NCBI RefSeq assembly: GCF_028736925.1
Contig: NZ_JAQZAT010000021.1
Coordinates: 1 to 64,000, forward strand
DNA length: 64,000 nucleotides
Direction of reading: 5' to 3'
DNA from: Flavivirga sp. 57AJ16
GTDB lineage: Bacteria > Bacteroidota > Bacteroidia > Flavobacteriales > Flavobacteriaceae
In this document: positions 1 to 64,000 of the stretch, in pieces
Layout of the letters: each line of letters begins with the position of its first letter
Position numbering within the stretch: position 1 is the stretch's first letter
Notes under the pieces: generated by a model
The model's database searches: none
What the model was told of the DNA's origin: nothing
The model's input: only the letters and a program-made list of their open reading frames with translations
Made by a program: the position numbers and the translations under genes

Positions 1-493
1 TTTTATAGGCGGTCTTCTTGTACTCCTTGACCGTATGGACGGATATGCCCATTTTTTCGGCTATTTCCCTGTTGGGGCAATCCTCCATGCTCAGCCTGAT
101 GGCCTCGGCACATCTGTCGGGGAGCGATCTTATTGCTTTTTCGATAATACCGGAGGTCTCTATCGTTACGGCCTCCCATAAAAAGTATGCCCCGCTTTGC
201 AGGGCCTCCAGGTCCTGCGGGGTACGGGCCTTGACGTCCCTGGCATACTTGCTCCTCAGTACATCGAGGGACCTGTTCTTGACCGCCGTATAGAAGAAGC
301 CCTCGACCTTGTCCTTATCGGGAAAGGCGGTCCTCTCCGCCAATACCTTCGTAAAGACATCCTGGACGATGTCCTCGGAAAGCCCCAGGTCGCCGACATA
401 CCTATGGGCAAAAAGGCAGAGCGGGTCATATAGGCGCTCGAAAATGTCCTCGAACTCGTTCTGGGTCAGCCTGTATTTCCTGTCCTGGCGCAT
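1..493 (-). CDS. ECF-type RNA polymerase sigma-70 factor (C-terminus cut by window start)
   Basis: Reading the minus strand from the ATG at 493 gives an open frame to the window edge (164 codons). The N-terminal part has the region 2 pattern (LTQNEFEDIFERLYDPLCLFA, then SEDIVQDVF and FFYTAVKNRSLDVLR). The last visible residues form a region 4 helix-turn-helix (NREIAEKMGISVHTVKEYKK), so only a few C-terminal residues should be missing. In Bacteroidota such sigma factors often work with anti-sigma/TonB receptor systems, but the partner would lie outside the window. The gene is clearly richer in G+C, with GGC, CTG, GAC and CGC codons, than every later gene, which suggests recent transfer. The class is certain; the regulon is unknown. 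Confidence 0.88.
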   Translation of the reverse strand, partial: MRQDRKYRLTQNEFEDIFERLYDPLCLFAHRYVGDLGLSEDIVQDVFTKVLAERTAFPDKDKVEGFFYTAVKNRSLDVLRSKYARDVKARTPQDLEALQSGAYFLWEAVTIETSGIIEKAIRSLPDRCAEAIRLSMEDCPNREIAEKMGISVHTVKEYKKTAYK

Positions 494-1049
494 TTGTCTG
501 TATAGGGTTTTTGGGCGCGCGTCCCCCTTTGATCGGGAACGCCCGCGGTACCGTCCTTAGGGGGAACGAATACTTCTTTCAACGGTCCAAATTATCCTAC
601 AAGTTTAAACAAAAATAAACAGGTAAAAAAATTATATCTTTATGGGTCCGGCGATTATTTTGGACGAGGGGGGGCTTGGCACACTGGTGGCCCGGGCCGT
701 TTGAACAAACGTAAAAAACTATAATTGAACGAGTTATACGCACAGGTAAGGCAAGGTTCGCCTTCTATGGACCAGGGCCCGTTTTAATGGGCCCTGCATG
801 AAATATTTAGGGAACGGAGGGCTGCAAAATTTTTAATTTTGCCTATTTTATATTAATCCTAAAATAGATTTATAATCTACCCTTAGTCCTAATTATTGGT
901 TTACAATGATAGTTTTTTATACATAAGCTTTTTTGGTTTTACAATCCCTGATTAAAGCATCAATAACAGATTGGATTTTATCTTTTCCTATCAAGTTCTC
1001 ATATACACTAGTTTGAGTTTGCTAATTAGGACTTTGATAAGATTACAAA
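494..1049. other. Intergenic stretch with a sharp composition change and small hairpins
   Basis: I find no convincing gene here. Up to about 830 the sequence stays G+C-rich like the sigma factor; beyond it becomes strongly A+T-rich, so a transfer or insertion boundary may lie near 800-850. A perfect 8-bp hairpin (CAGGGCCC / GGGCCCTG) sits at 773-796 and an AT hairpin (GCAAAAT / ATTTTGC) at 824-842. A -7-like TATTTTTG lies upstream of the sigma gene on the minus strand, without a clear -33 partner. Confidence 0.5.
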
Positions 1050-1084
1050 AAAACAAAGCCTTCTATAATCGAAGGCTTTGTTTT
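1050..1084 (-). terminator. Intrinsic terminator after ppc
   Basis: Perfect 14-bp stem AAAACAAAGCCTTC / GAAGGCTTTGTTTT with a 7-nt loop, ending in a T run on both strands. It lies 38 bp past the ppc stop and could work in either direction. Confidence 0.85.
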
Positions 1085-1121
1085 CAGCATGCCATTCATG
1101 CCTACGATTTTTAATCATTTT

Positions 1122-3707
1122 TTAAGCCGAATTTCTACTGGCATTAATATTGCCAAACAAAGAACGTGTCACTATTTTTTCGAAAATCTTTAACTGTTCT
1201 TCATCTTTTACCTCTGCTTTTTCCAATTCCTGAATCTTTTTAAGAGCATATTGTTGTATCGTTAATAACGGTAAAACAATAGATTCCCTAACTTCAATAG
1301 AAGCTTTTCCAGAAGGCTCGTTTTCCATTAAATATTGATATCCAGTAAGCTTTAAAAGAAGTCTTTTCGTGGTGATATATTCTGTATGGATAATGTTCCA
1401 AAACTCACCAAATTCAGGATCCTTGGACATGTATTTAGTCAAATCGAAAAACGATTTCGATAAAGACATCATACTATTTTCCAATAAAGTTTTGAAGAAT
1501 TTCGAATTATTATAAAGCTGCTCCACTTTATCAAATTGGCCATTGTCTTCATACTTTTTTAGAGCCGTACCAACACCAAAGAAACCAGGGACATTCTGTT
1601 TTAATTGGCTCCACGAACCAACAAACGGAATAGCTCTTAAATCTGAAAATACCAACTCGCTGGAATTAGATCGTTTTGAAGGCCTACTACCAATATTGGT
1701 TTTGGCATAATACTTTAAAGTACTCATTCTTTCCAAATATGGAATAAACATGGGGTGTCCTTTAAAGTCTTTATAGGTCTGATAGCTTATTTCGGCTAAA
1801 TCGTTCATAACGACCTTGTCATCGGGAGACATGGCTTTATTTTTGTCCAGACGATTGGAAACCCCAGAACTTATTAGTTGTTCTAAATTGTATTGGGAAG
1901 AATCCAAAGTTCCAAAATTAGAACTAATGGTTTGTCCTTGAATGGTCAATTGTACTTCTTTGTCTTCAATTGTTGGGCCTAGCGAAGAGTAAAATTGATG
2001 TGTTTTACCACCGCCCCTTGCTGGGGGACCACCGCGGCCATCAAAGAATATGGCAGTAATATCATATTTTCTGGACATTTCCGTTAGTAACTCTTTGGCT
2101 TTAAAAATACCCCAGTTGGCCATTAAGTAGCCGCCATCTTTAGTGCCGTCCGAAAACCCTAACATGATAGTTTGTTTATTGCCTCTACTCTTTAAATGCG
2201 CCATGTATGCAGGGTTGGTATATAATTGTTCCATAACACTAGGAGCATTTTCTAAATCGGTAATAGTTTCAAAAAGTGGCACCACATCGACCGTTAATTT
2301 ATCTTTAAATGTAACGAGTTTAAGCATGGCAAAAAGCTGCATCACATTTAAAGCTGTTTGGTTGTTACTTATAATATATCTATTAGCACCTCGCTCGCCA
2401 TTGTTTTCTTGAATTTCTTTAATAGCTTCAATAGTTTTTAAAGTATTAGAAACCATCTCGTCTTCAAAAACACTAATATCAATAGAAGTACCGGAAACTT
2501 CAGACAATACTTTAATTTGTTCTTCTTCAGATAAATCGTGATAGTTTTTAGGGAACGAAGCGTTTCCTGTTTTAATTAAATGATCTATGACTGTTGTAAA
2601 AACACTATGATGAATCCTGCTATCCTGTCTTATATCCAGCGTAGCAAAATAATAACCAAAAAGACGTACCCTATTTATTAAGTTGTTTATTTCACCTTCA
2701 TATAAAGATTGATGCTCTTTTACTATAAGGTTTCTAATGCTTAACAATTCTAAGATGAGTTCTTTAGATGTAATGGTCTTTTTTGTATTTAAATCAACAC
2801 TATAGTTATATAGTATAGTCTCTAGTTTTATAATACGTTCTTCCACACCTCTAAAAGTAAGTTTACGCCTTAGTTTTTTAAGATCGGTATAATATTTTTT
2901 TAAGATAGCCTGCTTTAATTTTTTAGCAACCTTTAAAGTAGTATCTGGTTTTACAAAAGGATTTCCGTCACGATCACCTCCAGGCCAGAAACCAATATTT
3001 ATAATTTCGTTATGCTTTTTACCATCATCATAAATATTTTGCTGGATGTAATTGTAGATTTCTCCAAATGAATGGTAAAAGACATTTTCTAAGTACCAAA
3101 TTAAACTTTTTGCCTCGTGGTACGGTGTTGGTTTTTCACGTTTAAAGAAAGGGGTCTTTCCTAATTGTCCAAATAAATTATTAATATTAGACAGATTATT
3201 TTCTTTAATGGCTTCTGTTAAATCTGTAATGATCCCTAAAACAGACCCAGGATAAAATTGTGTTGGGTGGGCTGTTAAAACAATACGGACCTTAAACTCT
3301 TCTAGATAATCTTTTAGCTCCTCTAATGTATTCTCTGAGGTAGCAGTTTCTTTAAGGTTTCTTAAAGTACCAATACCTTCCATATTGTTGACTATTGGAA
3401 ATGCAGCGTCTTCAATAGCATCAAACAATACAACTTGTCTTTCTATATATTGAATAAAACGAAATAACAAGTTTATTTGGCTTTCTTTAGAGCGCCTACC
3501 TTGGTATTTTTTAAAAAACGTATCTACAATAGTAGTGGGATCGTCTTCCTTTGCAAACCCTTTTACACAGGTCTCGTGAAATAAAGGAAGCAGTATTCCG
3601 GTTTTTGTAATAGTATCAAAAGGTAATGTCATAAATATACTGTTGTATATTTGATATTTAGACAGTACACTTTGTTTAAATCGTGTTAATTTAGGCTCTA
3701 CCGACAT
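1122..3707 (-). CDS. ppc: Phosphoenolpyruvate carboxylase
   Basis: This 861-residue cytoplasmic enzyme carboxylates phosphoenolpyruvate with bicarbonate to oxaloacetate, the main anaplerotic step into the TCA cycle. The catalytic His is in VLTAHPTQ (His147). The glycine-rich loop GRGGPPARGGG lies near residue 556, and the family motifs QGQTISSNFG and TNIGSRPSKR are present. The usual Glu after VFTAHPT is Gln here. Length is close to the family's usual 850-950. The ATG at 3707 is used because the N-terminus aligns with the family start. It stands alone, divergent from the 4103 gene, with a strong terminator behind it. Confidence 0.96.
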   Translation of the reverse strand: MSVEPKLTRFKQSVLSKYQIYNSIFMTLPFDTITKTGILLPLFHETCVKGFAKEDDPTTIVDTFFKKYQGRRSKESQINLLFRFIQYIERQVVLFDAIEDAAFPIVNNMEGIGTLRNLKETATSENTLEELKDYLEEFKVRIVLTAHPTQFYPGSVLGIITDLTEAIKENNLSNINNLFGQLGKTPFFKREKPTPYHEAKSLIWYLENVFYHSFGEIYNYIQQNIYDDGKKHNEIINIGFWPGGDRDGNPFVKPDTTLKVAKKLKQAILKKYYTDLKKLRRKLTFRGVEERIIKLETILYNYSVDLNTKKTITSKELILELLSIRNLIVKEHQSLYEGEINNLINRVRLFGYYFATLDIRQDSRIHHSVFTTVIDHLIKTGNASFPKNYHDLSEEEQIKVLSEVSGTSIDISVFEDEMVSNTLKTIEAIKEIQENNGERGANRYIISNNQTALNVMQLFAMLKLVTFKDKLTVDVVPLFETITDLENAPSVMEQLYTNPAYMAHLKSRGNKQTIMLGFSDGTKDGGYLMANWGIFKAKELLTEMSRKYDITAIFFDGRGGPPARGGGKTHQFYSSLGPTIEDKEVQLTIQGQTISSNFGTLDSSQYNLEQLISSGVSNRLDKNKAMSPDDKVVMNDLAEISYQTYKDFKGHPMFIPYLERMSTLKYYAKTNIGSRPSKRSNSSELVFSDLRAIPFVGSWSQLKQNVPGFFGVGTALKKYEDNGQFDKVEQLYNNSKFFKTLLENSMMSLSKSFFDLTKYMSKDPEFGEFWNIIHTEYITTKRLLLKLTGYQYLMENEPSGKASIEVRESIVLPLLTIQQYALKKIQELEKAEVKDEEQLKIFEKIVTRSLFGNINASRNSA

Positions 3708-3996
3708 ATATTTCGTTCTGTTGAAAATTAACTGTAAAAATAGTGAAGCTTTAATGAAAATATGCAGACTAGATTAAGATTTATTGATTTTTTTACTTTG
3801 TTGAACTCTAATTATGAATAATTAAAAAAAATACCTGCTTAATCATAATCTTTATAATTCGTAAAGCGCTTTAAATAGCAATAACTTTTAGTTTATCTAT
3901 ATTAATTCCGTTAAGGATAGTATGATAAAAGTCATACTCGGTGTTATGTTAAACCAATACCTTCGGCGTTTAATAAATATAAATAGATGAAACGAG

Positions 3997-4055
3997 CATT
4001 AAACCTGCCTGCCGGGCAGGTTTAATGTGAGAGCGTAGCGGTTGCATACGCTCTC
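3997..4055. repeat. Two adjacent hairpins in the ppc / 4103 intergenic region
   Basis: A 13-bp stem CATTAAACCTGCC / GGCAGGTTTAATG (3997-4027) is followed by a 9-bp stem GAGAGCGTA / TACGCTCTC (4029-4055). The first has the CCTGCC / GGCAGG core common in flavobacterial intergenic palindromes. The pair sits in the presumed leader of the 4103 gene. I see no other feature in the 395-bp gap 3708-4102. Confidence 0.7.
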
Positions 4056-4102
4056 AATTTTATAACTAACATCAAATCAAATAATTATAAAGATTTAAAC
4101 GT

Positions 4103-5911
4103 ATGAAAAAAATACATTCATTTCACATCCCGGTTATGGGGATTGGCTTTACGGTCGATACCCCTTTAAAAGTGGCCCAATTTGGTATGGATTCTGTTAT
4201 TTCTTTAGTAGATGATATTTTACTTGAGAAGTTAAGAAAGATGTATAGCGAAAAATTTGAAATTCCTTATAGCGAAATCACGAATAAAGTACAGGATTTT
4301 AGGGCAAAACGAATCACATCGTATTTAAATTTGATTCATGATTTAGCCGATAAAAAGTTTGAAGATTTAAAGAATATAGGCATCAAAAAAAGTGATGACT
4401 TAAAAGCCTATATAAACATGCTCCCCAATGGAGCTTCGTTAAAAACGGAATTTAAAAACCTTACAGAAAAAGGATTCAATATCCCAGAAATTAAGAAATG
4501 GGCCATTAAAAACTTGGTCAAGGGCAGTATTGATGTTAATATCATGACCAAAGTTGATAAAGACAATTATATTAATAATGAAAAGTTACCTATTGAATAT
4601 AATGATGCGCATGCAGCTTTAAGAGGTTTTGTGAATAGCAAACTGAACGCCTCTGTGGTGCTTTCCGCAGGGATGAACCCCAGACTGTATAGCTATATGG
4701 GGCAATTTGATGATTTTTATCCTTCAGAAAAAGGAACCTTTAAAAAAAGAATCATTTTAAAGGTAAGTGATTATAAATCGGCATTAATTCAAGGTAAGTT
4801 TTTAGCAAAAAAAGGGTTGTGGGTTTCAGAGTATAGGGTGGAGTCCGGGCTAAATTGTGGCGGTCATGCTTTTGCTACTAACGGGTATCTTTTAGGACCT
4901 GTTTTAGCAGAATTTAAAGAAAAAAGAGAGGTATTAAAAAGCTCAATTGAAGCGCTGTTAAATCAAGAATTAATAAATCAAGGGCGTGTTGTTCCTAAAA
5001 AGCCATTAACTTTAAAGATTTCCGCACAAGGAGGTGTTGGAACTCAAGAGGAACATGCGTTTTTATTAAACCAATACCAATTGGACTCTGTTGGTTGGGG
5101 GACCCCCTTTTTATTGGTCCCAGAAGCCACTACTGTAGATGAAAAAACACTAAATAGGTTAACTAAAGCTAAAGAGTCCGATTTGTATTTAAGCAATATT
5201 TCGCCATTGGGTGTTCCATTCAATAACCTTAAAGGCAATACTAAAGACCTCGAAAAGGAAAGGAATATTAATAAGGGAAGGCCAGGGAGTGCCTGTCCAA
5301 AGAAGTTTGTGGCTTTAAACAAAGAATTTAAAGAAAAAGGAATTTGTACCGCTTCTAGGGAATATCAACATTTAAAAATAAAGGAATTAGAAAAACAAGG
5401 GCTGCCATTAGAAGTGTATCAAGCTAGGTATAATAATATAATCGAGAAATCTTGTACTTGTGTGGGCTTAGGAACTTCTGCATTGTTGGCATACAATTTA
5501 GATACGAAAGTAGAAGGTAAAGGCGTATCTATTTGCCCGGGTCCTAATATGGCATATTATTCCAATATTATGAGCTTAAAAAATATTACGGATCATATTT
5601 ATGGTAGGGATAATATGGTCTCTAGACAGGATAGGCCCCATTTTTTTATTAAGGAACTACATATTTATATAGATTATTTAAAGACTAAATTGGATGAAGC
5701 AAGAAAGACAATAACAAAAAAAGAGGAAAAACACCTACTGACTTTTACGGACAATATGAAAGCTGGGGTTTTTTATTATAAAAAGATGTTTTGTGAATTA
5801 AAAAATACTTTTGAAGATATTAAAGACGTTGTTCTAAATGAATTAGATACAAGTGAAAGAACTCTAAATTTAATTAAAGTTGAGATTGAAAGTTTATCAA
5901 TAAAAAGATGA
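4103..5911 (+). CDS. Unrecognised 602-residue protein with conserved-looking Cys motifs
   Basis: I do not recognise this family with certainty. No signal peptide or membrane segment is visible, so it should be cytoplasmic. The middle part reads like an alpha/beta-barrel enzyme: GLNCGGHAF near residue 253, then LKISAQGGVG and a GWGTPFLLVPEA stretch that resembles phosphate-gripping ends of flavin-dependent barrels. Further on come GSACPKKF (~395), KGICTAS (~412), KSCTCVGLG (~450) and ICPGPN (~476), a spacing that could bind an Fe-S cluster or zinc. The C-terminal 90 residues are lysine-rich and helical. It lies 243 bp before nadA on the same strand; a link to NAD synthesis is only an inference. 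Confidence 0.6.
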   Translation: MKKIHSFHIPVMGIGFTVDTPLKVAQFGMDSVISLVDDILLEKLRKMYSEKFEIPYSEITNKVQDFRAKRITSYLNLIHDLADKKFEDLKNIGIKKSDDLKAYINMLPNGASLKTEFKNLTEKGFNIPEIKKWAIKNLVKGSIDVNIMTKVDKDNYINNEKLPIEYNDAHAALRGFVNSKLNASVVLSAGMNPRLYSYMGQFDDFYPSEKGTFKKRIILKVSDYKSALIQGKFLAKKGLWVSEYRVESGLNCGGHAFATNGYLLGPVLAEFKEKREVLKSSIEALLNQELINQGRVVPKKPLTLKISAQGGVGTQEEHAFLLNQYQLDSVGWGTPFLLVPEATTVDEKTLNRLTKAKESDLYLSNISPLGVPFNNLKGNTKDLEKERNINKGRPGSACPKKFVALNKEFKEKGICTASREYQHLKIKELEKQGLPLEVYQARYNNIIEKSCTCVGLGTSALLAYNLDTKVEGKGVSICPGPNMAYYSNIMSLKNITDHIYGRDNMVSRQDRPHFFIKELHIYIDYLKTKLDEARKTITKKEEKHLLTFTDNMKAGVFYYKKMFCELKNTFEDIKDVVLNELDTSERTLNLIKVEIESLSIKR

Positions 5912-6154
5912 AATCTTGTTGCAGAATGTGATTTTTAGATAGAACGGGTTCATAAACTCATTCTATTTTCATAAAATATTAAAGTGTTTATTTGAATTAG
6001 GTTCCTTTATCCCATGATTTTTTTGAAGATGCTTAATTTCTTCACAATTTTTAATACAATGTGATTTTCAATACAGTTTTAATTAAGATATTTGCAAAAC
6101 AATGATATTATAGAGATAATAAATTGGTTGTATCATGTGCTGAAGATTAATAAA

Positions 6155-7081
6155 ATGGATTTAGTAAAAGAAATAAAACGTCTTAAAAAAGAAAAGAATG
6201 CTGTGATTCTAGCACACTATTATCAAGTTGCAGAAATACAGGATATAGCAGATTACGTAGGGGATAGTTTGGGCTTATCACAAAAAGCGGCCGAAACGGA
6301 TGCAGATATTATTGTTTTTGCAGGAGTGCATTTTATGGCAGAAACGGCCAAAATATTAAATCCTTCAAAAAAAGTGGTGTTACCCGACTTAAATGCCGGG
6401 TGCTCTTTGGCAGATTCTTGTCCTCCAGATAGTTTTGAGACGTTTACAAAACAACATCCAGACCATGTTGTTATTACTTATGTAAACTGTTCGGCTGAGA
6501 TTAAAGCTTTAAGTGATATTGTATGTACTTCCTCAAATGCTTTAAAAATTGTTGAATCGGTGCCAAAAGACACACCTATTATTTTTGCGCCAGACAAGAA
6601 CCTTGGGCGATATATTATTAAAGAAACGGGAAGAGATATGTTGCTTTGGGATGGCAGCTGTATTGTACATGAAGCCTTTTCAATGGACAAATTAATTGAA
6701 TTGCATAAAAAACACCCGGATTATAAAATTATAGCGCACCCAGAATCTGAAGAACATATTTTAGATACTGCCACTTATATTGGATCTACATCTGGTATGA
6801 TAAATTATGTAAAAGAACACCAAGACCAAAAATTTATAGTGGCTACAGAAGCAGGTATTTTACATAAAATGCAACAAGAAATGCCAAACACGGAACTGGT
6901 TCCTGCACCCGCTGTAGAAGATAACACCTGTGCTTGTAGTGAGTGTCACTTTATGAAAATGAACACCATGCAGAAACTATATGATTGTTTATTGAACGAA
7001 TCACCGCAAATTGAAGTTCCAGAACCTATTAGAAAAAGAGCGTTGTTGCCTATTGAACGGATGCTGGAATTATCTAAATAA
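6155..7081 (+). CDS. nadA: Quinolinate synthase A
   Basis: NadA condenses iminoaspartate with dihydroxyacetone phosphate to quinolinate in de novo NAD synthesis and carries a 4Fe-4S cluster. The sequence shows the family's ILAHYYQ start, [41 protein letters not shown] and the C-terminal CACSECHFM motif, with cysteines for the cluster. I chose the ATG at 6155 (308 residues); the in-frame start at 6092 adds 21 residues not typical of the family. It ends 2 bp before nadB, which supplies its iminoaspartate. Confidence 0.96.
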
Positions 7082-7083
7082 AA

Positions 7084-8649
7084 ATGGTTACTACAGATTA
7101 TTTAGTTATTGGCTCTGGTATAGCGGGTTTAACGTTTTCGGTTAAAATTGCAGAAAAATTTCCAGATAGAAAGGTCATTATTGTTACAAAAGCTAACGAA
7201 GACGAGTCCAATACTAAATATGCCCAAGGCGGTGTTGCCATAGTTTTAGATAAAGAACAGGATTCCTTTAAAAAACATATCAAAGATACCCTAATTGCCG
7301 GTGATGGTCTGTGCCATGAAGCCGTTGTTAAACTGGTTATAAAAGAAGGCCCAAAAAGACTGAAGGAATTATTGCTTTGGGGGGCCAATTTTGATGTCAA
7401 TGCCAACGGAAAATTTGATTTGGGAAAAGAAGGGGGGCATTCGGAATACCGAGTGGTCCATCATAAAGATATTACGGGTTACGAGATAGAGCGCGCACTA
7501 TTAGAACGCGCGCACCAATTATCAAATATTACCATTCTACCACACCATTTTGCTATAGACCTGGTTACCAATCATCATATAGAAAGCTATAAATCTGAAA
7601 CCTTATCCTGTTTTGGAGCTTACATATTTAATCAAAATACAGGTGATATTTTCACCATAAAAGCGAACAGTACACTGCTCGCTTCTGGAGGTATAGGTTG
7701 TGTATATGGGCATACAACGAATCCGGTTATTGCAACTGGAGATGGTATTGCGATGGCCTATAGAGCCAAAGCGCGAATTAAAGATATGGAGTTTGTTCAG
7801 TTTCATCCAACGGCTTTATATGAAGAAAAAGGAGAATCTTCGTTCTTAATTTCAGAAGCTGTTAGAGGGTTTGGTGCATATCTTCGTAATAAAAAAGGCC
7901 ATCGTTTTATGCCAGATTATGATGAGCGCGCCGAATTAGCTTCTAGGGATATTGTATCACAAAGTATAGATAGTGAATTAAAAAAATCGGGAGAACCCCA
8001 TGTTTATTTAGACTGTACGCATTTAGATATAGAAGCATTTAAAGGTCATTTTCCCAATATCTATAAAAAGTGTTTAGAGCGCCATATAAATATAGAAACC
8101 GATTGGATTCCTGTCATCCCTGCATCCCATTACTTGTGCGGGGGGATCAAGGTCAATAAAAAAGGAAAAACAACTATTAGTCGTTTATTTGCCTGTGGTG
8201 AGTGTTCTAGAACGGGTTTGCATGGCGCAAATAGGTTGGCGTCAAACTCGCTTTTGGAGGCTTTGGTGTATGCCCATAATATTTTTAAGCACCATAGTAA
8301 ACACGATTATAAGTCGCCAGATATTATAATTCCAGATTGGAACGATGAAGGGACGACCATTACCGAAGAGCATATTTTAATACAACATAACCTAAAACAG
8401 CTACAAGCTTTGATGAGGAACTATGTAGGTATCATAAGAAGTAACAAACGCTTAAAAAGAGCCATAAAACATTTAGATTTAATTTATAACGAAGTTGAAG
8501 ATCTTTATAAAGAATCCAAGATAACCACATCGCTCTGCGAACTAAGAAATATGATTAATGTATCTCACTTAATTATCAGGCAATCTTTAGATAGAAAGGA
8601 AAACAAAGGGGGGTATTTTAATGTTGATAATGTTAAAAGTACAAGGTGA
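7084..8649 (+). CDS. nadB: L-aspartate oxidase
   Basis: This FAD enzyme oxidises L-aspartate to iminoaspartate, the substrate of NadA. The 521 residues start with the dinucleotide-binding VIGSGIAGLTF. Then come the aspartate-oxidase signatures SNTKYAQGGVAIV, VHHKDITGYEIE, FVQFHPTALY, SEAVRGFGAYLR, PASHYLCGGI and the FAD-contacting GLHGANRLASNSLLEA. The C-terminal helical domain is present and length is normal. It is directly coupled to nadA (2-bp gap) and converges on the kinase gene behind it, with only 7 bp between. Confidence 0.96.
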   Translation: MVTTDYLVIGSGIAGLTFSVKIAEKFPDRKVIIVTKANEDESNTKYAQGGVAIVLDKEQDSFKKHIKDTLIAGDGLCHEAVVKLVIKEGPKRLKELLLWGANFDVNANGKFDLGKEGGHSEYRVVHHKDITGYEIERALLERAHQLSNITILPHHFAIDLVTNHHIESYKSETLSCFGAYIFNQNTGDIFTIKANSTLLASGGIGCVYGHTTNPVIATGDGIAMAYRAKARIKDMEFVQFHPTALYEEKGESSFLISEAVRGFGAYLRNKKGHRFMPDYDERAELASRDIVSQSIDSELKKSGEPHVYLDCTHLDIEAFKGHFPNIYKKCLERHINIETDWIPVIPASHYLCGGIKVNKKGKTTISRLFACGECSRTGLHGANRLASNSLLEALVYAHNIFKHHSKHDYKSPDIIIPDWNDEGTTITEEHILIQHNLKQLQALMRNYVGIIRSNKRLKRAIKHLDLIYNEVEDLYKESKITTSLCELRNMINVSHLIIRQSLDRKENKGGYFNVDNVKSTR

Positions 8650-8656
8650 GTCATAT

Positions 8657-11038
8657 TTAAGCAATCCTAAGGTCCTTGTTAGGCGAATTGTTGTTAGTGT
8701 TTTTATTAAAATTACAAGCGTATATTTTTTTAAAAAGCAACTCTTTGTTTACGGGTTTGGTCATATAGTCATTCATCCCTAAATCTAAAACCTTTTTTTT
8801 GGTTTCCTGCATGGTGTCTGCAGTAATAGCAATAATAGGGATGGTATGTATAGAGGCTCCCAATTCACCACTTCTTATTATATGTGTAGCTTCATAGCCA
8901 TCCATAATGGGCATTTGTAAATCCATCAAGACCATATCGAAAACATCTTTTTTTAGAGCCTCAATGGCTTCCTGTCCATTATTAGCAATAGAGAAAGTTA
9001 TTTGAGAAGCGTTGCCCAATATTTTTTTCATGACCAATTGGTTAAGCTTGTTGTCTTCAACCACAAGAACATGCAATGGCATTTTGTTATTTAGACCAGA
9101 AGAAGTAACCATGCTTTCTTTTGCCACACTTTTTAATGTTAAATCAATAAAAACATCGGTACCAACACCTAATTCGCTTTCAATTTTTATAGTACCATTA
9201 AATAATTCCACAATATGTTTTACTATAGTTAAGCCTAAGCCAATACCACCGTATTGTCGTTTATGGTTAAGCTTCATTTGATTAAAGCTATCAAAAATAT
9301 GCGCTTTGGTTTCTTGTTTTATTCCTACACCAGTATCAGAAACCTGAAAAGAAAAACGGCATAAATCATCGGATAATTTTAAGCATGTTAGTCTGAAAAA
9401 AATAGTTCCTGTTTCGGTAAATTTAACGGCATTTGCCAAAACGTTATTAATAATTTGAACAAATCGTTTGGAGTCGGCATATACTTCAAAAGGTATGTCG
9501 GGATCCATCTCAAAAGTATAATTCAACGCTTTCTTTTCTGCCTCATTTTTCCAGTTATTGCTTATTTGCTTTAACTTTATTGAGGGGTTGAAGTTTGAAG
9601 AACTCAGCTCGAGTTCGTTCTTTTCAATTTTTTCAAAGTCTATAATGTCATTCACATTACTTAATAAACTTAGTGAAGCATTTTTAATAATTTGATAAGA
9701 CTTTTTATTCTTTTCGCTTTTTTGGGATTCCAATTCATGTTCGGCTATTCCCATAATAGCGTTAATAGGTGTTCTTAATTCATGGCTCATATTGGACATG
9801 AAATAGGTTTTTAACTTGCTGATCTCTTCGGATTTATTTAGTGCTTCTTCTTGAGATTTTTCTTTTTCAAGTCTTAATTGTTTAATTAAATTGGTCATTG
9901 ATAAAGAAAGAAAAATAACCTCAAAACCAGAACCAAATTTTGCGCTATTAAGAATGATGAAGCTATTGGGTAAAAGGCTTAGGTTATTCATTACAAAACC
10001 TAGTAACCCTATCACCAAAAAGAGGATACCAAATGAAAAGTAAGGGTCAATTTTTATACGCTTAAACTGCATAGTAAAAATGGTTGCTAAAATTAATAGT
10101 AGGCTAAATAAACCATTTATATTACTAAGTGGGTATGCTATTTTAAGCGTATTTTGGTTTATAAAGAGCATTATAAACAAAACTGCCAGAACATAATAGA
10201 TTATATTGAACCCCTTTTTAAAACCTTTTAACTTGTTATTTACTTTTAGAAAATGTTGACAGTATTTCAATAAAAAGAAATTTGAAAACAGTGCGGTAAT
10301 CAGCACGGCTCTATGGTCCAGGTATCCAGCTCCAGGGAATATATATTCGTGTATTAAACCATCTAGAGCGGCTTGCATAAACCCAATGGATAAAACATAA
10401 AAACCATAATACAAAAATGCTTTTTCCTTTAAGCTCGAATAGAAAAACAAATAAATAACACTTGCCAGGAAAAGCAAACCATAAAACAGACCAAGGAATA
10501 GCTGTTGATTATAATTAGCCATCCAGAAGGAAGGCTCGTCATAAAGCTTTAAGGGGAGGTTTATGGTTTCTCCATCGCTGGCAAGATGTATGTATATTTG
10601 TTGGGTTTCTTGTGGCGGAAGCGTTAATTTAAAAATAGTAGACCTGTGTTTGACTTGTTTTTTGTTAAAAGGAATAAGGTCGCCACTTTTATAATGTTTA
10701 ATGGTGCCATTACTTATCTGGTAAAGATTAACTATATCGGTAATTGGTCTTGCAGTTTCTAAGTAGTAATTATCTGGATTGTCCGAGTCATTTTTTAACT
10801 TGAATCTTACCCAATAATTATCTGAAGTGAATCCCAAACTGTGATTATCGGATTTCAGATTTTGATATTCGATTAACGGATTTTCTAAAATTTCGGTGAT
10901 AGTTCGTATTGAATCCCCAACATTTGTAAATTCGGCATATTCATAAAGCCCCCCTTTACTTTTTTGAATGCTGAAAACATCATTTTGAGCAAATAAACTA
11001 TAGCTGAGAATATATACTAGTAATAGTAAACGTTTCAT
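8657..11038 (-). CDS. 7TM-DISM hybrid sensor histidine kinase with receiver domain
   Basis: The order is signal peptide (MKRLLLLVYILSYSLFAQ), an extracytoplasmic 7TMR-DISMED2 beta-sandwich (~30-170), seven membrane helices (~180-385), a coiled coil, HisKA with phospho-acceptor His in MSHELRTPINAI (~418), HATPase_c (NNVLANAVKF, DTGVGI, GGIGLGL), then a receiver domain (VVEDNKLN, phospho-Asp in MDLQMP ~704, ITA, TKP). Intramolecular phosphotransfer is expected. No DNA-binding output or Hpt domain is present, so it must signal through a partner, which is not encoded nearby. I prefer the ATG at 11038 over a TTG at 11062 because it places the signal peptide at the N-terminus. The N-terminal domain often binds carbohydrates, but its ligand is unknown. 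Confidence 0.9.
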   Translation of the reverse strand: MKRLLLLVYILSYSLFAQNDVFSIQKSKGGLYEYAEFTNVGDSIRTITEILENPLIEYQNLKSDNHSLGFTSDNYWVRFKLKNDSDNPDNYYLETARPITDIVNLYQISNGTIKHYKSGDLIPFNKKQVKHRSTIFKLTLPPQETQQIYIHLASDGETINLPLKLYDEPSFWMANYNQQLFLGLFYGLLFLASVIYLFFYSSLKEKAFLYYGFYVLSIGFMQAALDGLIHEYIFPGAGYLDHRAVLITALFSNFFLLKYCQHFLKVNNKLKGFKKGFNIIYYVLAVLFIMLFINQNTLKIAYPLSNINGLFSLLLILATIFTMQFKRIKIDPYFSFGILFLVIGLLGFVMNNLSLLPNSFIILNSAKFGSGFEVIFLSLSMTNLIKQLRLEKEKSQEEALNKSEEISKLKTYFMSNMSHELRTPINAIMGIAEHELESQKSEKNKKSYQIIKNASLSLLSNVNDIIDFEKIEKNELELSSSNFNPSIKLKQISNNWKNEAEKKALNYTFEMDPDIPFEVYADSKRFVQIINNVLANAVKFTETGTIFFRLTCLKLSDDLCRFSFQVSDTGVGIKQETKAHIFDSFNQMKLNHKRQYGGIGLGLTIVKHIVELFNGTIKIESELGVGTDVFIDLTLKSVAKESMVTSSGLNNKMPLHVLVVEDNKLNQLVMKKILGNASQITFSIANNGQEAIEALKKDVFDMVLMDLQMPIMDGYEATHIIRSGELGASIHTIPIIAITADTMQETKKKVLDLGMNDYMTKPVNKELLFKKIYACNFNKNTNNNSPNKDLRIA

Positions 11039-11310
11039 GTTTGGGGCTTTGGGTACTTCCAAACATAACTAAAAATTGTTGGTTTTAGACTTTTTAACGG
11101 AAAAAACATTGTTTTCGTCTAATAAAAACGCATTTCGTCGATAAACATGTTAAAAAGAGAGTGTCTAAAAAGCGTCATTTAGAATGTGAATGTACCTGTA
11201 CCTGCCTTGCTGCAGGAAGAGAATCCATCAAATTAAATATTAAACAAGAACTCATATTATTTGGGTCTTCATCCTCTTGATTAATTTTTCTTATCATTTC
11301 ATTAAATTGT

Positions 11311-11345
11311 AGGAAAAACACCCTGTAACGTAGGGTGTTTTTCCT
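11311..11345. terminator. Strong bidirectional hairpin upstream of the VOC gene
   Basis: Perfect 14-bp stem AGGAAAAACACCCT / AGGGTGTTTTTCCT with a 7-nt loop. No gene ends just before it. It lies between two divergent genes (kinase start at 11038, VOC start at 11475), so it may insulate the cassette or be left from a lost gene. The rest of 11039-11474 holds only a degenerate AAAAAGAG...GTCATT palindrome half near 11157, related to copies at 20655 and 22905. Confidence 0.7.
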
Positions 11346-11350
11346 GTTAC

Positions 11351-11377
11351 TTTGGTCGCTTAATTTATAAACATTTG
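11351..11377 (+). promoter_or_regulatory. Possible promoter of the radical SAM / oxygenase cassette
   Basis: TTTG at 11351-11354 followed by ACATTTG at 11371-11377 approximates the Bacteroidota -33 / -7 pair (TTTG and TAnnTTTG). The -7 match is imperfect. It would leave a ~95-nt leader that contains a GGTTCT / AGAACC inverted repeat. Confidence 0.35.
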
Positions 11378-11474
11378 CAATTCATACCATATTGCTCAAT
11401 AAAAAATAATAAAGGGTTCTTTATTTTTTATAGGAGATTAATCATTTTTTAGAACCTCAAAAACTAATTCAATA

Positions 11475-12074
11475 ATGAGTTCACACCTTAAGTTTGTTGA
11501 GCTACAAAACATTCGACTTGTAGTTTCAGATTTAGATGCAGCCTCGGAATTTTACCGTGATGTTTTTGGTTTCATTGAAATGCAGTCGCATGAAAAAATC
11601 AATGATCCAGTACTTACATCGTGGTTTGGTTTCGGTGACAGGCCAAAAGAATTGGACATAAATATTAGATTTATGTTCATTCCAGAAGTAATGACTTTGG
11701 CTCTAATGAAGCCAGAATTTAAAGATGGCAGGCACAAAAAATGGCACCCATTTGGTAATACAAATGAAATAACCGGTGGTTTTCAAGGATATGGTGTAGC
11801 GCCCATTTCCTTTTTAGTGGAAGACTTAGATGCTGCTTATAAGCATATTCTAAGCTTTGCACAAGATCCTTCATATGATAATATATCCATATCGGCACCG
11901 CCTCAAAAGCTCAGCCCGATTAAACCACATCAAGTAAGTGCTTCCAAAAACAGCATTATTCATGGTAACACAGCACTTTTGGAACGTTATCGTAAAGTCT
12001 GGGAAACACGGGAAAACTTCCACTTTAGAGATCCTTTTGGGATTCATTGGGTATTATGCTCCAATGTTGTTTAA
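11475..12074 (+). CDS. VOC (glyoxalase/bleomycin-resistance) superfamily protein
   Basis: This 199-residue protein has two VOC beta-alpha-beta-beta-beta halves: LQNIRLVVSDLDAASEFYRDVFGF at the start and APISFLVEDLDAAYKHI in the middle, ending in RDPFGIHWVL, the usual last strand. VOC proteins bind a divalent metal or small molecules and act as isomerases, dioxygenases or binding proteins; the reaction here cannot be read. It is the first gene of a same-strand run ending at 16409, 27 bp before the small protein at 12102. In that setting it may be a tailoring enzyme or a binding partner. A pocket insert of about 50 residues (residues ~130-175) lies between the second half and the last strand. 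Confidence 0.82.
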   Translation: MSSHLKFVELQNIRLVVSDLDAASEFYRDVFGFIEMQSHEKINDPVLTSWFGFGDRPKELDINIRFMFIPEVMTLALMKPEFKDGRHKKWHPFGNTNEITGGFQGYGVAPISFLVEDLDAAYKHILSFAQDPSYDNISISAPPQKLSPIKPHQVSASKNSIIHGNTALLERYRKVWETRENFHFRDPFGIHWVLCSNVV

Positions 12075-12101
12075 TGTTTAACTTAAAAAAATCTAATTAT
12101 T

Positions 12102-12287
12102 ATGGGATGGACACATCGCGCTGGCGCTCAAATGCTAGCATTATATCCAGAATTGGCCAATGTTCCTGAGTTAATGGAAAGGTGGCCTGCATTAAGACTT
12201 GCTGTACAGGAATTACGTTTAGGTAATGAAGGAAAAGATAAAAGCAATGACTTAAATGATGGGAACGGAAAGAATGATAAAAAATAA
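12102..12287 (+). CDS. 61-residue small protein, candidate modified-peptide precursor
   Basis: No known family is recognised. The N-terminal ~43 residues look like an ordered amphipathic segment with repeated Pro-(Glu/Ala)-Leu units (YPEL, VPEL, WPAL) and end in a Gly (LRLGNEG). The last ~18 residues are low-complexity and built almost only of Lys, Asp, Asn, Gly and Ser (e.g. NDLNDGNGKNDKK). This two-part layout matches a leader plus core peptide. The gene lies between a VOC gene and genes for a radical SAM enzyme and two Fe(II)/2OG-type oxygenases, and is followed by a terminator-like hairpin. The Asx-rich tail suits Asp/Asn hydroxylation. A RiPP precursor is the leading idea; a small structural or regulatory protein is the alternative. 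Confidence 0.65.
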   Translation: MGWTHRAGAQMLALYPELANVPELMERWPALRLAVQELRLGNEGKDKSNDLNDGNGKNDKK

Positions 12288-12300
12288 TTATTAAACTAAT

Positions 12301-12338
12301 AAGGTTAGGGGAAAGTACCAAGTATTTTACCTAGCCTT
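12301..12338 (+). terminator. Partial terminator (attenuator) between precursor and enzymes
   Basis: AAGGTTAGG pairs with CCTAGCCTT (one G-U) and the stem continues inward through GAAAGTAC / GTATTTT with a 3-nt CAA loop, about 17 pairs. It is followed by TATTATTAT rather than a pure T run. It lies 13 bp after the small gene and 16 bp before the radical SAM ATG. Such a leaky stop would give more small peptide than enzyme, as in many peptide-modification loci. Confidence 0.7.
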
Positions 12339-12354
12339 TATTATTATACATGAA

Positions 12355-13680
12355 ATGATGCTGAATAATTTTCCAAAAGAAACCGTTTATGCATACCCAA
12401 ATTGGCATATTTCCGGGCACTATAAGTCAATTTCTAAATTAGAAGAAGCACAAAATTTTCGTTTGGATAATGGACCCACTGCTATTTATGTGCACGTACC
12501 ATTTTGTTATACATTATGTCAGTTTTGTGGCTTTACAAAAACAGATGATTTTAATAAATCTGATTTGGATGATTTTGTTAAAATTACTTGTGCTGAAATA
12601 GATTTGGTTGCCGATAAGTTTCAAATTTTTGATCGCTCTATTGATGCTATTTATTTTGGAGGCGGGACGGCATCCGTATTATCCATAAATCAAGTGGAAA
12701 GAATTTTTAAGCATATATATGCGACATTTAATGTAAAAGATAATGCAGAGTTAAGCTTTGAAGGCGAATGTAGAAGTATGATAAAGACTGGGTTTGTTGA
12801 AGGTTTAGCTAAATTAGGGTTTAATAGAATTTCTTTTGGAGTTCAAACCATGGATGTTGGTGCGCGAAAGGCTTTAAATTTAAAACCAACAATTAAATCG
12901 CTAGTCGATTTGACCCGTAAGGGAAAGGCATTATTTGAAGAAGTTGCTGTAGACTTTATTTATGGCTGGCCAGGACAAACAACCGATATGGTCCTAACGG
13001 ACATTAATGAGTTGTGTGAAAAGCTAGAGCCTACTGTCATTGAAGTTTTTCAATTTGAGAAATCTGATGCTTCGCCATCTTTTCTGAATCATCTATACAA
13101 TAGTGGCCTAAGGGATGCATCTACAGAAGAGCTCCAAAAACAAATGGAAGTCTTGGAAACGGCGTTAAGGCATAGAGGGTTTTCACGTAAATCATTTACA
13201 ATTTTTGCCAATAGCACATTCATGCCCACACAAAAATCATCTAATTATTTACCCTGTTTTTATGGCTATAATGCCTCCACAGTATTAGGTTTTGGGAGAG
13301 GCGCACAATCTTGGTACGGTGGTTATATGTGGTCTTGCTCACTTTTGCCCGAAACACATAAAACGTTAATTGAGAATGGAACACTTCCGGTATCGGTTCT
13401 TGGAAATTATGACACAAACGAACGGGAGGCAACATCGTGGGTTAGAAGAGGATGGGTAAGTAAGCACTTTGTTAATGATCAAGATGATTATTATGTAAGT
13501 AAAATAAATGAATTAATAAAAAACGGCTATGTTCTTGACGATTCCAATAAGTACTTGCTTACAGATTTAGGATGGAAATGGATTCCTTCCCTTTTATACT
13601 TTTTAATGCCTGAACATCAACAGGCCCTATACTCACGTGATTTTGATTTTAATGAAATTGGACGTGTTCCGGTTAACTAA
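12355..13680 (+). CDS. HemN-like radical SAM enzyme
   Basis: The 441-residue protein has the radical SAM cluster motif CxxxCxxC in PFCYTLCQFCGF (Cys51, Cys55, Cys58), the SAM-binding FGGGTAS (102-107), a further strand ISFGVQTMD, and DFIYGWPGQT. This is the order seen in HemN/coproporphyrinogen-dehydrogenase-like enzymes, and the C-terminal third resembles the HemN winged-helix domain. It is unlikely to be the housekeeping HemN: the neighbourhood has no haem gene and the first 40 residues before the barrel are unlike HemN. HemN-like enzymes include methyltransferases and cyclopropanases of natural products. In this cassette it probably modifies the 12102 peptide. The reaction cannot be predicted. 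Confidence 0.85.
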   Translation: MMLNNFPKETVYAYPNWHISGHYKSISKLEEAQNFRLDNGPTAIYVHVPFCYTLCQFCGFTKTDDFNKSDLDDFVKITCAEIDLVADKFQIFDRSIDAIYFGGGTASVLSINQVERIFKHIYATFNVKDNAELSFEGECRSMIKTGFVEGLAKLGFNRISFGVQTMDVGARKALNLKPTIKSLVDLTRKGKALFEEVAVDFIYGWPGQTTDMVLTDINELCEKLEPTVIEVFQFEKSDASPSFLNHLYNSGLRDASTEELQKQMEVLETALRHRGFSRKSFTIFANSTFMPTQKSSNYLPCFYGYNASTVLGFGRGAQSWYGGYMWSCSLLPETHKTLIENGTLPVSVLGNYDTNEREATSWVRRGWVSKHFVNDQDDYYVSKINELIKNGYVLDDSNKYLLTDLGWKWIPSLLYFLMPEHQQALYSRDFDFNEIGRVPVN

Positions 13681-13692
13681 ATAATTTTAATT

Positions 13693-15150
13693 ATGGCATA
13701 TATTAAAGAACTTAAAACAGGAGTTTTGGCGGCAATAGAAAACAAACTTTTATTGTTTGGCGAAACATTACATTTTACCGATCAAGCAATAGAGCATAAA
13801 GATAATGCAGATTTAAGCTATGGATGTATTTTGGCTATTAAAGAAGCGCGATATGATGATGCCGAGGAAATTGCTAAAAAAGCCATATCTTTTTTTCCGT
13901 CCAGTGTTGAGTTTTACCATAACTTAGGCATAATTAGGCATGTACAAGGGCAGTTGGATGTTGCAGCAGCATATTTTGAAGTATGTATTTTATTAAATCC
14001 ATATTTTGATCCGGCTATCGACAATCTTGCTAATGTACGCCTTACCCAGAACAACCTTAAAGGGGCCCTACGGGCTGCCTTAAAGCTGGAAAAAGTGGTT
14101 CCTGGACTTTCCGATAATGCTTTTCGGATAGGAACCATATATTTAAGAAGAGGTAAATACAAAAAGGCCAATGACTGGTTTGATCGTGGTTTAAATGCAC
14201 GTATTCCACAACGTTTATCAAGAATGCTTTCTTATGGAACCATTACAGCGCCACGCCTAAAAAATGACCTAGAACAAATAAAGTACATGAAATCACAAGG
14301 CATTCTTGATCCTTTCTACGATGAGGTTATCAAACAATACGAACGTCTTCTTGAAAATTCGCCACAACCGAAAAAGAAAAATGATTGGACAGAAGATCTG
14401 GATCAGGCATTGTGCTCATCAGACCTTCTTTGTATAGCTCCTTTTTACAGGAGATCATTACATATAGAGCCTTGCGACCGTGTAAAAGACTTAGCAATTA
14501 ACCCATTTAACAGCAAGCAAAAGATTTTGGACCAATGGAAGCAAAAAAAGCCATATTCCTTTGTTGTGATTGATGATTTTTTAAACCCCGAAGCATTAAA
14601 GTCATTACAAGCGTATTATTTAAAGTCGACTATTTGGCACAATGATTCCCAGAAAGGTAGAAATTATATAGGAGCCTATAAAGAAATGGGGCTGTATACC
14701 CCCTTAATGGAACAGATTATCGAAGAGTTTAAAGAGGGATATGGAGACATTGTTAAGGATCACCCTTTAAGGGAACTTTGGGCATACCGTAATGTTACCG
14801 GAGATCATGCCATAGGGGCTCATGCAGACTTTTCAGCTGTTAATTTAAATATTTGGATAACACCAAATAAGGCCAATTATTCGCCAGAAAGTGGTGGTTT
14901 GATAATATATCGTTCCATATGCCCGGACAAATGGGATTTTGATGATTATAATGGTGATCAGACCCAAATAGAAGATTTTATTTCTGGGGCCGAAAAATAT
15001 ATAATTCCCTATAAGGAAAATAGGGCCATTATTTTTAATGCGGCTCTTTTTCATGCAAGCGATTCAGTAGATTTTGGTTCAAACTATGAGGATTGGAGAG
15101 TAAATACTACTTTTTTATTTGGAGATCGTAAAACCCATAAATCGTATTAA
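13693..15150 (+). CDS. TPR-repeat protein fused to a 2OG-Fe(II) oxygenase domain
   Basis: Residues ~40-220 form tetratricopeptide repeats (YDDAEEIAKKAISFFPSSVEFYHNLG, GQLDVAAAYFE, GKYKKANDWFDRGL). Residues ~285-480 look like a prolyl-4-hydroxylase-type oxygenase: SFVVIDDFLNPE start, iron ligands His377-x-Asp379 in GAHADF, GGLIIY, distal His454 in ALFHASDSV, and Arg469 in DWRVNTTFLF as the likely 2-oxoglutarate contact. The TPR part could hold a peptide substrate, the C-terminal part hydroxylate it. The gene starts 12 bp after the radical SAM gene and ends 5 bp before the JmjC-type gene, so they are surely co-transcribed. It is soluble and has no signal peptide. Confidence 0.82.
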   Translation: MAYIKELKTGVLAAIENKLLLFGETLHFTDQAIEHKDNADLSYGCILAIKEARYDDAEEIAKKAISFFPSSVEFYHNLGIIRHVQGQLDVAAAYFEVCILLNPYFDPAIDNLANVRLTQNNLKGALRAALKLEKVVPGLSDNAFRIGTIYLRRGKYKKANDWFDRGLNARIPQRLSRMLSYGTITAPRLKNDLEQIKYMKSQGILDPFYDEVIKQYERLLENSPQPKKKNDWTEDLDQALCSSDLLCIAPFYRRSLHIEPCDRVKDLAINPFNSKQKILDQWKQKKPYSFVVIDDFLNPEALKSLQAYYLKSTIWHNDSQKGRNYIGAYKEMGLYTPLMEQIIEEFKEGYGDIVKDHPLRELWAYRNVTGDHAIGAHADFSAVNLNIWITPNKANYSPESGGLIIYRSICPDKWDFDDYNGDQTQIEDFISGAEKYIIPYKENRAIIFNAALFHASDSVDFGSNYEDWRVNTTFLFGDRKTHKSY

Positions 15151-15155
15151 TAGGT

Positions 15156-16409
15156 TTGGACTATAAGTTGGATCATATTGAAGAGATCGTTCACTTTAAC
15201 CATGAATTTTGGTTGCGGTTTGTAAAAAACCATTGGACAAAACGGCCATTAAAGATTGAAAACCCATTTTCGGAAAAAATAACGGATGAAGCGACTATAT
15301 TTTCTGCATTAAAAGAAGCAGGGAAAAGTTTTAAAACCAAAGAGCATGTGAATTTTGGATTATGGGTCGATGGCCATACAGCGGTTAATTATGGACGGTT
15401 ATTTGCACAGGATTCAGATGATAATCTGGAAAATTACCTAAAGCGCATATTAAGTAGCGGTCATGACGAGTTTTGCTATGCACAATTTAATATGCAATGT
15501 TATGCTCTTGATTTATGGGATGCTGCTAAGGATTTTATTAAAGGGCTGATAGAAATTGTTGGTATACCAGCTGGAGAGCTGGATACCGATATTTTTCTGG
15601 GCTGTTATAAAAAGACCCCAAGAGGTATACATACAGATGCAGCAGAAACATTTATGCATGTAATAAAAGGGCCAAAAACCATTGCCTTATGGCCAAAAGA
15701 ATATTTTGATGATAAGTATGTTGCTATTGCCGGGGAGGGGTTGAATAAAACGATACTGGTTGACGAGATTGAGCCTTACATGAAGGACGCCATAATTTTA
15801 AAAGGAAATACAGGAGACATGTTATATTGGCCTGCTTCTTATTGGCATATTGGGCTACATGATTATTCTGTAGAGGCCTTCGATTATAGCTTGGCCTTTA
15901 ATATTGGGTATTTTCATTTCCAAAAGGAAGATGGCATCGTAAGGGACATGGTAAACGATCTTTTCGATACACTATCTCGGGAGCATATGGGGGCTACTTC
16001 CATTAAAAACTTGTTAGCCATCCCGCCTTTAGAAAAAATAACGCAGAAAATGCTTCAGACTATTATTGGAAGCCATCAGTTTTTAGAAGAACTGGAGCAA
16101 AATTGGCTTAAACATGCTTCGGGGTTTGGGTTTTACGAATTGCCCAGATTATGTAATAAAAATGGTGATACCGCTTTAAGTTATCGGTTACGAAATAAAA
16201 ATGATAACGTTCAATTAAAAAAAGTAGGAGAAAATTATTTTCTTTTTACCTCTGGATATGGAAAAATAGTTGAATGGGATGAATGTCTTGAATCTGCAAT
16301 TTTTGATTTAAATGCGGGTAGGAGCACCAAAAAACTAAGCTTGGAAATTAAAAGCCTATTGCTCAGTTGGCACTCAATTGTTCCTGTAGATATAGCTAAA
16401 TCCATATAA
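15156..16409 (+). CDS. JmjC/cupin-type Fe(II) oxygenase
   Basis: The N-terminal stretch FWLRFVKNHWTKRPLKIENPF is typical of cupin-8/JmjC hydroxylases. Iron ligands are visible as His159-x-Asp161 (RGIHTDAAETF) and His231 (PASYWHIGLHDY), with Lys174 a possible 2-oxoglutarate ligand. The C-terminal ~170 residues form a helical/winged domain as in ribosomal and Asp/Asn hydroxylases. The start is a TTG at 15156, 5 bp after the previous stop; no ATG lies before the conserved N-terminus. The last six residues and the TAA stop lie inside a MITE (16391-16553), so the original C-terminus has been replaced. Two non-homologous oxygenases in one cassette suggest two hydroxylation sites or steps. Confidence 0.78.
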   Translation: MDYKLDHIEEIVHFNHEFWLRFVKNHWTKRPLKIENPFSEKITDEATIFSALKEAGKSFKTKEHVNFGLWVDGHTAVNYGRLFAQDSDDNLENYLKRILSSGHDEFCYAQFNMQCYALDLWDAAKDFIKGLIEIVGIPAGELDTDIFLGCYKKTPRGIHTDAAETFMHVIKGPKTIALWPKEYFDDKYVAIAGEGLNKTILVDEIEPYMKDAIILKGNTGDMLYWPASYWHIGLHDYSVEAFDYSLAFNIGYFHFQKEDGIVRDMVNDLFDTLSREHMGATSIKNLLAIPPLEKITQKMLQTIIGSHQFLEELEQNWLKHASGFGFYELPRLCNKNGDTALSYRLRNKNDNVQLKKVGENYFLFTSGYGKIVEWDECLESAIFDLNAGRSTKKLSLEIKSLLLSWHSIVPVDIAKSI

Positions 16410-16553
16410 AATAACATGAACCTTCAGAGTAAAAAACCGAATTTCTTCGTTAAAAATACTCGCCGTAACTAGGTTATGCCTACGCTTTTTAACTAGAACT
16501 TCAATTTTTTATATCTAAATATTCTATGCCATTTTATATCGACTTAGCTATAT
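16391..16553. mobile_element. MITE copy 1 (163 bp)
   Basis: Ends in inverted repeats TATAGCTAAATCCATATAAAAT and, on the other strand, TATAGCTAAGTCGATATAAAAT (20 of 22 identical). The inside is shared almost base for base with the copies at 21199 and 54337 (for example AAAAATACTCGCCGTAACTAGG). It has no coding capacity. TA flanks both ends, so a TA target is possible. It overlaps the 3' end of the JmjC-type gene. Confidence 0.85.
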
Positions 16554-16559
16554 ATGAAA

Positions 16560-16622
16560 AAGAGACGCTCTAAAAAGTACTCGGTAGGATAATTTTTCGT
16601 TTCCAATACTTTTTAGGGCGCC
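16560..16622 (-). terminator. Terminator-like long hairpin after ssb
   Basis: On the minus strand GGCGCCCTAAAAAGTA pairs with TACTTTTTAGAGCGTC across a ~30-nt loop and runs into TCTCTTTTTC. It lies 13 bp past the ssb stop. The CTAAAAAG core resembles the palindromic repeats at 11157, 20655 and 22905. Confidence 0.6.
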
Positions 16623-16635
16623 TTATTAGGAAAGT

Positions 16636-16977
16636 TTATTGTGATTTATTTCCTGTCATTAATAGTTCGTTACAAACGACTTCGGTGATGTATCTTTTAT
16701 TTCCTTCCTTATCATCATAGCTACGGGACGTTAACTTGCCCTCAATAGCGATTTCTTTTCCTTTCGTTACATATTTCTCAATGATCTCTGCCGTTTTGCC
16801 CCAGGCTACAACATTGTGCCATTGGGTGTCCGTGATTTTTTCACCGTTACTATTGGTGTAGCTTTCATTTGTTGCCATAGTAAATTTGGCTAAAGTTCTA
16901 CCTGACTCTAGATTGATGATTTCCGGATCGTTTCCTAAGTTACCAATCAACTGTACTTTGTTTCTAAGCGTGTTCAT
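16636..16977 (-). CDS. ssb: Single-stranded DNA-binding protein, short form
   Basis: An OB-fold SSB of 113 residues: MNTLRNKVQLIGNLGNDPEI, FTMATNESYTNSNGEK, WHNVVAWGKTAEI and the YVTKGKEIAIEGKLTSRSYDD strand pair. It ends right after the OB fold and lacks the acidic C-terminal tail that recruits repair proteins in E. coli SSB, as in many small Bacteroidota SSBs. It is probably a secondary copy rather than the replication SSB. It is a single gene, divergent from the DinB pair. A small ACCCTGAA / TTCAGGGT hairpin lies in its leader at 17014-17034. Confidence 0.9.
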   Translation of the reverse strand: MNTLRNKVQLIGNLGNDPEIINLESGRTLAKFTMATNESYTNSNGEKITDTQWHNVVAWGKTAEIIEKYVTKGKEIAIEGKLTSRSYDDKEGNKRYITEVVCNELLMTGNKSQ

Positions 16978-17228
16978 AATTTTAAATTTTAATCGTTAAA
17001 CAGTTAATGTATAACCCTGAACTCATTTCAGGGTCTTTTAAATTCAATGTAATTTTTTTTGTGAAAAGTACTGAAGCAAGCCAATACAAATTCAACACTG
17101 CAAATATGAAACGGCTTCCAAATTTTATTCGGTACTTACTTATTTAAAATCGCTTGTAAATGTTTGTAGTCGTTTGTAAATGGTTATATTTTTGTATATT
17201 AGGCAATTATATAAAACAACAGAACAAA

Positions 17229-17753
17229 ATGGCATATCATTTAAAACAAGCCTCGGAAATTTTAGAGCGTACGCCAAATACACTTAATGCAATGCTTTCG
17301 AATTTATCGGATGCATGGATTTATACTAATGAAGGTGATAATACCTGGAGTGTTTTTGATATTGTTGGGCATTTAATACATGGTGAAAAAACAGATTGGA
17401 TAATTCGAGCAAAAATGATATTAAGCGATTCAGAAAATAAAACATTTGAGTCTTTTGATAGGTTTGCACAATTTGAAAATTCGAAAGGGAAAACATTGCA
17501 ACAGTTATTGGAAGCGTTTTCAGAATTACGGGCAAAAAACTTAAAGGCATTGAAGCAGTTGGAAATTACAGAATCCCAATTGGATATGAAGGCTACCCAT
17601 CCGGAATTGGGCGAGGTAACCTTAAAGGAATTACTGGCAACCTGGGTCGCACACGATTTGGGCCATATGGCTCAAATTGCCCGAGTTATGGCAAAACAAT
17701 ATAAAGATGAGGTGGGACCATGGGAGGCTTTTATCCCTATTTTAAATAAATAA
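17229..17753 (+). CDS. DinB-fold protein
   Basis: A 174-residue four-helix-bundle protein of the DinB/YfiT-like superfamily. The metal-binding histidine pattern is visible in FDIVGHLIHGEKTDW and in VAHDLGHMAQIARVMAKQY. These proteins are often metal-dependent thiol transferases (bacillithiol or mycothiol type) or of unknown role. I start at the ATG at 17229; the 17160 start adds 23 hydrophobic residues that are unlike the family and lie in the promoter region. It is followed after 4 bp by a second DinB gene, probably an old tandem duplication. Confidence 0.85.
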   Translation: MAYHLKQASEILERTPNTLNAMLSNLSDAWIYTNEGDNTWSVFDIVGHLIHGEKTDWIIRAKMILSDSENKTFESFDRFAQFENSKGKTLQQLLEAFSELRAKNLKALKQLEITESQLDMKATHPELGEVTLKELLATWVAHDLGHMAQIARVMAKQYKDEVGPWEAFIPILNK

Positions 17754-17757
17754 AAAT

Positions 17758-18267
17758 ATGTCTATTAAAGAGATTATAAAAGCATTGGAAAACAACCAAC
17801 AAGTATTTAAAAGTCTTTTAATATCTAAAGGAGAGGAACAATATTTATGGAAACCCGAGCCTGTAAAATGGAGCTTGCTAGAAATTGTGTGCCATTTATT
17901 AGATGAGGAACGGGACGATTTTAAAGCCCGTGTAAAACACGTTCTTGAAACCCCTTTAAAGGCATTGATACCTATTGATCCCGAAGGATGGGTTAAAGAA
18001 AGAGCCTATATAACCAGGGATTATAATCAAACACTTCAAGCTTTTTTAGAAGAACGCCATAAATCCGTTACGTGGTTAAAAAGTCAAATACATGCCAATT
18101 GGGATAACCAATTAACACATCCCAAGTTGGGCGATATGTCGGCGAAGTTATTTTTAACGAATTGGTTGGCTCACGATTATTTACATATTAGACAAATTTT
18201 AAGGTACCATTATAATTATTTAAAACAGAAAACCAATATTGATTTGGGATATGCAGGGAGCTGGTAA
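17758..18267 (+). CDS. DinB-fold protein (second copy)
   Basis: A 169-residue DinB-superfamily protein with the same helices as its upstream neighbour: EIVCHLLDEERDDFKARV carries the first His, and NWLAHDYLHIRQILRYHYNYL the last two. A His-3 metal site is expected. Sequence similarity to the first copy is limited to the helix cores, so the duplication is not recent. It is co-transcribed with the first copy and followed after 14 bp by a GNAT gene. The substrate is unknown. Confidence 0.85.
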   Translation: MSIKEIIKALENNQQVFKSLLISKGEEQYLWKPEPVKWSLLEIVCHLLDEERDDFKARVKHVLETPLKALIPIDPEGWVKERAYITRDYNQTLQAFLEERHKSVTWLKSQIHANWDNQLTHPKLGDMSAKLFLTNWLAHDYLHIRQILRYHYNYLKQKTNIDLGYAGSW

Positions 18268-18281
18268 AAAATGAAGTTATT

Positions 18282-18833
18282 ATGACATTTCGTATAGAAA
18301 CACAACGATTAATTTTAAGGGAATTAAGACTATCTGATTTAGAAGGTATGTTCGAGTTGGATTCTAATCCGGAAGTACATAAATATTTAGGTAATAAGCC
18401 TATAAAAACCAAAGAGGAATCCCTAAAGATTTTAGAGGATGTTATCAATCAATATACAAAACACGGTATTGGCCGATGGGCTTTGATTAATAAAGAAACC
18501 CAGGAGTTTATGGGATGGTCTGGGCTAAAGCTCAATACAGAAGGCCATATGAACGGTTTTACCGAATTTTACGATGTAGGCTACAGATTAATAAAACGTT
18601 TTTGGGGTAAAGGGTATGCAACAGAATCTGGTAAAGCAGCAGTCGATTATGCTTTTAGGGTTTTAAAACTTCCAGAATTATATGGCATCACAGAAATGGG
18701 AAACCAAGCCTCCCACAAGGCCCTTTTAAAATTAGGATTAAAGTATGTCGAAGATTTTTATTATGAAAAAGAAAAATTAAAACTTCGTTGGTATAAAATT
18801 GAAAACAAAGAGCTATGCAAAAACAATGTTTAG
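18282..18833 (+). CDS. GNAT N-acetyltransferase, RimJ/RimL-like
   Basis: The 183-residue protein has the GNAT order: N-terminal RIETQRLILRELRLSDLEGMFEL, the central GWSGLKL and YDVGYRLIKRFWGKGYATES (acetyl-CoA loop in R-x-x-G-x-G/A form as RFWGKGYA), and the C-terminal GNQASHKALLKLGLKYVEDF. This set is typical of the RimJ/RimL-type that acetylates protein N-termini or small amines. The substrate is not predictable. Its 3' end overlaps the Zn-ribbon gene by 19 bp, so the two are translated together. Confidence 0.88.
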   Translation: MTFRIETQRLILRELRLSDLEGMFELDSNPEVHKYLGNKPIKTKEESLKILEDVINQYTKHGIGRWALINKETQEFMGWSGLKLNTEGHMNGFTEFYDVGYRLIKRFWGKGYATESGKAAVDYAFRVLKLPELYGITEMGNQASHKALLKLGLKYVEDFYYEKEKLKLRWYKIENKELCKNNV

Positions 18834-19165
18834 AATGTGGAGATAATCTAGTTGGCAGAATAGATAAGAAATTCTGTAGTGATGGTTGTCGAAATGCTTA
18901 TAACAATAAGGTAAACAAAGACAGTAAAAATTTAATACGCAATACCAATAATAGGTTACGCAAAAATTATAGAATTTTAGAAACGCTCAATCCAGCACAA
19001 AAAACAAAAACATCCCGCGCCAAGCTTATAGAAGCCGGTTTCGATTTTAACTATTTTACGAGTATCTATACAACAAAGGCGGGCACTGTTTATTACTTTG
19101 TGTACGATCAGGGGTATTTACCCCTGGAAGGGGATTATTATGCATTGGTGAAAAGAGACAGTTGA
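18815..19165 (+). CDS. Small zinc-ribbon protein of unknown function
   Basis: The 116 residues begin with a zinc-binding knuckle pair, CLECGDNLVGRIDKKFCSDGC (CxxC ... CxxxC), followed by the RNAYNNK stretch typical of short Zn ribbons. The C-terminal half (KLIEAGFDFNYFTSIYTTKAG...) is a compact alpha/beta domain also seen in flavobacterial homologues. It is soluble, without signal peptide. It overlaps the GNAT gene and meets the CBS gene tail to tail, 3 bp apart. It could bind nucleic acid, but no evidence goes beyond the ribbon. Confidence 0.75.
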   Translation: MQKQCLECGDNLVGRIDKKFCSDGCRNAYNNKVNKDSKNLIRNTNNRLRKNYRILETLNPAQKTKTSRAKLIEAGFDFNYFTSIYTTKAGTVYYFVYDQGYLPLEGDYYALVKRDS

Positions 19166-19168
19166 TTT

Positions 19169-19645
19169 CTATTTCCAGTTTTGTCCTTTTAAGGCCAGGG
19201 CGGCTTTAAGGATATCTTTTTGGCTTATCTGCCCGACTAGTTTACCATTTTCAACAATAGGAAAACGTCTTCGCTTAGATTCGAGAAATTTATTGGCAGC
19301 ATCAAAAATATTCATATTGCCATCAATAGTTTCAACATTTTTAACCATATGCTTTTCAACGGTGGCGTCTTTGTCCATAGGCATGTTATAATACCTGCTT
19401 TCACTTATTTGTTTAATACAATCCCCTTCAGATATAACACCTATTAATTCGTTTTTTTCATTTATTACGGGACCTCCTGAAATTCTATATTTTATTATAG
19501 CATCAATGACCTGTTCGACTCTTTGGTCTGATCTAAATGTAATCAAATTTGTGGTCATATAATCACTAACCTTAATTGGGGTGTTGGGGGTAGCTGTAGC
19601 CTTTTTTGTTTTTTTTCGTGAAGCTAGAAAACTTTTTATTCCCAT
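19169..19645 (-). CDS. CBS-domain pair protein
   Basis: This 158-residue soluble protein consists of a basic N-terminus (SRKKTKKATATP) and two CBS domains: VSDYMTTNLITFRSDQRVEQVIDAIIKYRISGGPVINE and VEKHMVKNVETIDGNMNIFDAANKFLESKRRRFPIVENGKLVGQIS. Stand-alone CBS pairs sense adenine nucleotides or SAM and bind partner proteins. No partner is encoded next to it. Single gene with its own promoter region (19646-19877, where I see nothing more specific). Confidence 0.88.
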   Translation of the reverse strand: MGIKSFLASRKKTKKATATPNTPIKVSDYMTTNLITFRSDQRVEQVIDAIIKYRISGGPVINEKNELIGVISEGDCIKQISESRYYNMPMDKDATVEKHMVKNVETIDGNMNIFDAANKFLESKRRRFPIVENGKLVGQISQKDILKAALALKGQNWK

Positions 19646-19877
19646 GATAACTGAATTTAGTAAACTTAAATATAGTTATTATTTTTAGATTTTCCTAAAG
19701 ATGTTTTTTCATGTCAGGGGAATTTTAATAAATAATGATATACCATGGTATCATAAAGATGCCATATAATTTCCAGAGTAGACAGCTACTTTTCTTAATT
19801 TAAAATAATTAGCATTCTTTTAAGGGTTTAAATGTTAATTTTTTATAGTTTTAGCACGTTAAAATAAATATAAGAAG

Positions 19878-20591
19878 ATGAAAAGACTATTTGGTTTGAT
19901 TTTATTGGCGAGCGGCTTGATGTTAAATGCACAAAGTAACCCGGAATTAATAAAACATTACGAAGCTTATTACAAGCAAATGAAAGCTCAAGGGGATGTA
20001 CAGGGTATTATAAATGGGATGACGCATTTAAATTTATTAGCACCATCTAAAGCAAGAAAGGATACTTTGGCTTATTTATATATGAGCGAAGGTAAATATA
20101 TGCAAGCCCTCAATACCATTGGAATAGAAAAAAGTACTACAGATTCTGATATTGCGGTTGAGGTAAAGGCATTGTCCTTAAAATCGGTTAAACAACCAAA
20201 ATTGGCCATTGGATTTTTTGAGGAAATGTTTAAAAGAAATCCAAGCCCTTTAATTGCATATGAACTGGCAGAACTTAATTTGCAGATTCAAAACATGGCA
20301 GAAGCAGAAAAACATATTGCTTATGGTTTGGCAAACGCTAAGGACGATATGAAGAAAGCTTTTTACGAGACCCAAACACCTTATGAGGTCTCTTTAAAAG
20401 CGGCATTTATGTATTTAAACGCACTAACGACTTATAATAAGGACAAAAAAGCAAATATCGATGCAGCTGTCGATATTCTAGATGAAACTTTAAAAATGGC
20501 CCCTAGTTTTAATTTAATTCAATTAACAAAAAATGAATTGTTAAGGCAAAAGCAGGTGATGCAGACGCAAGCAGCACAGCCAAAAAACTAA
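19878..20591 (+). CDS. Exported TPR-like protein
   Basis: A signal peptide (MKRLFGLILLASGLMLNAQ) precedes a helical-repeat body of ~218 residues with TPR-like units: RKDTLAYLYMSEGKYMQALNTI, KLAIGFFEEMFKRNPSPLIAYELAE, QNMAEAEKHIAYGLANA. It should be periplasmic, since no lipobox Cys follows the signal. TPR proteins act as scaffolds; no partner is visible. A long palindromic repeat lies 63 bp behind the stop and may serve as terminator. Confidence 0.75.
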   Translation: MKRLFGLILLASGLMLNAQSNPELIKHYEAYYKQMKAQGDVQGIINGMTHLNLLAPSKARKDTLAYLYMSEGKYMQALNTIGIEKSTTDSDIAVEVKALSLKSVKQPKLAIGFFEEMFKRNPSPLIAYELAELNLQIQNMAEAEKHIAYGLANAKDDMKKAFYETQTPYEVSLKAAFMYLNALTTYNKDKKANIDAAVDILDETLKMAPSFNLIQLTKNELLRQKQVMQTQAAQPKN

Positions 20592-20654
20592 TAAAAAAGT
20601 CTTGTCATAAATAATTATATCGGACTTAAGAAAGGATTAAATTTAAGAAACAAC

Positions 20655-20830
20655 AAAAAAAAGAGGCTGTCTGAAAAGTGTCATTCAGAATGCAATGAAG
20701 AATCTCTCTATATTTGCACTAGATATTTACCTATTAATATACCGTTTTTTAGATTCTTCAGTCAGTTCCTCCCTGTCTGCCGACAGGCTTCTGAATGAAA
20801 ATATATTACTTTTCTGACTGCCTCTTTTTT
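20655..20830. repeat. Palindromic repeat element, ~176 bp
   Basis: The ends AAAAAAGAGGCTGTCTGAAA and, inverted, AAAAAAGAGGCAGTCAGAAA match over ~22 of 24 bases; internal GATTCTTC / GAAGAATC and a TCTGCCGACAGG-type palindrome pair as well. Related half-copies lie at 11157 and 22905. The sequence after it (CCAACCTATTTTAGAGCGACA) recurs after the 22905 copy (CCAACCTATTTTAGGACGGGACA), so the surrounding block was duplicated. Confidence 0.7.
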
Positions 20831-20872
20831 GTTCAAAATTGCCAACCTATTTTAGAGCGACATACTTTTTGT

Positions 20873-21198
20873 TTACTTTGCTATTTTTCTAAATCCAGAA
20901 GGCGTTTTAATAATATATAAGCCCGAAGGAAGCATATTGATCATGTTGTTTTCTTGTTTGATTGAGTTGGCTTTGGTTGATTTAATTAAAACCCCAGTTG
21001 CATCATGGACGTTTACTTCATACCTTTTTTGACTATTTTCGGATACCGTGATTGTTTTGTTTATTATAATATGATATTACTGGGATGGATAAAAATCTAT
21101 TATTGTCCTCTCAGCCTGAAGCCCTTCGTTAACATGATTTTTGTTATCAACAACAATATATACGTATGCTCTACCATTAGAATCAGTGTATGAGTCTA
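20873..21198 (-). pseudogene. C-terminal fragment of a T9SS-secreted protein
   Basis: Minus-strand translation gives a type IX secretion sorting domain: TIIDFYPS, then VNVHDATGVLIKS, NMINMLPSGLYIIKT and the final FRKIAK before a TAA at 20873. The frame carries an internal TAA (21077-21079) and has no start codon: it is cut at 21198 by the MITE copy at 21199-21361. The part before the sorting domain (DSNGRAYVYIVVDNKN) is too short to name the parent protein. It is a relic, but shows that the lineage used T9SS. Confidence 0.8.
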
Positions 21199-21361
21199 TA
21201 TAGCTAAATCCATATAAAATAACATGAACCTTCACAGTAAAAGACCGATTTTCTTCGTTAAAAATACTCGCCGTAACTAGGCTATGCTTACGCTTTTTAC
21301 CTATAACTTCAATTTTTTTATTTCTAAATATTCTATGCCATTTTATATCGACTTAGCTATA
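21199..21361. mobile_element. MITE copy 2 (163 bp)
   Basis: Same terminal inverted repeats and interior as the copies at 16391 and 54337. The left end joins exactly the broken 5' end of the T9SS-domain fragment. The right end lies 113 bp before the antitoxin gene. Confidence 0.85.
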
Positions 21362-21431
21362 CATCTTCCTTTCTAACATTAATATGTATTAAATAGGATA
21401 TTTTATTTTAATTATTTAAATTCGTATTTTG

Positions 21432-21456
21432 CGATTCGCGAATCGCGAATCGCGAA
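21432..21456 (+). promoter_or_regulatory. Operator-like repeat upstream of the antitoxin gene
   Basis: A perfect 14-bp palindrome CGATTCGCGAATCG (21432-21445) merges into three exact tandem 7-mers TCGCGAA (21436-21456), 19 bp before the ATG. This is typical of an autoregulated toxin-antitoxin promoter, to which the helix-turn-helix protein at 21475 would bind. Confidence 0.75.
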
Positions 21457-21474
21457 TTAATAAAGACAAGAATT

Positions 21475-21987
21475 ATGAAAAAACATAATGGTATGCGACC
21501 TCAGGATTTGGTTATTTTACTTAAGGTCATAGCTAAAGGAGATGAAGATTGGATAATGAAAGATATAGCTTATGAGTTAAGAATAAGTAATAGCGAAGTT
21601 AGTGAGTCTTTCAACCGTAGTGTTATAGCTGGTTTAATTGCTAGTGATAAGAAAATGGTGATGAAATTAGCGTTATTGGAGTTTTTGAAATTTGGATTAA
21701 AATATGTTTACCCACAAAGACCAGGTGGATTAGTACGTGGTGTAGTAACAGCCCATAGTGCAGCTCCTTTAGTAAATATTATTCAAAGTGATGAAGTTTA
21801 TGTTTGGCCATATGCTGAAAGTAATGATAGAGGGTTTTCAATAGAACCACTACATAATAATGTTCCAGAAGCAGCTTTAAAAGATAAAGTATTACATGAA
21901 TTATTAGCCTTAGTCGACGCAATCCGTTTAGGCAATGTTAGAGAACAAAAAATTGCGATAGGGGAACTTGAAAAACATTTCAATTGA
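21475..21987 (+). CDS. Helix-turn-helix antitoxin of an AbiEii-type system
   Basis: The 170-residue protein has an N-terminal winged helix-turn-helix (LVILLKVIAKGDEDWIMKDIAYELRISNSEVSESFNRS) and a C-terminal alpha/beta part (LVDAIRLGNVREQKIAIGELEKH). It is followed, with a 4-bp overlap, by a nucleotidyltransferase toxin pseudogene, the arrangement of type IV/II AbiEii-like modules in which the DNA-binding protein represses the operon and counters the toxin. The reading frame is intact. With the toxin broken it may be neutral, or still protect against a related toxin elsewhere. Codon use resembles the A+T-rich surroundings. Confidence 0.72.
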   Translation: MKKHNGMRPQDLVILLKVIAKGDEDWIMKDIAYELRISNSEVSESFNRSVIAGLIASDKKMVMKLALLEFLKFGLKYVYPQRPGGLVRGVVTAHSAAPLVNIIQSDEVYVWPYAESNDRGFSIEPLHNNVPEAALKDKVLHELLALVDAIRLGNVREQKIAIGELEKHFN

Positions 21988-22663
21988 AAAACACCATAAT
22001 AAATAGAAAGATTATAGAGCGTGTCGCTCAAGCACTTGGAGAATTAAATAATGAAGTTATTTATGTTGGTGGAGCCACAGCCTATATGTAAATGATCCTG
22101 CTGCGGATGATGTAAGACCTACAAAAGATATTGATATCAGTATTAAAATAGCATCACTCTCACATCTTGAAGAAATTAGAGAAAAACTAGTAGCCAAAGG
22201 ATTTAAGCAAACCGCTGATTTAGATGTCATTTGTAGATTCAAATTAGATGATATATTAATAGATGTCATGGGAACAAAACCAATTGGATGAGCGCCAGCA
22301 AACCCGTGGTTTGAAGCAGGGTTCGAAAATAGAGAACAAATAGATGTTGAAGGACAAACCATAAATATAATGACATTGCCATACTTTTTTGCAAGTAAAT
22401 TTGTTGCACATTCAGACCGAGGAGGTAATGATCCAAGAATGAGTCATGATTTTGAGGATATTATATATATCCTAGATAATAGAGCGGATTGGCATGAGAT
22501 TATTAAAAATACAGATATAGATGTTAAGTCTTATTTGCTAGAACAGTTTCAAAATATTTTAGAATCAAGCAGGATGCAAGAAGCCATATTAGGTAATCTG
22601 TACTATGAAACACAGGAAGTACGATACAAAATGATAATAGGAAAAATTGAACAACTATTTTAA
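21984..22663 (+). pseudogene. Broken nucleotidyltransferase toxin (AbiEii-like)
   Basis: From a TTG overlapping the antitoxin stop, the frame reads IIERVAQALGELNNEVIYVGGATA and hits a stop at 22089. The +1 shifted frame continues as YVNDPAADDVRPTKDIDISI (the GG...DxD nucleotidyltransferase motif is split at this point), then meets TGA at 22289 where a Trp fits (IG*APANPWFEAG). It then runs intact to 22663 with LPYFFASKFVAHSDRGG and DFEDIIYILDNR, typical of AbiEii/AbiGii toxins. One frameshift (~22080-22088) and one nonsense change are needed, so the toxin is inactive unless these are sequencing errors. Confidence 0.8.
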
Positions 22664-22664
22664 T

Positions 22665-22787
22665 ATTAGAAGTACTAATGCTTCCGCAGAAGCTTTCAAT
22701 GCCAAGATCAAAGAATTCAGAGCTCAATTCAGGGGCGTTAGGGAGGTGAAATTCTTCCTCTTTAGACTAACTAAATTATATGCGTAA
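22665..22787 (+). mobile_element. Transposase C-terminal remnant (ISL3/ISAon1-like)
   Basis: Translation from 22665 gives NASAEAFNAKIKEFRAQFRG then KFFLFRLTKLYA and a TAA at 22785-22787. This is the conserved tail of DDE transposases of the ISL3/ISAon1 type common in Bacteroidota. The rest of the gene is missing; the fragment begins 1 bp after the toxin stop, so an IS end or deletion removed everything upstream. No complete terminal repeats are visible. Confidence 0.75.
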
Positions 22788-22904
22788 TTTATGACCTCCC
22801 CAAGAATATTGCTTGATCCTATATTATGTTTTTAAGGTATTATTCACAGCTTCGCTGCTACCTTCTTAACAAAATATTTTTTGTTTCTCGGTAATATTCA
22901 GAAT

Positions 22905-22968
22905 GACACTTTTCAGACCTCTTTTATTTTATTAAAAACTGTCAACCTATTTTAGGACGGGACAAATA
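22905..22968. repeat. Half-copy of the 20655 palindromic repeat
   Basis: TTCAGAATGACACTTTTCAGACCTCTTTT is the inverted form of the left end of the 20655 element, and the next bases (CTGTCAACCTATTTTAGGACGGGACA) repeat those after it (TTGCCAACCTATTTTAGAGCGACA). The block 20830-22905 is thus bracketed by related sequences. 22788-22904 holds nothing else I can name. Confidence 0.6.
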
Positions 22969-22970
22969 GT

Positions 22971-23000
22971 AAAAAAGCACCCCATTTGGGATGCTTTTTT
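22971..23000 (-). terminator. Intrinsic terminator after the beta-helix lipoprotein gene
   Basis: AAAAAAGCACCCCA pairs with TGGGATGCTTTTTT (one mismatch), 28 bp past the stop at 23028, with T runs on both strands. Confidence 0.8.
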
Positions 23001-23027
23001 GTCTAAAAAGATATATTTTATTACTAT

Positions 23028-25067
23028 TTATAGACCAGCATTTCTCCAAGTCCATCCAGAAATATCTAATGCCGTAGCATCTTTTCCAGAATTAAGTGTA
23101 TATTTATCAGTCTCTCCAGATAGTAGAGTTGCATCAGCATTGGCACCTTCTATTTGTACATTAGATAAAGCACCACCATCTTTCATGTCTAAATCTACGT
23201 CATAACCAGTTAAATGTAAACCAGTAATGGTTCCACCAGATTGTTTTTTAAATTGTAAACCAGTTCCACCTACACTAGAAATAGCCGTGATATTAGTAAA
23301 AGTTGGATTTCCATTGTCTTTGTCTCCTTCAAAAACAGTTGAGAAACCGGCAACCGTATGAGAAATATAAGCATTAGTTACAGATCCATTCCACCCTTCG
23401 GTCCAGTCGATAGAATCATCATCATTGTTTTCTAAGTATAAGTTAGATGCAGAAACAGTTCCACCAAAAAACTCAACCCCATCATCAGAACCATTTATAA
23501 CGGAAATGTTTTCTATAACAGTTTCAGAACCAACTGCATATAGCGAAAGACCATTGTATTGAGACTCAGAGTTGATTTGAGCTCCGGTTCCTTTAAGTAC
23601 TAAATATGTTATAGAACCAGAGTTATCATTATCAGTTGTGCCACCATATACAAAACCACCTATTTCAGCTACAGCATCAATGCCAGCAGTAGTTGTAGCA
23701 TTACCACAAATAGTTAAACCTCCCCAGTCTCCACCATTTGCAGCTGTAGATGAAATTACAACGGGATCAGATTCGGTACCTTGAATATCTATTTCACCAC
23801 CTTGTAAAACTGCAATGTAAACACCAGTACCACCGTCTCTGGCAGTAATTTTAGTTCCTGCAGGAATTGTTAATTTAGCACCACTTTGAACAATATAAGA
23901 AGAGTTTAATGTGTAGTTTACTGAAGCGTTTAAAGTAACGTTACCCGTAACAGCACCTTGTAAAAGGCTACTTTCAAATGATAAATTTGTATCTACCCAA
24001 TCAAAGTCTGAAGCAGCTACAGTAGGAACAACAGAAGTATTTAAAGAATAAAAGTATTCTCCTGTTTCTAATTGTTTTTCAGGAGTTGCATGAGCAACAG
24101 GTGAGTAACCATCGTTAAAAATGACATTTGCAGTATCTCCACCGTCTTTCATATCTAAATCTACATCATAACCACTTAAAGAAAGTCCATCAATAGTAGC
24201 TCCAGATTGTAATTTGAATTGTAATGCAGTACCACCTACAGTTGAAATTGCCGTTATATTCGTGAATTTTGGATTTCCATTTGTTTTGTCTCCTTCAAAC
24301 ACAGTTGAGAAATTAGCGATAGTATGAGATATATAAGCATTTGTTACAGACCCATTCCACCCTTCAGTCCAATCGATAGAATCATCATCATTGTTCTCTA
24401 AATATAAATTCGTTGCAGAAACAGTTCCACCGAAAAACTCAACGCCATCATCAGAACCATTTATTACTGCTACGTTATCTACTAATGTGCCAGAACCAAC
24501 TGCATAAAAAGAAACCCCGTTATATTGAGATTGTGTATTGATTTGCGCTCCAGTACCAACAATTTGTAAATATCTTATAATTCCAGAACTATCTGTATCG
24601 TCAGTACCTCCGTAAATAAAACCACCAACTTCGGCTTGAGCATCAACACCAGCAGTAGTAGTCGCTTTTCCACACAAGGTTAAACCTCCCCAGTCACCAC
24701 GATTTCCATCAGCAGATGACATTACAACCGGATTTCCTGCATTACCATTAATGTTAATTTCCCCGCCTTTTAAAACAGCGATATATACATCTGTACCACC
24801 ATTATCGGCAAGAATTTTAGTGCCAGCAGGAATACTTAATGAAGCGCCGTCTGCTATAATAAATTGACCTGTTAAATTATAAACGGTTGAAGCTTTAAGA
24901 GTATAGTTTTCTTCTAAAGTACCATTCATAACCCCAGCCTCTAAGTTTTCAATAACTTTAGCCTCAGAAGGAGCTATTGGCGCTGGATCATCAGAGCTAC
25001 AGCTGGTTAAACTAATAGCAGTAAATGCTAATGCCACAGCAATTAATTTTAAAGATAATTTTTTCAT
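23028..25067 (-). CDS. Duplicated beta-helix surface lipoprotein
   Basis: A lipoprotein signal peptide ends in LTSCSSDD (Cys23). The rest of the 679 residues consists of two near-equal halves (~45-340 and ~372-650), each a right-handed beta-helix with the same landmarks: LSIPAGTKI / LTIPAGTKI, GDWGGLT(L/I)CG, (V/I)GGF(I/V)YGGT, NGSDDGVEFFGGTVSA, ENNDDDSIDWTEGWNGSVTNAYISHT, GYDVDLDMKDGG. The Asp-rich turns suggest Ca2+ or ligand binding. It lies behind a TonB-dependent receptor and shares that gene's promoter layout, so it probably captures the same substrate at the cell surface. The substrate is unknown. Confidence 0.8.
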   Translation of the reverse strand: MKKLSLKLIAVALAFTAISLTSCSSDDPAPIAPSEAKVIENLEAGVMNGTLEENYTLKASTVYNLTGQFIIADGASLSIPAGTKILADNGGTDVYIAVLKGGEININGNAGNPVVMSSADGNRGDWGGLTLCGKATTTAGVDAQAEVGGFIYGGTDDTDSSGIIRYLQIVGTGAQINTQSQYNGVSFYAVGSGTLVDNVAVINGSDDGVEFFGGTVSATNLYLENNDDDSIDWTEGWNGSVTNAYISHTIANFSTVFEGDKTNGNPKFTNITAISTVGGTALQFKLQSGATIDGLSLSGYDVDLDMKDGGDTANVIFNDGYSPVAHATPEKQLETGEYFYSLNTSVVPTVAASDFDWVDTNLSFESSLLQGAVTGNVTLNASVNYTLNSSYIVQSGAKLTIPAGTKITARDGGTGVYIAVLQGGEIDIQGTESDPVVISSTAANGGDWGGLTICGNATTTAGIDAVAEIGGFVYGGTTDNDNSGSITYLVLKGTGAQINSESQYNGLSLYAVGSETVIENISVINGSDDGVEFFGGTVSASNLYLENNDDDSIDWTEGWNGSVTNAYISHTVAGFSTVFEGDKDNGNPTFTNITAISSVGGTGLQFKKQSGGTITGLHLTGYDVDLDMKDGGALSNVQIEGANADATLLSGETDKYTLNSGKDATALDISGWTWRNAGL

Positions 25068-25097
25068 TTTTGATTTTTATTATTTTATAATAGTTAT

Positions 25098-25160
25098 GCA
25101 AAGAAAATCGATTCATTTCTCCTTTTGTTTACTAGAATATTAAACGTAGGTTACGTTTTG
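25098..25160 (-). promoter_or_regulatory. Promoter with phased 11-bp repeats (lipoprotein gene)
   Basis: On the minus strand TTCTTTGC (25105-25098) is the -7-like box. Exactly 23 bp upstream begins an 11-bp-phased series (plus-strand reading TTTACTAGAAT / ATTAAACGTAG / GTTACGTTTTG). The same spacing and the ATTAAA unit recur at 28133 and 29043. A further GTTACCAAAAG / GTTAACTATGT pair lies at 25181-25202. Confidence 0.6.
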
Positions 25161-25274
25161 TTGTTAAATTATGTGCTTTTGTTACCAAAAGGTTAACTAT
25201 GTATAACCGATGTTTTGATGTTTCGTTTTTTGTTCTTTTAAATTAATTTTTATTTGTGTTTTTGTAATATTTAT

Positions 25275-25308
25275 TAAAAAGAGAACCTCAAAGATTTCCT
25301 TGAGGTTT
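25275..25308 (-). terminator. Intrinsic terminator after the TonB receptor gene
   Basis: AACCTCAA / TTGAGGTT stem at 25284-25307; on the minus strand it is followed by CTCTTTTTAAT. It lies 29 bp past the stop, so receptor and lipoprotein are probably separate transcripts. Confidence 0.75.
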
Positions 25309-25336
25309 TAGACGGTTCTACGATTTAATTGTATGT

Positions 25337-28081
25337 TTATTTAAACGTATACTTTAAGCTCAAGCTTAATAAACTTCCTTTTTTATATGAGCTTACAACT
25401 TCGTTTGTCTCAACACTTGTGTTAATGTCTCTAATTAACTGTGTTTGTTCTATATCTGGATTAAGAAGGTTTCTTCCAATAAATTTTAATAATAAATGGT
25501 CTGTTATTTTTTTACTAACAACCAAATCCATAGTAAAGAATCCTTTTTCTATAATTTCATCATTATAAAGAGTATTGCTATTAGCAAAATCTTCAGGAGA
25601 CCCTAATGCAAATATTTTGTCTGATGAATAATTGCCAGTTATGGTAGCAATAAATTCTTTTTCTTTTTGATTGTTGTATCCTAATGATCCATTTAAGATT
25701 AAATCTGAAGCGCCTTGTAAATCGGATTCTGTAATATTTTTATATTGAAACTCTTCTAATAAATCTTGATTAAACCACATTTTAGTTATGTTGGCATTAA
25801 AGTTAAGGATGGGTTTTTCTTCCTCATTTTCAATTAAGTTTAAACGTGTTTCTAGCTCGGCACCAAAAACGTTAGCTTTTTTACCTGTATTCGAGAATTC
25901 AAAAATCCCGGCAGAGCCTCTGGTTAAAGCTAAGTTAATTGGGTTTTTTATTTGTTTGTAGAATGTCGTAGCCGAGATTAATTCTCCTTGCTTAGGGAAA
26001 AACTCCCATTTTAAATCAACATTAAAAACATCGGATTTTTCTAAATTAGGATCACCTCTTGTAACGCGACCAGTTGGCGAAACATACTCAAAAGGAGATA
26101 ACTCTTTAAATTCTGGTAGGGTTTGGGTTAAACTTGAAGCAAAACGTAAAAAGTTTTTTTCGTTTAACTCATACTTTAAATTAACACTTGGGTATATTTC
26201 GTTATACTCTTTTGCAATGGAACCAACACGCCCAACAAAGTTTGCCACATCCCATAATACATTTATTTCATCTCTTTCATATCTCACGCCAATATTTCCA
26301 GAGAATTTTTTGTTTAGACCAAAATCTAGGTTGGCAAAACCAGACATAATAGCTAGGTCTGCATCATATCTATCAGGATCACTTTCTCTTAAAACTAAGC
26401 CATTGTTAAAGTTAGCTTCAGTAAAAGTGATTGAAAAATCATCTACAGATGGAACTTGAAAATCTCTAGCTCTAACACCAATAAATAAAGAACTAAATAC
26501 TCTTTCTTTTTTACGGATATTAACACCTACATTAAGCTTGAAGGGTTTTTTCTCATCTTCATCTAATTTTCCAAAACTTATCTCGTCTTTTAGATAGGCG
26601 TTATATTCAGTATCTTCAATTTTTTGGCTAGACTTTCTTTGTTGAAAATCACCAACATGAGCATATTGAACCGTATTGGCATCTAAAATGTTTGCTTCGT
26701 TTCTAATCCTGTTAGGTTCTTCAGCTAATACAAAATTATAGCCAACTGCCCAATTTAATGCATTGTTTTCACTTATTTTATGATCCCCAATTATTTGATT
26801 AACGAGCAGCCTGGTTTGTTTGAAATTTTGGTCTCTTACAAAGGCGCCGTCTTCTTGAGGGTCTTGATCGAAAACATAGCCTAAACCATTTCTACCTTGC
26901 TCATAAACATTATCTGTACTTTTATTAACGGATAAACTGCTTATTTTTATGTTATTGTTATTATCTAATTTGAGTCCTAAATTCACATATCCAGTAGAAT
27001 TTGTATTCGTTGTAAATGACTCAACATCTGTAAATTCATTGTCTAAAATATTTGACCTATAACTTCTGAAGATCCCCTCTTGATATCCAAAAGATTTTGA
27101 ATGAGAACCAGAAGCAAAGATCGATAGTTCTTTTCCGAAAACATCAAACTTATATCCACCAGATAGAGACAGGTTATAGTTTCCAGTGTTTTTTTGATTT
27201 AATGGATCCCAACTTTGTCTTGTAATTAAGTCTACAAGAGCGAATTGTTTTTTATGAAAACCAAGTGTAACGTCATTAGAAGCTACACTTCTTTTAAAAT
27301 CACCATCCAATCCTAAAACATTAGTATTATAACTTGAACCTGCACTAACAGAAAACTCCTTTTTTGAATATCCTTTTGAAGAGATGTCCACATTTCCAGA
27401 AGTTTGATCGGCATAACCAGAGGTAGTATAAGTTTTACTTATTCCAACATTTTCGATCATATTGGTTGAAAATAAGTTTAGATTGATATTTTTATTATCA
27501 ACGTTATCAGATGGTATCGGTAAGCCATTCATTGTAGTAGATAAATATCTATCCCCTAAACCTCTTATGTATATTTCTCCAGTTCCTTCACTTTGTGTAA
27601 CTCCAGAAATTTTAGTTGTTGCTGTTGCGGCATTAGAAACTCCAATTTTGCTTAATCTTTCAGCTCCAATACTTTCTTTAATAACAACAGCTTTCTTTTG
27701 TTCTATTAAAAGCGCCGTTTCACTGTCTCGTTTAGTCGTTGTAGTAATCACAATTTCACTTAAAGCTGCCGCACTGGCACCCATAGGTACATTTACTTCG
27801 GTGACCTTACCTGCAACTACCTGTACATTTATTTCTTGGGTTTCATATCCAACAAAACTAAAAATTAATGTATAAGCTCCAGGACTTAAGGCTTCCAGCA
27901 TATAATGACCATCAAAGTCTGAGGTTGTACCTTTGGTAGTCCCTTTTATTATTATATTAGCAAAGGCTAAAGGCTCATTGTTATACTCTTTATCTGTTAG
28001 CTTTCCAACCACAGAACCAGTACTTTGAGCATGCGAAAATGTAGCAGTAAGTACTGCTAATAATACTAAAATTTTTTTCAT
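25337..28081 (-). CDS. TonB-dependent outer membrane receptor
   Basis: The 914-residue protein has a signal peptide (MKKILVLLAVLTATFSHAQ), a CarboxypepD_reg-like domain (~22-108: SVVGKLTDKEYNNEPLAFANIIIKG), a plug with the TonB-box-side EIVITTTTKR and IYIRGLGDRYLSTTMNGLPIPS, and a beta-barrel ending in SLSLKYTFK (aromatic last residue). No SusD gene follows; the partner appears to be the beta-helix lipoprotein. The promoter carries five 11-bp repeats, so expression is likely switched by an OmpR/PhoB-type regulator, with phosphate starvation one plausible signal. Substrate not identifiable. Confidence 0.88.
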   Translation of the reverse strand: MKKILVLLAVLTATFSHAQSTGSVVGKLTDKEYNNEPLAFANIIIKGTTKGTTSDFDGHYMLEALSPGAYTLIFSFVGYETQEINVQVVAGKVTEVNVPMGASAAALSEIVITTTTKRDSETALLIEQKKAVVIKESIGAERLSKIGVSNAATATTKISGVTQSEGTGEIYIRGLGDRYLSTTMNGLPIPSDNVDNKNINLNLFSTNMIENVGISKTYTTSGYADQTSGNVDISSKGYSKKEFSVSAGSSYNTNVLGLDGDFKRSVASNDVTLGFHKKQFALVDLITRQSWDPLNQKNTGNYNLSLSGGYKFDVFGKELSIFASGSHSKSFGYQEGIFRSYRSNILDNEFTDVESFTTNTNSTGYVNLGLKLDNNNNIKISSLSVNKSTDNVYEQGRNGLGYVFDQDPQEDGAFVRDQNFKQTRLLVNQIIGDHKISENNALNWAVGYNFVLAEEPNRIRNEANILDANTVQYAHVGDFQQRKSSQKIEDTEYNAYLKDEISFGKLDEDEKKPFKLNVGVNIRKKERVFSSLFIGVRARDFQVPSVDDFSITFTEANFNNGLVLRESDPDRYDADLAIMSGFANLDFGLNKKFSGNIGVRYERDEINVLWDVANFVGRVGSIAKEYNEIYPSVNLKYELNEKNFLRFASSLTQTLPEFKELSPFEYVSPTGRVTRGDPNLEKSDVFNVDLKWEFFPKQGELISATTFYKQIKNPINLALTRGSAGIFEFSNTGKKANVFGAELETRLNLIENEEEKPILNFNANITKMWFNQDLLEEFQYKNITESDLQGASDLILNGSLGYNNQKEKEFIATITGNYSSDKIFALGSPEDFANSNTLYNDEIIEKGFFTMDLVVSKKITDHLLLKFIGRNLLNPDIEQTQLIRDINTSVETNEVVSSYKKGSLLSLSLKYTFK

Positions 28082-28102
28082 TATTTCATTTGATTTCTAG
28101 CT

Positions 28103-28187
28103 GCAAAGAACGGTAGGTTATGTAAAGACTATGTTACCTTTAGATTAAACAACAGTAACTAAAGGGTTATCTAAATGTTACCTGAAA
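28103..28187 (-). promoter_or_regulatory. Promoter with five phased 11-bp repeats (TonB receptor gene)
   Basis: The -7-like box TTCTTTGC lies at 28110-28103 (minus strand). 23 bp upstream starts a run of five 11-mers, read on the plus strand as GTTACCTTTAG, ATTAAACAACA, GTAACTAAAGG, GTTATCTAAAT, GTTACCTGAAA (28133-28187). Eleven-bp direct repeats at the -33 position are the hallmark of OmpR/PhoB-family activators. Confidence 0.7.
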
Positions 28188-28603
28188 CGGGTCTGTTTTT
28201 TAATTTGTAAACAATAAGTTAACATTGAAAATACTTTAAAAAGAAGTTTTTTTATAAACCATAAAAGGTAGGTTATTAACCAAAGGTCTATATAGATGTT
28301 TTGTCTCCTTTTGTGTTAACTATAGTGAGTACACAAATATTGCATAATAAAAGATCGGACGCGAATGGTGCAAATCCAAGCGAATCCAATACTTTATAGT
28401 ATAGATTGGACTTAGTATGAACATAAATCCCTGACCTATATAGGCTTGAAACCTATCAATAGACAGAATGATTAGTGAAAATTTGTGGTATTCGTGTCTT
28501 TTTTAAAGATGCGTACACGTGGTAGTTGTATTAAAGGGAAGTTGGAAAACAACAAGGATTTAAATAATTAGCGTATGCCTTTTGAGCAATTTTTTACACT
28601 TAA
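28188..28603. other. Intergenic stretch without a gene
   Basis: A+T-rich spacer between the orphan receptor domain gene and the receptor promoter. It has isolated GTTAAC sites (near 28218 and 28316) that could be further weak repeat units. The segment around 28470-28505 (AAAATTTGTGGTATTCGTGTCTTT) looks like a dispersed flavobacterial repeat. No coding frame or RNA is evident, and no leftover of the missing receptor body. Confidence 0.5.
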
Positions 28604-28990
28604 TTAATTTAACCGAGAAGCTGTTTTGTTGTTTTTCTCGCTAGTATTAGCAATTGAAGCGAGTTCAAGTAAAGAGACTGTGCTTGCGCCTAAAGACGTT
28701 TTGATAAACTTAGATGCTCCAGACACCACTTTTACTTTCAGTTCTTTAGTTTCGTAACCTGCAAAACTGCATACTAGGGTATAGTCTCCATCTTCTAAAT
28801 TTTCAATAACAAATAACCCCGTTTGGTCTGTGGTCGATTTTATAGAAGTTCCTTTAATAGAGACATCAGCAAAGACTAAAGGATTGTTGTCAAACTCTTG
28901 ATCTGTTAATTTACCAGTTATTAAACCTGTGTTTTGTGAAAAACAAAAAGAAGCAAAAAGAAGGATAAAAAAAGTGATTAACTGTTTCAT
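28604..28990 (-). CDS. Orphan receptor N-domain (signal peptide + CarboxypepD_reg-like)
   Basis: The 128 residues have a signal peptide (MKQLITFFILLFASFCFSQ) and one beta-sandwich domain closely similar to the N-terminus of the receptor at 25337: GLITGKLTDQEFDNNPLVFADVSIKG against SVVGKLTDKEYNNEPLAFANIIIKG, and SFAGYETKELKVKVVSG against SFVGYETQEINVQVVAG. It stops where the receptor's plug would begin. Either it is the trimmed remains of a duplicated receptor or a free periplasmic domain. Its promoter is the same type as the receptor's and the frame is clean, so it is probably still expressed. Confidence 0.72.
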   Translation of the reverse strand: MKQLITFFILLFASFCFSQNTGLITGKLTDQEFDNNPLVFADVSIKGTSIKSTTDQTGLFVIENLEDGDYTLVCSFAGYETKELKVKVVSGASKFIKTSLGASTVSLLELASIANTSEKNNKTASRLN

Positions 28991-29012
28991 GGGTTTATGT
29001 AAAATAACACAT

Positions 29013-29097
29013 GCAAAGAACCAATTTTTGAGTCAACCGTATGTTACCTAATTATTAAAGAACAGTGATTAAAATGTTATCTTAATGTTATCAAATT
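29013..29097 (-). promoter_or_regulatory. Promoter with five phased 11-bp repeats (orphan N-domain gene)
   Basis: TTCTTTGC at 29020-29013 (minus strand); 23 bp upstream five 11-mers read on the plus strand as GTTACCTAATT, ATTAAAGAACA, GTGATTAAAAT, GTTATCTTAAT, GTTATCAAATT (29043-29097). Unit order matches the 28133 array position by position. The far end lies 57 bp from the divergent dgt start. Confidence 0.7.
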
Positions 29098-29153
29098 TTT
29101 GAGGGCCAATTATTATCGAATTTAATTATCTTGCTTGTTCTTAAAAATATAAA

Positions 29154-30494
29154 ATGAACTGGGAACAATTATTATCCTTAAAGCGCTTTGGCGACACAAA
29201 TAAACGTATACGAAAAGAACAAGATGAAACCCGTTTGGGGTTTGAGGTAGATTATGATCGGGTTATTTTTTCTTCAGAATTTAGAAGCCTACAAGATAAA
29301 ACACAGGTGATCCCTTTATCGCAAACCGATTTTGTGCATACCAGATTAACGCATAGTTTGGAAGTAAGTGTGGTGGGGCGTTCTTTAGGACGGTTAGTTG
29401 GTAAGAAACTATTAGAAAAACACCCCCATTTGTATAGTGTACATGGATACCAAGCCAACGATTTTGGAGCGATTGTTGCCGCAGCTGCTTTAGCGCACGA
29501 TATTGGAAACCCGCCCTTTGGGCATTCTGGAGAAAAGGCGATTGGGGAGTTTTTTAAAACAGGAAACGGAAAACAGTTTAAAGATCAATTGACCGAAAAG
29601 GAATATCAGGACTTATGCGATTTTGAAGGGAATGCCAATGGCTTCAAGATTTTAACCGAGAGCAGAGCGGGGCGTGATGGCGGCTTACGGTTGAGTTATG
29701 CGACTTTAGGAGCCTTTATAAAATACCCTAAAGAGTCTTTGCCTAAAAAACCAACAAAACATATTGCCGATAAAAAGTATGGCTTTTTTCAAAGTGAAAA
29801 AGAAGCGTTTGTGGATGTAGCCAATGAATTAGGTTTGTTAAAAAGAGGAGAAAAAGATATTAGTTTCTCTCGACATCCGCTTACTTTTTTGGTAGAAGCT
29901 GCAGATGATATTTGCTATACGATCATCGATTTTGAAGATGGTATTAATCTGGGGTTGATTCAAGAAGAATTCGCGCTTGAATATTTATCGAAAATTATTA
30001 GGAACACTATTAGACCCGAAAACTATTATGCCCTTTCAACCAAAGAAGATCGTGTGGGTTATTTACGAGCGCTCGCTATAGGATCACTTATAAGCGAAGC
30101 TGTGGATGTTTTTATGGCAAATGAAGAAGCTATTTTAAATGGTGAGTTTGATTGTGCGTTGTTGGATAAAAGTAAATACGAAGCCCAAATAAACGATATT
30201 ATTAAAATAAGTGTTGAAAACATATACCAATCTACCGAAGTTGTCGATAAAGAAATTGCGGGTTATGGGGTGATCAACACCTTATTAAATACCTATACTA
30301 GTGCCATAAATAATGGATTCAATAACACTACTTCTAATTATGATAAGCTCATTTTAAAAGGTTTGCCAAAAACTATAAAAACAGATACACCTAGTTTATA
30401 TCAACGTTTAATGAGTGTATGTTACCATGTGTCGCTGCTGTCTGACAGTAAAGCTATTCTCGATTATAAAAAGATAAAGGGGATGGAAATTTAA
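29154..30494 (+). CDS. dgt: dGTP triphosphohydrolase
   Basis: An HD-domain enzyme of 446 residues that cuts dGTP to deoxyguanosine and tripolyphosphate, controlling dNTP pools. The HD metal ligands are visible: RLTHSLEVS (His), AAALAHDIGNPPFGHSGE (His-Asp) and EAADDICYTIIDFEDG (distal Asp). The N-terminus DEQ..R-type RSLQDKTQVIP is typical of the Dgt family. Length is in range for the shorter (Bacteroidota) Dgt. Single gene, ATG at 29154 well placed. Confidence 0.93.
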   Translation: MNWEQLLSLKRFGDTNKRIRKEQDETRLGFEVDYDRVIFSSEFRSLQDKTQVIPLSQTDFVHTRLTHSLEVSVVGRSLGRLVGKKLLEKHPHLYSVHGYQANDFGAIVAAAALAHDIGNPPFGHSGEKAIGEFFKTGNGKQFKDQLTEKEYQDLCDFEGNANGFKILTESRAGRDGGLRLSYATLGAFIKYPKESLPKKPTKHIADKKYGFFQSEKEAFVDVANELGLLKRGEKDISFSRHPLTFLVEAADDICYTIIDFEDGINLGLIQEEFALEYLSKIIRNTIRPENYYALSTKEDRVGYLRALAIGSLISEAVDVFMANEEAILNGEFDCALLDKSKYEAQINDIIKISVENIYQSTEVVDKEIAGYGVINTLLNTYTSAINNGFNNTTSNYDKLILKGLPKTIKTDTPSLYQRLMSVCYHVSLLSDSKAILDYKKIKGMEI

Positions 30495-30527
30495 AAACAT
30501 GCCGCATCAATGCCTAATGCAAGGCTT

Positions 30528-30559
30528 AGACCTGTCAGGTTTTAAAACCTGACAGGTCT
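30528..30559. repeat. Perfect 32-bp palindrome
   Basis: AGACCTGTCAGGTTTT followed directly by its exact reverse complement. It lies 33 bp after dgt and may act as its terminator; GACCTGTCAGG-type palindromes are dispersed in flavobacterial genomes. The rest of 30495-30765 shows nothing further. Confidence 0.8.
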
Positions 30560-30765
30560 GGGCAAAAAGTTATTGGTTATATCATACATTATTTTTGTCA
30601 TGTACTTATGTAAACGTTAAAAAAGATTTTTCTGTTTAAATCAAACCAAAAACAACCGATCATTTTTAGTTTATAGTTATTATATAATTAAAATCCACTT
30701 TGATTTATTGATTTTGAACGATTGAATAAGTTATGAACGAAACTAGAGGGTTTTACAAAAAAACA

Positions 30766-32538
30766 TCAGTCTGCAAAACTTGCCTTAAAAAAAGCTGTTA
30801 AACTTTTAGGATCTAATCCAATTAGTTTTTGAAGTTCATCTACTTTACCGTGTTCTATAAAATGATCAGGAATACCAAGCGTTTTAATAGTGTTTTTATA
30901 ATTGTGAGCCGAAGCAAATTCTAAAATGGCAGATCCAAATCCACCCTTAACTGCATGATCTTCAATCGTAATAACAGTGTTGTATTTCTTTAATATCGCA
31001 TGAAGCAAAATCTCATCCAAAGGTTTTATAAAGCGCATATCGTAATGTGCTATTTCTTTTGTGTTGCTCAGTTCTTCAATAGCTTCAGTAACATTTCTGG
31101 CAATGGCCCCAACACTTAAAACGGCCATGTTGCTTCCTTTTTTTAGTTGAATACCTTGGCCTATCTCTATTCTTGAAAAGGGTTGCTTCCAATCAATAGT
31201 AACGCCACGCCCACGAGGATAACGAATGGCTATAGGTTGCTCTAAACCCAACTGTACAGTATACATCATGTTACGTAACTCGATTTCATTTCTTGGAGAA
31301 AAGATAATAAGATTTGGAATGCATCTTAAATATGATAGATCATAAACACCGTGATGTGTAGCACCATCCTCTCCAACCAATCCAGCACGATCCAAACAAA
31401 AAATAACAGGTAGTTTTTGAAGGGCGACATCATGTATAACCTGATCGTAAGCACGCTGTAAAAAAGTGGAGTAAATATTACAAAAAGGGATGAGGCCCTG
31501 TGTTGCCATGCCAGCAGCCAATGTAACGGCATGCTGTTCTGCGATGCCAACATCGAAAGCGCGTTCAGGAACTTCAGCCATCATATATTTTAATGAGCTT
31601 CCAGTGGGCATGGCTGGTGTAATACCAACAATGTTTTTATTTTGTTTCGCTAATTCGACGATGGTATGTCCAAATACATCTTGATATTTGGGAGGTTGGA
31701 TGGTTTCGGACTTTACAATTAAATCGCCCGTATGTGCATTAAATTTTCCTGGAGCATGGTATTTAACCTGATCTTCTTCAGCCTGCTTTAAACCTTTGCC
31801 CTTTGTAGTGATGATATGTAAAAATTTAGGGCCTTTAATCGTTTTTAAACGCTCCAATTCCGCAATAATAATATGTATATCATGGCCGTCTATAGGTCCC
31901 GAATAATCAAAGTTTAAAGCCTCAAAAATATTGTCTTGTTTTTGAGTGCCTTTTTTAACATTGGTTAAATATTGCTTTAAAGCACCAACGCTTGGATCGA
32001 TACCAATGGCATTATCATTTAAAATAACCAGTAAATTGGCATTGGTGACCCCTGCATGATTTAAGCCTTCAAATGCCATGCCACTGGCTATGGAAGCATC
32101 GCCAATAACAGCGATGTGCTGTTTTTTGGTATCTCCTTTTAATTGAGAGGCAATGGCCATACCCAGTGCTGCAGAAATGGATGTTGAGGAGTGCCCAACC
32201 CCAAAAGTATCATAGTCACTTTCTTCTCGTTTTGGGAAACCGCTTAACCCACCAACTTGCCTATTGGTATGAAATATGTCTTTCCTACCGGTTAGGATCT
32301 TATGTCCGTAGGCCTGGTGCCCTACATCCCAAATAAGTTGGTCTTCGGGCGTATTGAAAATATAGTGCAGTGCAATAGTTAATTCCACAACGCCTAAACT
32401 AGCTCCTAAATGCCCTTCTTTGGTGGCAACGATATTAATTATGAATGCACGTAACTCTTGAGCAAGTTTGGGCAGGTCTTCTTGTTTTAAAAGACGGAGT
32501 TCTTTAGGGGAGTTAACGGTATCTAAAAGTTTTTGCAT
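30766..32538 (-). CDS. dxs: 1-deoxy-D-xylulose-5-phosphate synthase
   Basis: DXS joins pyruvate and glyceraldehyde 3-phosphate in a thiamine-diphosphate reaction, the entry step of the MEP isoprenoid pathway. Visible are WDVGHQAYGHKILTGR, the ThDP motif GDASIASGMAFEGLNHAG...NDN, the transketolase central domain with DRAGLVGEDGATHHGVYD, and the C-terminal TKEIAHYDMRFIKPLDE. At 590 residues it is slightly shorter than the E. coli enzyme (620). It would feed the polyprenyl synthase at 51718. It is divergent from tadA. Confidence 0.95.
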   Translation of the reverse strand: MQKLLDTVNSPKELRLLKQEDLPKLAQELRAFIINIVATKEGHLGASLGVVELTIALHYIFNTPEDQLIWDVGHQAYGHKILTGRKDIFHTNRQVGGLSGFPKREESDYDTFGVGHSSTSISAALGMAIASQLKGDTKKQHIAVIGDASIASGMAFEGLNHAGVTNANLLVILNDNAIGIDPSVGALKQYLTNVKKGTQKQDNIFEALNFDYSGPIDGHDIHIIIAELERLKTIKGPKFLHIITTKGKGLKQAEEDQVKYHAPGKFNAHTGDLIVKSETIQPPKYQDVFGHTIVELAKQNKNIVGITPAMPTGSSLKYMMAEVPERAFDVGIAEQHAVTLAAGMATQGLIPFCNIYSTFLQRAYDQVIHDVALQKLPVIFCLDRAGLVGEDGATHHGVYDLSYLRCIPNLIIFSPRNEIELRNMMYTVQLGLEQPIAIRYPRGRGVTIDWKQPFSRIEIGQGIQLKKGSNMAVLSVGAIARNVTEAIEELSNTKEIAHYDMRFIKPLDEILLHAILKKYNTVITIEDHAVKGGFGSAILEFASAHNYKNTIKTLGIPDHFIEHGKVDELQKLIGLDPKSLTAFFKASFAD

Positions 32539-32634
32539 GCGACTACAAATGTACTGAAGTGGTTTAAATTTTTTTTCACTTCAATTTAAAAAGTTTAAAC
32601 CGCTTCACCATTTTGAATTTGTATTTTTGCTTTT

Positions 32635-33084
32635 ATGATTGAACCTTTTGATGATACATACTTTATGAAAAAAGCACTTCAGGAAGCAGAAGCTGCTTAT
32701 GAAAAAGGAGAGATTCCTGTGGGGGCTGTTATCGTTATCGATAATAAAATAATAGCCAGAGGACATAATTTAACGGAAACGTTGACCGATGTTACGGCGC
32801 ATGCCGAAATGCAAGCGATTACAGCGGCGGCTAATTTTTTAGGAGGGAAGTATCTAAAAAAATGTACGCTGTATGTTACCTTGGAGCCTTGCCAGATGTG
32901 TGCGGGCGCTTTGTATTGGAGCCAGATTTCCCATATTGTTTATGGTGCTAGGGACCAGAAACGTGGTTGCATAACGTTAAATACAAAATTGCACCCTAAA
33001 ACTGTTATAAAAGGAGGGGTCATGGCTGATGAAGCTTCGGAATTAATGAAGCGGTTTTTTATTGAAAAACGGAATTTAAATTAA
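32635..33084 (+). CDS. tadA: tRNA adenosine(34) deaminase
   Basis: TadA converts adenosine 34 of tRNA-Arg(ACG) to inosine. The 149 residues show the zinc site HAE (His56, Glu58 in THAEMQAI frame AHAEM) and PCQMC (Cys86, Cys89), with the family's EIPVGAVIV and YGARDQKRG. Start at the ATG at 32635 gives the usual N-terminal helix. Guanine or cytosine deaminases are less likely given the MKRFF C-terminal helix. Divergent from dxs. Confidence 0.93.
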   Translation: MIEPFDDTYFMKKALQEAEAAYEKGEIPVGAVIVIDNKIIARGHNLTETLTDVTAHAEMQAITAAANFLGGKYLKKCTLYVTLEPCQMCAGALYWSQISHIVYGARDQKRGCITLNTKLHPKTVIKGGVMADEASELMKRFFIEKRNLN

Positions 33085-33182
33085 AATATGAATTTACTCA
33101 AATTGTTACGCAGAGATTCACGGAGTTAAAATAAAGATTCACAGAGTTTTATATAAGGGTCGAAAGCTGAGACTGAACACTG

Positions 33183-33413
33183 CTAACTTTCTTTTTCACG
33201 CTCGCGCATTTTATCCAAGTTCTCTTTGGTAAGCATGTAGTCTTTAACATTTTTATCTTTCCAGCGGTAATAAGAAAATAAAGGGAACACAATAAAAAAT
33301 AATCCGGCAACACCAAAACCGATTAATTTTTGCGACCACTCATTTTCTAAAAAATAACCCGTTGCTATACTTCCTAAAGCAGCTAAAAAGAAAAGAAGAA
33401 TAAGGTATTTCAT
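33183..33413 (-). CDS. Small two-helix membrane protein
   Basis: 76 residues with two hydrophobic segments (LILLFFLAALGSIATGYF and LIGFGVAGLFFIVFPLFSYY) and a charged C-terminal tail (KENLDKMREREKES) that should be cytoplasmic. No family name can be given with confidence; such short proteins are frequent next to transporters in flavobacteria. It lies 61 bp after the ClC gene on the same strand. The 98 bp between it and tadA contain a direct repeat (AGATTCAC(G/A)GAGTT). Confidence 0.65.
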   Translation of the reverse strand: MKYLILLFFLAALGSIATGYFLENEWSQKLIGFGVAGLFFIVFPLFSYYRWKDKNVKDYMLTKENLDKMREREKES

Positions 33414-33474
33414 GAAAACATTGAGTTTGAGTGCGATAATTAATATTCAAATTGGTATAAATAACCCTTAGGAT

Positions 33475-35262
33475 TTATTTCGTAAAATTAATCAATTGTT
33501 GTCTATAAGCAGTTAGTAATTTAGATTTCGAGATATATCCACAATATTTACCATGTTTAATAACCGGTAAATTCCATGCCCCACTGGTTTTAAACTTATC
33601 CATAATGTCATTCATGGAATTTTCTTCGTAAATAATAATACCTGCGTCTGCATGCATTAAGCTAGAGGCATCGACTTTATCGTAAAGGTGTGAGTTGAAC
33701 ATAATGTGCCTAATATCGTCTAAATGTATAACCCCCAAAAATTCATCGTCATCATTAACCACAGGAAAATGATTTCGGGAAGACTTTGCAACTGCTTTTT
33801 TTAATATATCACCAAGTTTCATTTCTGGTTTTAAGGTAATGAAATTAGTTTCTATGACTTTATCGATATCCAAAACCATTAATACATTTTGGTCTTTGTC
33901 GTGTGTCATCAATTCGCCGCGCTCTGCCAGTTTAAGTGTATAAATAGAATGTGAAATATAATATTTGGTCATGGCAAATGAAATGGTCGATACGATCATT
34001 AAAGGCACAAACAACTCATAGCCACCTGTGATTTCAGCAATAAGGAAGATTGCTGTAAGCGGCGCATGGAGGACCCCGGCCATGAGCCCTGTCATACCTA
34101 TTAAGGTAAAGTTGGATTCGGATACTTGAAAATCCAAGCCGATATTATTAATGATTTTTGCAAAGGCATTCCCTAACGCACTACCCATAACAAGCGTTGG
34201 GATAAACACGCCACCAACACCACCAGCACCAAAAGTAGTGGTCATAGCTATGGCTTTGAATATGGTTATACCAAGTAATAGTGCGATGACAATCCATATA
34301 TTGGATAAATCTAAATTAAAAGGGGTAGTGCCTATGGCAGATAAGTGATCCCCTTTTAAAAGGTTATTCATAATACCATAACCCTCACCGTAAAGAGGCG
34401 GAATAAAGTATAGCATAGAGCCAATGGCGATGCCTCCAATGAGCAATCGCTTGGCACGACTTTTAAATTGCTTAAAAAAATTAGTAATACCAAAAAATAC
34501 TTTTGAAAAATATACAGATGCTATACCGGTTACCAATCCTAAAACGATATAGAACAGGATATCGTTAACTTCGAATTTATCGGTTAATTCAAATCGTAAA
34601 AGCACATCGGTTCCCAAAAACATATAGGAGGTTACAACGGCCGAAACAGATGCTAACAAAAGAGGTACCAATGAGGTGAAAGCAATATCCAAACTAAATA
34701 TTTCAACAGCAAAAATAATAGCGGCAATAGGTGCTTTAAACATGGATGCCATGGCTCCTGCAGCTGCGCAACCTATTAAAAGCATCCTTGTTTTTGTATT
34801 CATGTGAAACAAACGAGCCGCATTAGATCCTAAAGCGGACCCTACACTTACTGCGGGCCCTTGTAAACCAACCGAACCACCAAAACCAACTGTTAAGGGA
34901 GCTGTTATTAATGCAGCATAAATATTATATCTGGGGATAATCCCGTTTAGTTTGGAAATAGCATATAATGTTGAGGAAATACCATGGCCTATATGTTTTT
35001 TGAGCCAGATTTGTTTGATCATATAAACAAGTAGAAGCCCGATAATTGGAAAGATAAAATAAAGCGAGTTCTGGTAGTTATTAAAGAAATCCAATTTAAA
35101 AAGTAATCGGATATAATGCGTAAGGTTTTTTAGGACCACGGTGCCCATTCCCGCTAAAAAACCAACTAAAATACTAAGGATGTAAATAAACTGGAGTTCA
35201 GAAATATGTTTGTATTTCCAGATTAAGAACTTGCGCAAAAGACTTTTAGTACTTAGAGGCAT
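33475..35262 (-). CDS. ClC-type chloride channel/transporter with CBS pair
   Basis: The first ~430 residues are a ClC membrane core (about ten or more helices): GFGGSVGLQGPAVSVGSALGS, KAPIAAIIFAVEIF, GAGGVGGVFIPTLVMG and a C-terminal anion loop. Residues ~450-590 form two CBS domains (VIETNFITLKPEMKLGD..., HFPVVNDDDEFLGVIHLDDI). The gating glutamate of the GxEGP motif is Gln here (Gln134), and the position of the internal proton glutamate reads Glu187-Ile188. Both changes point to uncoupled, channel-like anion conduction rather than Cl-/H+ exchange. aspS lies upstream, behind a terminator. Confidence 0.9.
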   Translation of the reverse strand: MPLSTKSLLRKFLIWKYKHISELQFIYILSILVGFLAGMGTVVLKNLTHYIRLLFKLDFFNNYQNSLYFIFPIIGLLLVYMIKQIWLKKHIGHGISSTLYAISKLNGIIPRYNIYAALITAPLTVGFGGSVGLQGPAVSVGSALGSNAARLFHMNTKTRMLLIGCAAAGAMASMFKAPIAAIIFAVEIFSLDIAFTSLVPLLLASVSAVVTSYMFLGTDVLLRFELTDKFEVNDILFYIVLGLVTGIASVYFSKVFFGITNFFKQFKSRAKRLLIGGIAIGSMLYFIPPLYGEGYGIMNNLLKGDHLSAIGTTPFNLDLSNIWIVIALLLGITIFKAIAMTTTFGAGGVGGVFIPTLVMGSALGNAFAKIINNIGLDFQVSESNFTLIGMTGLMAGVLHAPLTAIFLIAEITGGYELFVPLMIVSTISFAMTKYYISHSIYTLKLAERGELMTHDKDQNVLMVLDIDKVIETNFITLKPEMKLGDILKKAVAKSSRNHFPVVNDDDEFLGVIHLDDIRHIMFNSHLYDKVDASSLMHADAGIIIYEENSMNDIMDKFKTSGAWNLPVIKHGKYCGYISKSKLLTAYRQQLINFTK

Positions 35263-35276
35263 GCTATAAAATTACT

Positions 35277-35298
35277 AAAAAAACCTGCATAAAGCAGG
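35277..35298 (-). terminator. Intrinsic terminator after aspS
   Basis: CCTGC / GCAGG stem with a 5-nt loop, followed on the minus strand by seven T. It separates aspS from the ClC gene. Confidence 0.75.
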
Positions 35299-35307
35299 AT
35301 TTAAATT

Positions 35308-37062
35308 TTATGATTTCAAATGAAGCTTTAAACTTAACTCCGTTAACTGTTCATCGTCAATGGGAGCAGGCGCATCTATCATGACATCGCGCCCCGCATT
35401 ATTTTTTGGGAATGCAATAAAGTCCCTAATAGTTTCTTGCCCGCCTAAAATAGCTACCAATCTATCCAACCCAAAAGCCAAGCCGCCATGAGGCGGTGCG
35501 CCATATTGAAAGGCATCCATTAAAAAGCCAAATTGTGCTCTAGCTTCTTCTGGCGTAAACCCTAAATAATCGAACATTAGGGATTGGGTTTCCTTATCAT
35601 GAATTCTTATGGAGCCGCCACCTATTTCGTTGCCGTTCAACACTAAATCGTAAGCATTGGCTTTTACATCTCCTGGGTTTGTTTTTAATAATTCCAATTG
35701 TCCAGGTTTTGGCGCTGTAAATGGGTGGTGCATCGCATGGTAACGCTTTGTGTCTTCGTCCCATTCCAATAAAGGAAAGTCCATAACCCAAAGAGGTGCA
35801 AATTCGTTTGGTTTACGTAAGCCCAAGCGTTCTGCCAATTCCATACGCAAAGCACTTAATTGTGCACGTACTTTATTTTTATCACCAGAGAGTATACAAA
35901 TTAAGTCACCTGCTTTTGCATTGGTAACCTCTGCCCATTTAGCCAAGTCTTCCTGGTCATAGAACTTATCAACCGAGGATTTAAAAGTACCATCGTCATT
36001 ACAACGACTATAAACCATGCCCAAAGCACCAACTTGTGGTCGTTTTACCCAATCAATTAATTTATCTATCTCTTTTCTGGTATAACTATTTCCTCCAGGA
36101 ACCGCTATGCCAACAACTAATTCTGCATTATTAAAAACACCAAAATCCTTATGTTGGGTAACGGCGTTAAGTTCGCCAAATTCCATCCCAAAACGAATAT
36201 CAGGTTTATCGTTACCATATAAACGCATGGCATCATCATATAGCATTCTTGGGAATTTTTCTATTTCGACACCATTTACTTCTTTTAATAAATGACGTGT
36301 TAATCCTTCAAAAGTATTTAAAATATCTTCTTGCTCTATAAACGCCATTTCACAGTCTATTTGTGTGAATTCCGGTTGTCTGTCAGCTCGTAAATCTTCA
36401 TCCCTAAAGCATTTTACGATCTGAAAATATTTATCCATACCCCCGACCATAAGCAATTGCTTAAAGGTTTGTGGCGATTGGGGCAATGCATAAAACTGCC
36501 CCTCGTTCATACGTGATGGCACTACAAAATCCCTTGCACCTTCTGGAGTCGATTTAATCAAATAAGGGGTTTCTACTTCAATAAAGCCTTCTTTAGATAA
36601 ATAGTTCCTAACTTCCTGAGTCACTTTATGTCTAAAGATCAAATTATCTTTTACGGGGTTTCTACGAATATCCAGGTAGCGATATTTCATACGTAGATCT
36701 TCACCACCATCTGTTTTATCTTCTATGGTGAACGGCGGAAGTAAGGCCTCGTTTAATATATTCAACTCAGAAACCAATATTTCAATATCTCCAGTTGGTA
36801 TATTAGGGTTTTTTGAAGCGCGTTCAATAACAGTGCCTTTAACTTGAATGACAAACTCGCGACCCAAATTTTGAGCCTGTTGCATCATTTCTTTCGAAGT
36901 ACGTTCTTCATCAAAAACCAATTGTGTTATACCATAACGGTCTCTCAAGTCTATCCAAACAATAAATCCTTTATCACGAGATTTTTGAACCCAACCAGCA
37001 AGGGTTACTTCTTTATTTATATTTGTAGCTTTTAATTCACCACAATTATGACTTCTATACAT
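35308..37062 (-). CDS. aspS: Aspartyl-tRNA synthetase
   Basis: A class IIb synthetase of 584 residues. It begins with the OB-fold anticodon domain ([26 protein letters not shown]), followed by motif 2 ([19 protein letters not shown]), a bacterial GAD insertion (~300-415), and motif 3 ([13 protein letters not shown]). I use the ATG at 37062; the GTG at 37083 would add seven residues before the family's standard start. Whether it also charges tRNA-Asn depends on whether AsnRS is present, which cannot be seen here. Confidence 0.96.
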
Positions 37063-37310
37063 TGTTGTAAAATTGAAGTGCACTCCTACTTTATTCTATT
37101 AGTAATTACTAAGTTAATTGAATAGTAGTTTAATGCATTAAACAGATTGCAAATTTATGAAGATATTACTTTGTAGTATAACCTTTTTTGTAAAGATTTA
37201 AATAAAGATTTTTCTATGATCATCTTCGTGAGCTGACTTCGAGGTAGCTTCTTGCCTTCCTAAAATTTACTAGGTTTTTTTGTTAAGCCACGAATTTACT
37301 TGTCTTATTT

Positions 37311-37370
37311 GTATGAATATTCATATTTTTTTTGGATATTTAAAGCAGACTAACTCAAATAAAATATATT
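37311..37370 (+). promoter_or_regulatory. Upstream block shared by two TonB receptor genes
   Basis: The 60 bp before the 37371 ATG (ATGAATATTCAT palindrome, then TTTTTTT, GATATTTAA and CAGACTAACT) match the block before the second receptor (40361-40426) almost unit for unit. The shared piece probably holds promoter and leader, so the two receptors should respond alike. Nothing else is seen in 37063-37310. Confidence 0.6.
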
Positions 37371-40238
37371 ATGTTCAAATTTTTACGATTTAAATTGTTT
37401 CTGGTTTTATTGTTTTTTATGCCTGTAATCGCTTTTTCGCAACAGGTTTCAGGTACAGTAACAGATGGAGGAACAAATTTGCCTTTAGCAGGGGCAAATA
37501 TTGTTATTAAAGGGACCGGTACTGGTACCATTTCAGATTTTGATGGGAACTTTACTTTAAACGCAGAGAGCTTTCCGGTAACTTTGGTGGTGTCCTCGGT
37601 AGGATACGATACCCAAGAGGTGAATGTATCCTCTTCTCAAAAGGTTACTATAGCACTAAAGGAAGGTGTTGCTTTAGACGAGGTTGTATTAATCGGGTCT
37701 AGAAACCCCAGTAGAACAGCTGTAGACACACCAGTTCCTGTTGATGTTATTGATATTTCTGAATTGACATCGCAAGGGCCTCAGGTTAATTTAAATCAAA
37801 TTTTAAATTTTGTAGCCCCTTCATTTACGTCGAATACCCAAACCATTTCAGACGGAACCGATCATATCGATCCTGCTTCTCTAAGAGGATTAGGGCCTGA
37901 CCAAGTGCTTGTTTTAATTAATGGGAAACGAAGACATAATTCATCTTTGGTTAATGTTAATGGAACCTTTGGGCGTGGTAGTGTAGGCACCGATTTAAAT
38001 GCTATTCCATCTGGAGCCATTCAACGCTTGGAGGTTTTACGCGATGGTGCGGCTGCCCAATATGGATCGGATGCTATTGCTGGAGTTATTAACATTGTGT
38101 TGCATAATAATGTAAACGAACTTACATTAAATATGACTACAGGTGCTAATTTCACAAAGCATGCCAACGATCAAACTGGGGGCGTTGATGGCGAGACCAT
38201 TAACATCAGTGCTAATTATGGCTTACCTTTAGGGGAGCATGGCGGGTTTATTAATTTCACCGGTGATTTTGATTTTAGAGAGGATTATGGTAGAATGAAA
38301 GAATGGGAAGACGCTGTTTTCAACCTTTACAACACCGTTGAAAGGTTTGCCGATAATGATGGTTATAACTTATCTAACTTGTTGGATGATGATGTGGCCG
38401 ATGTTATACAATATGCTAATGCAGCCGGTATCGATATAGGTAGTGCAAGCACTAAAGCAGAATTGCAACCTATTTTAAGCGCAGATAATACAGCGGCCGA
38501 ATTAGCTGCCAGAGGATTGGTAAGAAGTGATTTTAACATGCGTGTGGGGCAGTCTGAGGTAAGAGGCGGGCGGTTTTTTGCTAATCTTTCTTTACCATTG
38601 GATGATAATGGCACAGCATTATACTCCTTTGCAGGAGCAAGCTCCAGAAAAGGAAATTCTGCCGGGTTTTACAGGTTGCCAAACCAAAGTAGAACCTATA
38701 CACCGGCATATATCAATGGTTTTTTGCCAGAGATTAACTCAACGATTACAGACAAATCTTTAGCAGTGGGGATCAAGGGGAAAATAAATGATTGGAATAT
38801 CGACTTGAGTAATACTTGGGGTAAAAATGCCTTCTTGTATACTATTGGAAATACTTTTAACGCTTCAAGGCAAAATGCATCGCCAACAACCTTTGATGCT
38901 GGCGGGTTTAACTTTATGCAGAACACCGTTAATTTAGATGTAAATCAATTTTTTGATGATATTTTAAGTGGTCTGAACATTGCGTTTGGAGCTGAGTATA
39001 GACTTGAAAACTATGAAATCGTTGCTGGTGAAGAAGCTTCTTATGGACAATATACAGGTGAAGGCGAGTTAATTACCCTGCCTACTCAAAGCCCTTCAGA
39101 AGATTTCTTTGGAAGTGTCAGACCGGGCGGTTCCCAGGTATTTCCAGGATTTAGCCCTGCCAATGAGCTGTCCAGGGATAGAAATAGTATTGCTGGATAT
39201 TTTGACCTGGAAGCAGATTTTTCAGAAGCATTTTTAGCAAGCTTTGCAACACGTTTTGAGAATTATTCAGATTTTGGCTCCACGATCAATTTTAAATTAG
39301 CAACGCGATTAAAAGCCAGCGAAAATGTTAATATAAGAGCCGCTTTAAATACAGGCTTTAGAGCACCTTCATTGCACCAGTTAAATTTTAACTCAACATC
39401 TACTATATTTCAAGACGGCATCCCCGTTGAGGTAGGAACGTTTTCAAATGATAGTAGAGCCGCAAATCTTTTAGGCATTCCACAATTAAAAGAAGAAACG
39501 TCCCAAAGTATCAGCATAGGATTTACGTCAAAACTACCTGATGCGAATTTAACGATAACCGTTGATGGTTATTTTGTGGCCATTGATGATAGAGTGGTAT
39601 ATACTGGACAGTTTAGAGGGCCTGGGACAGGGACCGAATTAGATAATTTGCTTGCTCAAGCCAATGCTTCGGCAGCCTCATTTTTTGCAAATGCTATCGA
39701 TACAGAATCTAAAGGGTTGGATATTGTATTAACACATAAAGCTGATATTGGGACCAATATGAGATTAAAATCCGATTTGTCGGGAACACTCTCTAAAACA
39801 AAAAAAGTAGGTGCTATTAAAGCATCTCAGGTTTTAGAAGATGCCGGTTTAGTAGATACTTATTTCCCTGAGGATAGTAGAATTTATTTGGAGGAAGCCG
39901 TGCCAAGAACAAAAATAAATTTGACCAACAATTTAACGTTCAATAAGTTTAATATATTCTTGAGAAATGTTTGGTTTGGTGAAGTTTCAGAGGCTACAAC
40001 AACTGTTGCCAATCAACAAGTGTACGGTTCTAAATTAGTGACCGATTTATCTTTTGGCTATAAAGCCTCAGAAAGCTTGACATTAACAGTAGGAGCAAAT
40101 AACTTGTTGGATGTTTATCCAGATAGGGCCATTGAAGCAAACCGAAGTAGTGGCCGTTTCGATTGGTCAAGACGTTCCCAACAATTTGGTATAGCTGGAC
40201 GTTTTCTTTTTGCCAGACTTAGTTTTAAGTTGAAGTAA
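37371..40238 (+). CDS. TonB-dependent outer membrane receptor (no SusD partner)
   Basis: 955 residues: signal peptide (LFLVLLFFMPVIAFSQ), CarboxypepD_reg-like domain (QVSGTVTDGGTNLPLAGANIVIKG), plug (PVPVDVIDISELT ... LRGLGPDQVLVLINGKRRH, RLEVLRDGAAAQYGSDAIAGVINIV) and a barrel that ends in RLSFKLK. The plug closely follows the ferric/cobalamin-type receptors, while the N-domain is like SusC proteins. No catabolic gene lies near, so the substrate is not predictable. A strong terminator follows, then a paralogous receptor whose first 100 residues are very similar. Confidence 0.88.
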   Translation: MFKFLRFKLFLVLLFFMPVIAFSQQVSGTVTDGGTNLPLAGANIVIKGTGTGTISDFDGNFTLNAESFPVTLVVSSVGYDTQEVNVSSSQKVTIALKEGVALDEVVLIGSRNPSRTAVDTPVPVDVIDISELTSQGPQVNLNQILNFVAPSFTSNTQTISDGTDHIDPASLRGLGPDQVLVLINGKRRHNSSLVNVNGTFGRGSVGTDLNAIPSGAIQRLEVLRDGAAAQYGSDAIAGVINIVLHNNVNELTLNMTTGANFTKHANDQTGGVDGETINISANYGLPLGEHGGFINFTGDFDFREDYGRMKEWEDAVFNLYNTVERFADNDGYNLSNLLDDDVADVIQYANAAGIDIGSASTKAELQPILSADNTAAELAARGLVRSDFNMRVGQSEVRGGRFFANLSLPLDDNGTALYSFAGASSRKGNSAGFYRLPNQSRTYTPAYINGFLPEINSTITDKSLAVGIKGKINDWNIDLSNTWGKNAFLYTIGNTFNASRQNASPTTFDAGGFNFMQNTVNLDVNQFFDDILSGLNIAFGAEYRLENYEIVAGEEASYGQYTGEGELITLPTQSPSEDFFGSVRPGGSQVFPGFSPANELSRDRNSIAGYFDLEADFSEAFLASFATRFENYSDFGSTINFKLATRLKASENVNIRAALNTGFRAPSLHQLNFNSTSTIFQDGIPVEVGTFSNDSRAANLLGIPQLKEETSQSISIGFTSKLPDANLTITVDGYFVAIDDRVVYTGQFRGPGTGTELDNLLAQANASAASFFANAIDTESKGLDIVLTHKADIGTNMRLKSDLSGTLSKTKKVGAIKASQVLEDAGLVDTYFPEDSRIYLEEAVPRTKINLTNNLTFNKFNIFLRNVWFGEVSEATTTVANQQVYGSKLVTDLSFGYKASESLTLTVGANNLLDVYPDRAIEANRSSGRFDWSRRSQQFGIAGRFLFARLSFKLK

Positions 40239-40255
40239 ATATACAAAGAACTATT

Positions 40256-40289
40256 AAAAAGCTCCATGAAGTACTTCGTGGAGCTTTTT
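40256..40289 (+). terminator. Intrinsic terminator between the two receptors
   Basis: AAAAAGCTCCATGAAGT pairs with ACTTCGTGGAGCTTTTT (one G-T), directly after the 40238 stop. It ends in a T run and makes the second receptor a separate transcription unit. Confidence 0.85.
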
Positions 40290-40360
40290 GTATTGAACCT
40301 GTATTATCATATTCTTAAATATAACCATTCCATTTTATTAATTTATTAATTTATGTGGTT

Positions 40361-40426
40361 TATTTTTATGAATATCCATATTTTTTTAAGATATTTAATG
40401 CTGACTAATTTCAAATAAATCAAATT
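40361..40426 (+). promoter_or_regulatory. Second copy of the shared receptor upstream block
   Basis: TATTTTTATGAATATCCATATTTTTTTAAGATATTTAATGCTGACTAATTTC-type sequence aligned to 37311-37370; the palindrome is slightly degraded here (ATGAATATCCAT). Confidence 0.55.
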
Positions 40427-43396
40427 ATGAGCAAAGTTTTACAATTTAAACTGCTCCTAACATTGTTATGCCTTATTCCGGTAATTGCTTTTTCACAGCA
40501 GATTTCGGGAACGATAACAGATGGAGCAACAAATTTGCCCTTACCAGGCGCAAATATTATTATTAAGGGAACACAAACTGGAACAACATCCGATTTTGAT
40601 GGACGATTTAGCTTAAATGTCAACAGTTTTCCAGTAACATTAGAAATTTCTTCTTTAGGGTTTGAAACCCTTGAAGTCCCAGTGAACGAAGCCAAAACTA
40701 TAAATGTGACGCTTCAAGAGTCTGCCGAGGCATTAGAAGAGGTGATTATTACAGGTTTGGCATCTTCTGTTAAACGAAGTAACGCTGCAAATGCCGTAGC
40801 AACTGTTTCTGCCGATGATCTGGCAGGGCGAACACCACCGCAAACTTTAGATGGTGCCATGGCGGGTAAATTTGTAGGTGCCCAAATAACCCAGGCTTCT
40901 GGAGCGCCTGGAGGAGGTATTTCCGTGAAATTAAGAGGGGTAACTTCCATTAACGGTAATGGACAGCCTTTATATATTATTGACGGTGTTTATGTAAATA
41001 ACAATAGTGTATTTGCTGGCGGGCTCAACGAAATATCTAATGCTGCTGGAGGTGGTGCATCATCAACAGATTCCCAAGATAATGCATCAAACAGAATTGC
41101 AGATATTAACCCGGACGATATAGCCAATATTGAGATATTAAAAGGGGCCTCGGCCTCGGCTATTTATGGTTCCCGTGCCGCAGCAGGTGTGGTTATCATT
41201 ACCACAAAGAAAGGGAAGCAAGGAAAAACCAAAGTTAAGTTCTCGCAGGCAATAGGTTGGAACGAGGCCGTTAATTTATTGGGACAAAGGAATTGGACAG
41301 CAGACTTGGCAGAAAGTGTTTATGGTGAAGGAGCATTGTTCACTGCAGCCCAAAACGCAGGCACCTTAATTGATTATGAGAAGGAAATTTATGGAGAAAA
41401 AGGATTTATTACCAATACCAATGTTAGTGTGTCCGGAGGAAATGATAAGACGTCATTTTTTGGCAGTTTTACGACGAATGAAGAAGATGGGATCGTTAAG
41501 CGTACTGGAGCAGGCAAAAAGTCTGTAAGATTAAATGTCGACCATAAAATTAATGATAACATTAAGTTGGCTTTAACAGGTAATTATATAAACTCCAATT
41601 CTGATAGAGGTTTCTTTAATAATGATAATACCAATACAACTATTGGGGTTTCTACGTTATTCACAAGACCTTGGGATTATTTATTACCAGATGCAGACGG
41701 AAACTATCCCGATCACCCTGCGAACTCATCCAATCAAATACATACCAGGGATGTTATGACTAATAGCGAATCTACAAGGCGTTTAATAGCTGGAGGTACT
41801 TTGGATATTAATTTGTTCAGTAATGAAAAACAAAGTTTAAAGTTTATTGCACGTGCTGGTGTAGATACTTATACATTGGTCACCGATGTGTTTTTCCCCA
41901 GGAATTTACAGTTTATGAGTCCAGCTGTTGGAGGCGTAGATGGTTTGTCCTCAGAAGGAACCACTCAAAATACCGACGCCAATTTTAATGCCTTTTTGGT
42001 TCATAACTATATAACAGATAGTCATTTGAGTTTTACAACACAGGCAGGTCTTACAAACGAGCATTTTTCCCAAAATACCATTAGGGTAACTTCAACGGGT
42101 CTTATTGCTTCAGAAAGCAATGTCGATCAAGCTGCTAATGTAGATGCTGACCAATTTAGGTTGGAGCAAGAAGATGCTGGTTTTTTTGTGCAGGAGGAAG
42201 TAAATTATCAAGATAAAATAATTGCTACTTTAGGGTTAAGAGGTGATAAGTCTTCTAATAATGGCGATGCAAACAAGTTTTTTTATTACCCTAAAGCTTC
42301 GGCAGCGTTTAACTTACATAATTTTGAGTTCTGGAATCTTGAGGCGGTCAATCAATTTAAAATTCGTGCAGCATACGGTGAGGCAGGAAACTTTGCTCCC
42401 AATGGCGCTTTATTCACCACCTATATTAATTCCTTAATTGATGGCAATGTGGGGATTATTACACCAACAACTTTAGGAGACCCATCCATTCAACCAGAAA
42501 GACAAAAAGAGCTGGAGGTTGGTTTTGATGCCGGCTTTTTAAATAACCGAGTAACCTTGGAGTTTACTTATTATAATAAGCAAGTGGAAGATTTAATTCT
42601 TCAAGCCGATAATGAGCCTTCTTCTGGATATGCCTTTAGATGGGTAAATGCTGGGTCGTTAGAAAATAACGGTATTGAAATAGGCTTAAATGGAAGTATT
42701 TTTAAGGACGAGGATTTCTCTTGGGATGCTAACATTATTTGGTTTAAAAATAAATCTGAGATCACGGAGTTGAAGGTTAACTCTTTTGACACTCAAGGGT
42801 TTGGAACAGGTCTGGGGACGTTTAGAATAGAAGAAGGGAAAAGTGCGACTCAAATTGTAGGTAACGACGTTAATGGAAATGTGGTGGTTTTGGGTGATGC
42901 TGAGCCTGATTTCCAAATGTCTTTTAATAATAACATGACATATAGAGATTTTACGCTTTCATTTTTATGGCATTGGAAAAAAGGAGGCGATAATGTGAAT
43001 TTAAGTCGACTACTTTCAGATTTTGGAGGCACAAGTGCAGACTATGATGAAATAAACATTGACCCTGCTGGCACGACGCCAAATGGGGATTATAGAATTG
43101 CGGCTTTTCTTGGAGGAAATGCAGAGCCTTTTGTTGAAGATGCCTCTTATTTAAAATTAAGGGAAATAGGGCTATATTACAATATCCCTAGTAGGAGTCT
43201 GGAAAAATGGTTTGATGGAAATATAACAGATGTAAAGGTTGGTCTTTCAGGAAGAAACCTGATCAATATTTTCGATTATAACAGTTATGATCCAGAAGTA
43301 TCGAACTTTGGATCTGCTGCGGCAGGCATTGGAATTGAGGTTGCACCCTTTCCATCATCTAAAAGATTTATGTTTCACTTGTCGGTAGGACTTTAA
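40427..43396 (+). CDS. SusC-type TonB-linked outer membrane protein
   Basis: 989 residues: signal peptide (LLTLLCLIPVIAFSQ), CarboxypepD_reg-like domain, SusC plug with the family signature (GGGISVKLRGVTSINGNGQPLYIIDGVYV, IEILKGASASAIYGSRAAAGVVIITTKKGK) and a long barrel ending in FHLSVGL. SusC barrels import large ligands, glycans or peptides, closed by the SusD lid encoded 18 bp downstream. No glycosidase, peptidase or regulator accompanies the pair, so the ligand remains open. Confidence 0.92.
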   Translation: MSKVLQFKLLLTLLCLIPVIAFSQQISGTITDGATNLPLPGANIIIKGTQTGTTSDFDGRFSLNVNSFPVTLEISSLGFETLEVPVNEAKTINVTLQESAEALEEVIITGLASSVKRSNAANAVATVSADDLAGRTPPQTLDGAMAGKFVGAQITQASGAPGGGISVKLRGVTSINGNGQPLYIIDGVYVNNNSVFAGGLNEISNAAGGGASSTDSQDNASNRIADINPDDIANIEILKGASASAIYGSRAAAGVVIITTKKGKQGKTKVKFSQAIGWNEAVNLLGQRNWTADLAESVYGEGALFTAAQNAGTLIDYEKEIYGEKGFITNTNVSVSGGNDKTSFFGSFTTNEEDGIVKRTGAGKKSVRLNVDHKINDNIKLALTGNYINSNSDRGFFNNDNTNTTIGVSTLFTRPWDYLLPDADGNYPDHPANSSNQIHTRDVMTNSESTRRLIAGGTLDINLFSNEKQSLKFIARAGVDTYTLVTDVFFPRNLQFMSPAVGGVDGLSSEGTTQNTDANFNAFLVHNYITDSHLSFTTQAGLTNEHFSQNTIRVTSTGLIASESNVDQAANVDADQFRLEQEDAGFFVQEEVNYQDKIIATLGLRGDKSSNNGDANKFFYYPKASAAFNLHNFEFWNLEAVNQFKIRAAYGEAGNFAPNGALFTTYINSLIDGNVGIITPTTLGDPSIQPERQKELEVGFDAGFLNNRVTLEFTYYNKQVEDLILQADNEPSSGYAFRWVNAGSLENNGIEIGLNGSIFKDEDFSWDANIIWFKNKSEITELKVNSFDTQGFGTGLGTFRIEEGKSATQIVGNDVNGNVVVLGDAEPDFQMSFNNNMTYRDFTLSFLWHWKKGGDNVNLSRLLSDFGGTSADYDEINIDPAGTTPNGDYRIAAFLGGNAEPFVEDASYLKLREIGLYYNIPSRSLEKWFDGNITDVKVGLSGRNLINIFDYNSYDPEVSNFGSAAAGIGIEVAPFPSSKRFMFHLSVGL

Positions 43397-43414
43397 TAAT
43401 TAAAAAAAAATATT

Positions 43415-44740
43415 ATGAACACAAATAAATTTAAAATAATAATTTTAGTCTTTTCTATTTGTTTTTGGTATTCGTGCGATATTGAAGACGGGCAAGACTT
43501 AAATGGCCCTCAAACGTCATCGATTTCAGAGGGACTTTCAAGACCTGAACTTCCTCAGGTGGTGTCGGGCATATTGGCAGATATGAGAGACCGTTTACAT
43601 ACGCAAATAGATGCTATATCTGTATTAGGGAGGGATTATTGGAGACATCAAAGTTCTGACCCTAGATGGGTAGGGGATTTAATGACAGGGACTTTAGATG
43701 ATAATGCCTTTTACTTAACGACACCTTACTCGGCTCGCTATGCTGTTGTTAAAGAGTGTAATTTATTATTAGAGGGCTTGGAAAATACTACGGAAACTTT
43801 TACGGATGCAGAAAAAGCGGCTATTAGAGGTTTTGCAAATACGATTAAGGCACATGAGTTATTAAGTGTATTAATGATGTTATATCAAAATGGGATCCGA
43901 ACAGACGTTGCAGACCCGGACAATCTAGGCGCTTTTGAAAGTTTTGATGGCGCTCTAACAACCATTATAGGGCTATTAAATACAGCTGCAACAGATTTAA
44001 CGACTGGTGGTGGTAATGTGTCTCCTAATACTTTAGGTCTCGAAACAATGCCAATTTCTTATTTAGAGTTTAATAGAGCAATTACAGCAAGAGCAGCTGC
44101 TTATCAAGGCGATTATACATTGGTTTTAACAGCATTGGCAGATTCATTTATGGACATAAACGCGCCTATGAGTTTAGGAGCATACTATAAATTTTCGTCT
44201 GCAGGAGGTGATGCATTAAACCAATTGTTTTTTGCATTAAATTCTACAGGAGCCAATGCCAGAATAGCACATCCAGATTTTGTGAATTCGGCAGAAGCAG
44301 GGGATACTAGGGTCAATAAAGCTGTTTTTAGAGAAGTGGAGGATGAGGACACTATGGTGTTGGAACCTAATCCATTAAATATTGCAGATTTAACCCCGGG
44401 AACGCATGATGTATGGGTGTACCAATCAAGCACAGACCCAGTTGGCATGATAAGAAATGAAGAACTTTTATTATTATATGCAGAAGCCAACATGGTATCT
44501 AACCCTAGTGAAGCCGAAGCTGCGATCGATGCTGTTAGGGATGCTGCTGGTTTAGGGCCTATTGGTGCTGGAAATGTAGATGAAGATCAACTTTTATACG
44601 AAAGACGTTATTCCTTATTTGCCGAGGGGCACCGCTGGATAGATATGAGACGTTTTGATAGGCTTGACGAGTTGGTTATTGATAGGGCAGGCGATAATAT
44701 TGTGACTCAATTTCCAATTCCGCAAAATGAAGGCCAATAA
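43415..44740 (+). CDS. SusD/RagB-type outer membrane lipoprotein
   Basis: The signal peptide ends in WYSC (Cys near residue 21). The body has SusD features: an N-terminal TPR-like helical part (YAVVKECNLLLEGLENTTETFTDAEKAAIRGFANTIKAHELL), and the C-terminal NEELLLLYAEANM, AIDAVRDAAGL and LLYERRYSLFAEGHRWIDMRRFDRL. It forms the lid of the SusC barrel encoded just before. At 441 residues it is shorter than typical polysaccharide SusDs, which hints at a smaller ligand. Terminator follows. Confidence 0.92.
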   Translation: MNTNKFKIIILVFSICFWYSCDIEDGQDLNGPQTSSISEGLSRPELPQVVSGILADMRDRLHTQIDAISVLGRDYWRHQSSDPRWVGDLMTGTLDDNAFYLTTPYSARYAVVKECNLLLEGLENTTETFTDAEKAAIRGFANTIKAHELLSVLMMLYQNGIRTDVADPDNLGAFESFDGALTTIIGLLNTAATDLTTGGGNVSPNTLGLETMPISYLEFNRAITARAAAYQGDYTLVLTALADSFMDINAPMSLGAYYKFSSAGGDALNQLFFALNSTGANARIAHPDFVNSAEAGDTRVNKAVFREVEDEDTMVLEPNPLNIADLTPGTHDVWVYQSSTDPVGMIRNEELLLLYAEANMVSNPSEAEAAIDAVRDAAGLGPIGAGNVDEDQLLYERRYSLFAEGHRWIDMRRFDRLDELVIDRAGDNIVTQFPIPQNEGQ

Positions 44741-44766
44741 TATTTACTTATAATTAAATAAAAATG

Positions 44767-44795
44767 AAAAGCCTCGACATGACGTCGAGGCTTTT
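44767..44795. terminator. Bidirectional terminator between susD and the efflux operon
   Basis: Perfect stem AAAAGCCTCGAC / GTCGAGGCTTTT with a 5-nt loop, between the convergent SusD and RND genes. Confidence 0.85.
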
Positions 44796-44890
44796 CTGCT
44801 ATTAATCAGGCCTATATTAGGCAGACTAAAGGGTTTTTAAACGACTGCATTTCACAATTCGTTTTCAGTTTAATTAGAATATTAATCCAA

Positions 44891-47800
44891 TCATTTATCC
44901 GTAAAAACTTCTTGAGGGTGTTTATTTGTACTTAAAACCTCTCTCAGTTCATTTTCTGAATATTTAGCCACTCTATTATTATACAACCACATTTTAAATT
45001 TAGTTATTAAAAAGAACAGTATAGGAACCACTATTAATGTTAGGAACGTTGCCACAAATAACCCATAAATAACGGTCCAGGCAAGAGGCCCCCAAAAAAT
45101 AACATTATCACCTCCCATATATATGTGAGGATTGAACTCACTAAATAAAGTAAAAAAGTTGATGTTAAATCCGGTTGCTAAAGGGATCAACCCTAAAATA
45201 GTGGTGATCGCCGTTAGTAATACCGGGCGTAAACGTGCTTTTCCTCCTCTTATAATAGCTTCTAATAAATCTGGAGTTTCAAGATATTGATCATCCTCCA
45301 AATCGTGCTCTACTTTCTTTCTGTCTATTAAAAGCTGCGTATAATCCAAGAGTACCACACCATTATTTACAACAATACCTGCCAATGAAATAATTCCCAT
45401 CATGGTCATCATAATTACGAATGCACTACCGGTAGCAACAATACCACCAAACACGCCTATTAAACTCAAGAAAATGGCAATCATAATGATGCCCGGTTTA
45501 GAAACAGAGTTAAATTGGAAAATTAGAATAAAGAAAATCAAGCCTAAACCTGTAAAGAAAGCACCCATTAAGAATGCCATTTGCTTATTTTGCTCCTCTA
45601 TTTGTCCTGTATAATCCACTTTAACCGATGCAGGTTGTTCTGTAAAACCCTGCATTTCATTTTGAATTTTTGAAACAATGGCCCCGGCATCGGTAAAACC
45701 AGGTGCTAAAGCAGAATATAACGTTACCACACGCCTAACATCTCTATGTTTTATGGCACTAAAACCAGACGTGTTATTTTGTTTAGCAACAGTAGAAACG
45801 GGAACTTCTTTTATTTGTCCGTTAGCAGGATCCCTAAAAGTGATTTTCTGGTTGAAAATAGCACTCGTATTATACCTGTTTTCTTCATTAAAACGCACAT
45901 AGATATCATAATCTTCACCATCTTCTTTATAAACGCCTGCTTTGGCTCCAAAAATAGCGTTACGTAATTGTTGCCCTACTTGTCCAGAAGTGACACCTAG
46001 TTCTCCAGCTTTTTTTCTGTCAACCTGAACCAGCATGGAAGGTTTAGATTTGTTTACATCAATTTTTAATTCGTCAATACCTTGAATATTTTTCGAATTG
46101 ATAAAATCACGCATTTTCTCAGCAGTGGCTATAAGTTCAGAATAATCGTTTCCTTCTAATTCAAGATTTATAGGATAACCTGCAGGTGGCCCCACAGCAT
46201 CTTTTTCGACCGAAATAGCAACACCAGGATACACATCCTTTAAATCTTCCTGTACTTTTTTAAGAAGCTCTTGACTATCTGCTCCTTCTCTAAATTTATA
46301 TTCACGCATGGTCGCTGTTATTTTACCACGATGCGGCATTTCTGCTTGCGAACCACCATCTGTTTGCGGATTTCCTGCACCTTCACCAACTTGAGATACA
46401 GCACTTTCAGTTAAGAAATTAAAATCACCATGCATATAAGCTTCCTCGTTTATAATTTTATAAACTCGTGCTTCGATATCTTTTGTAATAGCATTGGTTT
46501 TTTTAATATCCGTTCCTTCTGGATATTCTATATATACTATAATTTGATTGGGTGTATTATCTGGGAAAAACTCCACTTTTGTACGCTGGCTTCCAACAGA
46601 GGCCCCAAAGCCCATAAAGGCTACAATGAGTAAAACAAATGTCCCAATAGCAATAATAACCGGTTTTCTTCCGCTTAATGCAGTACGAAGTGTTTTTTCG
46701 TAAAAACGTTCCCATTTAGGTAATATCTTATTTTGAAATCCGTTGGCCCAACTTCTTAGGAATAAACGATAAATCCAAAGTAAAATAACAGTTACTATCA
46801 TTAAAGTTCCTAAACCTCTATAGCTTCCTCCAACAAGCATAATAAGCAAACCAATACCTCCAACTATTACAGAAATTTTGATAATATTTTTTAAAGGCAT
46901 GTCTTTATCCTCAGTAGTCATAAACTGAGATACCATAACGGAGTTAAAAAAGATCGCTACAAACAACGAGGAGCCTAATACAACCGACAAGGTAATTGGG
47001 AAATAGATCATAAATTGTCCCATAACGCCAGGCCATAAACCTAAAGGTATAAAGGCTGCTACAGTTGTTGCTGTAGAAATAATGATAGGGAAAGCGATTT
47101 CTCCAATACCTTTTTTGGCTGCCTCTATACGACTCATGCCTTCTTCGCTCATTAAACGATATACATTTTCAACAACTACAATACCATTATCAACCAACAT
47201 TCCAAGTCCCATAATAAGTCCGAAAAGAATCATGGTATTCATGGTATACCCCAACATATTTAAAACCATGAGAGACATAAACATAGACATAGGGATTGCA
47301 AAACCTACAAATAAGGCATTTTTAAAACCTAAGAAGAACATTAAAACGGTTACCACGAGAATGATACCAAATATGATGTTGTTTACTAAGTCATCAACTT
47401 GTCCTATCGTTTTTGAAGATTGATCGTTTGCTACTGTGATTATTAAATCAGGAGGAAATACATTGTCAACAGCATCTTTAATAATAACGTCAATTTGCTC
47501 TGCCGCAGCCACCATGTTTTTTCCAGCACGTTTTTTAACGTCTAGCATCACAACAGGGGCGCCAAATTCTCTGGCATAAGTTGTTTTGTCTTCATCCTTA
47601 AAAGTAACCTGAGCAATATCTTTTAGATAAATAGGGTTTTCTTTTTCAGATTTTACTACAAAGTTTTCGAGGGCATCAGGCGTGTCAATTTCACCAATAA
47701 TTCTAATAGTACGCCGCTGTCCGCTAGTAATTAAATTACCCGCAGACATCGTCATGTTTTCTTTGCTAATGGTATTAATGATATCATCAAAACTTACCTG

Positions 47801-48439
47801 AGCAGCCATCATTTTATATATGTCTACAGCAACTTCTACTTCTTTCTCCTGTGCTCCACGAATATCAACCTGCTTAATTTCCTGCAAGCTTTCAATTTCA
47901 TCTTCCAGATATTCTCCAAATTCCTTTAATTTATCAACTGGGTAATCACCTGAAATATTAATATTGAGGATTGGAACTTCCTCAGACATACTTAGATCGA
48001 AAATATTAGGTTCTACTTTAGCCCCATTAAATGTTGGCCAATCTTCACCCGAAGTTTCTGTATCTACTTCGTCTTTTACTTTTTGTTTAGCAGCATCAAC
48101 AGAAATATTCTCATCGAATTCTACAATAATAATAGAATAATCTTCTTGAGACGTTGATGTGATTTCTACAACGTTACTAACTGTTTTAAGCTTGTCCTCA
48201 ATAGGGTCTGTTATCAGTTTTTCAATATCCTCGGCAGTATTTCCAGGATATACAGAACTAATATAGATTTTGGTTTCTTTAATTTCTGGGAAACTCTCTC
48301 TAGCCATACTAAAGTAAGCGCCAGAACCAAGAAAAAGGATTAAAGCAATTAAAACATACATGGTTGTTTTATTGTTAATGGCCCATGATGATAAACCAAA
48401 CTCCTTATCTACTTTTTTTTGTTTTAAATTTTTACTCAT
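44891..48439 (-). CDS. RND-family efflux permease
   Basis: An inner membrane pump of 1182 residues, longer than AcrB (1049). The extra length lies in an insert after the sixth helix (~520-580) and the ends. Visible are the first helix (YVLIALILFLGSGAYFSM), the RND motif YPGNTAEDIEKLITDPIEDKL, the TM4 motif MLVDNGIVVVENVYRLM and the TM10 GIVVNNGVVLLDY. One of the two proton-relay aspartates of TM4 is Asn (Asp417, Asn418). It works with the adaptor and TolC-like protein encoded just upstream, under the TetR regulator. Drug or lipid substrate cannot be told. Confidence 0.92.
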   Translation of the reverse strand: MSKNLKQKKVDKEFGLSSWAINNKTTMYVLIALILFLGSGAYFSMARESFPEIKETKIYISSVYPGNTAEDIEKLITDPIEDKLKTVSNVVEITSTSQEDYSIIIVEFDENISVDAAKQKVKDEVDTETSGEDWPTFNGAKVEPNIFDLSMSEEVPILNINISGDYPVDKLKEFGEYLEDEIESLQEIKQVDIRGAQEKEVEVAVDIYKMMAAQVSFDDIINTISKENMTMSAGNLITSGQRRTIRIIGEIDTPDALENFVVKSEKENPIYLKDIAQVTFKDEDKTTYAREFGAPVVMLDVKKRAGKNMVAAAEQIDVIIKDAVDNVFPPDLIITVANDQSSKTIGQVDDLVNNIIFGIILVVTVLMFFLGFKNALFVGFAIPMSMFMSLMVLNMLGYTMNTMILFGLIMGLGMLVDNGIVVVENVYRLMSEEGMSRIEAAKKGIGEIAFPIIISTATTVAAFIPLGLWPGVMGQFMIYFPITLSVVLGSSLFVAIFFNSVMVSQFMTTEDKDMPLKNIIKISVIVGGIGLLIMLVGGSYRGLGTLMIVTVILLWIYRLFLRSWANGFQNKILPKWERFYEKTLRTALSGRKPVIIAIGTFVLLIVAFMGFGASVGSQRTKVEFFPDNTPNQIIVYIEYPEGTDIKKTNAITKDIEARVYKIINEEAYMHGDFNFLTESAVSQVGEGAGNPQTDGGSQAEMPHRGKITATMREYKFREGADSQELLKKVQEDLKDVYPGVAISVEKDAVGPPAGYPINLELEGNDYSELIATAEKMRDFINSKNIQGIDELKIDVNKSKPSMLVQVDRKKAGELGVTSGQVGQQLRNAIFGAKAGVYKEDGEDYDIYVRFNEENRYNTSAIFNQKITFRDPANGQIKEVPVSTVAKQNNTSGFSAIKHRDVRRVVTLYSALAPGFTDAGAIVSKIQNEMQGFTEQPASVKVDYTGQIEEQNKQMAFLMGAFFTGLGLIFFILIFQFNSVSKPGIIMIAIFLSLIGVFGGIVATGSAFVIMMTMMGIISLAGIVVNNGVVLLDYTQLLIDRKKVEHDLEDDQYLETPDLLEAIIRGGKARLRPVLLTAITTILGLIPLATGFNINFFTLFSEFNPHIYMGGDNVIFWGPLAWTVIYGLFVATFLTLIVVPILFFLITKFKMWLYNNRVAKYSENELREVLSTNKHPQEVFTDK

Positions 48440-48460
48440 TGGTCTTCAAAATTAGTTTGA

Positions 48461-49630
48461 TTATTCTACAACAAGTATTTTTACTTCTTGTCCATCTTTA
48501 ACACTTCTGGCACCTTCATCGATAATCTCATTACCATGTTCTAAACCAGAAAGAACTTCAATGTTATCGCCTTGTGTTTTACCAGTTTCGATAATAACAC
48601 GTTTAGCCTTTGCTTTATTTTCAGTTTTATCGGTTATAGTGTATACATATTGTTGACCTTCAGCATTTTCAGAAATAATACTTTGAGGTATTAATATGGC
48701 TTTTTCGCTTCTGTAATCGTTAATTTTAAGTTTAGCCGTTAAATTGGGCTTTATAGATTTATCTTTATTTGAAACAGCCACTTCAATTTTAAATGTTCGG
48801 TTTGCTGGATTTATAAAATTTCCTGCTTGACGAATTTTTGCATCCATCTTTTTTCCAAGTATGGGAAATTCTACTAGCACATCTTTCCCTGTTGTTATAT
48901 TAGAAATATAGCGTTCTGGAACATCTGTTTCTATGTACATGTCTTGAAGGTTTACAATTCTAAAAAGCTGGGATTGTCCAGGAGCAACAACACTTCCTTG
49001 TTCTGTAATAACATCGTCAATGGTACCAGAAAATGGGGCGCGAACTGCTGTTTTTTCAACTTGTTGTTGTAATTGATTCACGGCTCTTTGCTGTGCCTCG
49101 TAATTAGATTTAGCTTGTAAATACTGAATTTCACTTCCTATTTTTTGATTCCATAAACGTTCTTGACGTTCAAAAGTTGTTTTGGCTAAATCTGCTTGAA
49201 TTTGAAGTTGCGCTACTTGCTGACTTAATCCACCATCATCAATTTTTGCCAGTATTTGTCCTTTAGCTACTTTTTGGCCCTCTTTCACATAAACCCTTGT
49301 TAAAGTTCCTGAGTATTCTGGATATATTACAAGGTTTTGTTTTGTACTTACACTTCCTTGCAATTCCACAAAGTGATTAAACACAGCTTCCTTTGTTTTA
49401 AAAGTAGTGATTAAAGGAATCCTTTCCTGTGGATCGAGCTTTTTGATTTCTGATTCTAATTGCCTTAATTGTGAAGAAATTTCCTGAGCAGAAACATCTA
49501 ATTCTGCTTTCTTTTTTCTTATGTGTTCTAAATTTCCAGAGGCTATAATATCTTCAACAGACATTTTTTTATCAGCTCCACAAGATGTTAAAACAAGTGT
49601 TACGAATGATAGGATTAATATATTTTTCAT
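48461..49630 (-). CDS. RND periplasmic adaptor lipoprotein
   Basis: The signal peptide ends in LVLTSCGADK, so the 389-residue protein is lipid-anchored. The hairpin domain is a coiled coil (AELDVSAQEISSQLRQLESEIKKL and AQLQIQADLAKTTFERQERLWNQKIGSEI), framed by lipoyl/barrel parts (VYPEYSGTLTRVYVKEGQKVAKGQILAKID ... TAVRAPFSGTIDDVITEQGSVVAPGQ). This is the membrane fusion protein that links the RND pump to the TolC-type channel. It lies 21 bp before the pump gene. Confidence 0.93.
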   Translation of the reverse strand: MKNILILSFVTLVLTSCGADKKMSVEDIIASGNLEHIRKKKAELDVSAQEISSQLRQLESEIKKLDPQERIPLITTFKTKEAVFNHFVELQGSVSTKQNLVIYPEYSGTLTRVYVKEGQKVAKGQILAKIDDGGLSQQVAQLQIQADLAKTTFERQERLWNQKIGSEIQYLQAKSNYEAQQRAVNQLQQQVEKTAVRAPFSGTIDDVITEQGSVVAPGQSQLFRIVNLQDMYIETDVPERYISNITTGKDVLVEFPILGKKMDAKIRQAGNFINPANRTFKIEVAVSNKDKSIKPNLTAKLKINDYRSEKAILIPQSIISENAEGQQYVYTITDKTENKAKAKRVIIETGKTQGDNIEVLSGLEHGNEIIDEGARSVKDGQEVKILVVE

Positions 49631-49643
49631 TGTTTATGATTGA

Positions 49644-50987
49644 TTAATTGTTAATAGTGTTTAAAACAGTTTCTAATTCAGCTTTTTTATTTATGACATC
49701 GAGCATGGCTTGCAAAAACTCTTGTTGAGAACTGTATAATTGTGTTTGGGCTTGTCTTAAGTCGAAACTTGAAGCAATTCCTTCGAAAAACTTCGTTTGA
49801 TTTTTTTGTTCAATACGTTCTGCCAGGTTCAGGTTTTGTTTTTTGTTATCGTAATCTTCAATGGCAAATTGATAATCACTTTTTGCCGAGGCTATTTGTA
49901 GTTTTAATTTTTGTTGAGTTTCTGTTAAATCCTCTTTTGCTTTTTCAAGGTTTATTCTTGCACGTTGTGTTGATGCGCCTCTACCACCAGAACTAAAAAT
50001 AGGGATATTCATATTAACACCAAATAGCGACGAACCAAACCACTTTTGATCACTATTTGTAAAAACAAAATCATTACTAAAAGTAGAATAGCCAGCATTA
50101 ACAAAAGCATTTAAGGTTGGTAAAGCTTTACTCTTTTCTAATTTTAAAAGTAATTCTTTTGAAACTTTATTATTTTCTGCAATTTTAAAATCAATATTAT
50201 TTTCTATGTTATCTTCTGTATCAATTAAATCTAGAACAATATTTTTAGCAGTTAAGCTTTCTAAATTATCTGTTAATATGGTTTTAGAGTTGATCTCGGT
50301 TCCCAGGGTCATATTAAGCATTTGATATGCTAAATTTTTTAAACGAGATGTATTATTTAAGTTACTTTCAATACCAGATAATGTAATTTGCAGCTGCTCT
50401 ACACTTTCTTCTTCTCCCAGGCCATTTTCATATATCTTGGTCGTTTCGTTGAGGTTTTTCTTTAAAACAGCTATGTTACGTTCTAAAATTTTTACGCTCT
50501 CTTCGGCCAATAAAACATTTCCATAGGCATTAATAACTGCTTTTCTAACTTCAAGATCGGTTTTTTCTTTAGCATTTTTAGAGATTTCCAAAAATACTTT
50601 AGCTGATTGCAAACCAACTAAATAAGAACCATCAAAAATTTTCTGATCTAGTTTAGCAAACGCATTGACACTTTGTTTTGTGCCAAAGACCACTTCTGCG
50701 AACTCTCCTGGATTACCACCAAAAAATTCGGCAGGGATAACAGAAACCTGTTGTTTTAAATAGTTTTGATAATCGATACTGGCACTTATTTGGGGAAGCC
50801 CCGTTGCAATGGTTTCCCATTTTTGTTTTTCTGCTGCTTTAATATCATGTGCAGCGTTTTTTGCAGTTCGGTTATTTTCTAATGCATAATCTATGGCCTC
50901 TTGTAAAGAGAAACTTTGAGTGTTTTCTTGAGAAAACATAACAATAGAGCATAATAAACTAAATATTAAAATTAGTTTGTTCTTCAT
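49644..50987 (-). CDS. TolC-family outer membrane efflux protein
   Basis: 447 residues with signal peptide (MKNKLILIFSLLCSIVMFSQ) and two OEP repeats of long helices: FSLQEAIDYALENNRTAKNAAHDIKAAEKQKWETIATGLPQI and the C-terminal FFEGIASSFDLRQAQTQLYSSQQEFLQAMLDVINKKAELE. A trimeric exit duct for the pump encoded behind it. The ATG lies 1 bp after the tetR stop and 13 bp separate it from the adaptor, so all four form one operon. Confidence 0.93.
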   Translation of the reverse strand: MKNKLILIFSLLCSIVMFSQENTQSFSLQEAIDYALENNRTAKNAAHDIKAAEKQKWETIATGLPQISASIDYQNYLKQQVSVIPAEFFGGNPGEFAEVVFGTKQSVNAFAKLDQKIFDGSYLVGLQSAKVFLEISKNAKEKTDLEVRKAVINAYGNVLLAEESVKILERNIAVLKKNLNETTKIYENGLGEEESVEQLQITLSGIESNLNNTSRLKNLAYQMLNMTLGTEINSKTILTDNLESLTAKNIVLDLIDTEDNIENNIDFKIAENNKVSKELLLKLEKSKALPTLNAFVNAGYSTFSNDFVFTNSDQKWFGSSLFGVNMNIPIFSSGGRGASTQRARINLEKAKEDLTETQQKLKLQIASAKSDYQFAIEDYDNKKQNLNLAERIEQKNQTKFFEGIASSFDLRQAQTQLYSSQQEFLQAMLDVINKKAELETVLNTINN

Positions 50988-50988
50988 T

Positions 50989-51594
50989 TTATGATTGATT
51001 TGATGTTATAAATTTGTTTAATATATTAAGCCCTTTTTGGGTAACGATGGCTCTTAAGTGATATTCTAAATAACTTTCCATTAAGTAATTCAAAGTATAT
51101 ATCTCTGACGGAAAAATGGAGGCATCTTTTATACCGGTCATACCATTAAAATACATTCTGGATATAAAATCTACATTAATGTTTGATCTAAATAATTCGG
51201 TATCAACACCTTTTTGAAGACTTTCCTTAACCGAATCGTGCATCTTTTCAAATCGTCTAAGTTTTAGCACATCATATATTTGTGGGTAGTATTTTTTCAA
51301 CTGAAATTGAGGGGACGATTTTTGGCTTTTTAAGTGATGCATCACAAACATTTTAATATCATATAATTCTTCAATAGGATTTTTTGAAGCTTCACAAATC
51401 GTATCGATACCGTCACAAATATTTTCAAATAGTTCAAATGTTACCGCTTCAACCAATTTAGTTTTGTTGGCAAAATGGACATAAATGGTTTTTTTAGATA
51501 TGCCTATTTCCTGAGCAATATCGTCCATGGTCACACTTTTAAAGCCTAGTGTAAGAAATAATTCGGCTGCTTTATGTATAATCTTTTCTCTCAT
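50989..51594 (-). CDS. TetR-family repressor of the efflux operon
   Basis: 201 residues. N-terminal TetR helix-turn-helix: IIHKAAELFLTLGFKSVTMDDIAQEIGISKKTIYVHFANKTKLVEAV. The C-terminal part is a helical ligand domain. I start at the ATG at 51594; a TTG at 51606 would add four residues. The first gene of the operon, its promoter carries a 10-bp inverted repeat that it should bind, so it represses itself and the pump until a ligand appears. Confidence 0.9.
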   Translation of the reverse strand: MREKIIHKAAELFLTLGFKSVTMDDIAQEIGISKKTIYVHFANKTKLVEAVTFELFENICDGIDTICEASKNPIEELYDIKMFVMHHLKSQKSSPQFQLKKYYPQIYDVLKLRRFEKMHDSVKESLQKGVDTELFRSNINVDFISRMYFNGMTGIKDASIFPSEIYTLNYLMESYLEYHLRAIVTQKGLNILNKFITSNQS

Positions 51595-51603
51595 AATCGG
51601 CTG

Positions 51604-51644
51604 CAAATATATACAGGAAACTTTAAAAACAAAAAAAGTTTCCT
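51604..51644 (-). promoter_or_regulatory. Efflux operon promoter with TetR operator
   Basis: On the minus strand TTTG (51633-51630) and TATATTTG (51611-51604), 18 bp apart, make a good Bacteroidota promoter. The inverted repeat AGGAAACTTT-N10-AAAGTTTCCT (51615-51644) covers its spacer and -33 box, as expected for a repressor site. The -7 box lies 10 bp from the tetR ATG, so the leader is very short. Confidence 0.75.
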
Positions 51645-51717
51645 AGGTTTTATGATTTTTTAACATATAATTTGCACCTAAACTTTTTAGTAATACTATT
51701 TACTTTATTTTTGTTTT

Positions 51718-52692
51718 ATGCTTTCAATAGAAAAATATCAAGAAGAATTTGTTGCTTATTTAAAAAAATATTCAACACTAAAAGAGCCCAAAAATCTTTA
51801 TGAGCCCATTCAATATATTTTGAGTTTAGGAGGCAAACGGCTACGGCCAGTTTTGACTTTAATGACTGCTGAGATTTTTAACAGTGACTATAAGAAGGCT
51901 TTAGATGCAGCATTAAGCATTGAGGTTTTTCATAATTTTTCGTTGGTTCATGATGATATTATGGATGATGCGCCTTTGCGTCGCGGAGCAGAAACCGTAC
52001 ATGAAAAATGGGACATTAATACAGGGATTCTTTCTGGTGATGCCATGTTGATTATGGCCTACCAATTGTTCGAAAATTATGAGGCCGGAACCTTTCAATC
52101 TTTAGCAAAACTGTTTAGCAAAACAGCTATAGAGGTTTGTGAGGGACAGCAATATGATGTTGATTTTGAAACTAGAAACGACGTTACCGTTCCAGAATAT
52201 TTAAAAATGATTGAATACAAAACGGCTGTTTTGGTGGGAGCTGCCATGATGATGGGAGCTATTGTTGCCAATGCATCTAACGATGACCGAAATAATATTT
52301 ATGAATTTGGACGGAATTTGGGCATTGCCTTTCAATTACAGGATGATTATCTGGATGCTTTTGGAGACCCAAAAACATTTGGAAAGCAGGTTGGGGGCGA
52401 TATTATCGAAAACAAAAAAACCTATCTGTATTTAAAGGCCTTAGAGTTTTCTAATAAGGAGGATCAGGCTAAGTTAAGAGGTTTATTTAATACGACCTCT
52501 GAAGATAATGATGCGAAGATTAATATAGTAAAACAAATTTTTAATGCCTCGGGCGCATCTCATGCTACTCAGGAAGCAATTAAAAATTATACGAACAAAG
52601 CCTTTTTGGTTTTAGAATCTTTAGATATATCTGAGGAGAAAAAAGTACTTTTACGTGATTTTGGTAATGGTTTAATGAATAGAAGCGTATAA
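51718..52692 (+). CDS. Trans-polyprenyl diphosphate synthase
   Basis: This 324-residue enzyme elongates allylic diphosphates with isopentenyl diphosphate. Both Asp-rich motifs are present, first HDDIMDDAPLRRG (~76-88) and second QLQDDYLDAFGDP (~208-220), with GGKRLRP at the start. No bulky residue can be read with certainty at the chain-length positions. It could make geranylgeranyl to octaprenyl products for menaquinone, or be the farnesyl type. A small conserved hypothetical gene follows 43 bp downstream on the same strand. Confidence 0.92.
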   Translation: MLSIEKYQEEFVAYLKKYSTLKEPKNLYEPIQYILSLGGKRLRPVLTLMTAEIFNSDYKKALDAALSIEVFHNFSLVHDDIMDDAPLRRGAETVHEKWDINTGILSGDAMLIMAYQLFENYEAGTFQSLAKLFSKTAIEVCEGQQYDVDFETRNDVTVPEYLKMIEYKTAVLVGAAMMMGAIVANASNDDRNNIYEFGRNLGIAFQLQDDYLDAFGDPKTFGKQVGGDIIENKKTYLYLKALEFSNKEDQAKLRGLFNTTSEDNDAKINIVKQIFNASGASHATQEAIKNYTNKAFLVLESLDISEEKKVLLRDFGNGLMNRSV

Positions 52693-52735
52693 AAAATTAA
52701 TTTTTCCATTTCCACGGAGGTGGGAATCTTTGAAT

Positions 52736-53083
52736 ATGAAGTTACCTGTTACTTTTGAAGCTCTCATTGAAGAAGCCGATCGTTTAGATCTGTATAAAAA
52801 ATTAATCCTTCAGCTTAATAAGGATTTTCTTTTGGCCAATATCGATTTAGATTTTCATGAAGAAATACTCCCTTCAAGTTTAAAGCTTTTGCTTCACGAA
52901 ACGGTTTACAATTTAATTCAGGAAAAATTTACCGAATATTTAAATTTGCTTTATATCATTGATGTTTCAGAAAAACAGGTTAAAGCATTAGAAGGGAACG
53001 ATATTTTAAAACTATCTCAAGATGTTTCTTTTTTAATCCTTAAGCGCGAATGGCAAAAGGTGTGGTTTAGAAATAACTATTAA
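52736..53083 (+). CDS. Conserved hypothetical protein
   Basis: 115 residues, mostly helical, with no signal peptide, membrane helix or known motif (MKLPVTFEALIEEADRLDLYKKLILQLNKDF ... LILKREWQKVWFRNN). I choose the ATG at 52736 rather than the TTG at 52730. In flavobacteria a protein of this type often follows a polyprenyl synthase gene, as here; its function is unknown to me. Confidence 0.65.
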   Translation: MKLPVTFEALIEEADRLDLYKKLILQLNKDFLLANIDLDFHEEILPSSLKLLLHETVYNLIQEKFTEYLNLLYIIDVSEKQVKALEGNDILKLSQDVSFLILKREWQKVWFRNNY

Positions 53084-53219
53084 TCGAAAATTTTTGTTGA
53101 AAGGCTGGTCCCTGCTTCTAAATCATATAGTGTTTTCTTTTTATGTTTAAAGGTTTTTGTTCATTTAGGGCAAGAATCTATCTAACACGGACGGGTAACC
53201 TTATAGCTTTATATTTTTT

Positions 53220-53263
53220 AATTAGGATAAGATTGTCCTAATTAAAAAAATAACTTATATTTG
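53220..53263 (+). promoter_or_regulatory. Intact promoter with palindromic operator before the rrf2 remnant
   Basis: AATTAGGA-N8-TCCTAATT (53220-53243) is a clean inverted repeat. TTG at 53233-53235 and TATATTTG at 53256-53263, 20 bp apart, form a canonical Bacteroidota promoter overlapping it. Such a site would suit an Rrf2-type repressor of nitric-oxide or iron response, and could now drive ric 266 bp further on. Confidence 0.65.
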
Positions 53264-53418
53264 TAATTGAAAAAGAATTGATTTCTTCAATAAAATTAGC
53301 GGGCAGAGTGAATGCTATTGATGGAGATGCTATTTATAGTGGTCGTGGTTTAGGACTCGATACTTGTGATGAAAATCATCCGTGCCCTGTTCACCATAAG
53401 CTTAAATCTGTGAGGTAA
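53254..53418 (+). pseudogene. Rrf2-family regulator remnant (C-terminal part only)
   Basis: The open frame reads VNAIDGDAIYSGRGLGLDTCDENHPCPVHHKLKSVR and stops at 53418. This is the C-terminal part of Rrf2 proteins, including the CxxxxPCPVHH cluster-binding segment. The N-terminal winged helix is missing: only ~10 residues separate the upstream TAA from it. The promoter in front is intact, so an internal deletion seems to have removed ~100 residues. A full Rrf2/NsrR-like gene next to ric is a common arrangement. Confidence 0.7.
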
Positions 53419-53528
53419 GAATTAAAATATATGTTACAAAACACAAACCTTAAAGGATTAATGCTCAATATTAAGTTGGCAGTATCTTTTTTGAAAGTGT
53501 AAAAAAAATTAAATTAAAATAATTATTT

Positions 53529-54260
53529 ATGGAAGCAATAGTGAAAGGCTCACAAAAACAAATCGGACAATTTGTTGCCGAAGATTTTAGAACTGCTGCA
53601 GTTTTTAGTGACTATGGTATAGACTTTTGTTGTCGTGGACATAGAACGTTAGAAGATGTGTGTAATAAAAATGGTATAGATCCATCCGAACTATTAGATA
53701 AGCTTCAGAACGTTTTAAGTACTCCCACTCATCAGAATATAGATTATAAATCGTGGCCATTGGATTTGTTGATCGATTATATTGAAAAAAAACATCATCG
53801 TTATGTAGAAGAGAAGACACCTGTATTACTTCAGTTTTTAGATAAGCTTTGTAAAGTTCATGGTGAGAAACATCCTGAATTATTAAAAATTGATGCGCAT
53901 TTTAAAGCGTCAGCTGGAGAGTTGGCTGCACATATGAAAAAGGAAGAATTAATTTTGTTTCCATTTATTAAAAAAATGATTCATGCTACTATTTCCCAAT
54001 CGGCTATAGAAGCACCTCATTTTGGAACCGTTGAAAATCCCATAGCGATGATGAAGGGTGAGCACGATAATGAAGGGGTACGCTTTAGAGAGATTGCAAA
54101 ATTAACAAATGACTATACCCCTCCTGCCGATGCTTGCAATACCTTTAGAGTGACTTATGCCATGCTAGAGGCATTTGAAAAGGATTTGCATTTGCATATT
54201 CATTTAGAAAATAATGTTTTATTTCCTGAGGCTATTAAATTAGAACAGCAATTTGGTTAA
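53529..54260 (+). CDS. ric: Iron-sulfur cluster repair di-iron protein (RIC)
   Basis: 243 residues: the N-terminal ScdA domain with YGIDFCCRGHRTLEDVC (Cys34, Cys35), then a hemerythrin-like four-helix bundle carrying His/Glu ligands in IEKKHHRYVEEKT, AHMKKEELILFPFI, MKGEHDNEGVRF and LHLHIHLENNVLFPEA. YtfE/ScdA/DnrN proteins restore Fe-S clusters damaged by nitric oxide or peroxide. Placed near the rrf2 remnant and a nos cluster, it probably protects the cell during denitrification. Confidence 0.93.
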   Translation: MEAIVKGSQKQIGQFVAEDFRTAAVFSDYGIDFCCRGHRTLEDVCNKNGIDPSELLDKLQNVLSTPTHQNIDYKSWPLDLLIDYIEKKHHRYVEEKTPVLLQFLDKLCKVHGEKHPELLKIDAHFKASAGELAAHMKKEELILFPFIKKMIHATISQSAIEAPHFGTVENPIAMMKGEHDNEGVRFREIAKLTNDYTPPADACNTFRVTYAMLEAFEKDLHLHIHLENNVLFPEAIKLEQQFG

Positions 54261-54263
54261 ACC

Positions 54264-54308
54264 CGAAAAATCCCAGAAAGGTATTCTTGTTGCTTTCTGG
54301 GGTTTTAA
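54264..54308 (+). terminator. Intrinsic terminator after ric
   Basis: AATCCCAGAAAG / CTTTCTGGGGTTTT stem with a 12-nt loop just behind the ric stop, ending in TTTT. Confidence 0.8.
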
Positions 54309-54336
54309 ATTTAAGAGACATTGTAAATTAGTTATA

Positions 54337-54641
54337 TATAGCTAAATGAATATAAAATACCTTGACCTTTAGAGTAAAAAACCGAATTTCTTCGTTAAAA
54401 ATACACGCCGTAACTAGGCTCAATGTCATTAAGTTAAGGCCGTAATGTCAGTCTGAGCGCAGTCGAAGACCAATTGGAGTTCTAGTTTTTATTAGCATTT
54501 CGACTGCGCTCAATGTGACAAATAAAGAACAAATTTCCTTAACTTAATGACATTGAACTAGGCTATGCCTGTGTTTTTTGCCTTGAGCTTCAATTTTTTA
54601 TTTCTAAATATTCTATGCCATTTTATATCGACTTAACTATA
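54337..54641. mobile_element. MITE copy 3, interrupted
   Basis: Terminal repeats and interior match the copies at 16391 and 21199. It is split between GTAACTAGGCT and ATGCCTG by the 135-bp element at 54421-54555. Without insert and duplication it measures 161 bp. Confidence 0.85.
54421..54555. mobile_element. 135-bp palindromic insertion element with 9-bp target duplication
   Basis: Its ends are perfect 19-bp inverted repeats (CAATGTCATTAAGTTAAGG and CCTTAACTTAATGACATTG). The flanks are AACTAGGCT at 54412-54420 and again at 54556-54564, while the two uninterrupted MITE copies have this sequence once. The centre holds another inverted repeat (GAGCGCAGTCGAA / TTCGACTGCGCTC). No coding capacity, so it must be mobilised in trans. 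Confidence 0.88.
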
Positions 54642-54714
54642 CTGTTACATTTTGTGTTTTAGAATGGGTATCATTTTATGGCAAATCATAAAAAGTCAAG
54701 ATAATTTTATTGAT

Positions 54715-54848
54715 TGTCCGTAATTTATCATACACCTAAAAATATATTGAATTTGTCATCCCGAGGCAACGAGGGATCCCATTGATTATCAACAGATTCT
54801 TCACTTCGTTCAGAATGACAAAAATATCATTATGTATGATTACGGACA
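54715..54848. repeat. Palindromic repeat at the 3' end of the TonB receptor gene
   Basis: TGTCCGTAAT (54715) and its complement ATTACGGACA (54839-54848) frame an inner inverted pair, TTTGTCAT...GAATGACAAA. Lies 17 bp past the receptor stop and may act as terminator. Confidence 0.7.
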
Positions 54849-54865
54849 TTCAGTTAATTTTATAT

Positions 54866-56866
54866 TTAAAATAGGATATAAGAAGCGTTTAGATAAAAAT
54901 TCCTTCCTTGCCTGGGAATGTTATTCCAATCTGCATAAGTTGAATAATTAGCATCTAAAATATTTTCAACTCCATATTTAAAAACTAATTTGTTGTTTTT
55001 TAGATAAAGTATGTTCCCCAGATTAAGGTTTAAAACGATATAAGCAGGTGTTTCGTCCTCACCATAAAAACTGCTGTATTTACTTTGGTTACCGTTGCCT
55101 TCTAGTTGCAATGCGGCGTTAAATTTTTGAGTGTTATAATTTATTTCGGCCAGATATGAAAGGGGGCGGATTAAAGGTAGGTTTTGCTTATTGCTTTCTA
55201 CGCCATAATTGTACCCGATGGAACTATTAAATGAGATTTGCTTTGAGAAATTATAAGTTGTATTAAGGTAAACATCAAAAATGGAGGCATGGTTTAAGGC
55301 ATTATATAATCTTACGCCATTGGCTCCAATAGTCATGGGTTTTGCTGTATTGTCGGTTTCTCCAATAATATAATTTGAGATATGAAAGAAAGATGATGTG
55401 ATCCCAAGTTTTAACGCATCGAATTTAAAATTAACTTTCGTATTTAACTCTAAGGCTTTTTCATTTTTTAAATTAGGGTTTCCTATATAATCATAATTAT
55501 CGAAACTGTTGAACAAGAAAAAACCATAGCCTTCACTTACAGAAGGGGCTCTTTCCCCATAACCAAGACCAAGTGTTGCATCAAATGTATTTTTTTTAAT
55601 GGTATATGCTCCGGAAAGGCTTAAAATAAAGCAGCTTTTTGACTCCTTTACATTTGGATGAAAAATTTGTAAACTTTCTACGCCTGCTCTTTTTGCAATT
55701 TTATTGCGATGGATACCAAGTCTTAATGCTGTAGAAACGGATTCACTGGGGTTTAAAGCGATATGATCATTTATATATAAGCCTGTGTAAAGGGTTCTTA
55801 TATCTGGCCATGTATACATAAACATATCTGGCTGGTTTGGATCATTAGGATACATGGTCATTTCTGCTAACGACTTATTGTAAAATCCGTTGAGGTTGAT
55901 AAGTAAACTATGTTTTTTTTCTTTTAAGGTCGCTTTACTATAAAATCCATAGGTGTCACTCCATCCGGGCATATCCATTCTAATGGGTACGTCAGGACGG
56001 TTGCTATCGTCCATAATATGGGTTATGGTATTAAAGTATAGTCTAGATTCCAATGATTTTATTCGAGCAGAACCATTTTTATACCTGTGAGTTACAGATA
56101 TAATTAAAGCTTCGGCCAATGAAACATCCATTGGTAGTGCAGGATAGCCAATATCTGTAGCTTTATCGTATATAATATTGGCTTCTAACACATTGTTGTC
56201 GGACAGGCTATAACCACTTTGAAGTGAAAAATTATATTTCTGAAATTGAGAATACATAACTTCTTTTTCATTACCAGCATCATAATTATCCGATTTACGA
56301 AATATGCCATCTGTATTTAAGTAAAATTTATTTCCAGAATATTCCACGTCTAAACCAGTCGTTTTATAATTACCATTGGTTTCGTAGCCTAAATCGATAC
56401 TGGTTTTTAGTCCAGAATTATGAAATTTTGATGGTGCCATTTGTAAATCAATACCACCTCCAATACAATGTCCATTTTCAGCACCTTCTTGTCCAGAATT
56501 GATACTTACCTGTTCCAAATTAGATACATCTACATACGATGTAATAGGATCCATTTTATCGGTACACGCTCCAAAAATTTGCATCCCATCTATGGTAACG
56601 TTTAACCGGTCGCTTACCATATTATTTAAAGAGGGTTCCCAAGCATAGTTGCCTCGTTTTATCATGGTAACTTGGTTGGCTTTTTCTAAATAAGCATCGA
56701 TACTCGATAAGGTTTTTTCTTGACGGTAATTACTTAATTTGCGCTGAGCAATAACAATGGTTTCTTGTAGTATTGTTGTGTCTTTTTTTGTTTCTAAACG
56801 ATTTTCTTGAGAAAAAAGGATATGGCTACAAAAGAAACAAATACCTATTATAAAGCATTTTTTCAT
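54866..56866 (-). CDS. TonB-dependent receptor, probably for copper
   Basis: 666 residues: signal peptide (MKKCFIIGICFFCSHILFSQ), plug (LQETIVIAQRKLSNYRQEKTL, MIKRGNYAWEPSLNNMVSDRLNVTIDGMQIFGACTDKMDP) and barrel ending in FYLNASYILF. There is no CarboxypepD_reg domain. The plug contains a Met/Cys/His-bearing stretch (IFGACTDKMDPITS and GQEGAENGHCIGGG), and the barrel loops contain Met-rich pieces (MTMYPNDPNQPDMFMYTW), as in copper receptors. It ends the set that starts with nosZ. I take the ATG at 56866; the 56920 start lies in a repeat and would misplace the signal peptide. Confidence 0.8.
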   Translation of the reverse strand: MKKCFIIGICFFCSHILFSQENRLETKKDTTILQETIVIAQRKLSNYRQEKTLSSIDAYLEKANQVTMIKRGNYAWEPSLNNMVSDRLNVTIDGMQIFGACTDKMDPITSYVDVSNLEQVSINSGQEGAENGHCIGGGIDLQMAPSKFHNSGLKTSIDLGYETNGNYKTTGLDVEYSGNKFYLNTDGIFRKSDNYDAGNEKEVMYSQFQKYNFSLQSGYSLSDNNVLEANIIYDKATDIGYPALPMDVSLAEALIISVTHRYKNGSARIKSLESRLYFNTITHIMDDSNRPDVPIRMDMPGWSDTYGFYSKATLKEKKHSLLINLNGFYNKSLAEMTMYPNDPNQPDMFMYTWPDIRTLYTGLYINDHIALNPSESVSTALRLGIHRNKIAKRAGVESLQIFHPNVKESKSCFILSLSGAYTIKKNTFDATLGLGYGERAPSVSEGYGFFLFNSFDNYDYIGNPNLKNEKALELNTKVNFKFDALKLGITSSFFHISNYIIGETDNTAKPMTIGANGVRLYNALNHASIFDVYLNTTYNFSKQISFNSSIGYNYGVESNKQNLPLIRPLSYLAEINYNTQKFNAALQLEGNGNQSKYSSFYGEDETPAYIVLNLNLGNILYLKNNKLVFKYGVENILDANYSTYADWNNIPRQGRNFYLNASYILF

Positions 56867-56913
56867 GATAGATGTGTTATCAAGTTGAAGGTGTTTTAAT
56901 GAAAAAGGGGTGA

Positions 56914-57032
56914 GTGTCATTCAGAGGGAGGAACGACTGAAGCATCTAAAAGTAAACTTTTTGTTTTTCGTTTAACTTAGAGATAGCGAGATTCTTCGAC
57001 TCCGACAGCTGTCGGAATGCTCTGAATGACAC
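56914..57032. repeat. Palindromic repeat between receptor and lipoprotein genes
   Basis: GTGTCATTCAGAG and CTCTGAATGACAC are perfect 13-bp inverted ends; inside lies the 16-bp palindrome TCCGACAGCTGTCGGA. Related to the GTCATTC-type ends at 20655 and 22905. Confidence 0.75.
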
Positions 57033-57067
57033 TTTTGAACCCTTATACTAAATCATCTATTTAATAA

Positions 57068-57913
57068 TTAAAACTCTAATTCTAAGTATAGAGAACTTTG
57101 TGTATTTTGATCCGTGACATCTTCGCCTTTTAGAACAGTATTTTCACTATTCTTTAATTTTAAATTAAGCACCCAATAACCGGTCATTGTTAAAGATAAA
57201 TCACCATGATACATACTATCTGCTGTGTTGTAGCTTAAATCTGTATTGTTGGGAGAACTGTGATTTCCCATGCCTGGCATTCTTGGGTCTAATAGTATTT
57301 TGTAGTCTTGTACTACTGGAAAAGACATCATGTTTTCCATTTTATATAGCCCAACCATAAGATTATTAATACCAATTATAGGGTCTTTTGGTTCAATAAG
57401 CGCTGCGATGTATTTTGTATCATCACTCCCCATAAAGCTTGTTACATTTTGCTTTTCGGATTGTATTACAGAAATGGTATCTGTAGCAGTGTAATCTTCA
57501 TTATTTATTGTGTAATTAAATGTTAATGACCAACCTGAACCATCGGTATTAGTCATTTGATATATTATAAAGCCCTCGTAGAGTGTGTTTTTATCTGTAA
57601 CTTTTACAATTGCAGATTTTGGACAAGTGTGTTGCATGGTTGGCATTTGCATCATTGGCATCCAAGATATGTTTGCGTTTTCAAAATAAGAATTGTTAGC
57701 ATTGTCTTTAATTCTTATCGTTACGCTATTGTAGCCTGTATTAAATTTTCCTGTTTTGTTATATAATTCAATAGTATGATCGTTGTTTGTAATCTCTTGA
57801 ATTTTAACAAGATTTTCAATACCATTTATTATTGGAGTATCATTCTCATCAGTAGAACAAGCGACTGTAAATAAGGAGATGAATAAGATTGGTACTATAT
57901 ACTTTAGTCTCAT
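57068..57913 (-). CDS. Met/His-rich lipoprotein, candidate copper carrier
   Basis: A lipoprotein signal (FISLFTVACSTDEND) starts the 281-residue protein. Two YtkA/FixH-like beta-sandwich segments follow. Metal-binding candidates: WMPMMQMPTMQHTCPKS (~85-100), KMENMMSF, and DPRMPGMGNHSSP. Methionine-rich stretches of this type bind Cu(I). It stands between the receptor and the small CxGKC protein, 104 bp from the latter, so it probably takes over copper at the outer membrane. Confidence 0.7.
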   Translation of the reverse strand: MRLKYIVPILFISLFTVACSTDENDTPIINGIENLVKIQEITNNDHTIELYNKTGKFNTGYNSVTIRIKDNANNSYFENANISWMPMMQMPTMQHTCPKSAIVKVTDKNTLYEGFIIYQMTNTDGSGWSLTFNYTINNEDYTATDTISVIQSEKQNVTSFMGSDDTKYIAALIEPKDPIIGINNLMVGLYKMENMMSFPVVQDYKILLDPRMPGMGNHSSPNNTDLSYNTADSMYHGDLSLTMTGYWVLNLKLKNSENTVLKGEDVTDQNTQSSLYLELEF

Positions 57914-58017
57914 TTTTAATGTTTTAGTTTTTTTGAAAAATATGTAGAGGTTCTGCCTCGCTCATTTATATGAGCCAGAAGAAGCGATAAAACCATAAGG
58001 TTCTTTAACAATAAAAA

Positions 58018-58413
58018 TTAACTAAATAATGGAGGAGGCGTTTCTACCTCTATAAATGTTTTTACGATTTTTGATGCGTTATGAAATAACTTAACTTGGG
58101 GTAATATAAATTCGTTTAAGTGAATATATAATATATGCGAAGTAAAAAGACAATAAGAGTCTAGTGCTATCCTTTTGCTTTCTTGAAAAGGAAGTTTGTT
58201 ATTAGAATCGGGGTTGTTTTCTGCGAGTTGTTTTTTTAAGTGACATTTACCGTTACAACCTTGTTGGTCTTCTTTTTGAACACATAATGTTTTAGCAATA
58301 AGGTCTTGATTAATAATAAAATCACCAATAATCGTCAAAGTATTAATGTTATGCGCAAATAACATGATTACCAAAAACGATGCTGTGATTTTATGTGCTA
58401 AAGCCTTGATCAT
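58018..58413 (-). CDS. Small exported protein with a CNGKCH motif
   Basis: 131 residues with an N-terminal hydrophobic segment (ITASFLVIMLFAHNIN) and the Cys motif QQGCNGKCHLKKQLAE near residue 53. Proteins with CxGKCxLxK next to TonB receptors of metal loci are frequent in Bacteroidota; their exact role is unknown. The two cysteines and His may hold Cu(I) or be a redox pair. Same strand as the nos genes. The spacing of 132 bp to the small lipoprotein frame suggests a separate or loosely coupled unit. Confidence 0.65.
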   Translation of the reverse strand: MIKALAHKITASFLVIMLFAHNINTLTIIGDFIINQDLIAKTLCVQKEDQQGCNGKCHLKKQLAENNPDSNNKLPFQESKRIALDSYCLFTSHILYIHLNEFILPQVKLFHNASKIVKTFIEVETPPPLFS

Positions 58414-58545
58414 AGCTCAAATTTAGAATATTTTTAGGTGTAAAAATATGATACATATCATTCAATTGTAAAGTGCTCAAAATATTCGTTTATATAAATT
58501 TGCAAGTTTAATAGCGTTGCTTTTTTTATTGTAAAATATTGGTTT

Positions 58546-58659
58546 TCATTTATTTAATGTTAATTCTTTAAGAATGGAATCTGTTTCAATTTCAATCTTG
58601 TTGTTTTTACAACTATAGGCTGCAACAATTAGAAATATAGATACTAAGTGCTTTATAAT
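58546..58659 (-). CDS. Possible 37-residue lipoprotein translated from ATT after nosY
   Basis: In the frame directly behind nosY the minus strand reads IIKHLVSIFLIVAAYSCKNNKIEIE and ends TLNK before TGA at 58546: basic start, hydrophobic core, Cys at position 17 with AYSC, then a charged tail. This is a typical short lipoprotein. There is no ATG: the overlap with the nosY stop is TAATT where TAATG would be usual, so translation would need ATT. It may thus be a rare-start gene or a start-codon mutant. Confidence 0.45.
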   Translation of the reverse strand: MIKHLVSIFLIVAAYSCKNNKIEIETDSILKELTLNK

Positions 58660-59441
58660 TAAAAGTCTTTCTTTTTAGATTTGAATACAATTCGTAATAC
58701 AGGTAAAACAACCCAAACAGCTAGCATTATAAAAGATACAATGAGCCCAAAATTAGTTCCAAAGAATTTTTTAAATATGGCGCCTGTGTATCCTAACAAT
58801 GCCGAAATATCCAGTTTCAACAAAATGAGTGTTCGTGATAAATCTATAGGGTTTAGCATGGTACCTACTAACGATAGCTTGTCTAATGGATAATCTTCAA
58901 AAAGCACTAAAGACATTAAAAACAAACCATCATAAATAATAGCTAGAAAGAGCCAAAGCAATATGGCATACCCAAAACCTTTAATCTTATTTTCATTGGT
59001 CAATGCGATATTAAAAGCTAATGCTGTAAAAATCAGGGTTAGAAATGTTCCAGTAATAAGCAGTAACGAGAAATCCCAAATAGTGTTTGATTTTAACAAC
59101 CCATAAGCAATAAAAGGGATGCCCAAACCTAAAATTAAACTCATGGATAATGAGATGGCCACACCTAAATATTGCCCTAGGAATATGGATGGACGCTTTA
59201 ACGGTTGGGCTAACAACAGTTCTGTAAACTCCTTGGAGCTATAATAATACATAACCCCAAAAATGGTTCCTATCAAAGGGACCAGTACGATAATAACGTT
59301 CATTAATGTAATGACGGCTTTTGATAAATCATTGTTAAGAAATAGTAAAACAATTCCCAGTAATAAATAAAAAGCGAAATAGACATAGCTCCAACGGCTG
59401 CGCATTAAATCGAAAAAACTGTATTTTAATATTTTAAGCAT
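58659..59441 (-). CDS. nosY: NosY-type ABC permease
   Basis: 260 residues with six membrane helices (YVYFAFYLLLGIVLLF, VIIVLVPLIGTIFGVMYYY, ISLSMSLILGLGIPFIAYGL ...) and the family stretch YYSSKEFTELLLAQPLKRPSIFLGQYLG. With NosF it forms the ABC transporter that, with NosD, supplies sulfur or assembles the CuZ site of NosZ. 90 bp separate it from nosF. Start at ATG 59441. Confidence 0.9.
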   Translation of the reverse strand: MLKILKYSFFDLMRSRWSYVYFAFYLLLGIVLLFLNNDLSKAVITLMNVIIVLVPLIGTIFGVMYYYSSKEFTELLLAQPLKRPSIFLGQYLGVAISLSMSLILGLGIPFIAYGLLKSNTIWDFSLLLITGTFLTLIFTALAFNIALTNENKIKGFGYAILLWLFLAIIYDGLFLMSLVLFEDYPLDKLSLVGTMLNPIDLSRTLILLKLDISALLGYTGAIFKKFFGTNFGLIVSFIMLAVWVVLPVLRIVFKSKKKDF

Positions 59442-59531
59442 GATTCTGTTTCAATTTAAAAACCTCTTGACGGCACTCGAGGATACATTTTATATTTAGA
59501 ATTGTTAGGTCGATCGCAGGACCTAATTAAT

Positions 59532-60227
59532 TTAGGTTAAAATAGACGCAATGGCATGTTCGAAATCTGGCTGATTGGTTTTGTTTTTTAATTCTGAAAT
59601 AGACCCTTTAAAGTAAATCTGCCCTTCTAAAAGAAATACAATTTCATCTGAAACTTCTTCAACAAAACTCATAATATGGGAGGTGATTAAAATGGTCTTT
59701 CCTTTAGCTTTTTCTGCTTGAATTAAGTGCTTTAACCGGATGAGCGAAATAGGATCTAAACCCGAGGTTGGCTCATCTAAAATAATTAAAGGGCTATCAA
59801 ACATAAAGGTTAGAACAAGGTTTACTTTTTGTTTTGTCCCTCCAGAAAGATTTCCTAATTTTTTATTTAAAAAGGGTTGTAGCATAAAGAGTTCGATTAA
59901 ACGTTGATCCTCTTTGGTGTTCTTACGTAAATCTTTAATCATTTTAATAAGTTCCCCAACCTTTAGGTTATTTGGAAAATTGGCAATCTGTGGTAAATAG
60001 TCAATTTTATGTCTGTAACTCGAACTGTTTTTAATATTTTTTCCAAGGACATTAATGGTTCCTTTATTAGGGATAACCATACCAAGAATAGATTTTATGA
60101 GCGTGGTCTTTCCTGACCCATTTGGTCCAAGAATAGCAAAAATACCACCTTTAGCAATATTTAAATCAACACCGTTTAACACCACATTTTTATTAAATCT
60201 TTTATGTAGGTTTTCAATGCTTACCAT
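59532..60227 (-). CDS. nosF: NosF-type ABC ATPase
   Basis: 231 residues with Walker A (GPNGSGKTT), Q-loop, the signature LSGGTKQKVN, Walker B (PLIILDEPTSGLDP) and the H-loop (ITSHIM). It powers the NosDFY complex. Its start overlaps the end of nosD by 7 bp, so translation is coupled. The neighbours make the NosF assignment firm. Confidence 0.93.
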   Translation of the reverse strand: MVSIENLHKRFNKNVVLNGVDLNIAKGGIFAILGPNGSGKTTLIKSILGMVIPNKGTINVLGKNIKNSSSYRHKIDYLPQIANFPNNLKVGELIKMIKDLRKNTKEDQRLIELFMLQPFLNKKLGNLSGGTKQKVNLVLTFMFDSPLIILDEPTSGLDPISLIRLKHLIQAEKAKGKTILITSHIMSFVEEVSDEIVFLLEGQIYFKGSISELKNKTNQPDFEHAIASILT

Positions 60228-61456
60228 ATTATTCTCTTTATTAAAGGATTGTTATCCAGTAAGTTATCGGGTGTAAAAACAGGCGAGACTTTTTCAGAAA
60301 AATCAATAATATCAATAAACAAACTACGTAATAGAATGATGGTTTCTGGTGTTCTGTTTACAATGTATGAAAATAATTTCACGGGTCTATATGGAACATC
60401 ACCAATACCATCTTTGTCCAGATCGTAACCTGTGTAACTGGTCCAGTAATTTTTATCGAAGATATTATCATTCACCTTGCTGTTATATGAAATATCGAAA
60501 GCGTTGTATAGGAAATTATTTTCTATAAAATGATTGGTATAACAGGCACCACGAATTTTAATGGCCCATCCATTATTAATAAAGTTGTTGTTTTTATAAA
60601 TAATACGGTTGGAGCCTTCAATGTTAATGCCAATGGTGTTTTCTTCAAAAGTATTTCCTGTAATTTCGGCATCATTTATTTCTTTTAAAAGCATACCGTA
60701 GGATGCTGTTCCCCAATTTTCTTTAAAAGTATTGTTTAACATCTTTATTTTTTTTGAAAACATAACCGCCACACCTGCACCGTTTTTTTCAAATGTATTA
60801 TCTTGATATATATCGTTATTGGAAAACATAAAATGCAAACCGTAACGTAAGTTCTCTGCGCTAACATTATTTTTAATTAAACAAGCATCAGAGAATTCCA
60901 AATAAATACCATCGCGTACATGTTGTACAAAATTGTGTTCAATTTCAATATTTTTACTATACCATAATTGAATCCCATTTCCAGAATTATATTCTTGAAT
61001 AGCGTCTCCAATAATCTTGTTATGAAATACTTTTCCGTCACGTGATTTTTCCAAATAAATACCAAAAAACAGCTTTTCTAAAACTAAATTTTGAATGACG
61101 AAGTTCTTGCTTTTTCTTACCCGAATAGCCGCATAATCTTCCGTGTAACTCGTACCAACATTTATAATAAATAAACCGTCGACAGTTACACTATCAGAAA
61201 CAATAGTTATAATTTCTCCTTTTAGTTCTCCATCAATTACCGGGTAGTTTTTGCCAATAATTGTTAGGGGTTTGTCAATTAAAATATTATGCTCTTTATA
61301 TGTGCCTTTTTTAACCAAGATGGTGTCAAAATCTTTTGCAGATGAAATGGCTTTTTTTAAAGTTGAGATAGGGCATGTGTTGCAGACTTCAATATTATGG
61401 GCGTATGTGGAGTAAGCTATTAAAATGACTGTAAAAAAAAGCAACAGGTTTTTCAT
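60221..61456 (-). CDS. nosD: NosD, periplasmic copper-site assembly protein
   Basis: 411 residues: signal peptide (MKNLLLFFTVILIAYSTYA) and a parallel beta-helix made of carbohydrate-binding/CASH repeats (VIQNLVLEKLFFGIYLEKS, NIEIEHNFVQHVRDGIYLEFS, CLIKNNVSAENLRYGLHFMFSNNDIY). The end KDGIGDVPYRPV is a NosD hallmark. It accepts cofactor from NosFY/NosL and hands it to apo-NosZ. Confidence 0.93.
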   Translation of the reverse strand: MKNLLLFFTVILIAYSTYAHNIEVCNTCPISTLKKAISSAKDFDTILVKKGTYKEHNILIDKPLTIIGKNYPVIDGELKGEIITIVSDSVTVDGLFIINVGTSYTEDYAAIRVRKSKNFVIQNLVLEKLFFGIYLEKSRDGKVFHNKIIGDAIQEYNSGNGIQLWYSKNIEIEHNFVQHVRDGIYLEFSDACLIKNNVSAENLRYGLHFMFSNNDIYQDNTFEKNGAGVAVMFSKKIKMLNNTFKENWGTASYGMLLKEINDAEITGNTFEENTIGINIEGSNRIIYKNNNFINNGWAIKIRGACYTNHFIENNFLYNAFDISYNSKVNDNIFDKNYWTSYTGYDLDKDGIGDVPYRPVKLFSYIVNRTPETIILLRSLFIDIIDFSEKVSPVFTPDNLLDNNPLIKRIIW

Positions 61457-61544
61457 CTGTTTAAATTTTATTGTTTTTTATCTGTTAGATGTCATTTGCC
61501 ATTTAGTAGTATCAAGAATTGTTCTATGTCTCATTTCATAATAT

Positions 61545-61985
61545 TTAGTCTTTTAAATGGGCTAACAGTTCTTCCCAATTATATAATGTGCCACCTTTTT
61601 TTTTCTGAGTTTTTTTAGCGTCGTCTTTAGATTTAAAAGCTGATAGGAATGCACCCATAGGACTCGGAATGTTTTTACTTATTAAGAATGTTGCTTGTGT
61701 GGCGTCTATTAAAACTTCTGGTTCTTTATAATTGTTTGATAAGTAGAGTTGAATTTCTGATGTGTTAAAATCTTTTATGAAATTAATCATACATTCTGTA
61801 GCATCAAATTTATAGGTCTTGCCTTTTTTTGTGACAATTTCGGCAGCATGAACTTTGTCTACAATAGTCATTTTACAAAAATGACAACCATCGTTCCCAT
61901 AATCAATAGCTTGAGGTTTAACATTACAGCCATAGCATAATAGTAGCAATAACGTTATTATTAAATAGTATTTTAGTGTTTGCAT
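61545..61985 (-). CDS. nosL: NosL, copper-chaperone lipoprotein
   Basis: 146 residues: the signal peptide ends in LLCYGCN (lipid-anchored Cys), then the NosL core with Cu(I)-site GCHFCKMTIVDKVHAAEIV, KGKTYKFDATECMINFI and the C-terminal SPMGAFLSAFKSKDDA. I place the start at the ATG at 61985; the 62072 start adds 29 residues that overlap the preceding gene. Delivers Cu(I) to NosD/NosZ. 88 bp before nosD. Confidence 0.92.
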   Translation of the reverse strand: MQTLKYYLIITLLLLLCYGCNVKPQAIDYGNDGCHFCKMTIVDKVHAAEIVTKKGKTYKFDATECMINFIKDFNTSEIQLYLSNNYKEPEVLIDATQATFLISKNIPSPMGAFLSAFKSKDDAKKTQKKKGGTLYNWEELLAHLKD

Positions 61986-62037
61986 GTTTTTAGTGTTTAT
62001 ATCCCATCCTAAGTCCTTCCCGAAGGGAAGGACTTGA

Positions 62038-62634
62038 TTAAGACGCGCTTTTTTGTTTGTTTTTCTTTCCAATTAAATAGGCTATGAAGGAAGCTGCAAT
62101 TCCAAGCCCTAAAAAAAAGGCTCCTAACCTTGGGTAAGAATGAGCTCTAAAATTTAAAATGTCCTTACTTCCAAACAAAGGCGGTTGAAAGCCCATAACA
62201 CTTCCGTCCGGGTTTGTAAATTTCATAATGGCTTTAGGGTCTAAATTATGGCCATAGTCGTGTTCCCAAAGATAAAAATCGTAAAGGCCGGCACTACTTA
62301 TAACAATCATTAAAATAAACCAAAATAAGAACCATTTGTAGGTCCCTTTAAAGGCAATAATTAAACCTATAACGGTTGTAATAATAATACCTATAGGAAA
62401 GATTTTAAATTCTGGAATGACCTCTGGGATGTATTTCATGCCCACATAATGATTCATTAAATTAATGTTTTTAATATCATGTGGATGCACATCGGAAAAA
62501 TCATTAATATGAATATACATACCTAGTGGAATAGGGTATTGCGGAGCTTCCAGCGTTATTTTCCAAAGCGGGAATAAGAATACCCCCAATGGAAGCAGTG
62601 CTGCAATAAACATGATGATATTTGATCTTTTCAT
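62038..62634 (-). CDS. nos-associated integral membrane protein
   Basis: 198 residues with four likely membrane helices (IIMFIAALLPLGVFLFPLW, FPIGIIITTVIGLIIAF, FLFWFILMIVISSAGLYDF, YPRLGAFFLGLGIAASFIAYLIG). Conserved-looking charged and His residues lie in the loops (IHINDFSDVHPHDIKNIN, LWEHDYGHNLDP). Homologues occur in Bacteroidota nos clusters between nosZ and nosL; a role in copper handling or electron supply is inference. The loop histidines (VHPHD, EHDYGH) could bind copper. Confidence 0.7.
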   Translation of the reverse strand: MKRSNIIMFIAALLPLGVFLFPLWKITLEAPQYPIPLGMYIHINDFSDVHPHDIKNINLMNHYVGMKYIPEVIPEFKIFPIGIIITTVIGLIIAFKGTYKWFLFWFILMIVISSAGLYDFYLWEHDYGHNLDPKAIMKFTNPDGSVMGFQPPLFGSKDILNFRAHSYPRLGAFFLGLGIAASFIAYLIGKKNKQKSAS

Positions 62635-62803
62635 CTTCTTAGTTCCTGTGAAAACAGGAATCTCATTTTTTAGTTATACTATAGTGTTTATCTTATTCAA
62701 GAGCATTAAACATTCTGATACTAAATTAGCAGGATGTTTATGGGATTCCTGCCTTACCGAAACAAGTTCGACACAGGTCGCAGGAATTTAATGCTTTAAA
62801 AAG

Positions 62804-62837
62804 TAAGGCGAGAGCGAAACGTATAACCCTCGCCTTA
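62804..62837 (-). terminator. Terminator-like hairpin between nosZ and downstream nos genes
   Basis: TAAGGCGAG / CTCGCCTTA stem, followed on the minus strand by CTTTTTAAAG, 48 bp past nosZ. A partial stop here would give more nosZ than accessory mRNA. Two small palindromes (TTCCTGT / ACAGGAA; ATTCCTGC / GCAGGAAT) fill the rest of 62635-62803. Confidence 0.7.
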
Positions 62838-62884
62838 ATAGGGAAATAAACACTAAAACAAAATTTCCCTAACCTTATTTTCTA

Positions 62885-64000
62885 TTATTCAATATCTTCA
62901 CCAAGCGACCATTTTAGCGGTGTGTTGGAGTTTGCTGGGGATACGCGTACGTACCCTTGCATTTCCTGATGTAATGCCGAACAGAAATCTGTGCAATAGA
63001 AAGGCCATACTCCTACTTGTTCAGGTTCCCACTGGAAGGTCTCTGTTTGTCCTGGCATAATTAGTAATTCGGAGGTATTAGCTCCAATGATACTTACACC
63101 ATGAGGCACATCGTAATCCTGCTCCAAATTTGTTACATGGAAATATACCTTATCGCCTACTTTGATACCTTCAATATTGTCCGGTGCAAAATGACTACGT
63201 ATGGTAGTCATGTAAACATGAACCGTTTTACCATCTCTAACCACTTTTGCATCTGCTTCGCTTAAAGTCGCATATGGATGTTTGTTATCTTCTAATTTAT
63301 AGAGTTTTTTAGAACGGGGTTTTATTAAATCTGCAGGACACCCAGCAGCATAGTGAGGCTCCCCAATTGTTGGGAAATCTAATAATAATTCCATTTTCTC
63401 TCCAGAAATATCATAAAGTTGCGCCGATTGTGTTACTTCGGGACCTGTTGGTAAATAACGATCTTTGGTAATTTTATTCATTGCTACTACATATTTTCCC
63501 CATGGCTTTTGTGAGTTTCCTCCAGGAATCATTAAGTGACCAACAGAATAGTAACAAGGTTGTCTGTCTACAACTTCCCAGGTTCCTAATTTCCATTTTA
63601 CAACTTCAGAAGAAATAAAGAAAGTAGTATATGCATTTCCTCTACCATCAAATTCTGTATGTAAAGGGCCTAACCCTGGCTGTTCTACAACGCCTGCCAA
63701 TACATCTTCGAAATTTAAGATGGGAATACCGTAAGCATCACCAGCTACTTTATTGTTTTCAATAGCATCTAACATTTTAGTGAAAGAATGTACGGTTAAG
63801 TTAGCCGATAGTTTTCCGTTACCAACTATGTATTCACCAGTTGGATCCACATCGCAACCATGTGGTGATTTAGGCGTTGGTAAGAAATAAACGGCACCTG
63901 GCACGTCTAGAGGATTTACAACACGTACTTCTTTTTTCATGGTCGAAGTCGCCGAATGTGTTGCTTCATCATACACGTTATGTGCATAGTTTGCCGGCAT
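62885..64000 (-). CDS. nosZ: Nitrous oxide reductase (N-terminus cut by window end)
   Basis: The visible 371 residues are the C-terminal part of the enzyme that reduces N2O to N2 in the periplasm. The propeller part shows HGCDVDPTGEYIVGNGK and HTEFDGRGNAYTTFF. The C-terminal cupredoxin has the CuA ligands: His in DVPHGVSI, and FYCTDFCSALHQEMQGY (two Cys, His, Met). The Met at 64000 is internal; NosZ is usually ~640 residues, so ~270 residues are outside. The overall form and the linked genes suit the clade II (Sec-type) enzymes of Bacteroidota, but the signal peptide is not visible. Confidence 0.94.
   Translation of the reverse strand: MPANYAHNVYDEATHSATSTMKKEVRVVNPLDVPGAVYFLPTPKSPHGCDVDPTGEYIVGNGKLSANLTVHSFTKMLDAIENNKVAGDAYGIPILNFEDVLAGVVEQPGLGPLHTEFDGRGNAYTTFFISSEVVKWKLGTWEVVDRQPCYYSVGHLMIPGGNSQKPWGKYVVAMNKITKDRYLPTGPEVTQSAQLYDISGEKMELLLDFPTIGEPHYAAGCPADLIKPRSKKLYKLEDNKHPYATLSEADAKVVRDGKTVHVYMTTIRSHFAPDNIEGIKVGDKVYFHVTNLEQDYDVPHGVSIIGANTSELLIMPGQTETFQWEPEQVGVWPFYCTDFCSALHQEMQGYVRVSPANSNTPLKWSLGEDIE

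Follow-up and report, generated by a model that had tools for sequence, protein, structure and literature searches.

A candidate peptide-modification cassette with a HemN-like radical SAM enzyme and two Fe(II) oxygenases in Flavivirga sp. 57AJ16

An inserted segment of 8.0 kb at the nadB-ssb junction

The window, a stretch of 64,000 nucleotides from Flavivirga sp. 57AJ16, carries a cassette of five open reading frames on one strand, separated in gene order by 27, 67, 12 and 5 bp (Table 1). A preliminary description of this DNA had pointed to five compact same-strand genes and to a set of sequence motifs. The reading frames are real, and all of the motifs are present: CxxxCxxC at 51/55/58 of the radical SAM enzyme, H377, D379, H454 and R469 of the TPR-2OG protein, and the HxD...H ligands H159, D161 and H231 of the JmjC enzyme.

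Table 1. Features of the cassette and of the insertion that holds it
Feature	Position	Strand	Evidence
VOC-superfamily protein, 199 aa	11475..12074	+	Pfam Glyoxalase 8.1e-11
61-aa small protein, proposed substrate peptide	12102..12287	+	codon score; K/N/D/G-rich tail
HemN-like radical SAM enzyme, 441 aa	12355..13680	+	Radical_SAM 1.1e-13; HutW 6e-41; C51, C55, C58
TPR repeats and Fe(II)/2OG oxygenase domain, 485 aa	13693..15150	+	TPR Pfam matches; H377, D379, H454, R469
JmjC/cupin Fe(II) oxygenase with extra C-terminal region, 417 aa	15156..16409	+	H159, D161, H231; TTG start
7TMR-DISM hybrid histidine kinase, same insertion, possible regulator	8657..11062	-	Pfam domains
Segment not common to congeners L118 and L119, between nadB and ssb	8639..16637 (7999 bp)		BLAST

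The BLAST match to the two congeners ends at 8638 and restarts at 16638-16641, and their nadB-ssb intervals measure 436 and 151 bp. The 8.0-kb insertion between these genes consists of the cassette and the hybrid histidine kinase gene, the latter being absent from the same site in both congeners. No transporter or peptidase is recognised within the insertion. Among the repeats listed over 8600-17000 (20 of 29 direct, 25 of 38 inverted) there is neither a target-site duplication nor a pair of element ends, and scanning the window for tRNA genes and Rfam families gave no match. The promoter scan returned 19 sites against 26.8 in shuffled sequence, and the terminator scan 5 against 4.4.

The genomes sampled contain no second locus with the full gene set, and no paper listed in literature searches was seen to describe it, in line with the earlier statement that no described RiPP class is known to have this combination. 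From this rarity and from the insertion we infer that the cassette was acquired horizontally. A gene set that occurs once could also be a chance or decaying collection without joint function; tight same-strand packing, open frames, intact ligand motifs and the presence of all genes in one block make such an origin improbable.

The small protein and its neighbouring enzymes

The 61-residue reading frame, which follows the VOC gene and precedes that of the radical SAM enzyme, is coding. Its codon score of 0.44 bits per codon, obtained with a training set that included three cassette genes, was reached by none of 1216 windows taken out of frame from known genes, and it is 0.42 once those three genes are removed. 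An ATG reading frame of equal length arises in 0.64% of simulated 280-bp spacers (n=5000), and a longer antisense frame at the same place has a negative codon score. The protein ends in a tail of 21 residues that includes K5, N5, D4 and G4. A short gene of the precursor type lies beside putative modifying enzymes, and a precursor role is suggested for its product. In its own genome the protein is found in one place, itself. Neither 11 further genomes from the genus nor 72,556 plasmid records contain a match at E 1, and nine chosen genomes yielded four weak matches (E 0.2-1.0), one of them with stop codons. None of these collections gave a homologue on which a conserved leader and variable tail could be compared. 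A leader followed by a variable core was observed solely in a relative locus, L018, in peptides of other sequence.

The VOC protein matches two of the 72,556 plasmid records at E 1e-5, with 23.8% identity. The radical SAM enzyme matches Pfam Radical_SAM (1.1e-13), and its best NCBIfam model is ChuW/HutW at 6e-41, where its 140.6 bits fall below the cut-off of 400. Sequence relatives in the PDB include HemN (1olt, 4e-22) and the methylase NocN (9p2u, 3e-17). By its HemN-like sequence and its CxxxCxxC motif the enzyme is a candidate HemN-like (class C) methylase, an activity that uses two SAM molecules; it also matches the HemN and HemW models, neither of which is a methylase. At E 1e-35 the enzyme found only itself in 395 genomes of the phylum, at 1e-30 itself and one match of 29% in 299 genomes of the family, and its use as bait against genome contigs gave 84 candidate stretches, none of them confirmed. 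Of 387 records with relatives, the surroundings of four were examined, and the neighbours there are MFS, P450 or AdoMet decarboxylase genes. The genomic context of the HemN-like enzyme gives no support to a peptide reading.

The TPR-2OG protein matches Pfam TPR_2 (2e-12), while its 2OG domain has no Pfam match up to E 1; H377, D379, H454 and R469 are invariant among seven aligned proteins. At 1e-10 it found only itself in 395 phylum genomes, and the 2OG domain is also present on 48 viral contigs. Relatives stand in RiPP-like contexts at three of eight loci, in metabolic operons at two and in undiagnostic surroundings at three. At L014 two copies lie less than 5 kb from a PqqD-family protein that scores above its cut-off, and at L004 and L012 the relatives come after repeat proteins. 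At L005 and L008 they are within hydantoinase operons; the available flanks of L011, L013 and L015 contain no peptide context.

These surroundings raise the question whether a small molecule is the substrate of the enzymes, with the 61-residue protein as carrier, chaperone or partner. The hydantoinase operons, the P450, MFS and AdoMet decarboxylase neighbours and an insertion without recognised exporter or peptidase all favour such a role; no biosynthetic start enzyme is seen in the cassette, and we consider it rather unlikely.

The JmjC enzyme and the peptides beside its relatives

The JmjC enzyme approaches two Pfam families, Cupin_8 at 9e-6 (26.1 bits against a cut-off of 27.4) and JmjC_2 at 9e-4 (19.2 against 22), and a relative, L126, exceeds the JmjC_2 cut-off. 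At 1e-15 its profile found only itself in 169 genomes of the class. The JmjC tree has long branches, and a grouping of the window protein with Nonomuraea (0.978) was given no weight. Compared with PqqD by hhalign, as a possible recognition (RRE) domain, the C-terminal region gave a probability below 1%, with shallow profiles of 10 and 4 sequences; a search of the organism's own genome for a free-standing PqqD gave no match.

Fifteen loci with long JmjC relatives, a non-random set (10 of 31 matching plasmid records, L007 and four non-own long relatives), were inspected for peptides. At 12 of them a small or repeat peptide lies in the cluster, within 1 kb at seven and within 2.6 kb at all 12; those of L134 and L135 are unannotated reading frames that were searched for on purpose. 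At five loci the peptide gene is about 1.5-2.5 kb away, with other enzymes between, and in the window the distance is 2868 bp, again with other enzymes between. No peptide was recognised at L100, a relative from the same genus. The peptides differ greatly, being Lys-rich, polyGln, GRDRxDTGH or LKxGxRPDA repeats. The clade with (LKxGxRPDA)n peptides has JmjC proteins without the Asp ligand (HxG), therefore its chemistry may differ.

The closest parallels are in Bacteroidota, where L018, L099 and, with broken genes, L131 combine a GG-leader peptide, a JmjC relative and a peptidase ABC exporter. L018 (genome G001) encodes two tandem precursors with a common leader up to GG and differing Lys-rich cores, and a bacteriocin-type peptidase ABC exporter whose best model, at 1.5e-132, is below its cut-off. 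The window shares with these three loci a JmjC relative and a small peptide, yet lacks both the GG site and the exporter, and L018 and L099 have no match to the radical SAM or TPR-2OG proteins.

As a control, 25 generic-cupin loci were taken, 10 of which were dropped as they had no plus-strand reading frame of 200 aa across the centre. A coding-like same-strand frame of 40-80 aa within 1 kb was found at none of the remaining 15. The control is weak, because its filter misses some peptides: applied to the JmjC loci it recovered those of L018, missed that of L099, found nothing in L098 (a gap) and in L100 chose a fragment that by eye is a piece of an oxygenase; the window peptide passed with a 3.2-kb flank and would be missed at 1 kb.

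That 12 of 15 loci contain peptides argues against a small molecule as the substrate. Known JmjC hydroxylases modify proteins, and a host protein could likewise be the target, the 61-residue protein acting as adaptor or regulator. The family profile does match protein hydroxylases weakly, the highest-ranking being YxbC together with a putative asparaginyl hydroxylase (1.3e-3), while FIH and JMJD5 follow at 0.2-0.3. Against a host target stand the peptide clusters around the JmjC relatives, the position of the cassette in an accessory insertion and the failure to find the peptide in 11 further genomes from its genus; we give it a low probability.

A possible RiPP-type pathway

Three described systems come near. 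In biphenomycin (bip) biosynthesis the JmjC enzyme BipG is a peptide ornithine hydroxylase, so that a ribosomal peptide is the target of a JmjC Fe/2OG enzyme whose cluster also encodes a radical SAM enzyme, as may be the case here (PMC12707348). That cluster includes an MNIO, a B12-type radical SAM enzyme, an arginase (the TPR-annotated BipC), a TldD peptidase and an MFS protein (PMC12707348). None of these five is recognised in the window cassette, where a HemN-like enzyme stands with TPR-2OG and VOC proteins instead. In the second system, known from fish and algae, a JmjC protein carries a fused RRE-like fold, and homologues from bacteria lie in RiPP-like surroundings (PMC12710340). An extra C-terminal region is common to these proteins and to the window enzyme, whereas the fusions come from fish and algae and the window region shows the poor hhalign probability against PqqD given above. 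The third is that of HemN-like (class C) methylases such as NocN, which belongs to the nosiheptide/nocathiacin pathway; no genes of that pathway are recognised beside the radical SAM relative in the window.

Because JmjC relatives cluster with small peptides in distant bacteria, the cassette probably makes an undescribed modified peptide. A peptide-modification cassette had been proposed from the outset; the coding small frame, the insertion and the JmjC relatives strengthen that proposal, whereas relatives of the TPR-2OG protein and of the HemN-like enzyme are also found where nothing suggests a peptide. Absence of small-protein homologues elsewhere had been named as evidence against it, and none was found in the collections searched; the JmjC relatives nevertheless keep a peptide as partner, albeit one with a different sequence.

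We therefore lean, with some reserve, towards a horizontally gained RiPP-type cassette that tailors the Lys/Asn/Asp/Gly tail of the 61-residue peptide. We infer its substrate, the residues modified, the order of steps, the radical SAM reaction, recognition and regulation. The protein would be translated and its N-terminal part used for recognition, the 21-residue tail being the modified part. The JmjC enzyme, and perhaps also the TPR-2OG enzyme, would hydroxylate Lys, Asn or Asp side chains; the earlier preference for Asx was a guess, and the nearest parallel, in G001, has a Lys-rich core. The TPR repeats may, as had been suggested, hold on to the peptide. The HemN-like enzyme might add carbon, by methylation or a similar reaction, the VOC protein would assist in some unspecified role and the divergent histidine kinase possibly controls expression. 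Since the insertion has no recognised transporter or peptidase, export and leader removal would have to be provided from elsewhere. Genes for such functions, like RRE/PqqD recognition elements, often accompany RiPP clusters without being obligatory.

More tentatively, and at slightly less than even chances, we propose that the cassette represents a RiPP class of its own: a HemN-like radical SAM enzyme together with a pair of unlike Fe/2OG oxygenases would decorate a single charged tail, the JmjC oxygenase of the pair belonging to a widely distributed family. If true, a single peptide would be acted on by a HemN-like radical SAM enzyme and by oxygenases of two families, and JmjC proteins of this family would tailor peptides in Bacteroidota, Pseudomonadota, Actinomycetota and Cyanobacteriota. 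Peptide hydroxylases may be among them and, in the HxG clade, halogenases.

The cassette and its genomic site

The preliminary description had proposed a compact set of five same-strand genes with gaps of 5-67 bp, and ORF reading of the window bears this out, the measured gaps being 27, 67, 12 and 5 bp. The first gene encodes a VOC protein and the second a small protein of 61 aa; a HemN-like radical SAM enzyme comes next, followed by two oxygenases, one of TPR-2OG and the last of JmjC/cupin type. The family assignments of the enzymes are backed by Pfam and NCBIfam, with JmjC scoring slightly under the Pfam cut-offs and the 2OG domain of the TPR-2OG protein lacking a Pfam match; a sequence check found the ligand residues claimed for these enzymes in place. 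We find that the small ORF has a codon score of 0.44 bits per codon, reached by none of 1216 wrong-frame windows (the score is 0.42 once the cassette genes are removed from the training set), and that an ATG ORF of at least its length occurs in 0.64% of 5000 simulated spacers.

No match to the 61-aa peptide turns up in 11 congeneric genomes. Searches of 395 phylum genomes with the radical SAM enzyme (E 1e-35) and of 395 genomes with the TPR-2OG protein (1e-10) return the own match only; at 1e-30, 299 family genomes yield one further radical SAM match, of 29% identity, and a single-sequence JmjC search of 395 genomes at 1e-5 yields the own genome and G001. The place between nadB and ssb was examined in four of the 11 congeners (L117-L120). 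L118 and L119 hold no ORF of at least 80 aa there, with 436 and 151 unmatched bp respectively, L120 holds three different ORFs, and the stretch examined in L117 does not include nadB. Since the contents differ among the window, L118, L119 and L120, the interval is a variable site in the genus.

Features of the window and of comparison loci (L numbers)
Stretch	Position	Feature	Context
Window	8639-16637	nadB-ssb segment, 7999 bp	7TMR-DISM hybrid histidine kinase and cassette
Window	11475-16409	five-ORF cassette	all same strand
L018 (G001)	7370-7677	two tandem GG-leader precursors, Lys-rich cores	exporter present
L099	6408-6581	GG-leader polyGln peptide	JmjC, peptidase-type ABC exporter
L131	4779-4988	GG-leader polyGln peptide	JmjC and peptidase-type ABC exporter both in pieces
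L098	about 8676-9239	assembly gap, repeat edges	peptide's expected place
L006	5146-5343	peptide ending GRDRxDTGH	opposite strand; arginase in between
L125	5081-5254	peptide ending GRDRxDTGH	opposite strand; arginase in between
L126, L132, L133, L136, L137		(LKxGxRPDA)n peptides or near variants	
L134, L135		unannotated ORF ending PRQDVGH	31 C-terminal residues identical
L004	6006-6713	repeat-rich protein (GTEMSPG)	directly 5' of 2OG oxygenase, then FkbM-type methyltransferase (Pfam)
L012	7790-8689	repeat-rich protein (DATDSTGTD)	directly 5' of 2OG oxygenase, then FkbM-like methyltransferase (by eye)
L014	7756-15159	Bdellovibrionales MAG locus	two TPR-2OG copies, 66-aa ORF, sulfotransferase

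Peptides in the clusters of JmjC relatives

A JmjC profile search at 1e-4 covered 249 family genomes, 156 of which have a match. Among the matches listed, those of the own genome, G001, G243, G012 and G019 alone combine a long frame (410-437 aa) with a strong match (at most 1.9e-32); the one ranked after these stands at 5.9e-8, and most of the remainder are frames of about 290 aa. Where neighbours were read, a peptide is present at 12 of 15 further loci with long JmjC relatives, 65-536 bp from the JmjC gene at seven and 1.5-2.5 kb away at five; the peptide kinds were separated by eye. Both L018 precursors carry MKNSNPEKFLDTQELSALENQTL[KT]GG and diverge after GG, and the polyGln cores are runs of 17-18 glutamines; we infer that the edges of the L098 gap are polyGln on the other strand. 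No peptide was seen near the JmjC relative of L100, and LanM-like and LanC-like genes lie near that of L007, where only ORFs of at least 100 aa were tabulated. The two endings GRDRxDTGH and PRQDVGH resemble each other and could share an origin. L006 and L125 are plasmid-borne clusters of arginase, JmjC, cupin and MFS-like genes, with peptides of 57-65 aa.

The Streptomyces (LKxGxRPDA)n clusters also contain desaturase, amidinotransferase and arginine deiminase genes. HxG replaces HxD in the JmjC relatives of all five (LKxGxRPDA)n loci (L126, L132, L133, L136, L137). This ligand change occurs in Fe/2OG halogenases; these relatives are possible peptide halogenases.

Other enzyme contexts and a proposed mechanism

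Eight bacterial loci with TPR-2OG relatives were read. L014 has a PqqD protein above cut-off within 5 kb and a signal-peptidase-like gene under cut-off, the relatives of L005 and L008 lie inside hydantoinase operons, and the flanking sequence examined at L011, L013 and L015 shows nothing diagnostic. A relative of the 2OG domain also occurs on 48 viral contigs (L020-L067; 31-39% identity). The radical SAM enzyme matches 387 plasmid records, with 22.6-32.2% identity among the 30 listed, and MFS, P450 or AdoMet decarboxylase genes neighbour its relatives at all four loci read. The peptide reading thus rests chiefly on JmjC and the coding small ORF.

Among the matches listed in a search of open PMC papers, judged largely from abstracts, none with this gene set was recognised. 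Papers on biphenomycin were among them; in that pathway the JmjC enzyme BipG is reported to be a peptide ornithine hydroxylase (PMC12707348). JmjC fusions with an RRE-like domain are reported as well (PMC12710340). We see a likeness to an RRE in the C-terminal part of the JmjC family, but a test of this region with shallow profiles was negative. We propose that the JmjC enzyme would oxidise the tail GNEGKDKSNDLNDGNGKNDKK of the small protein, perhaps together with the TPR-2OG enzyme, and that the HemN-like enzyme would carbon-modify the same tail. Lys is a good candidate for the oxidised residue because the G001 cores are rich in it; Asn and Asp are further possibilities.
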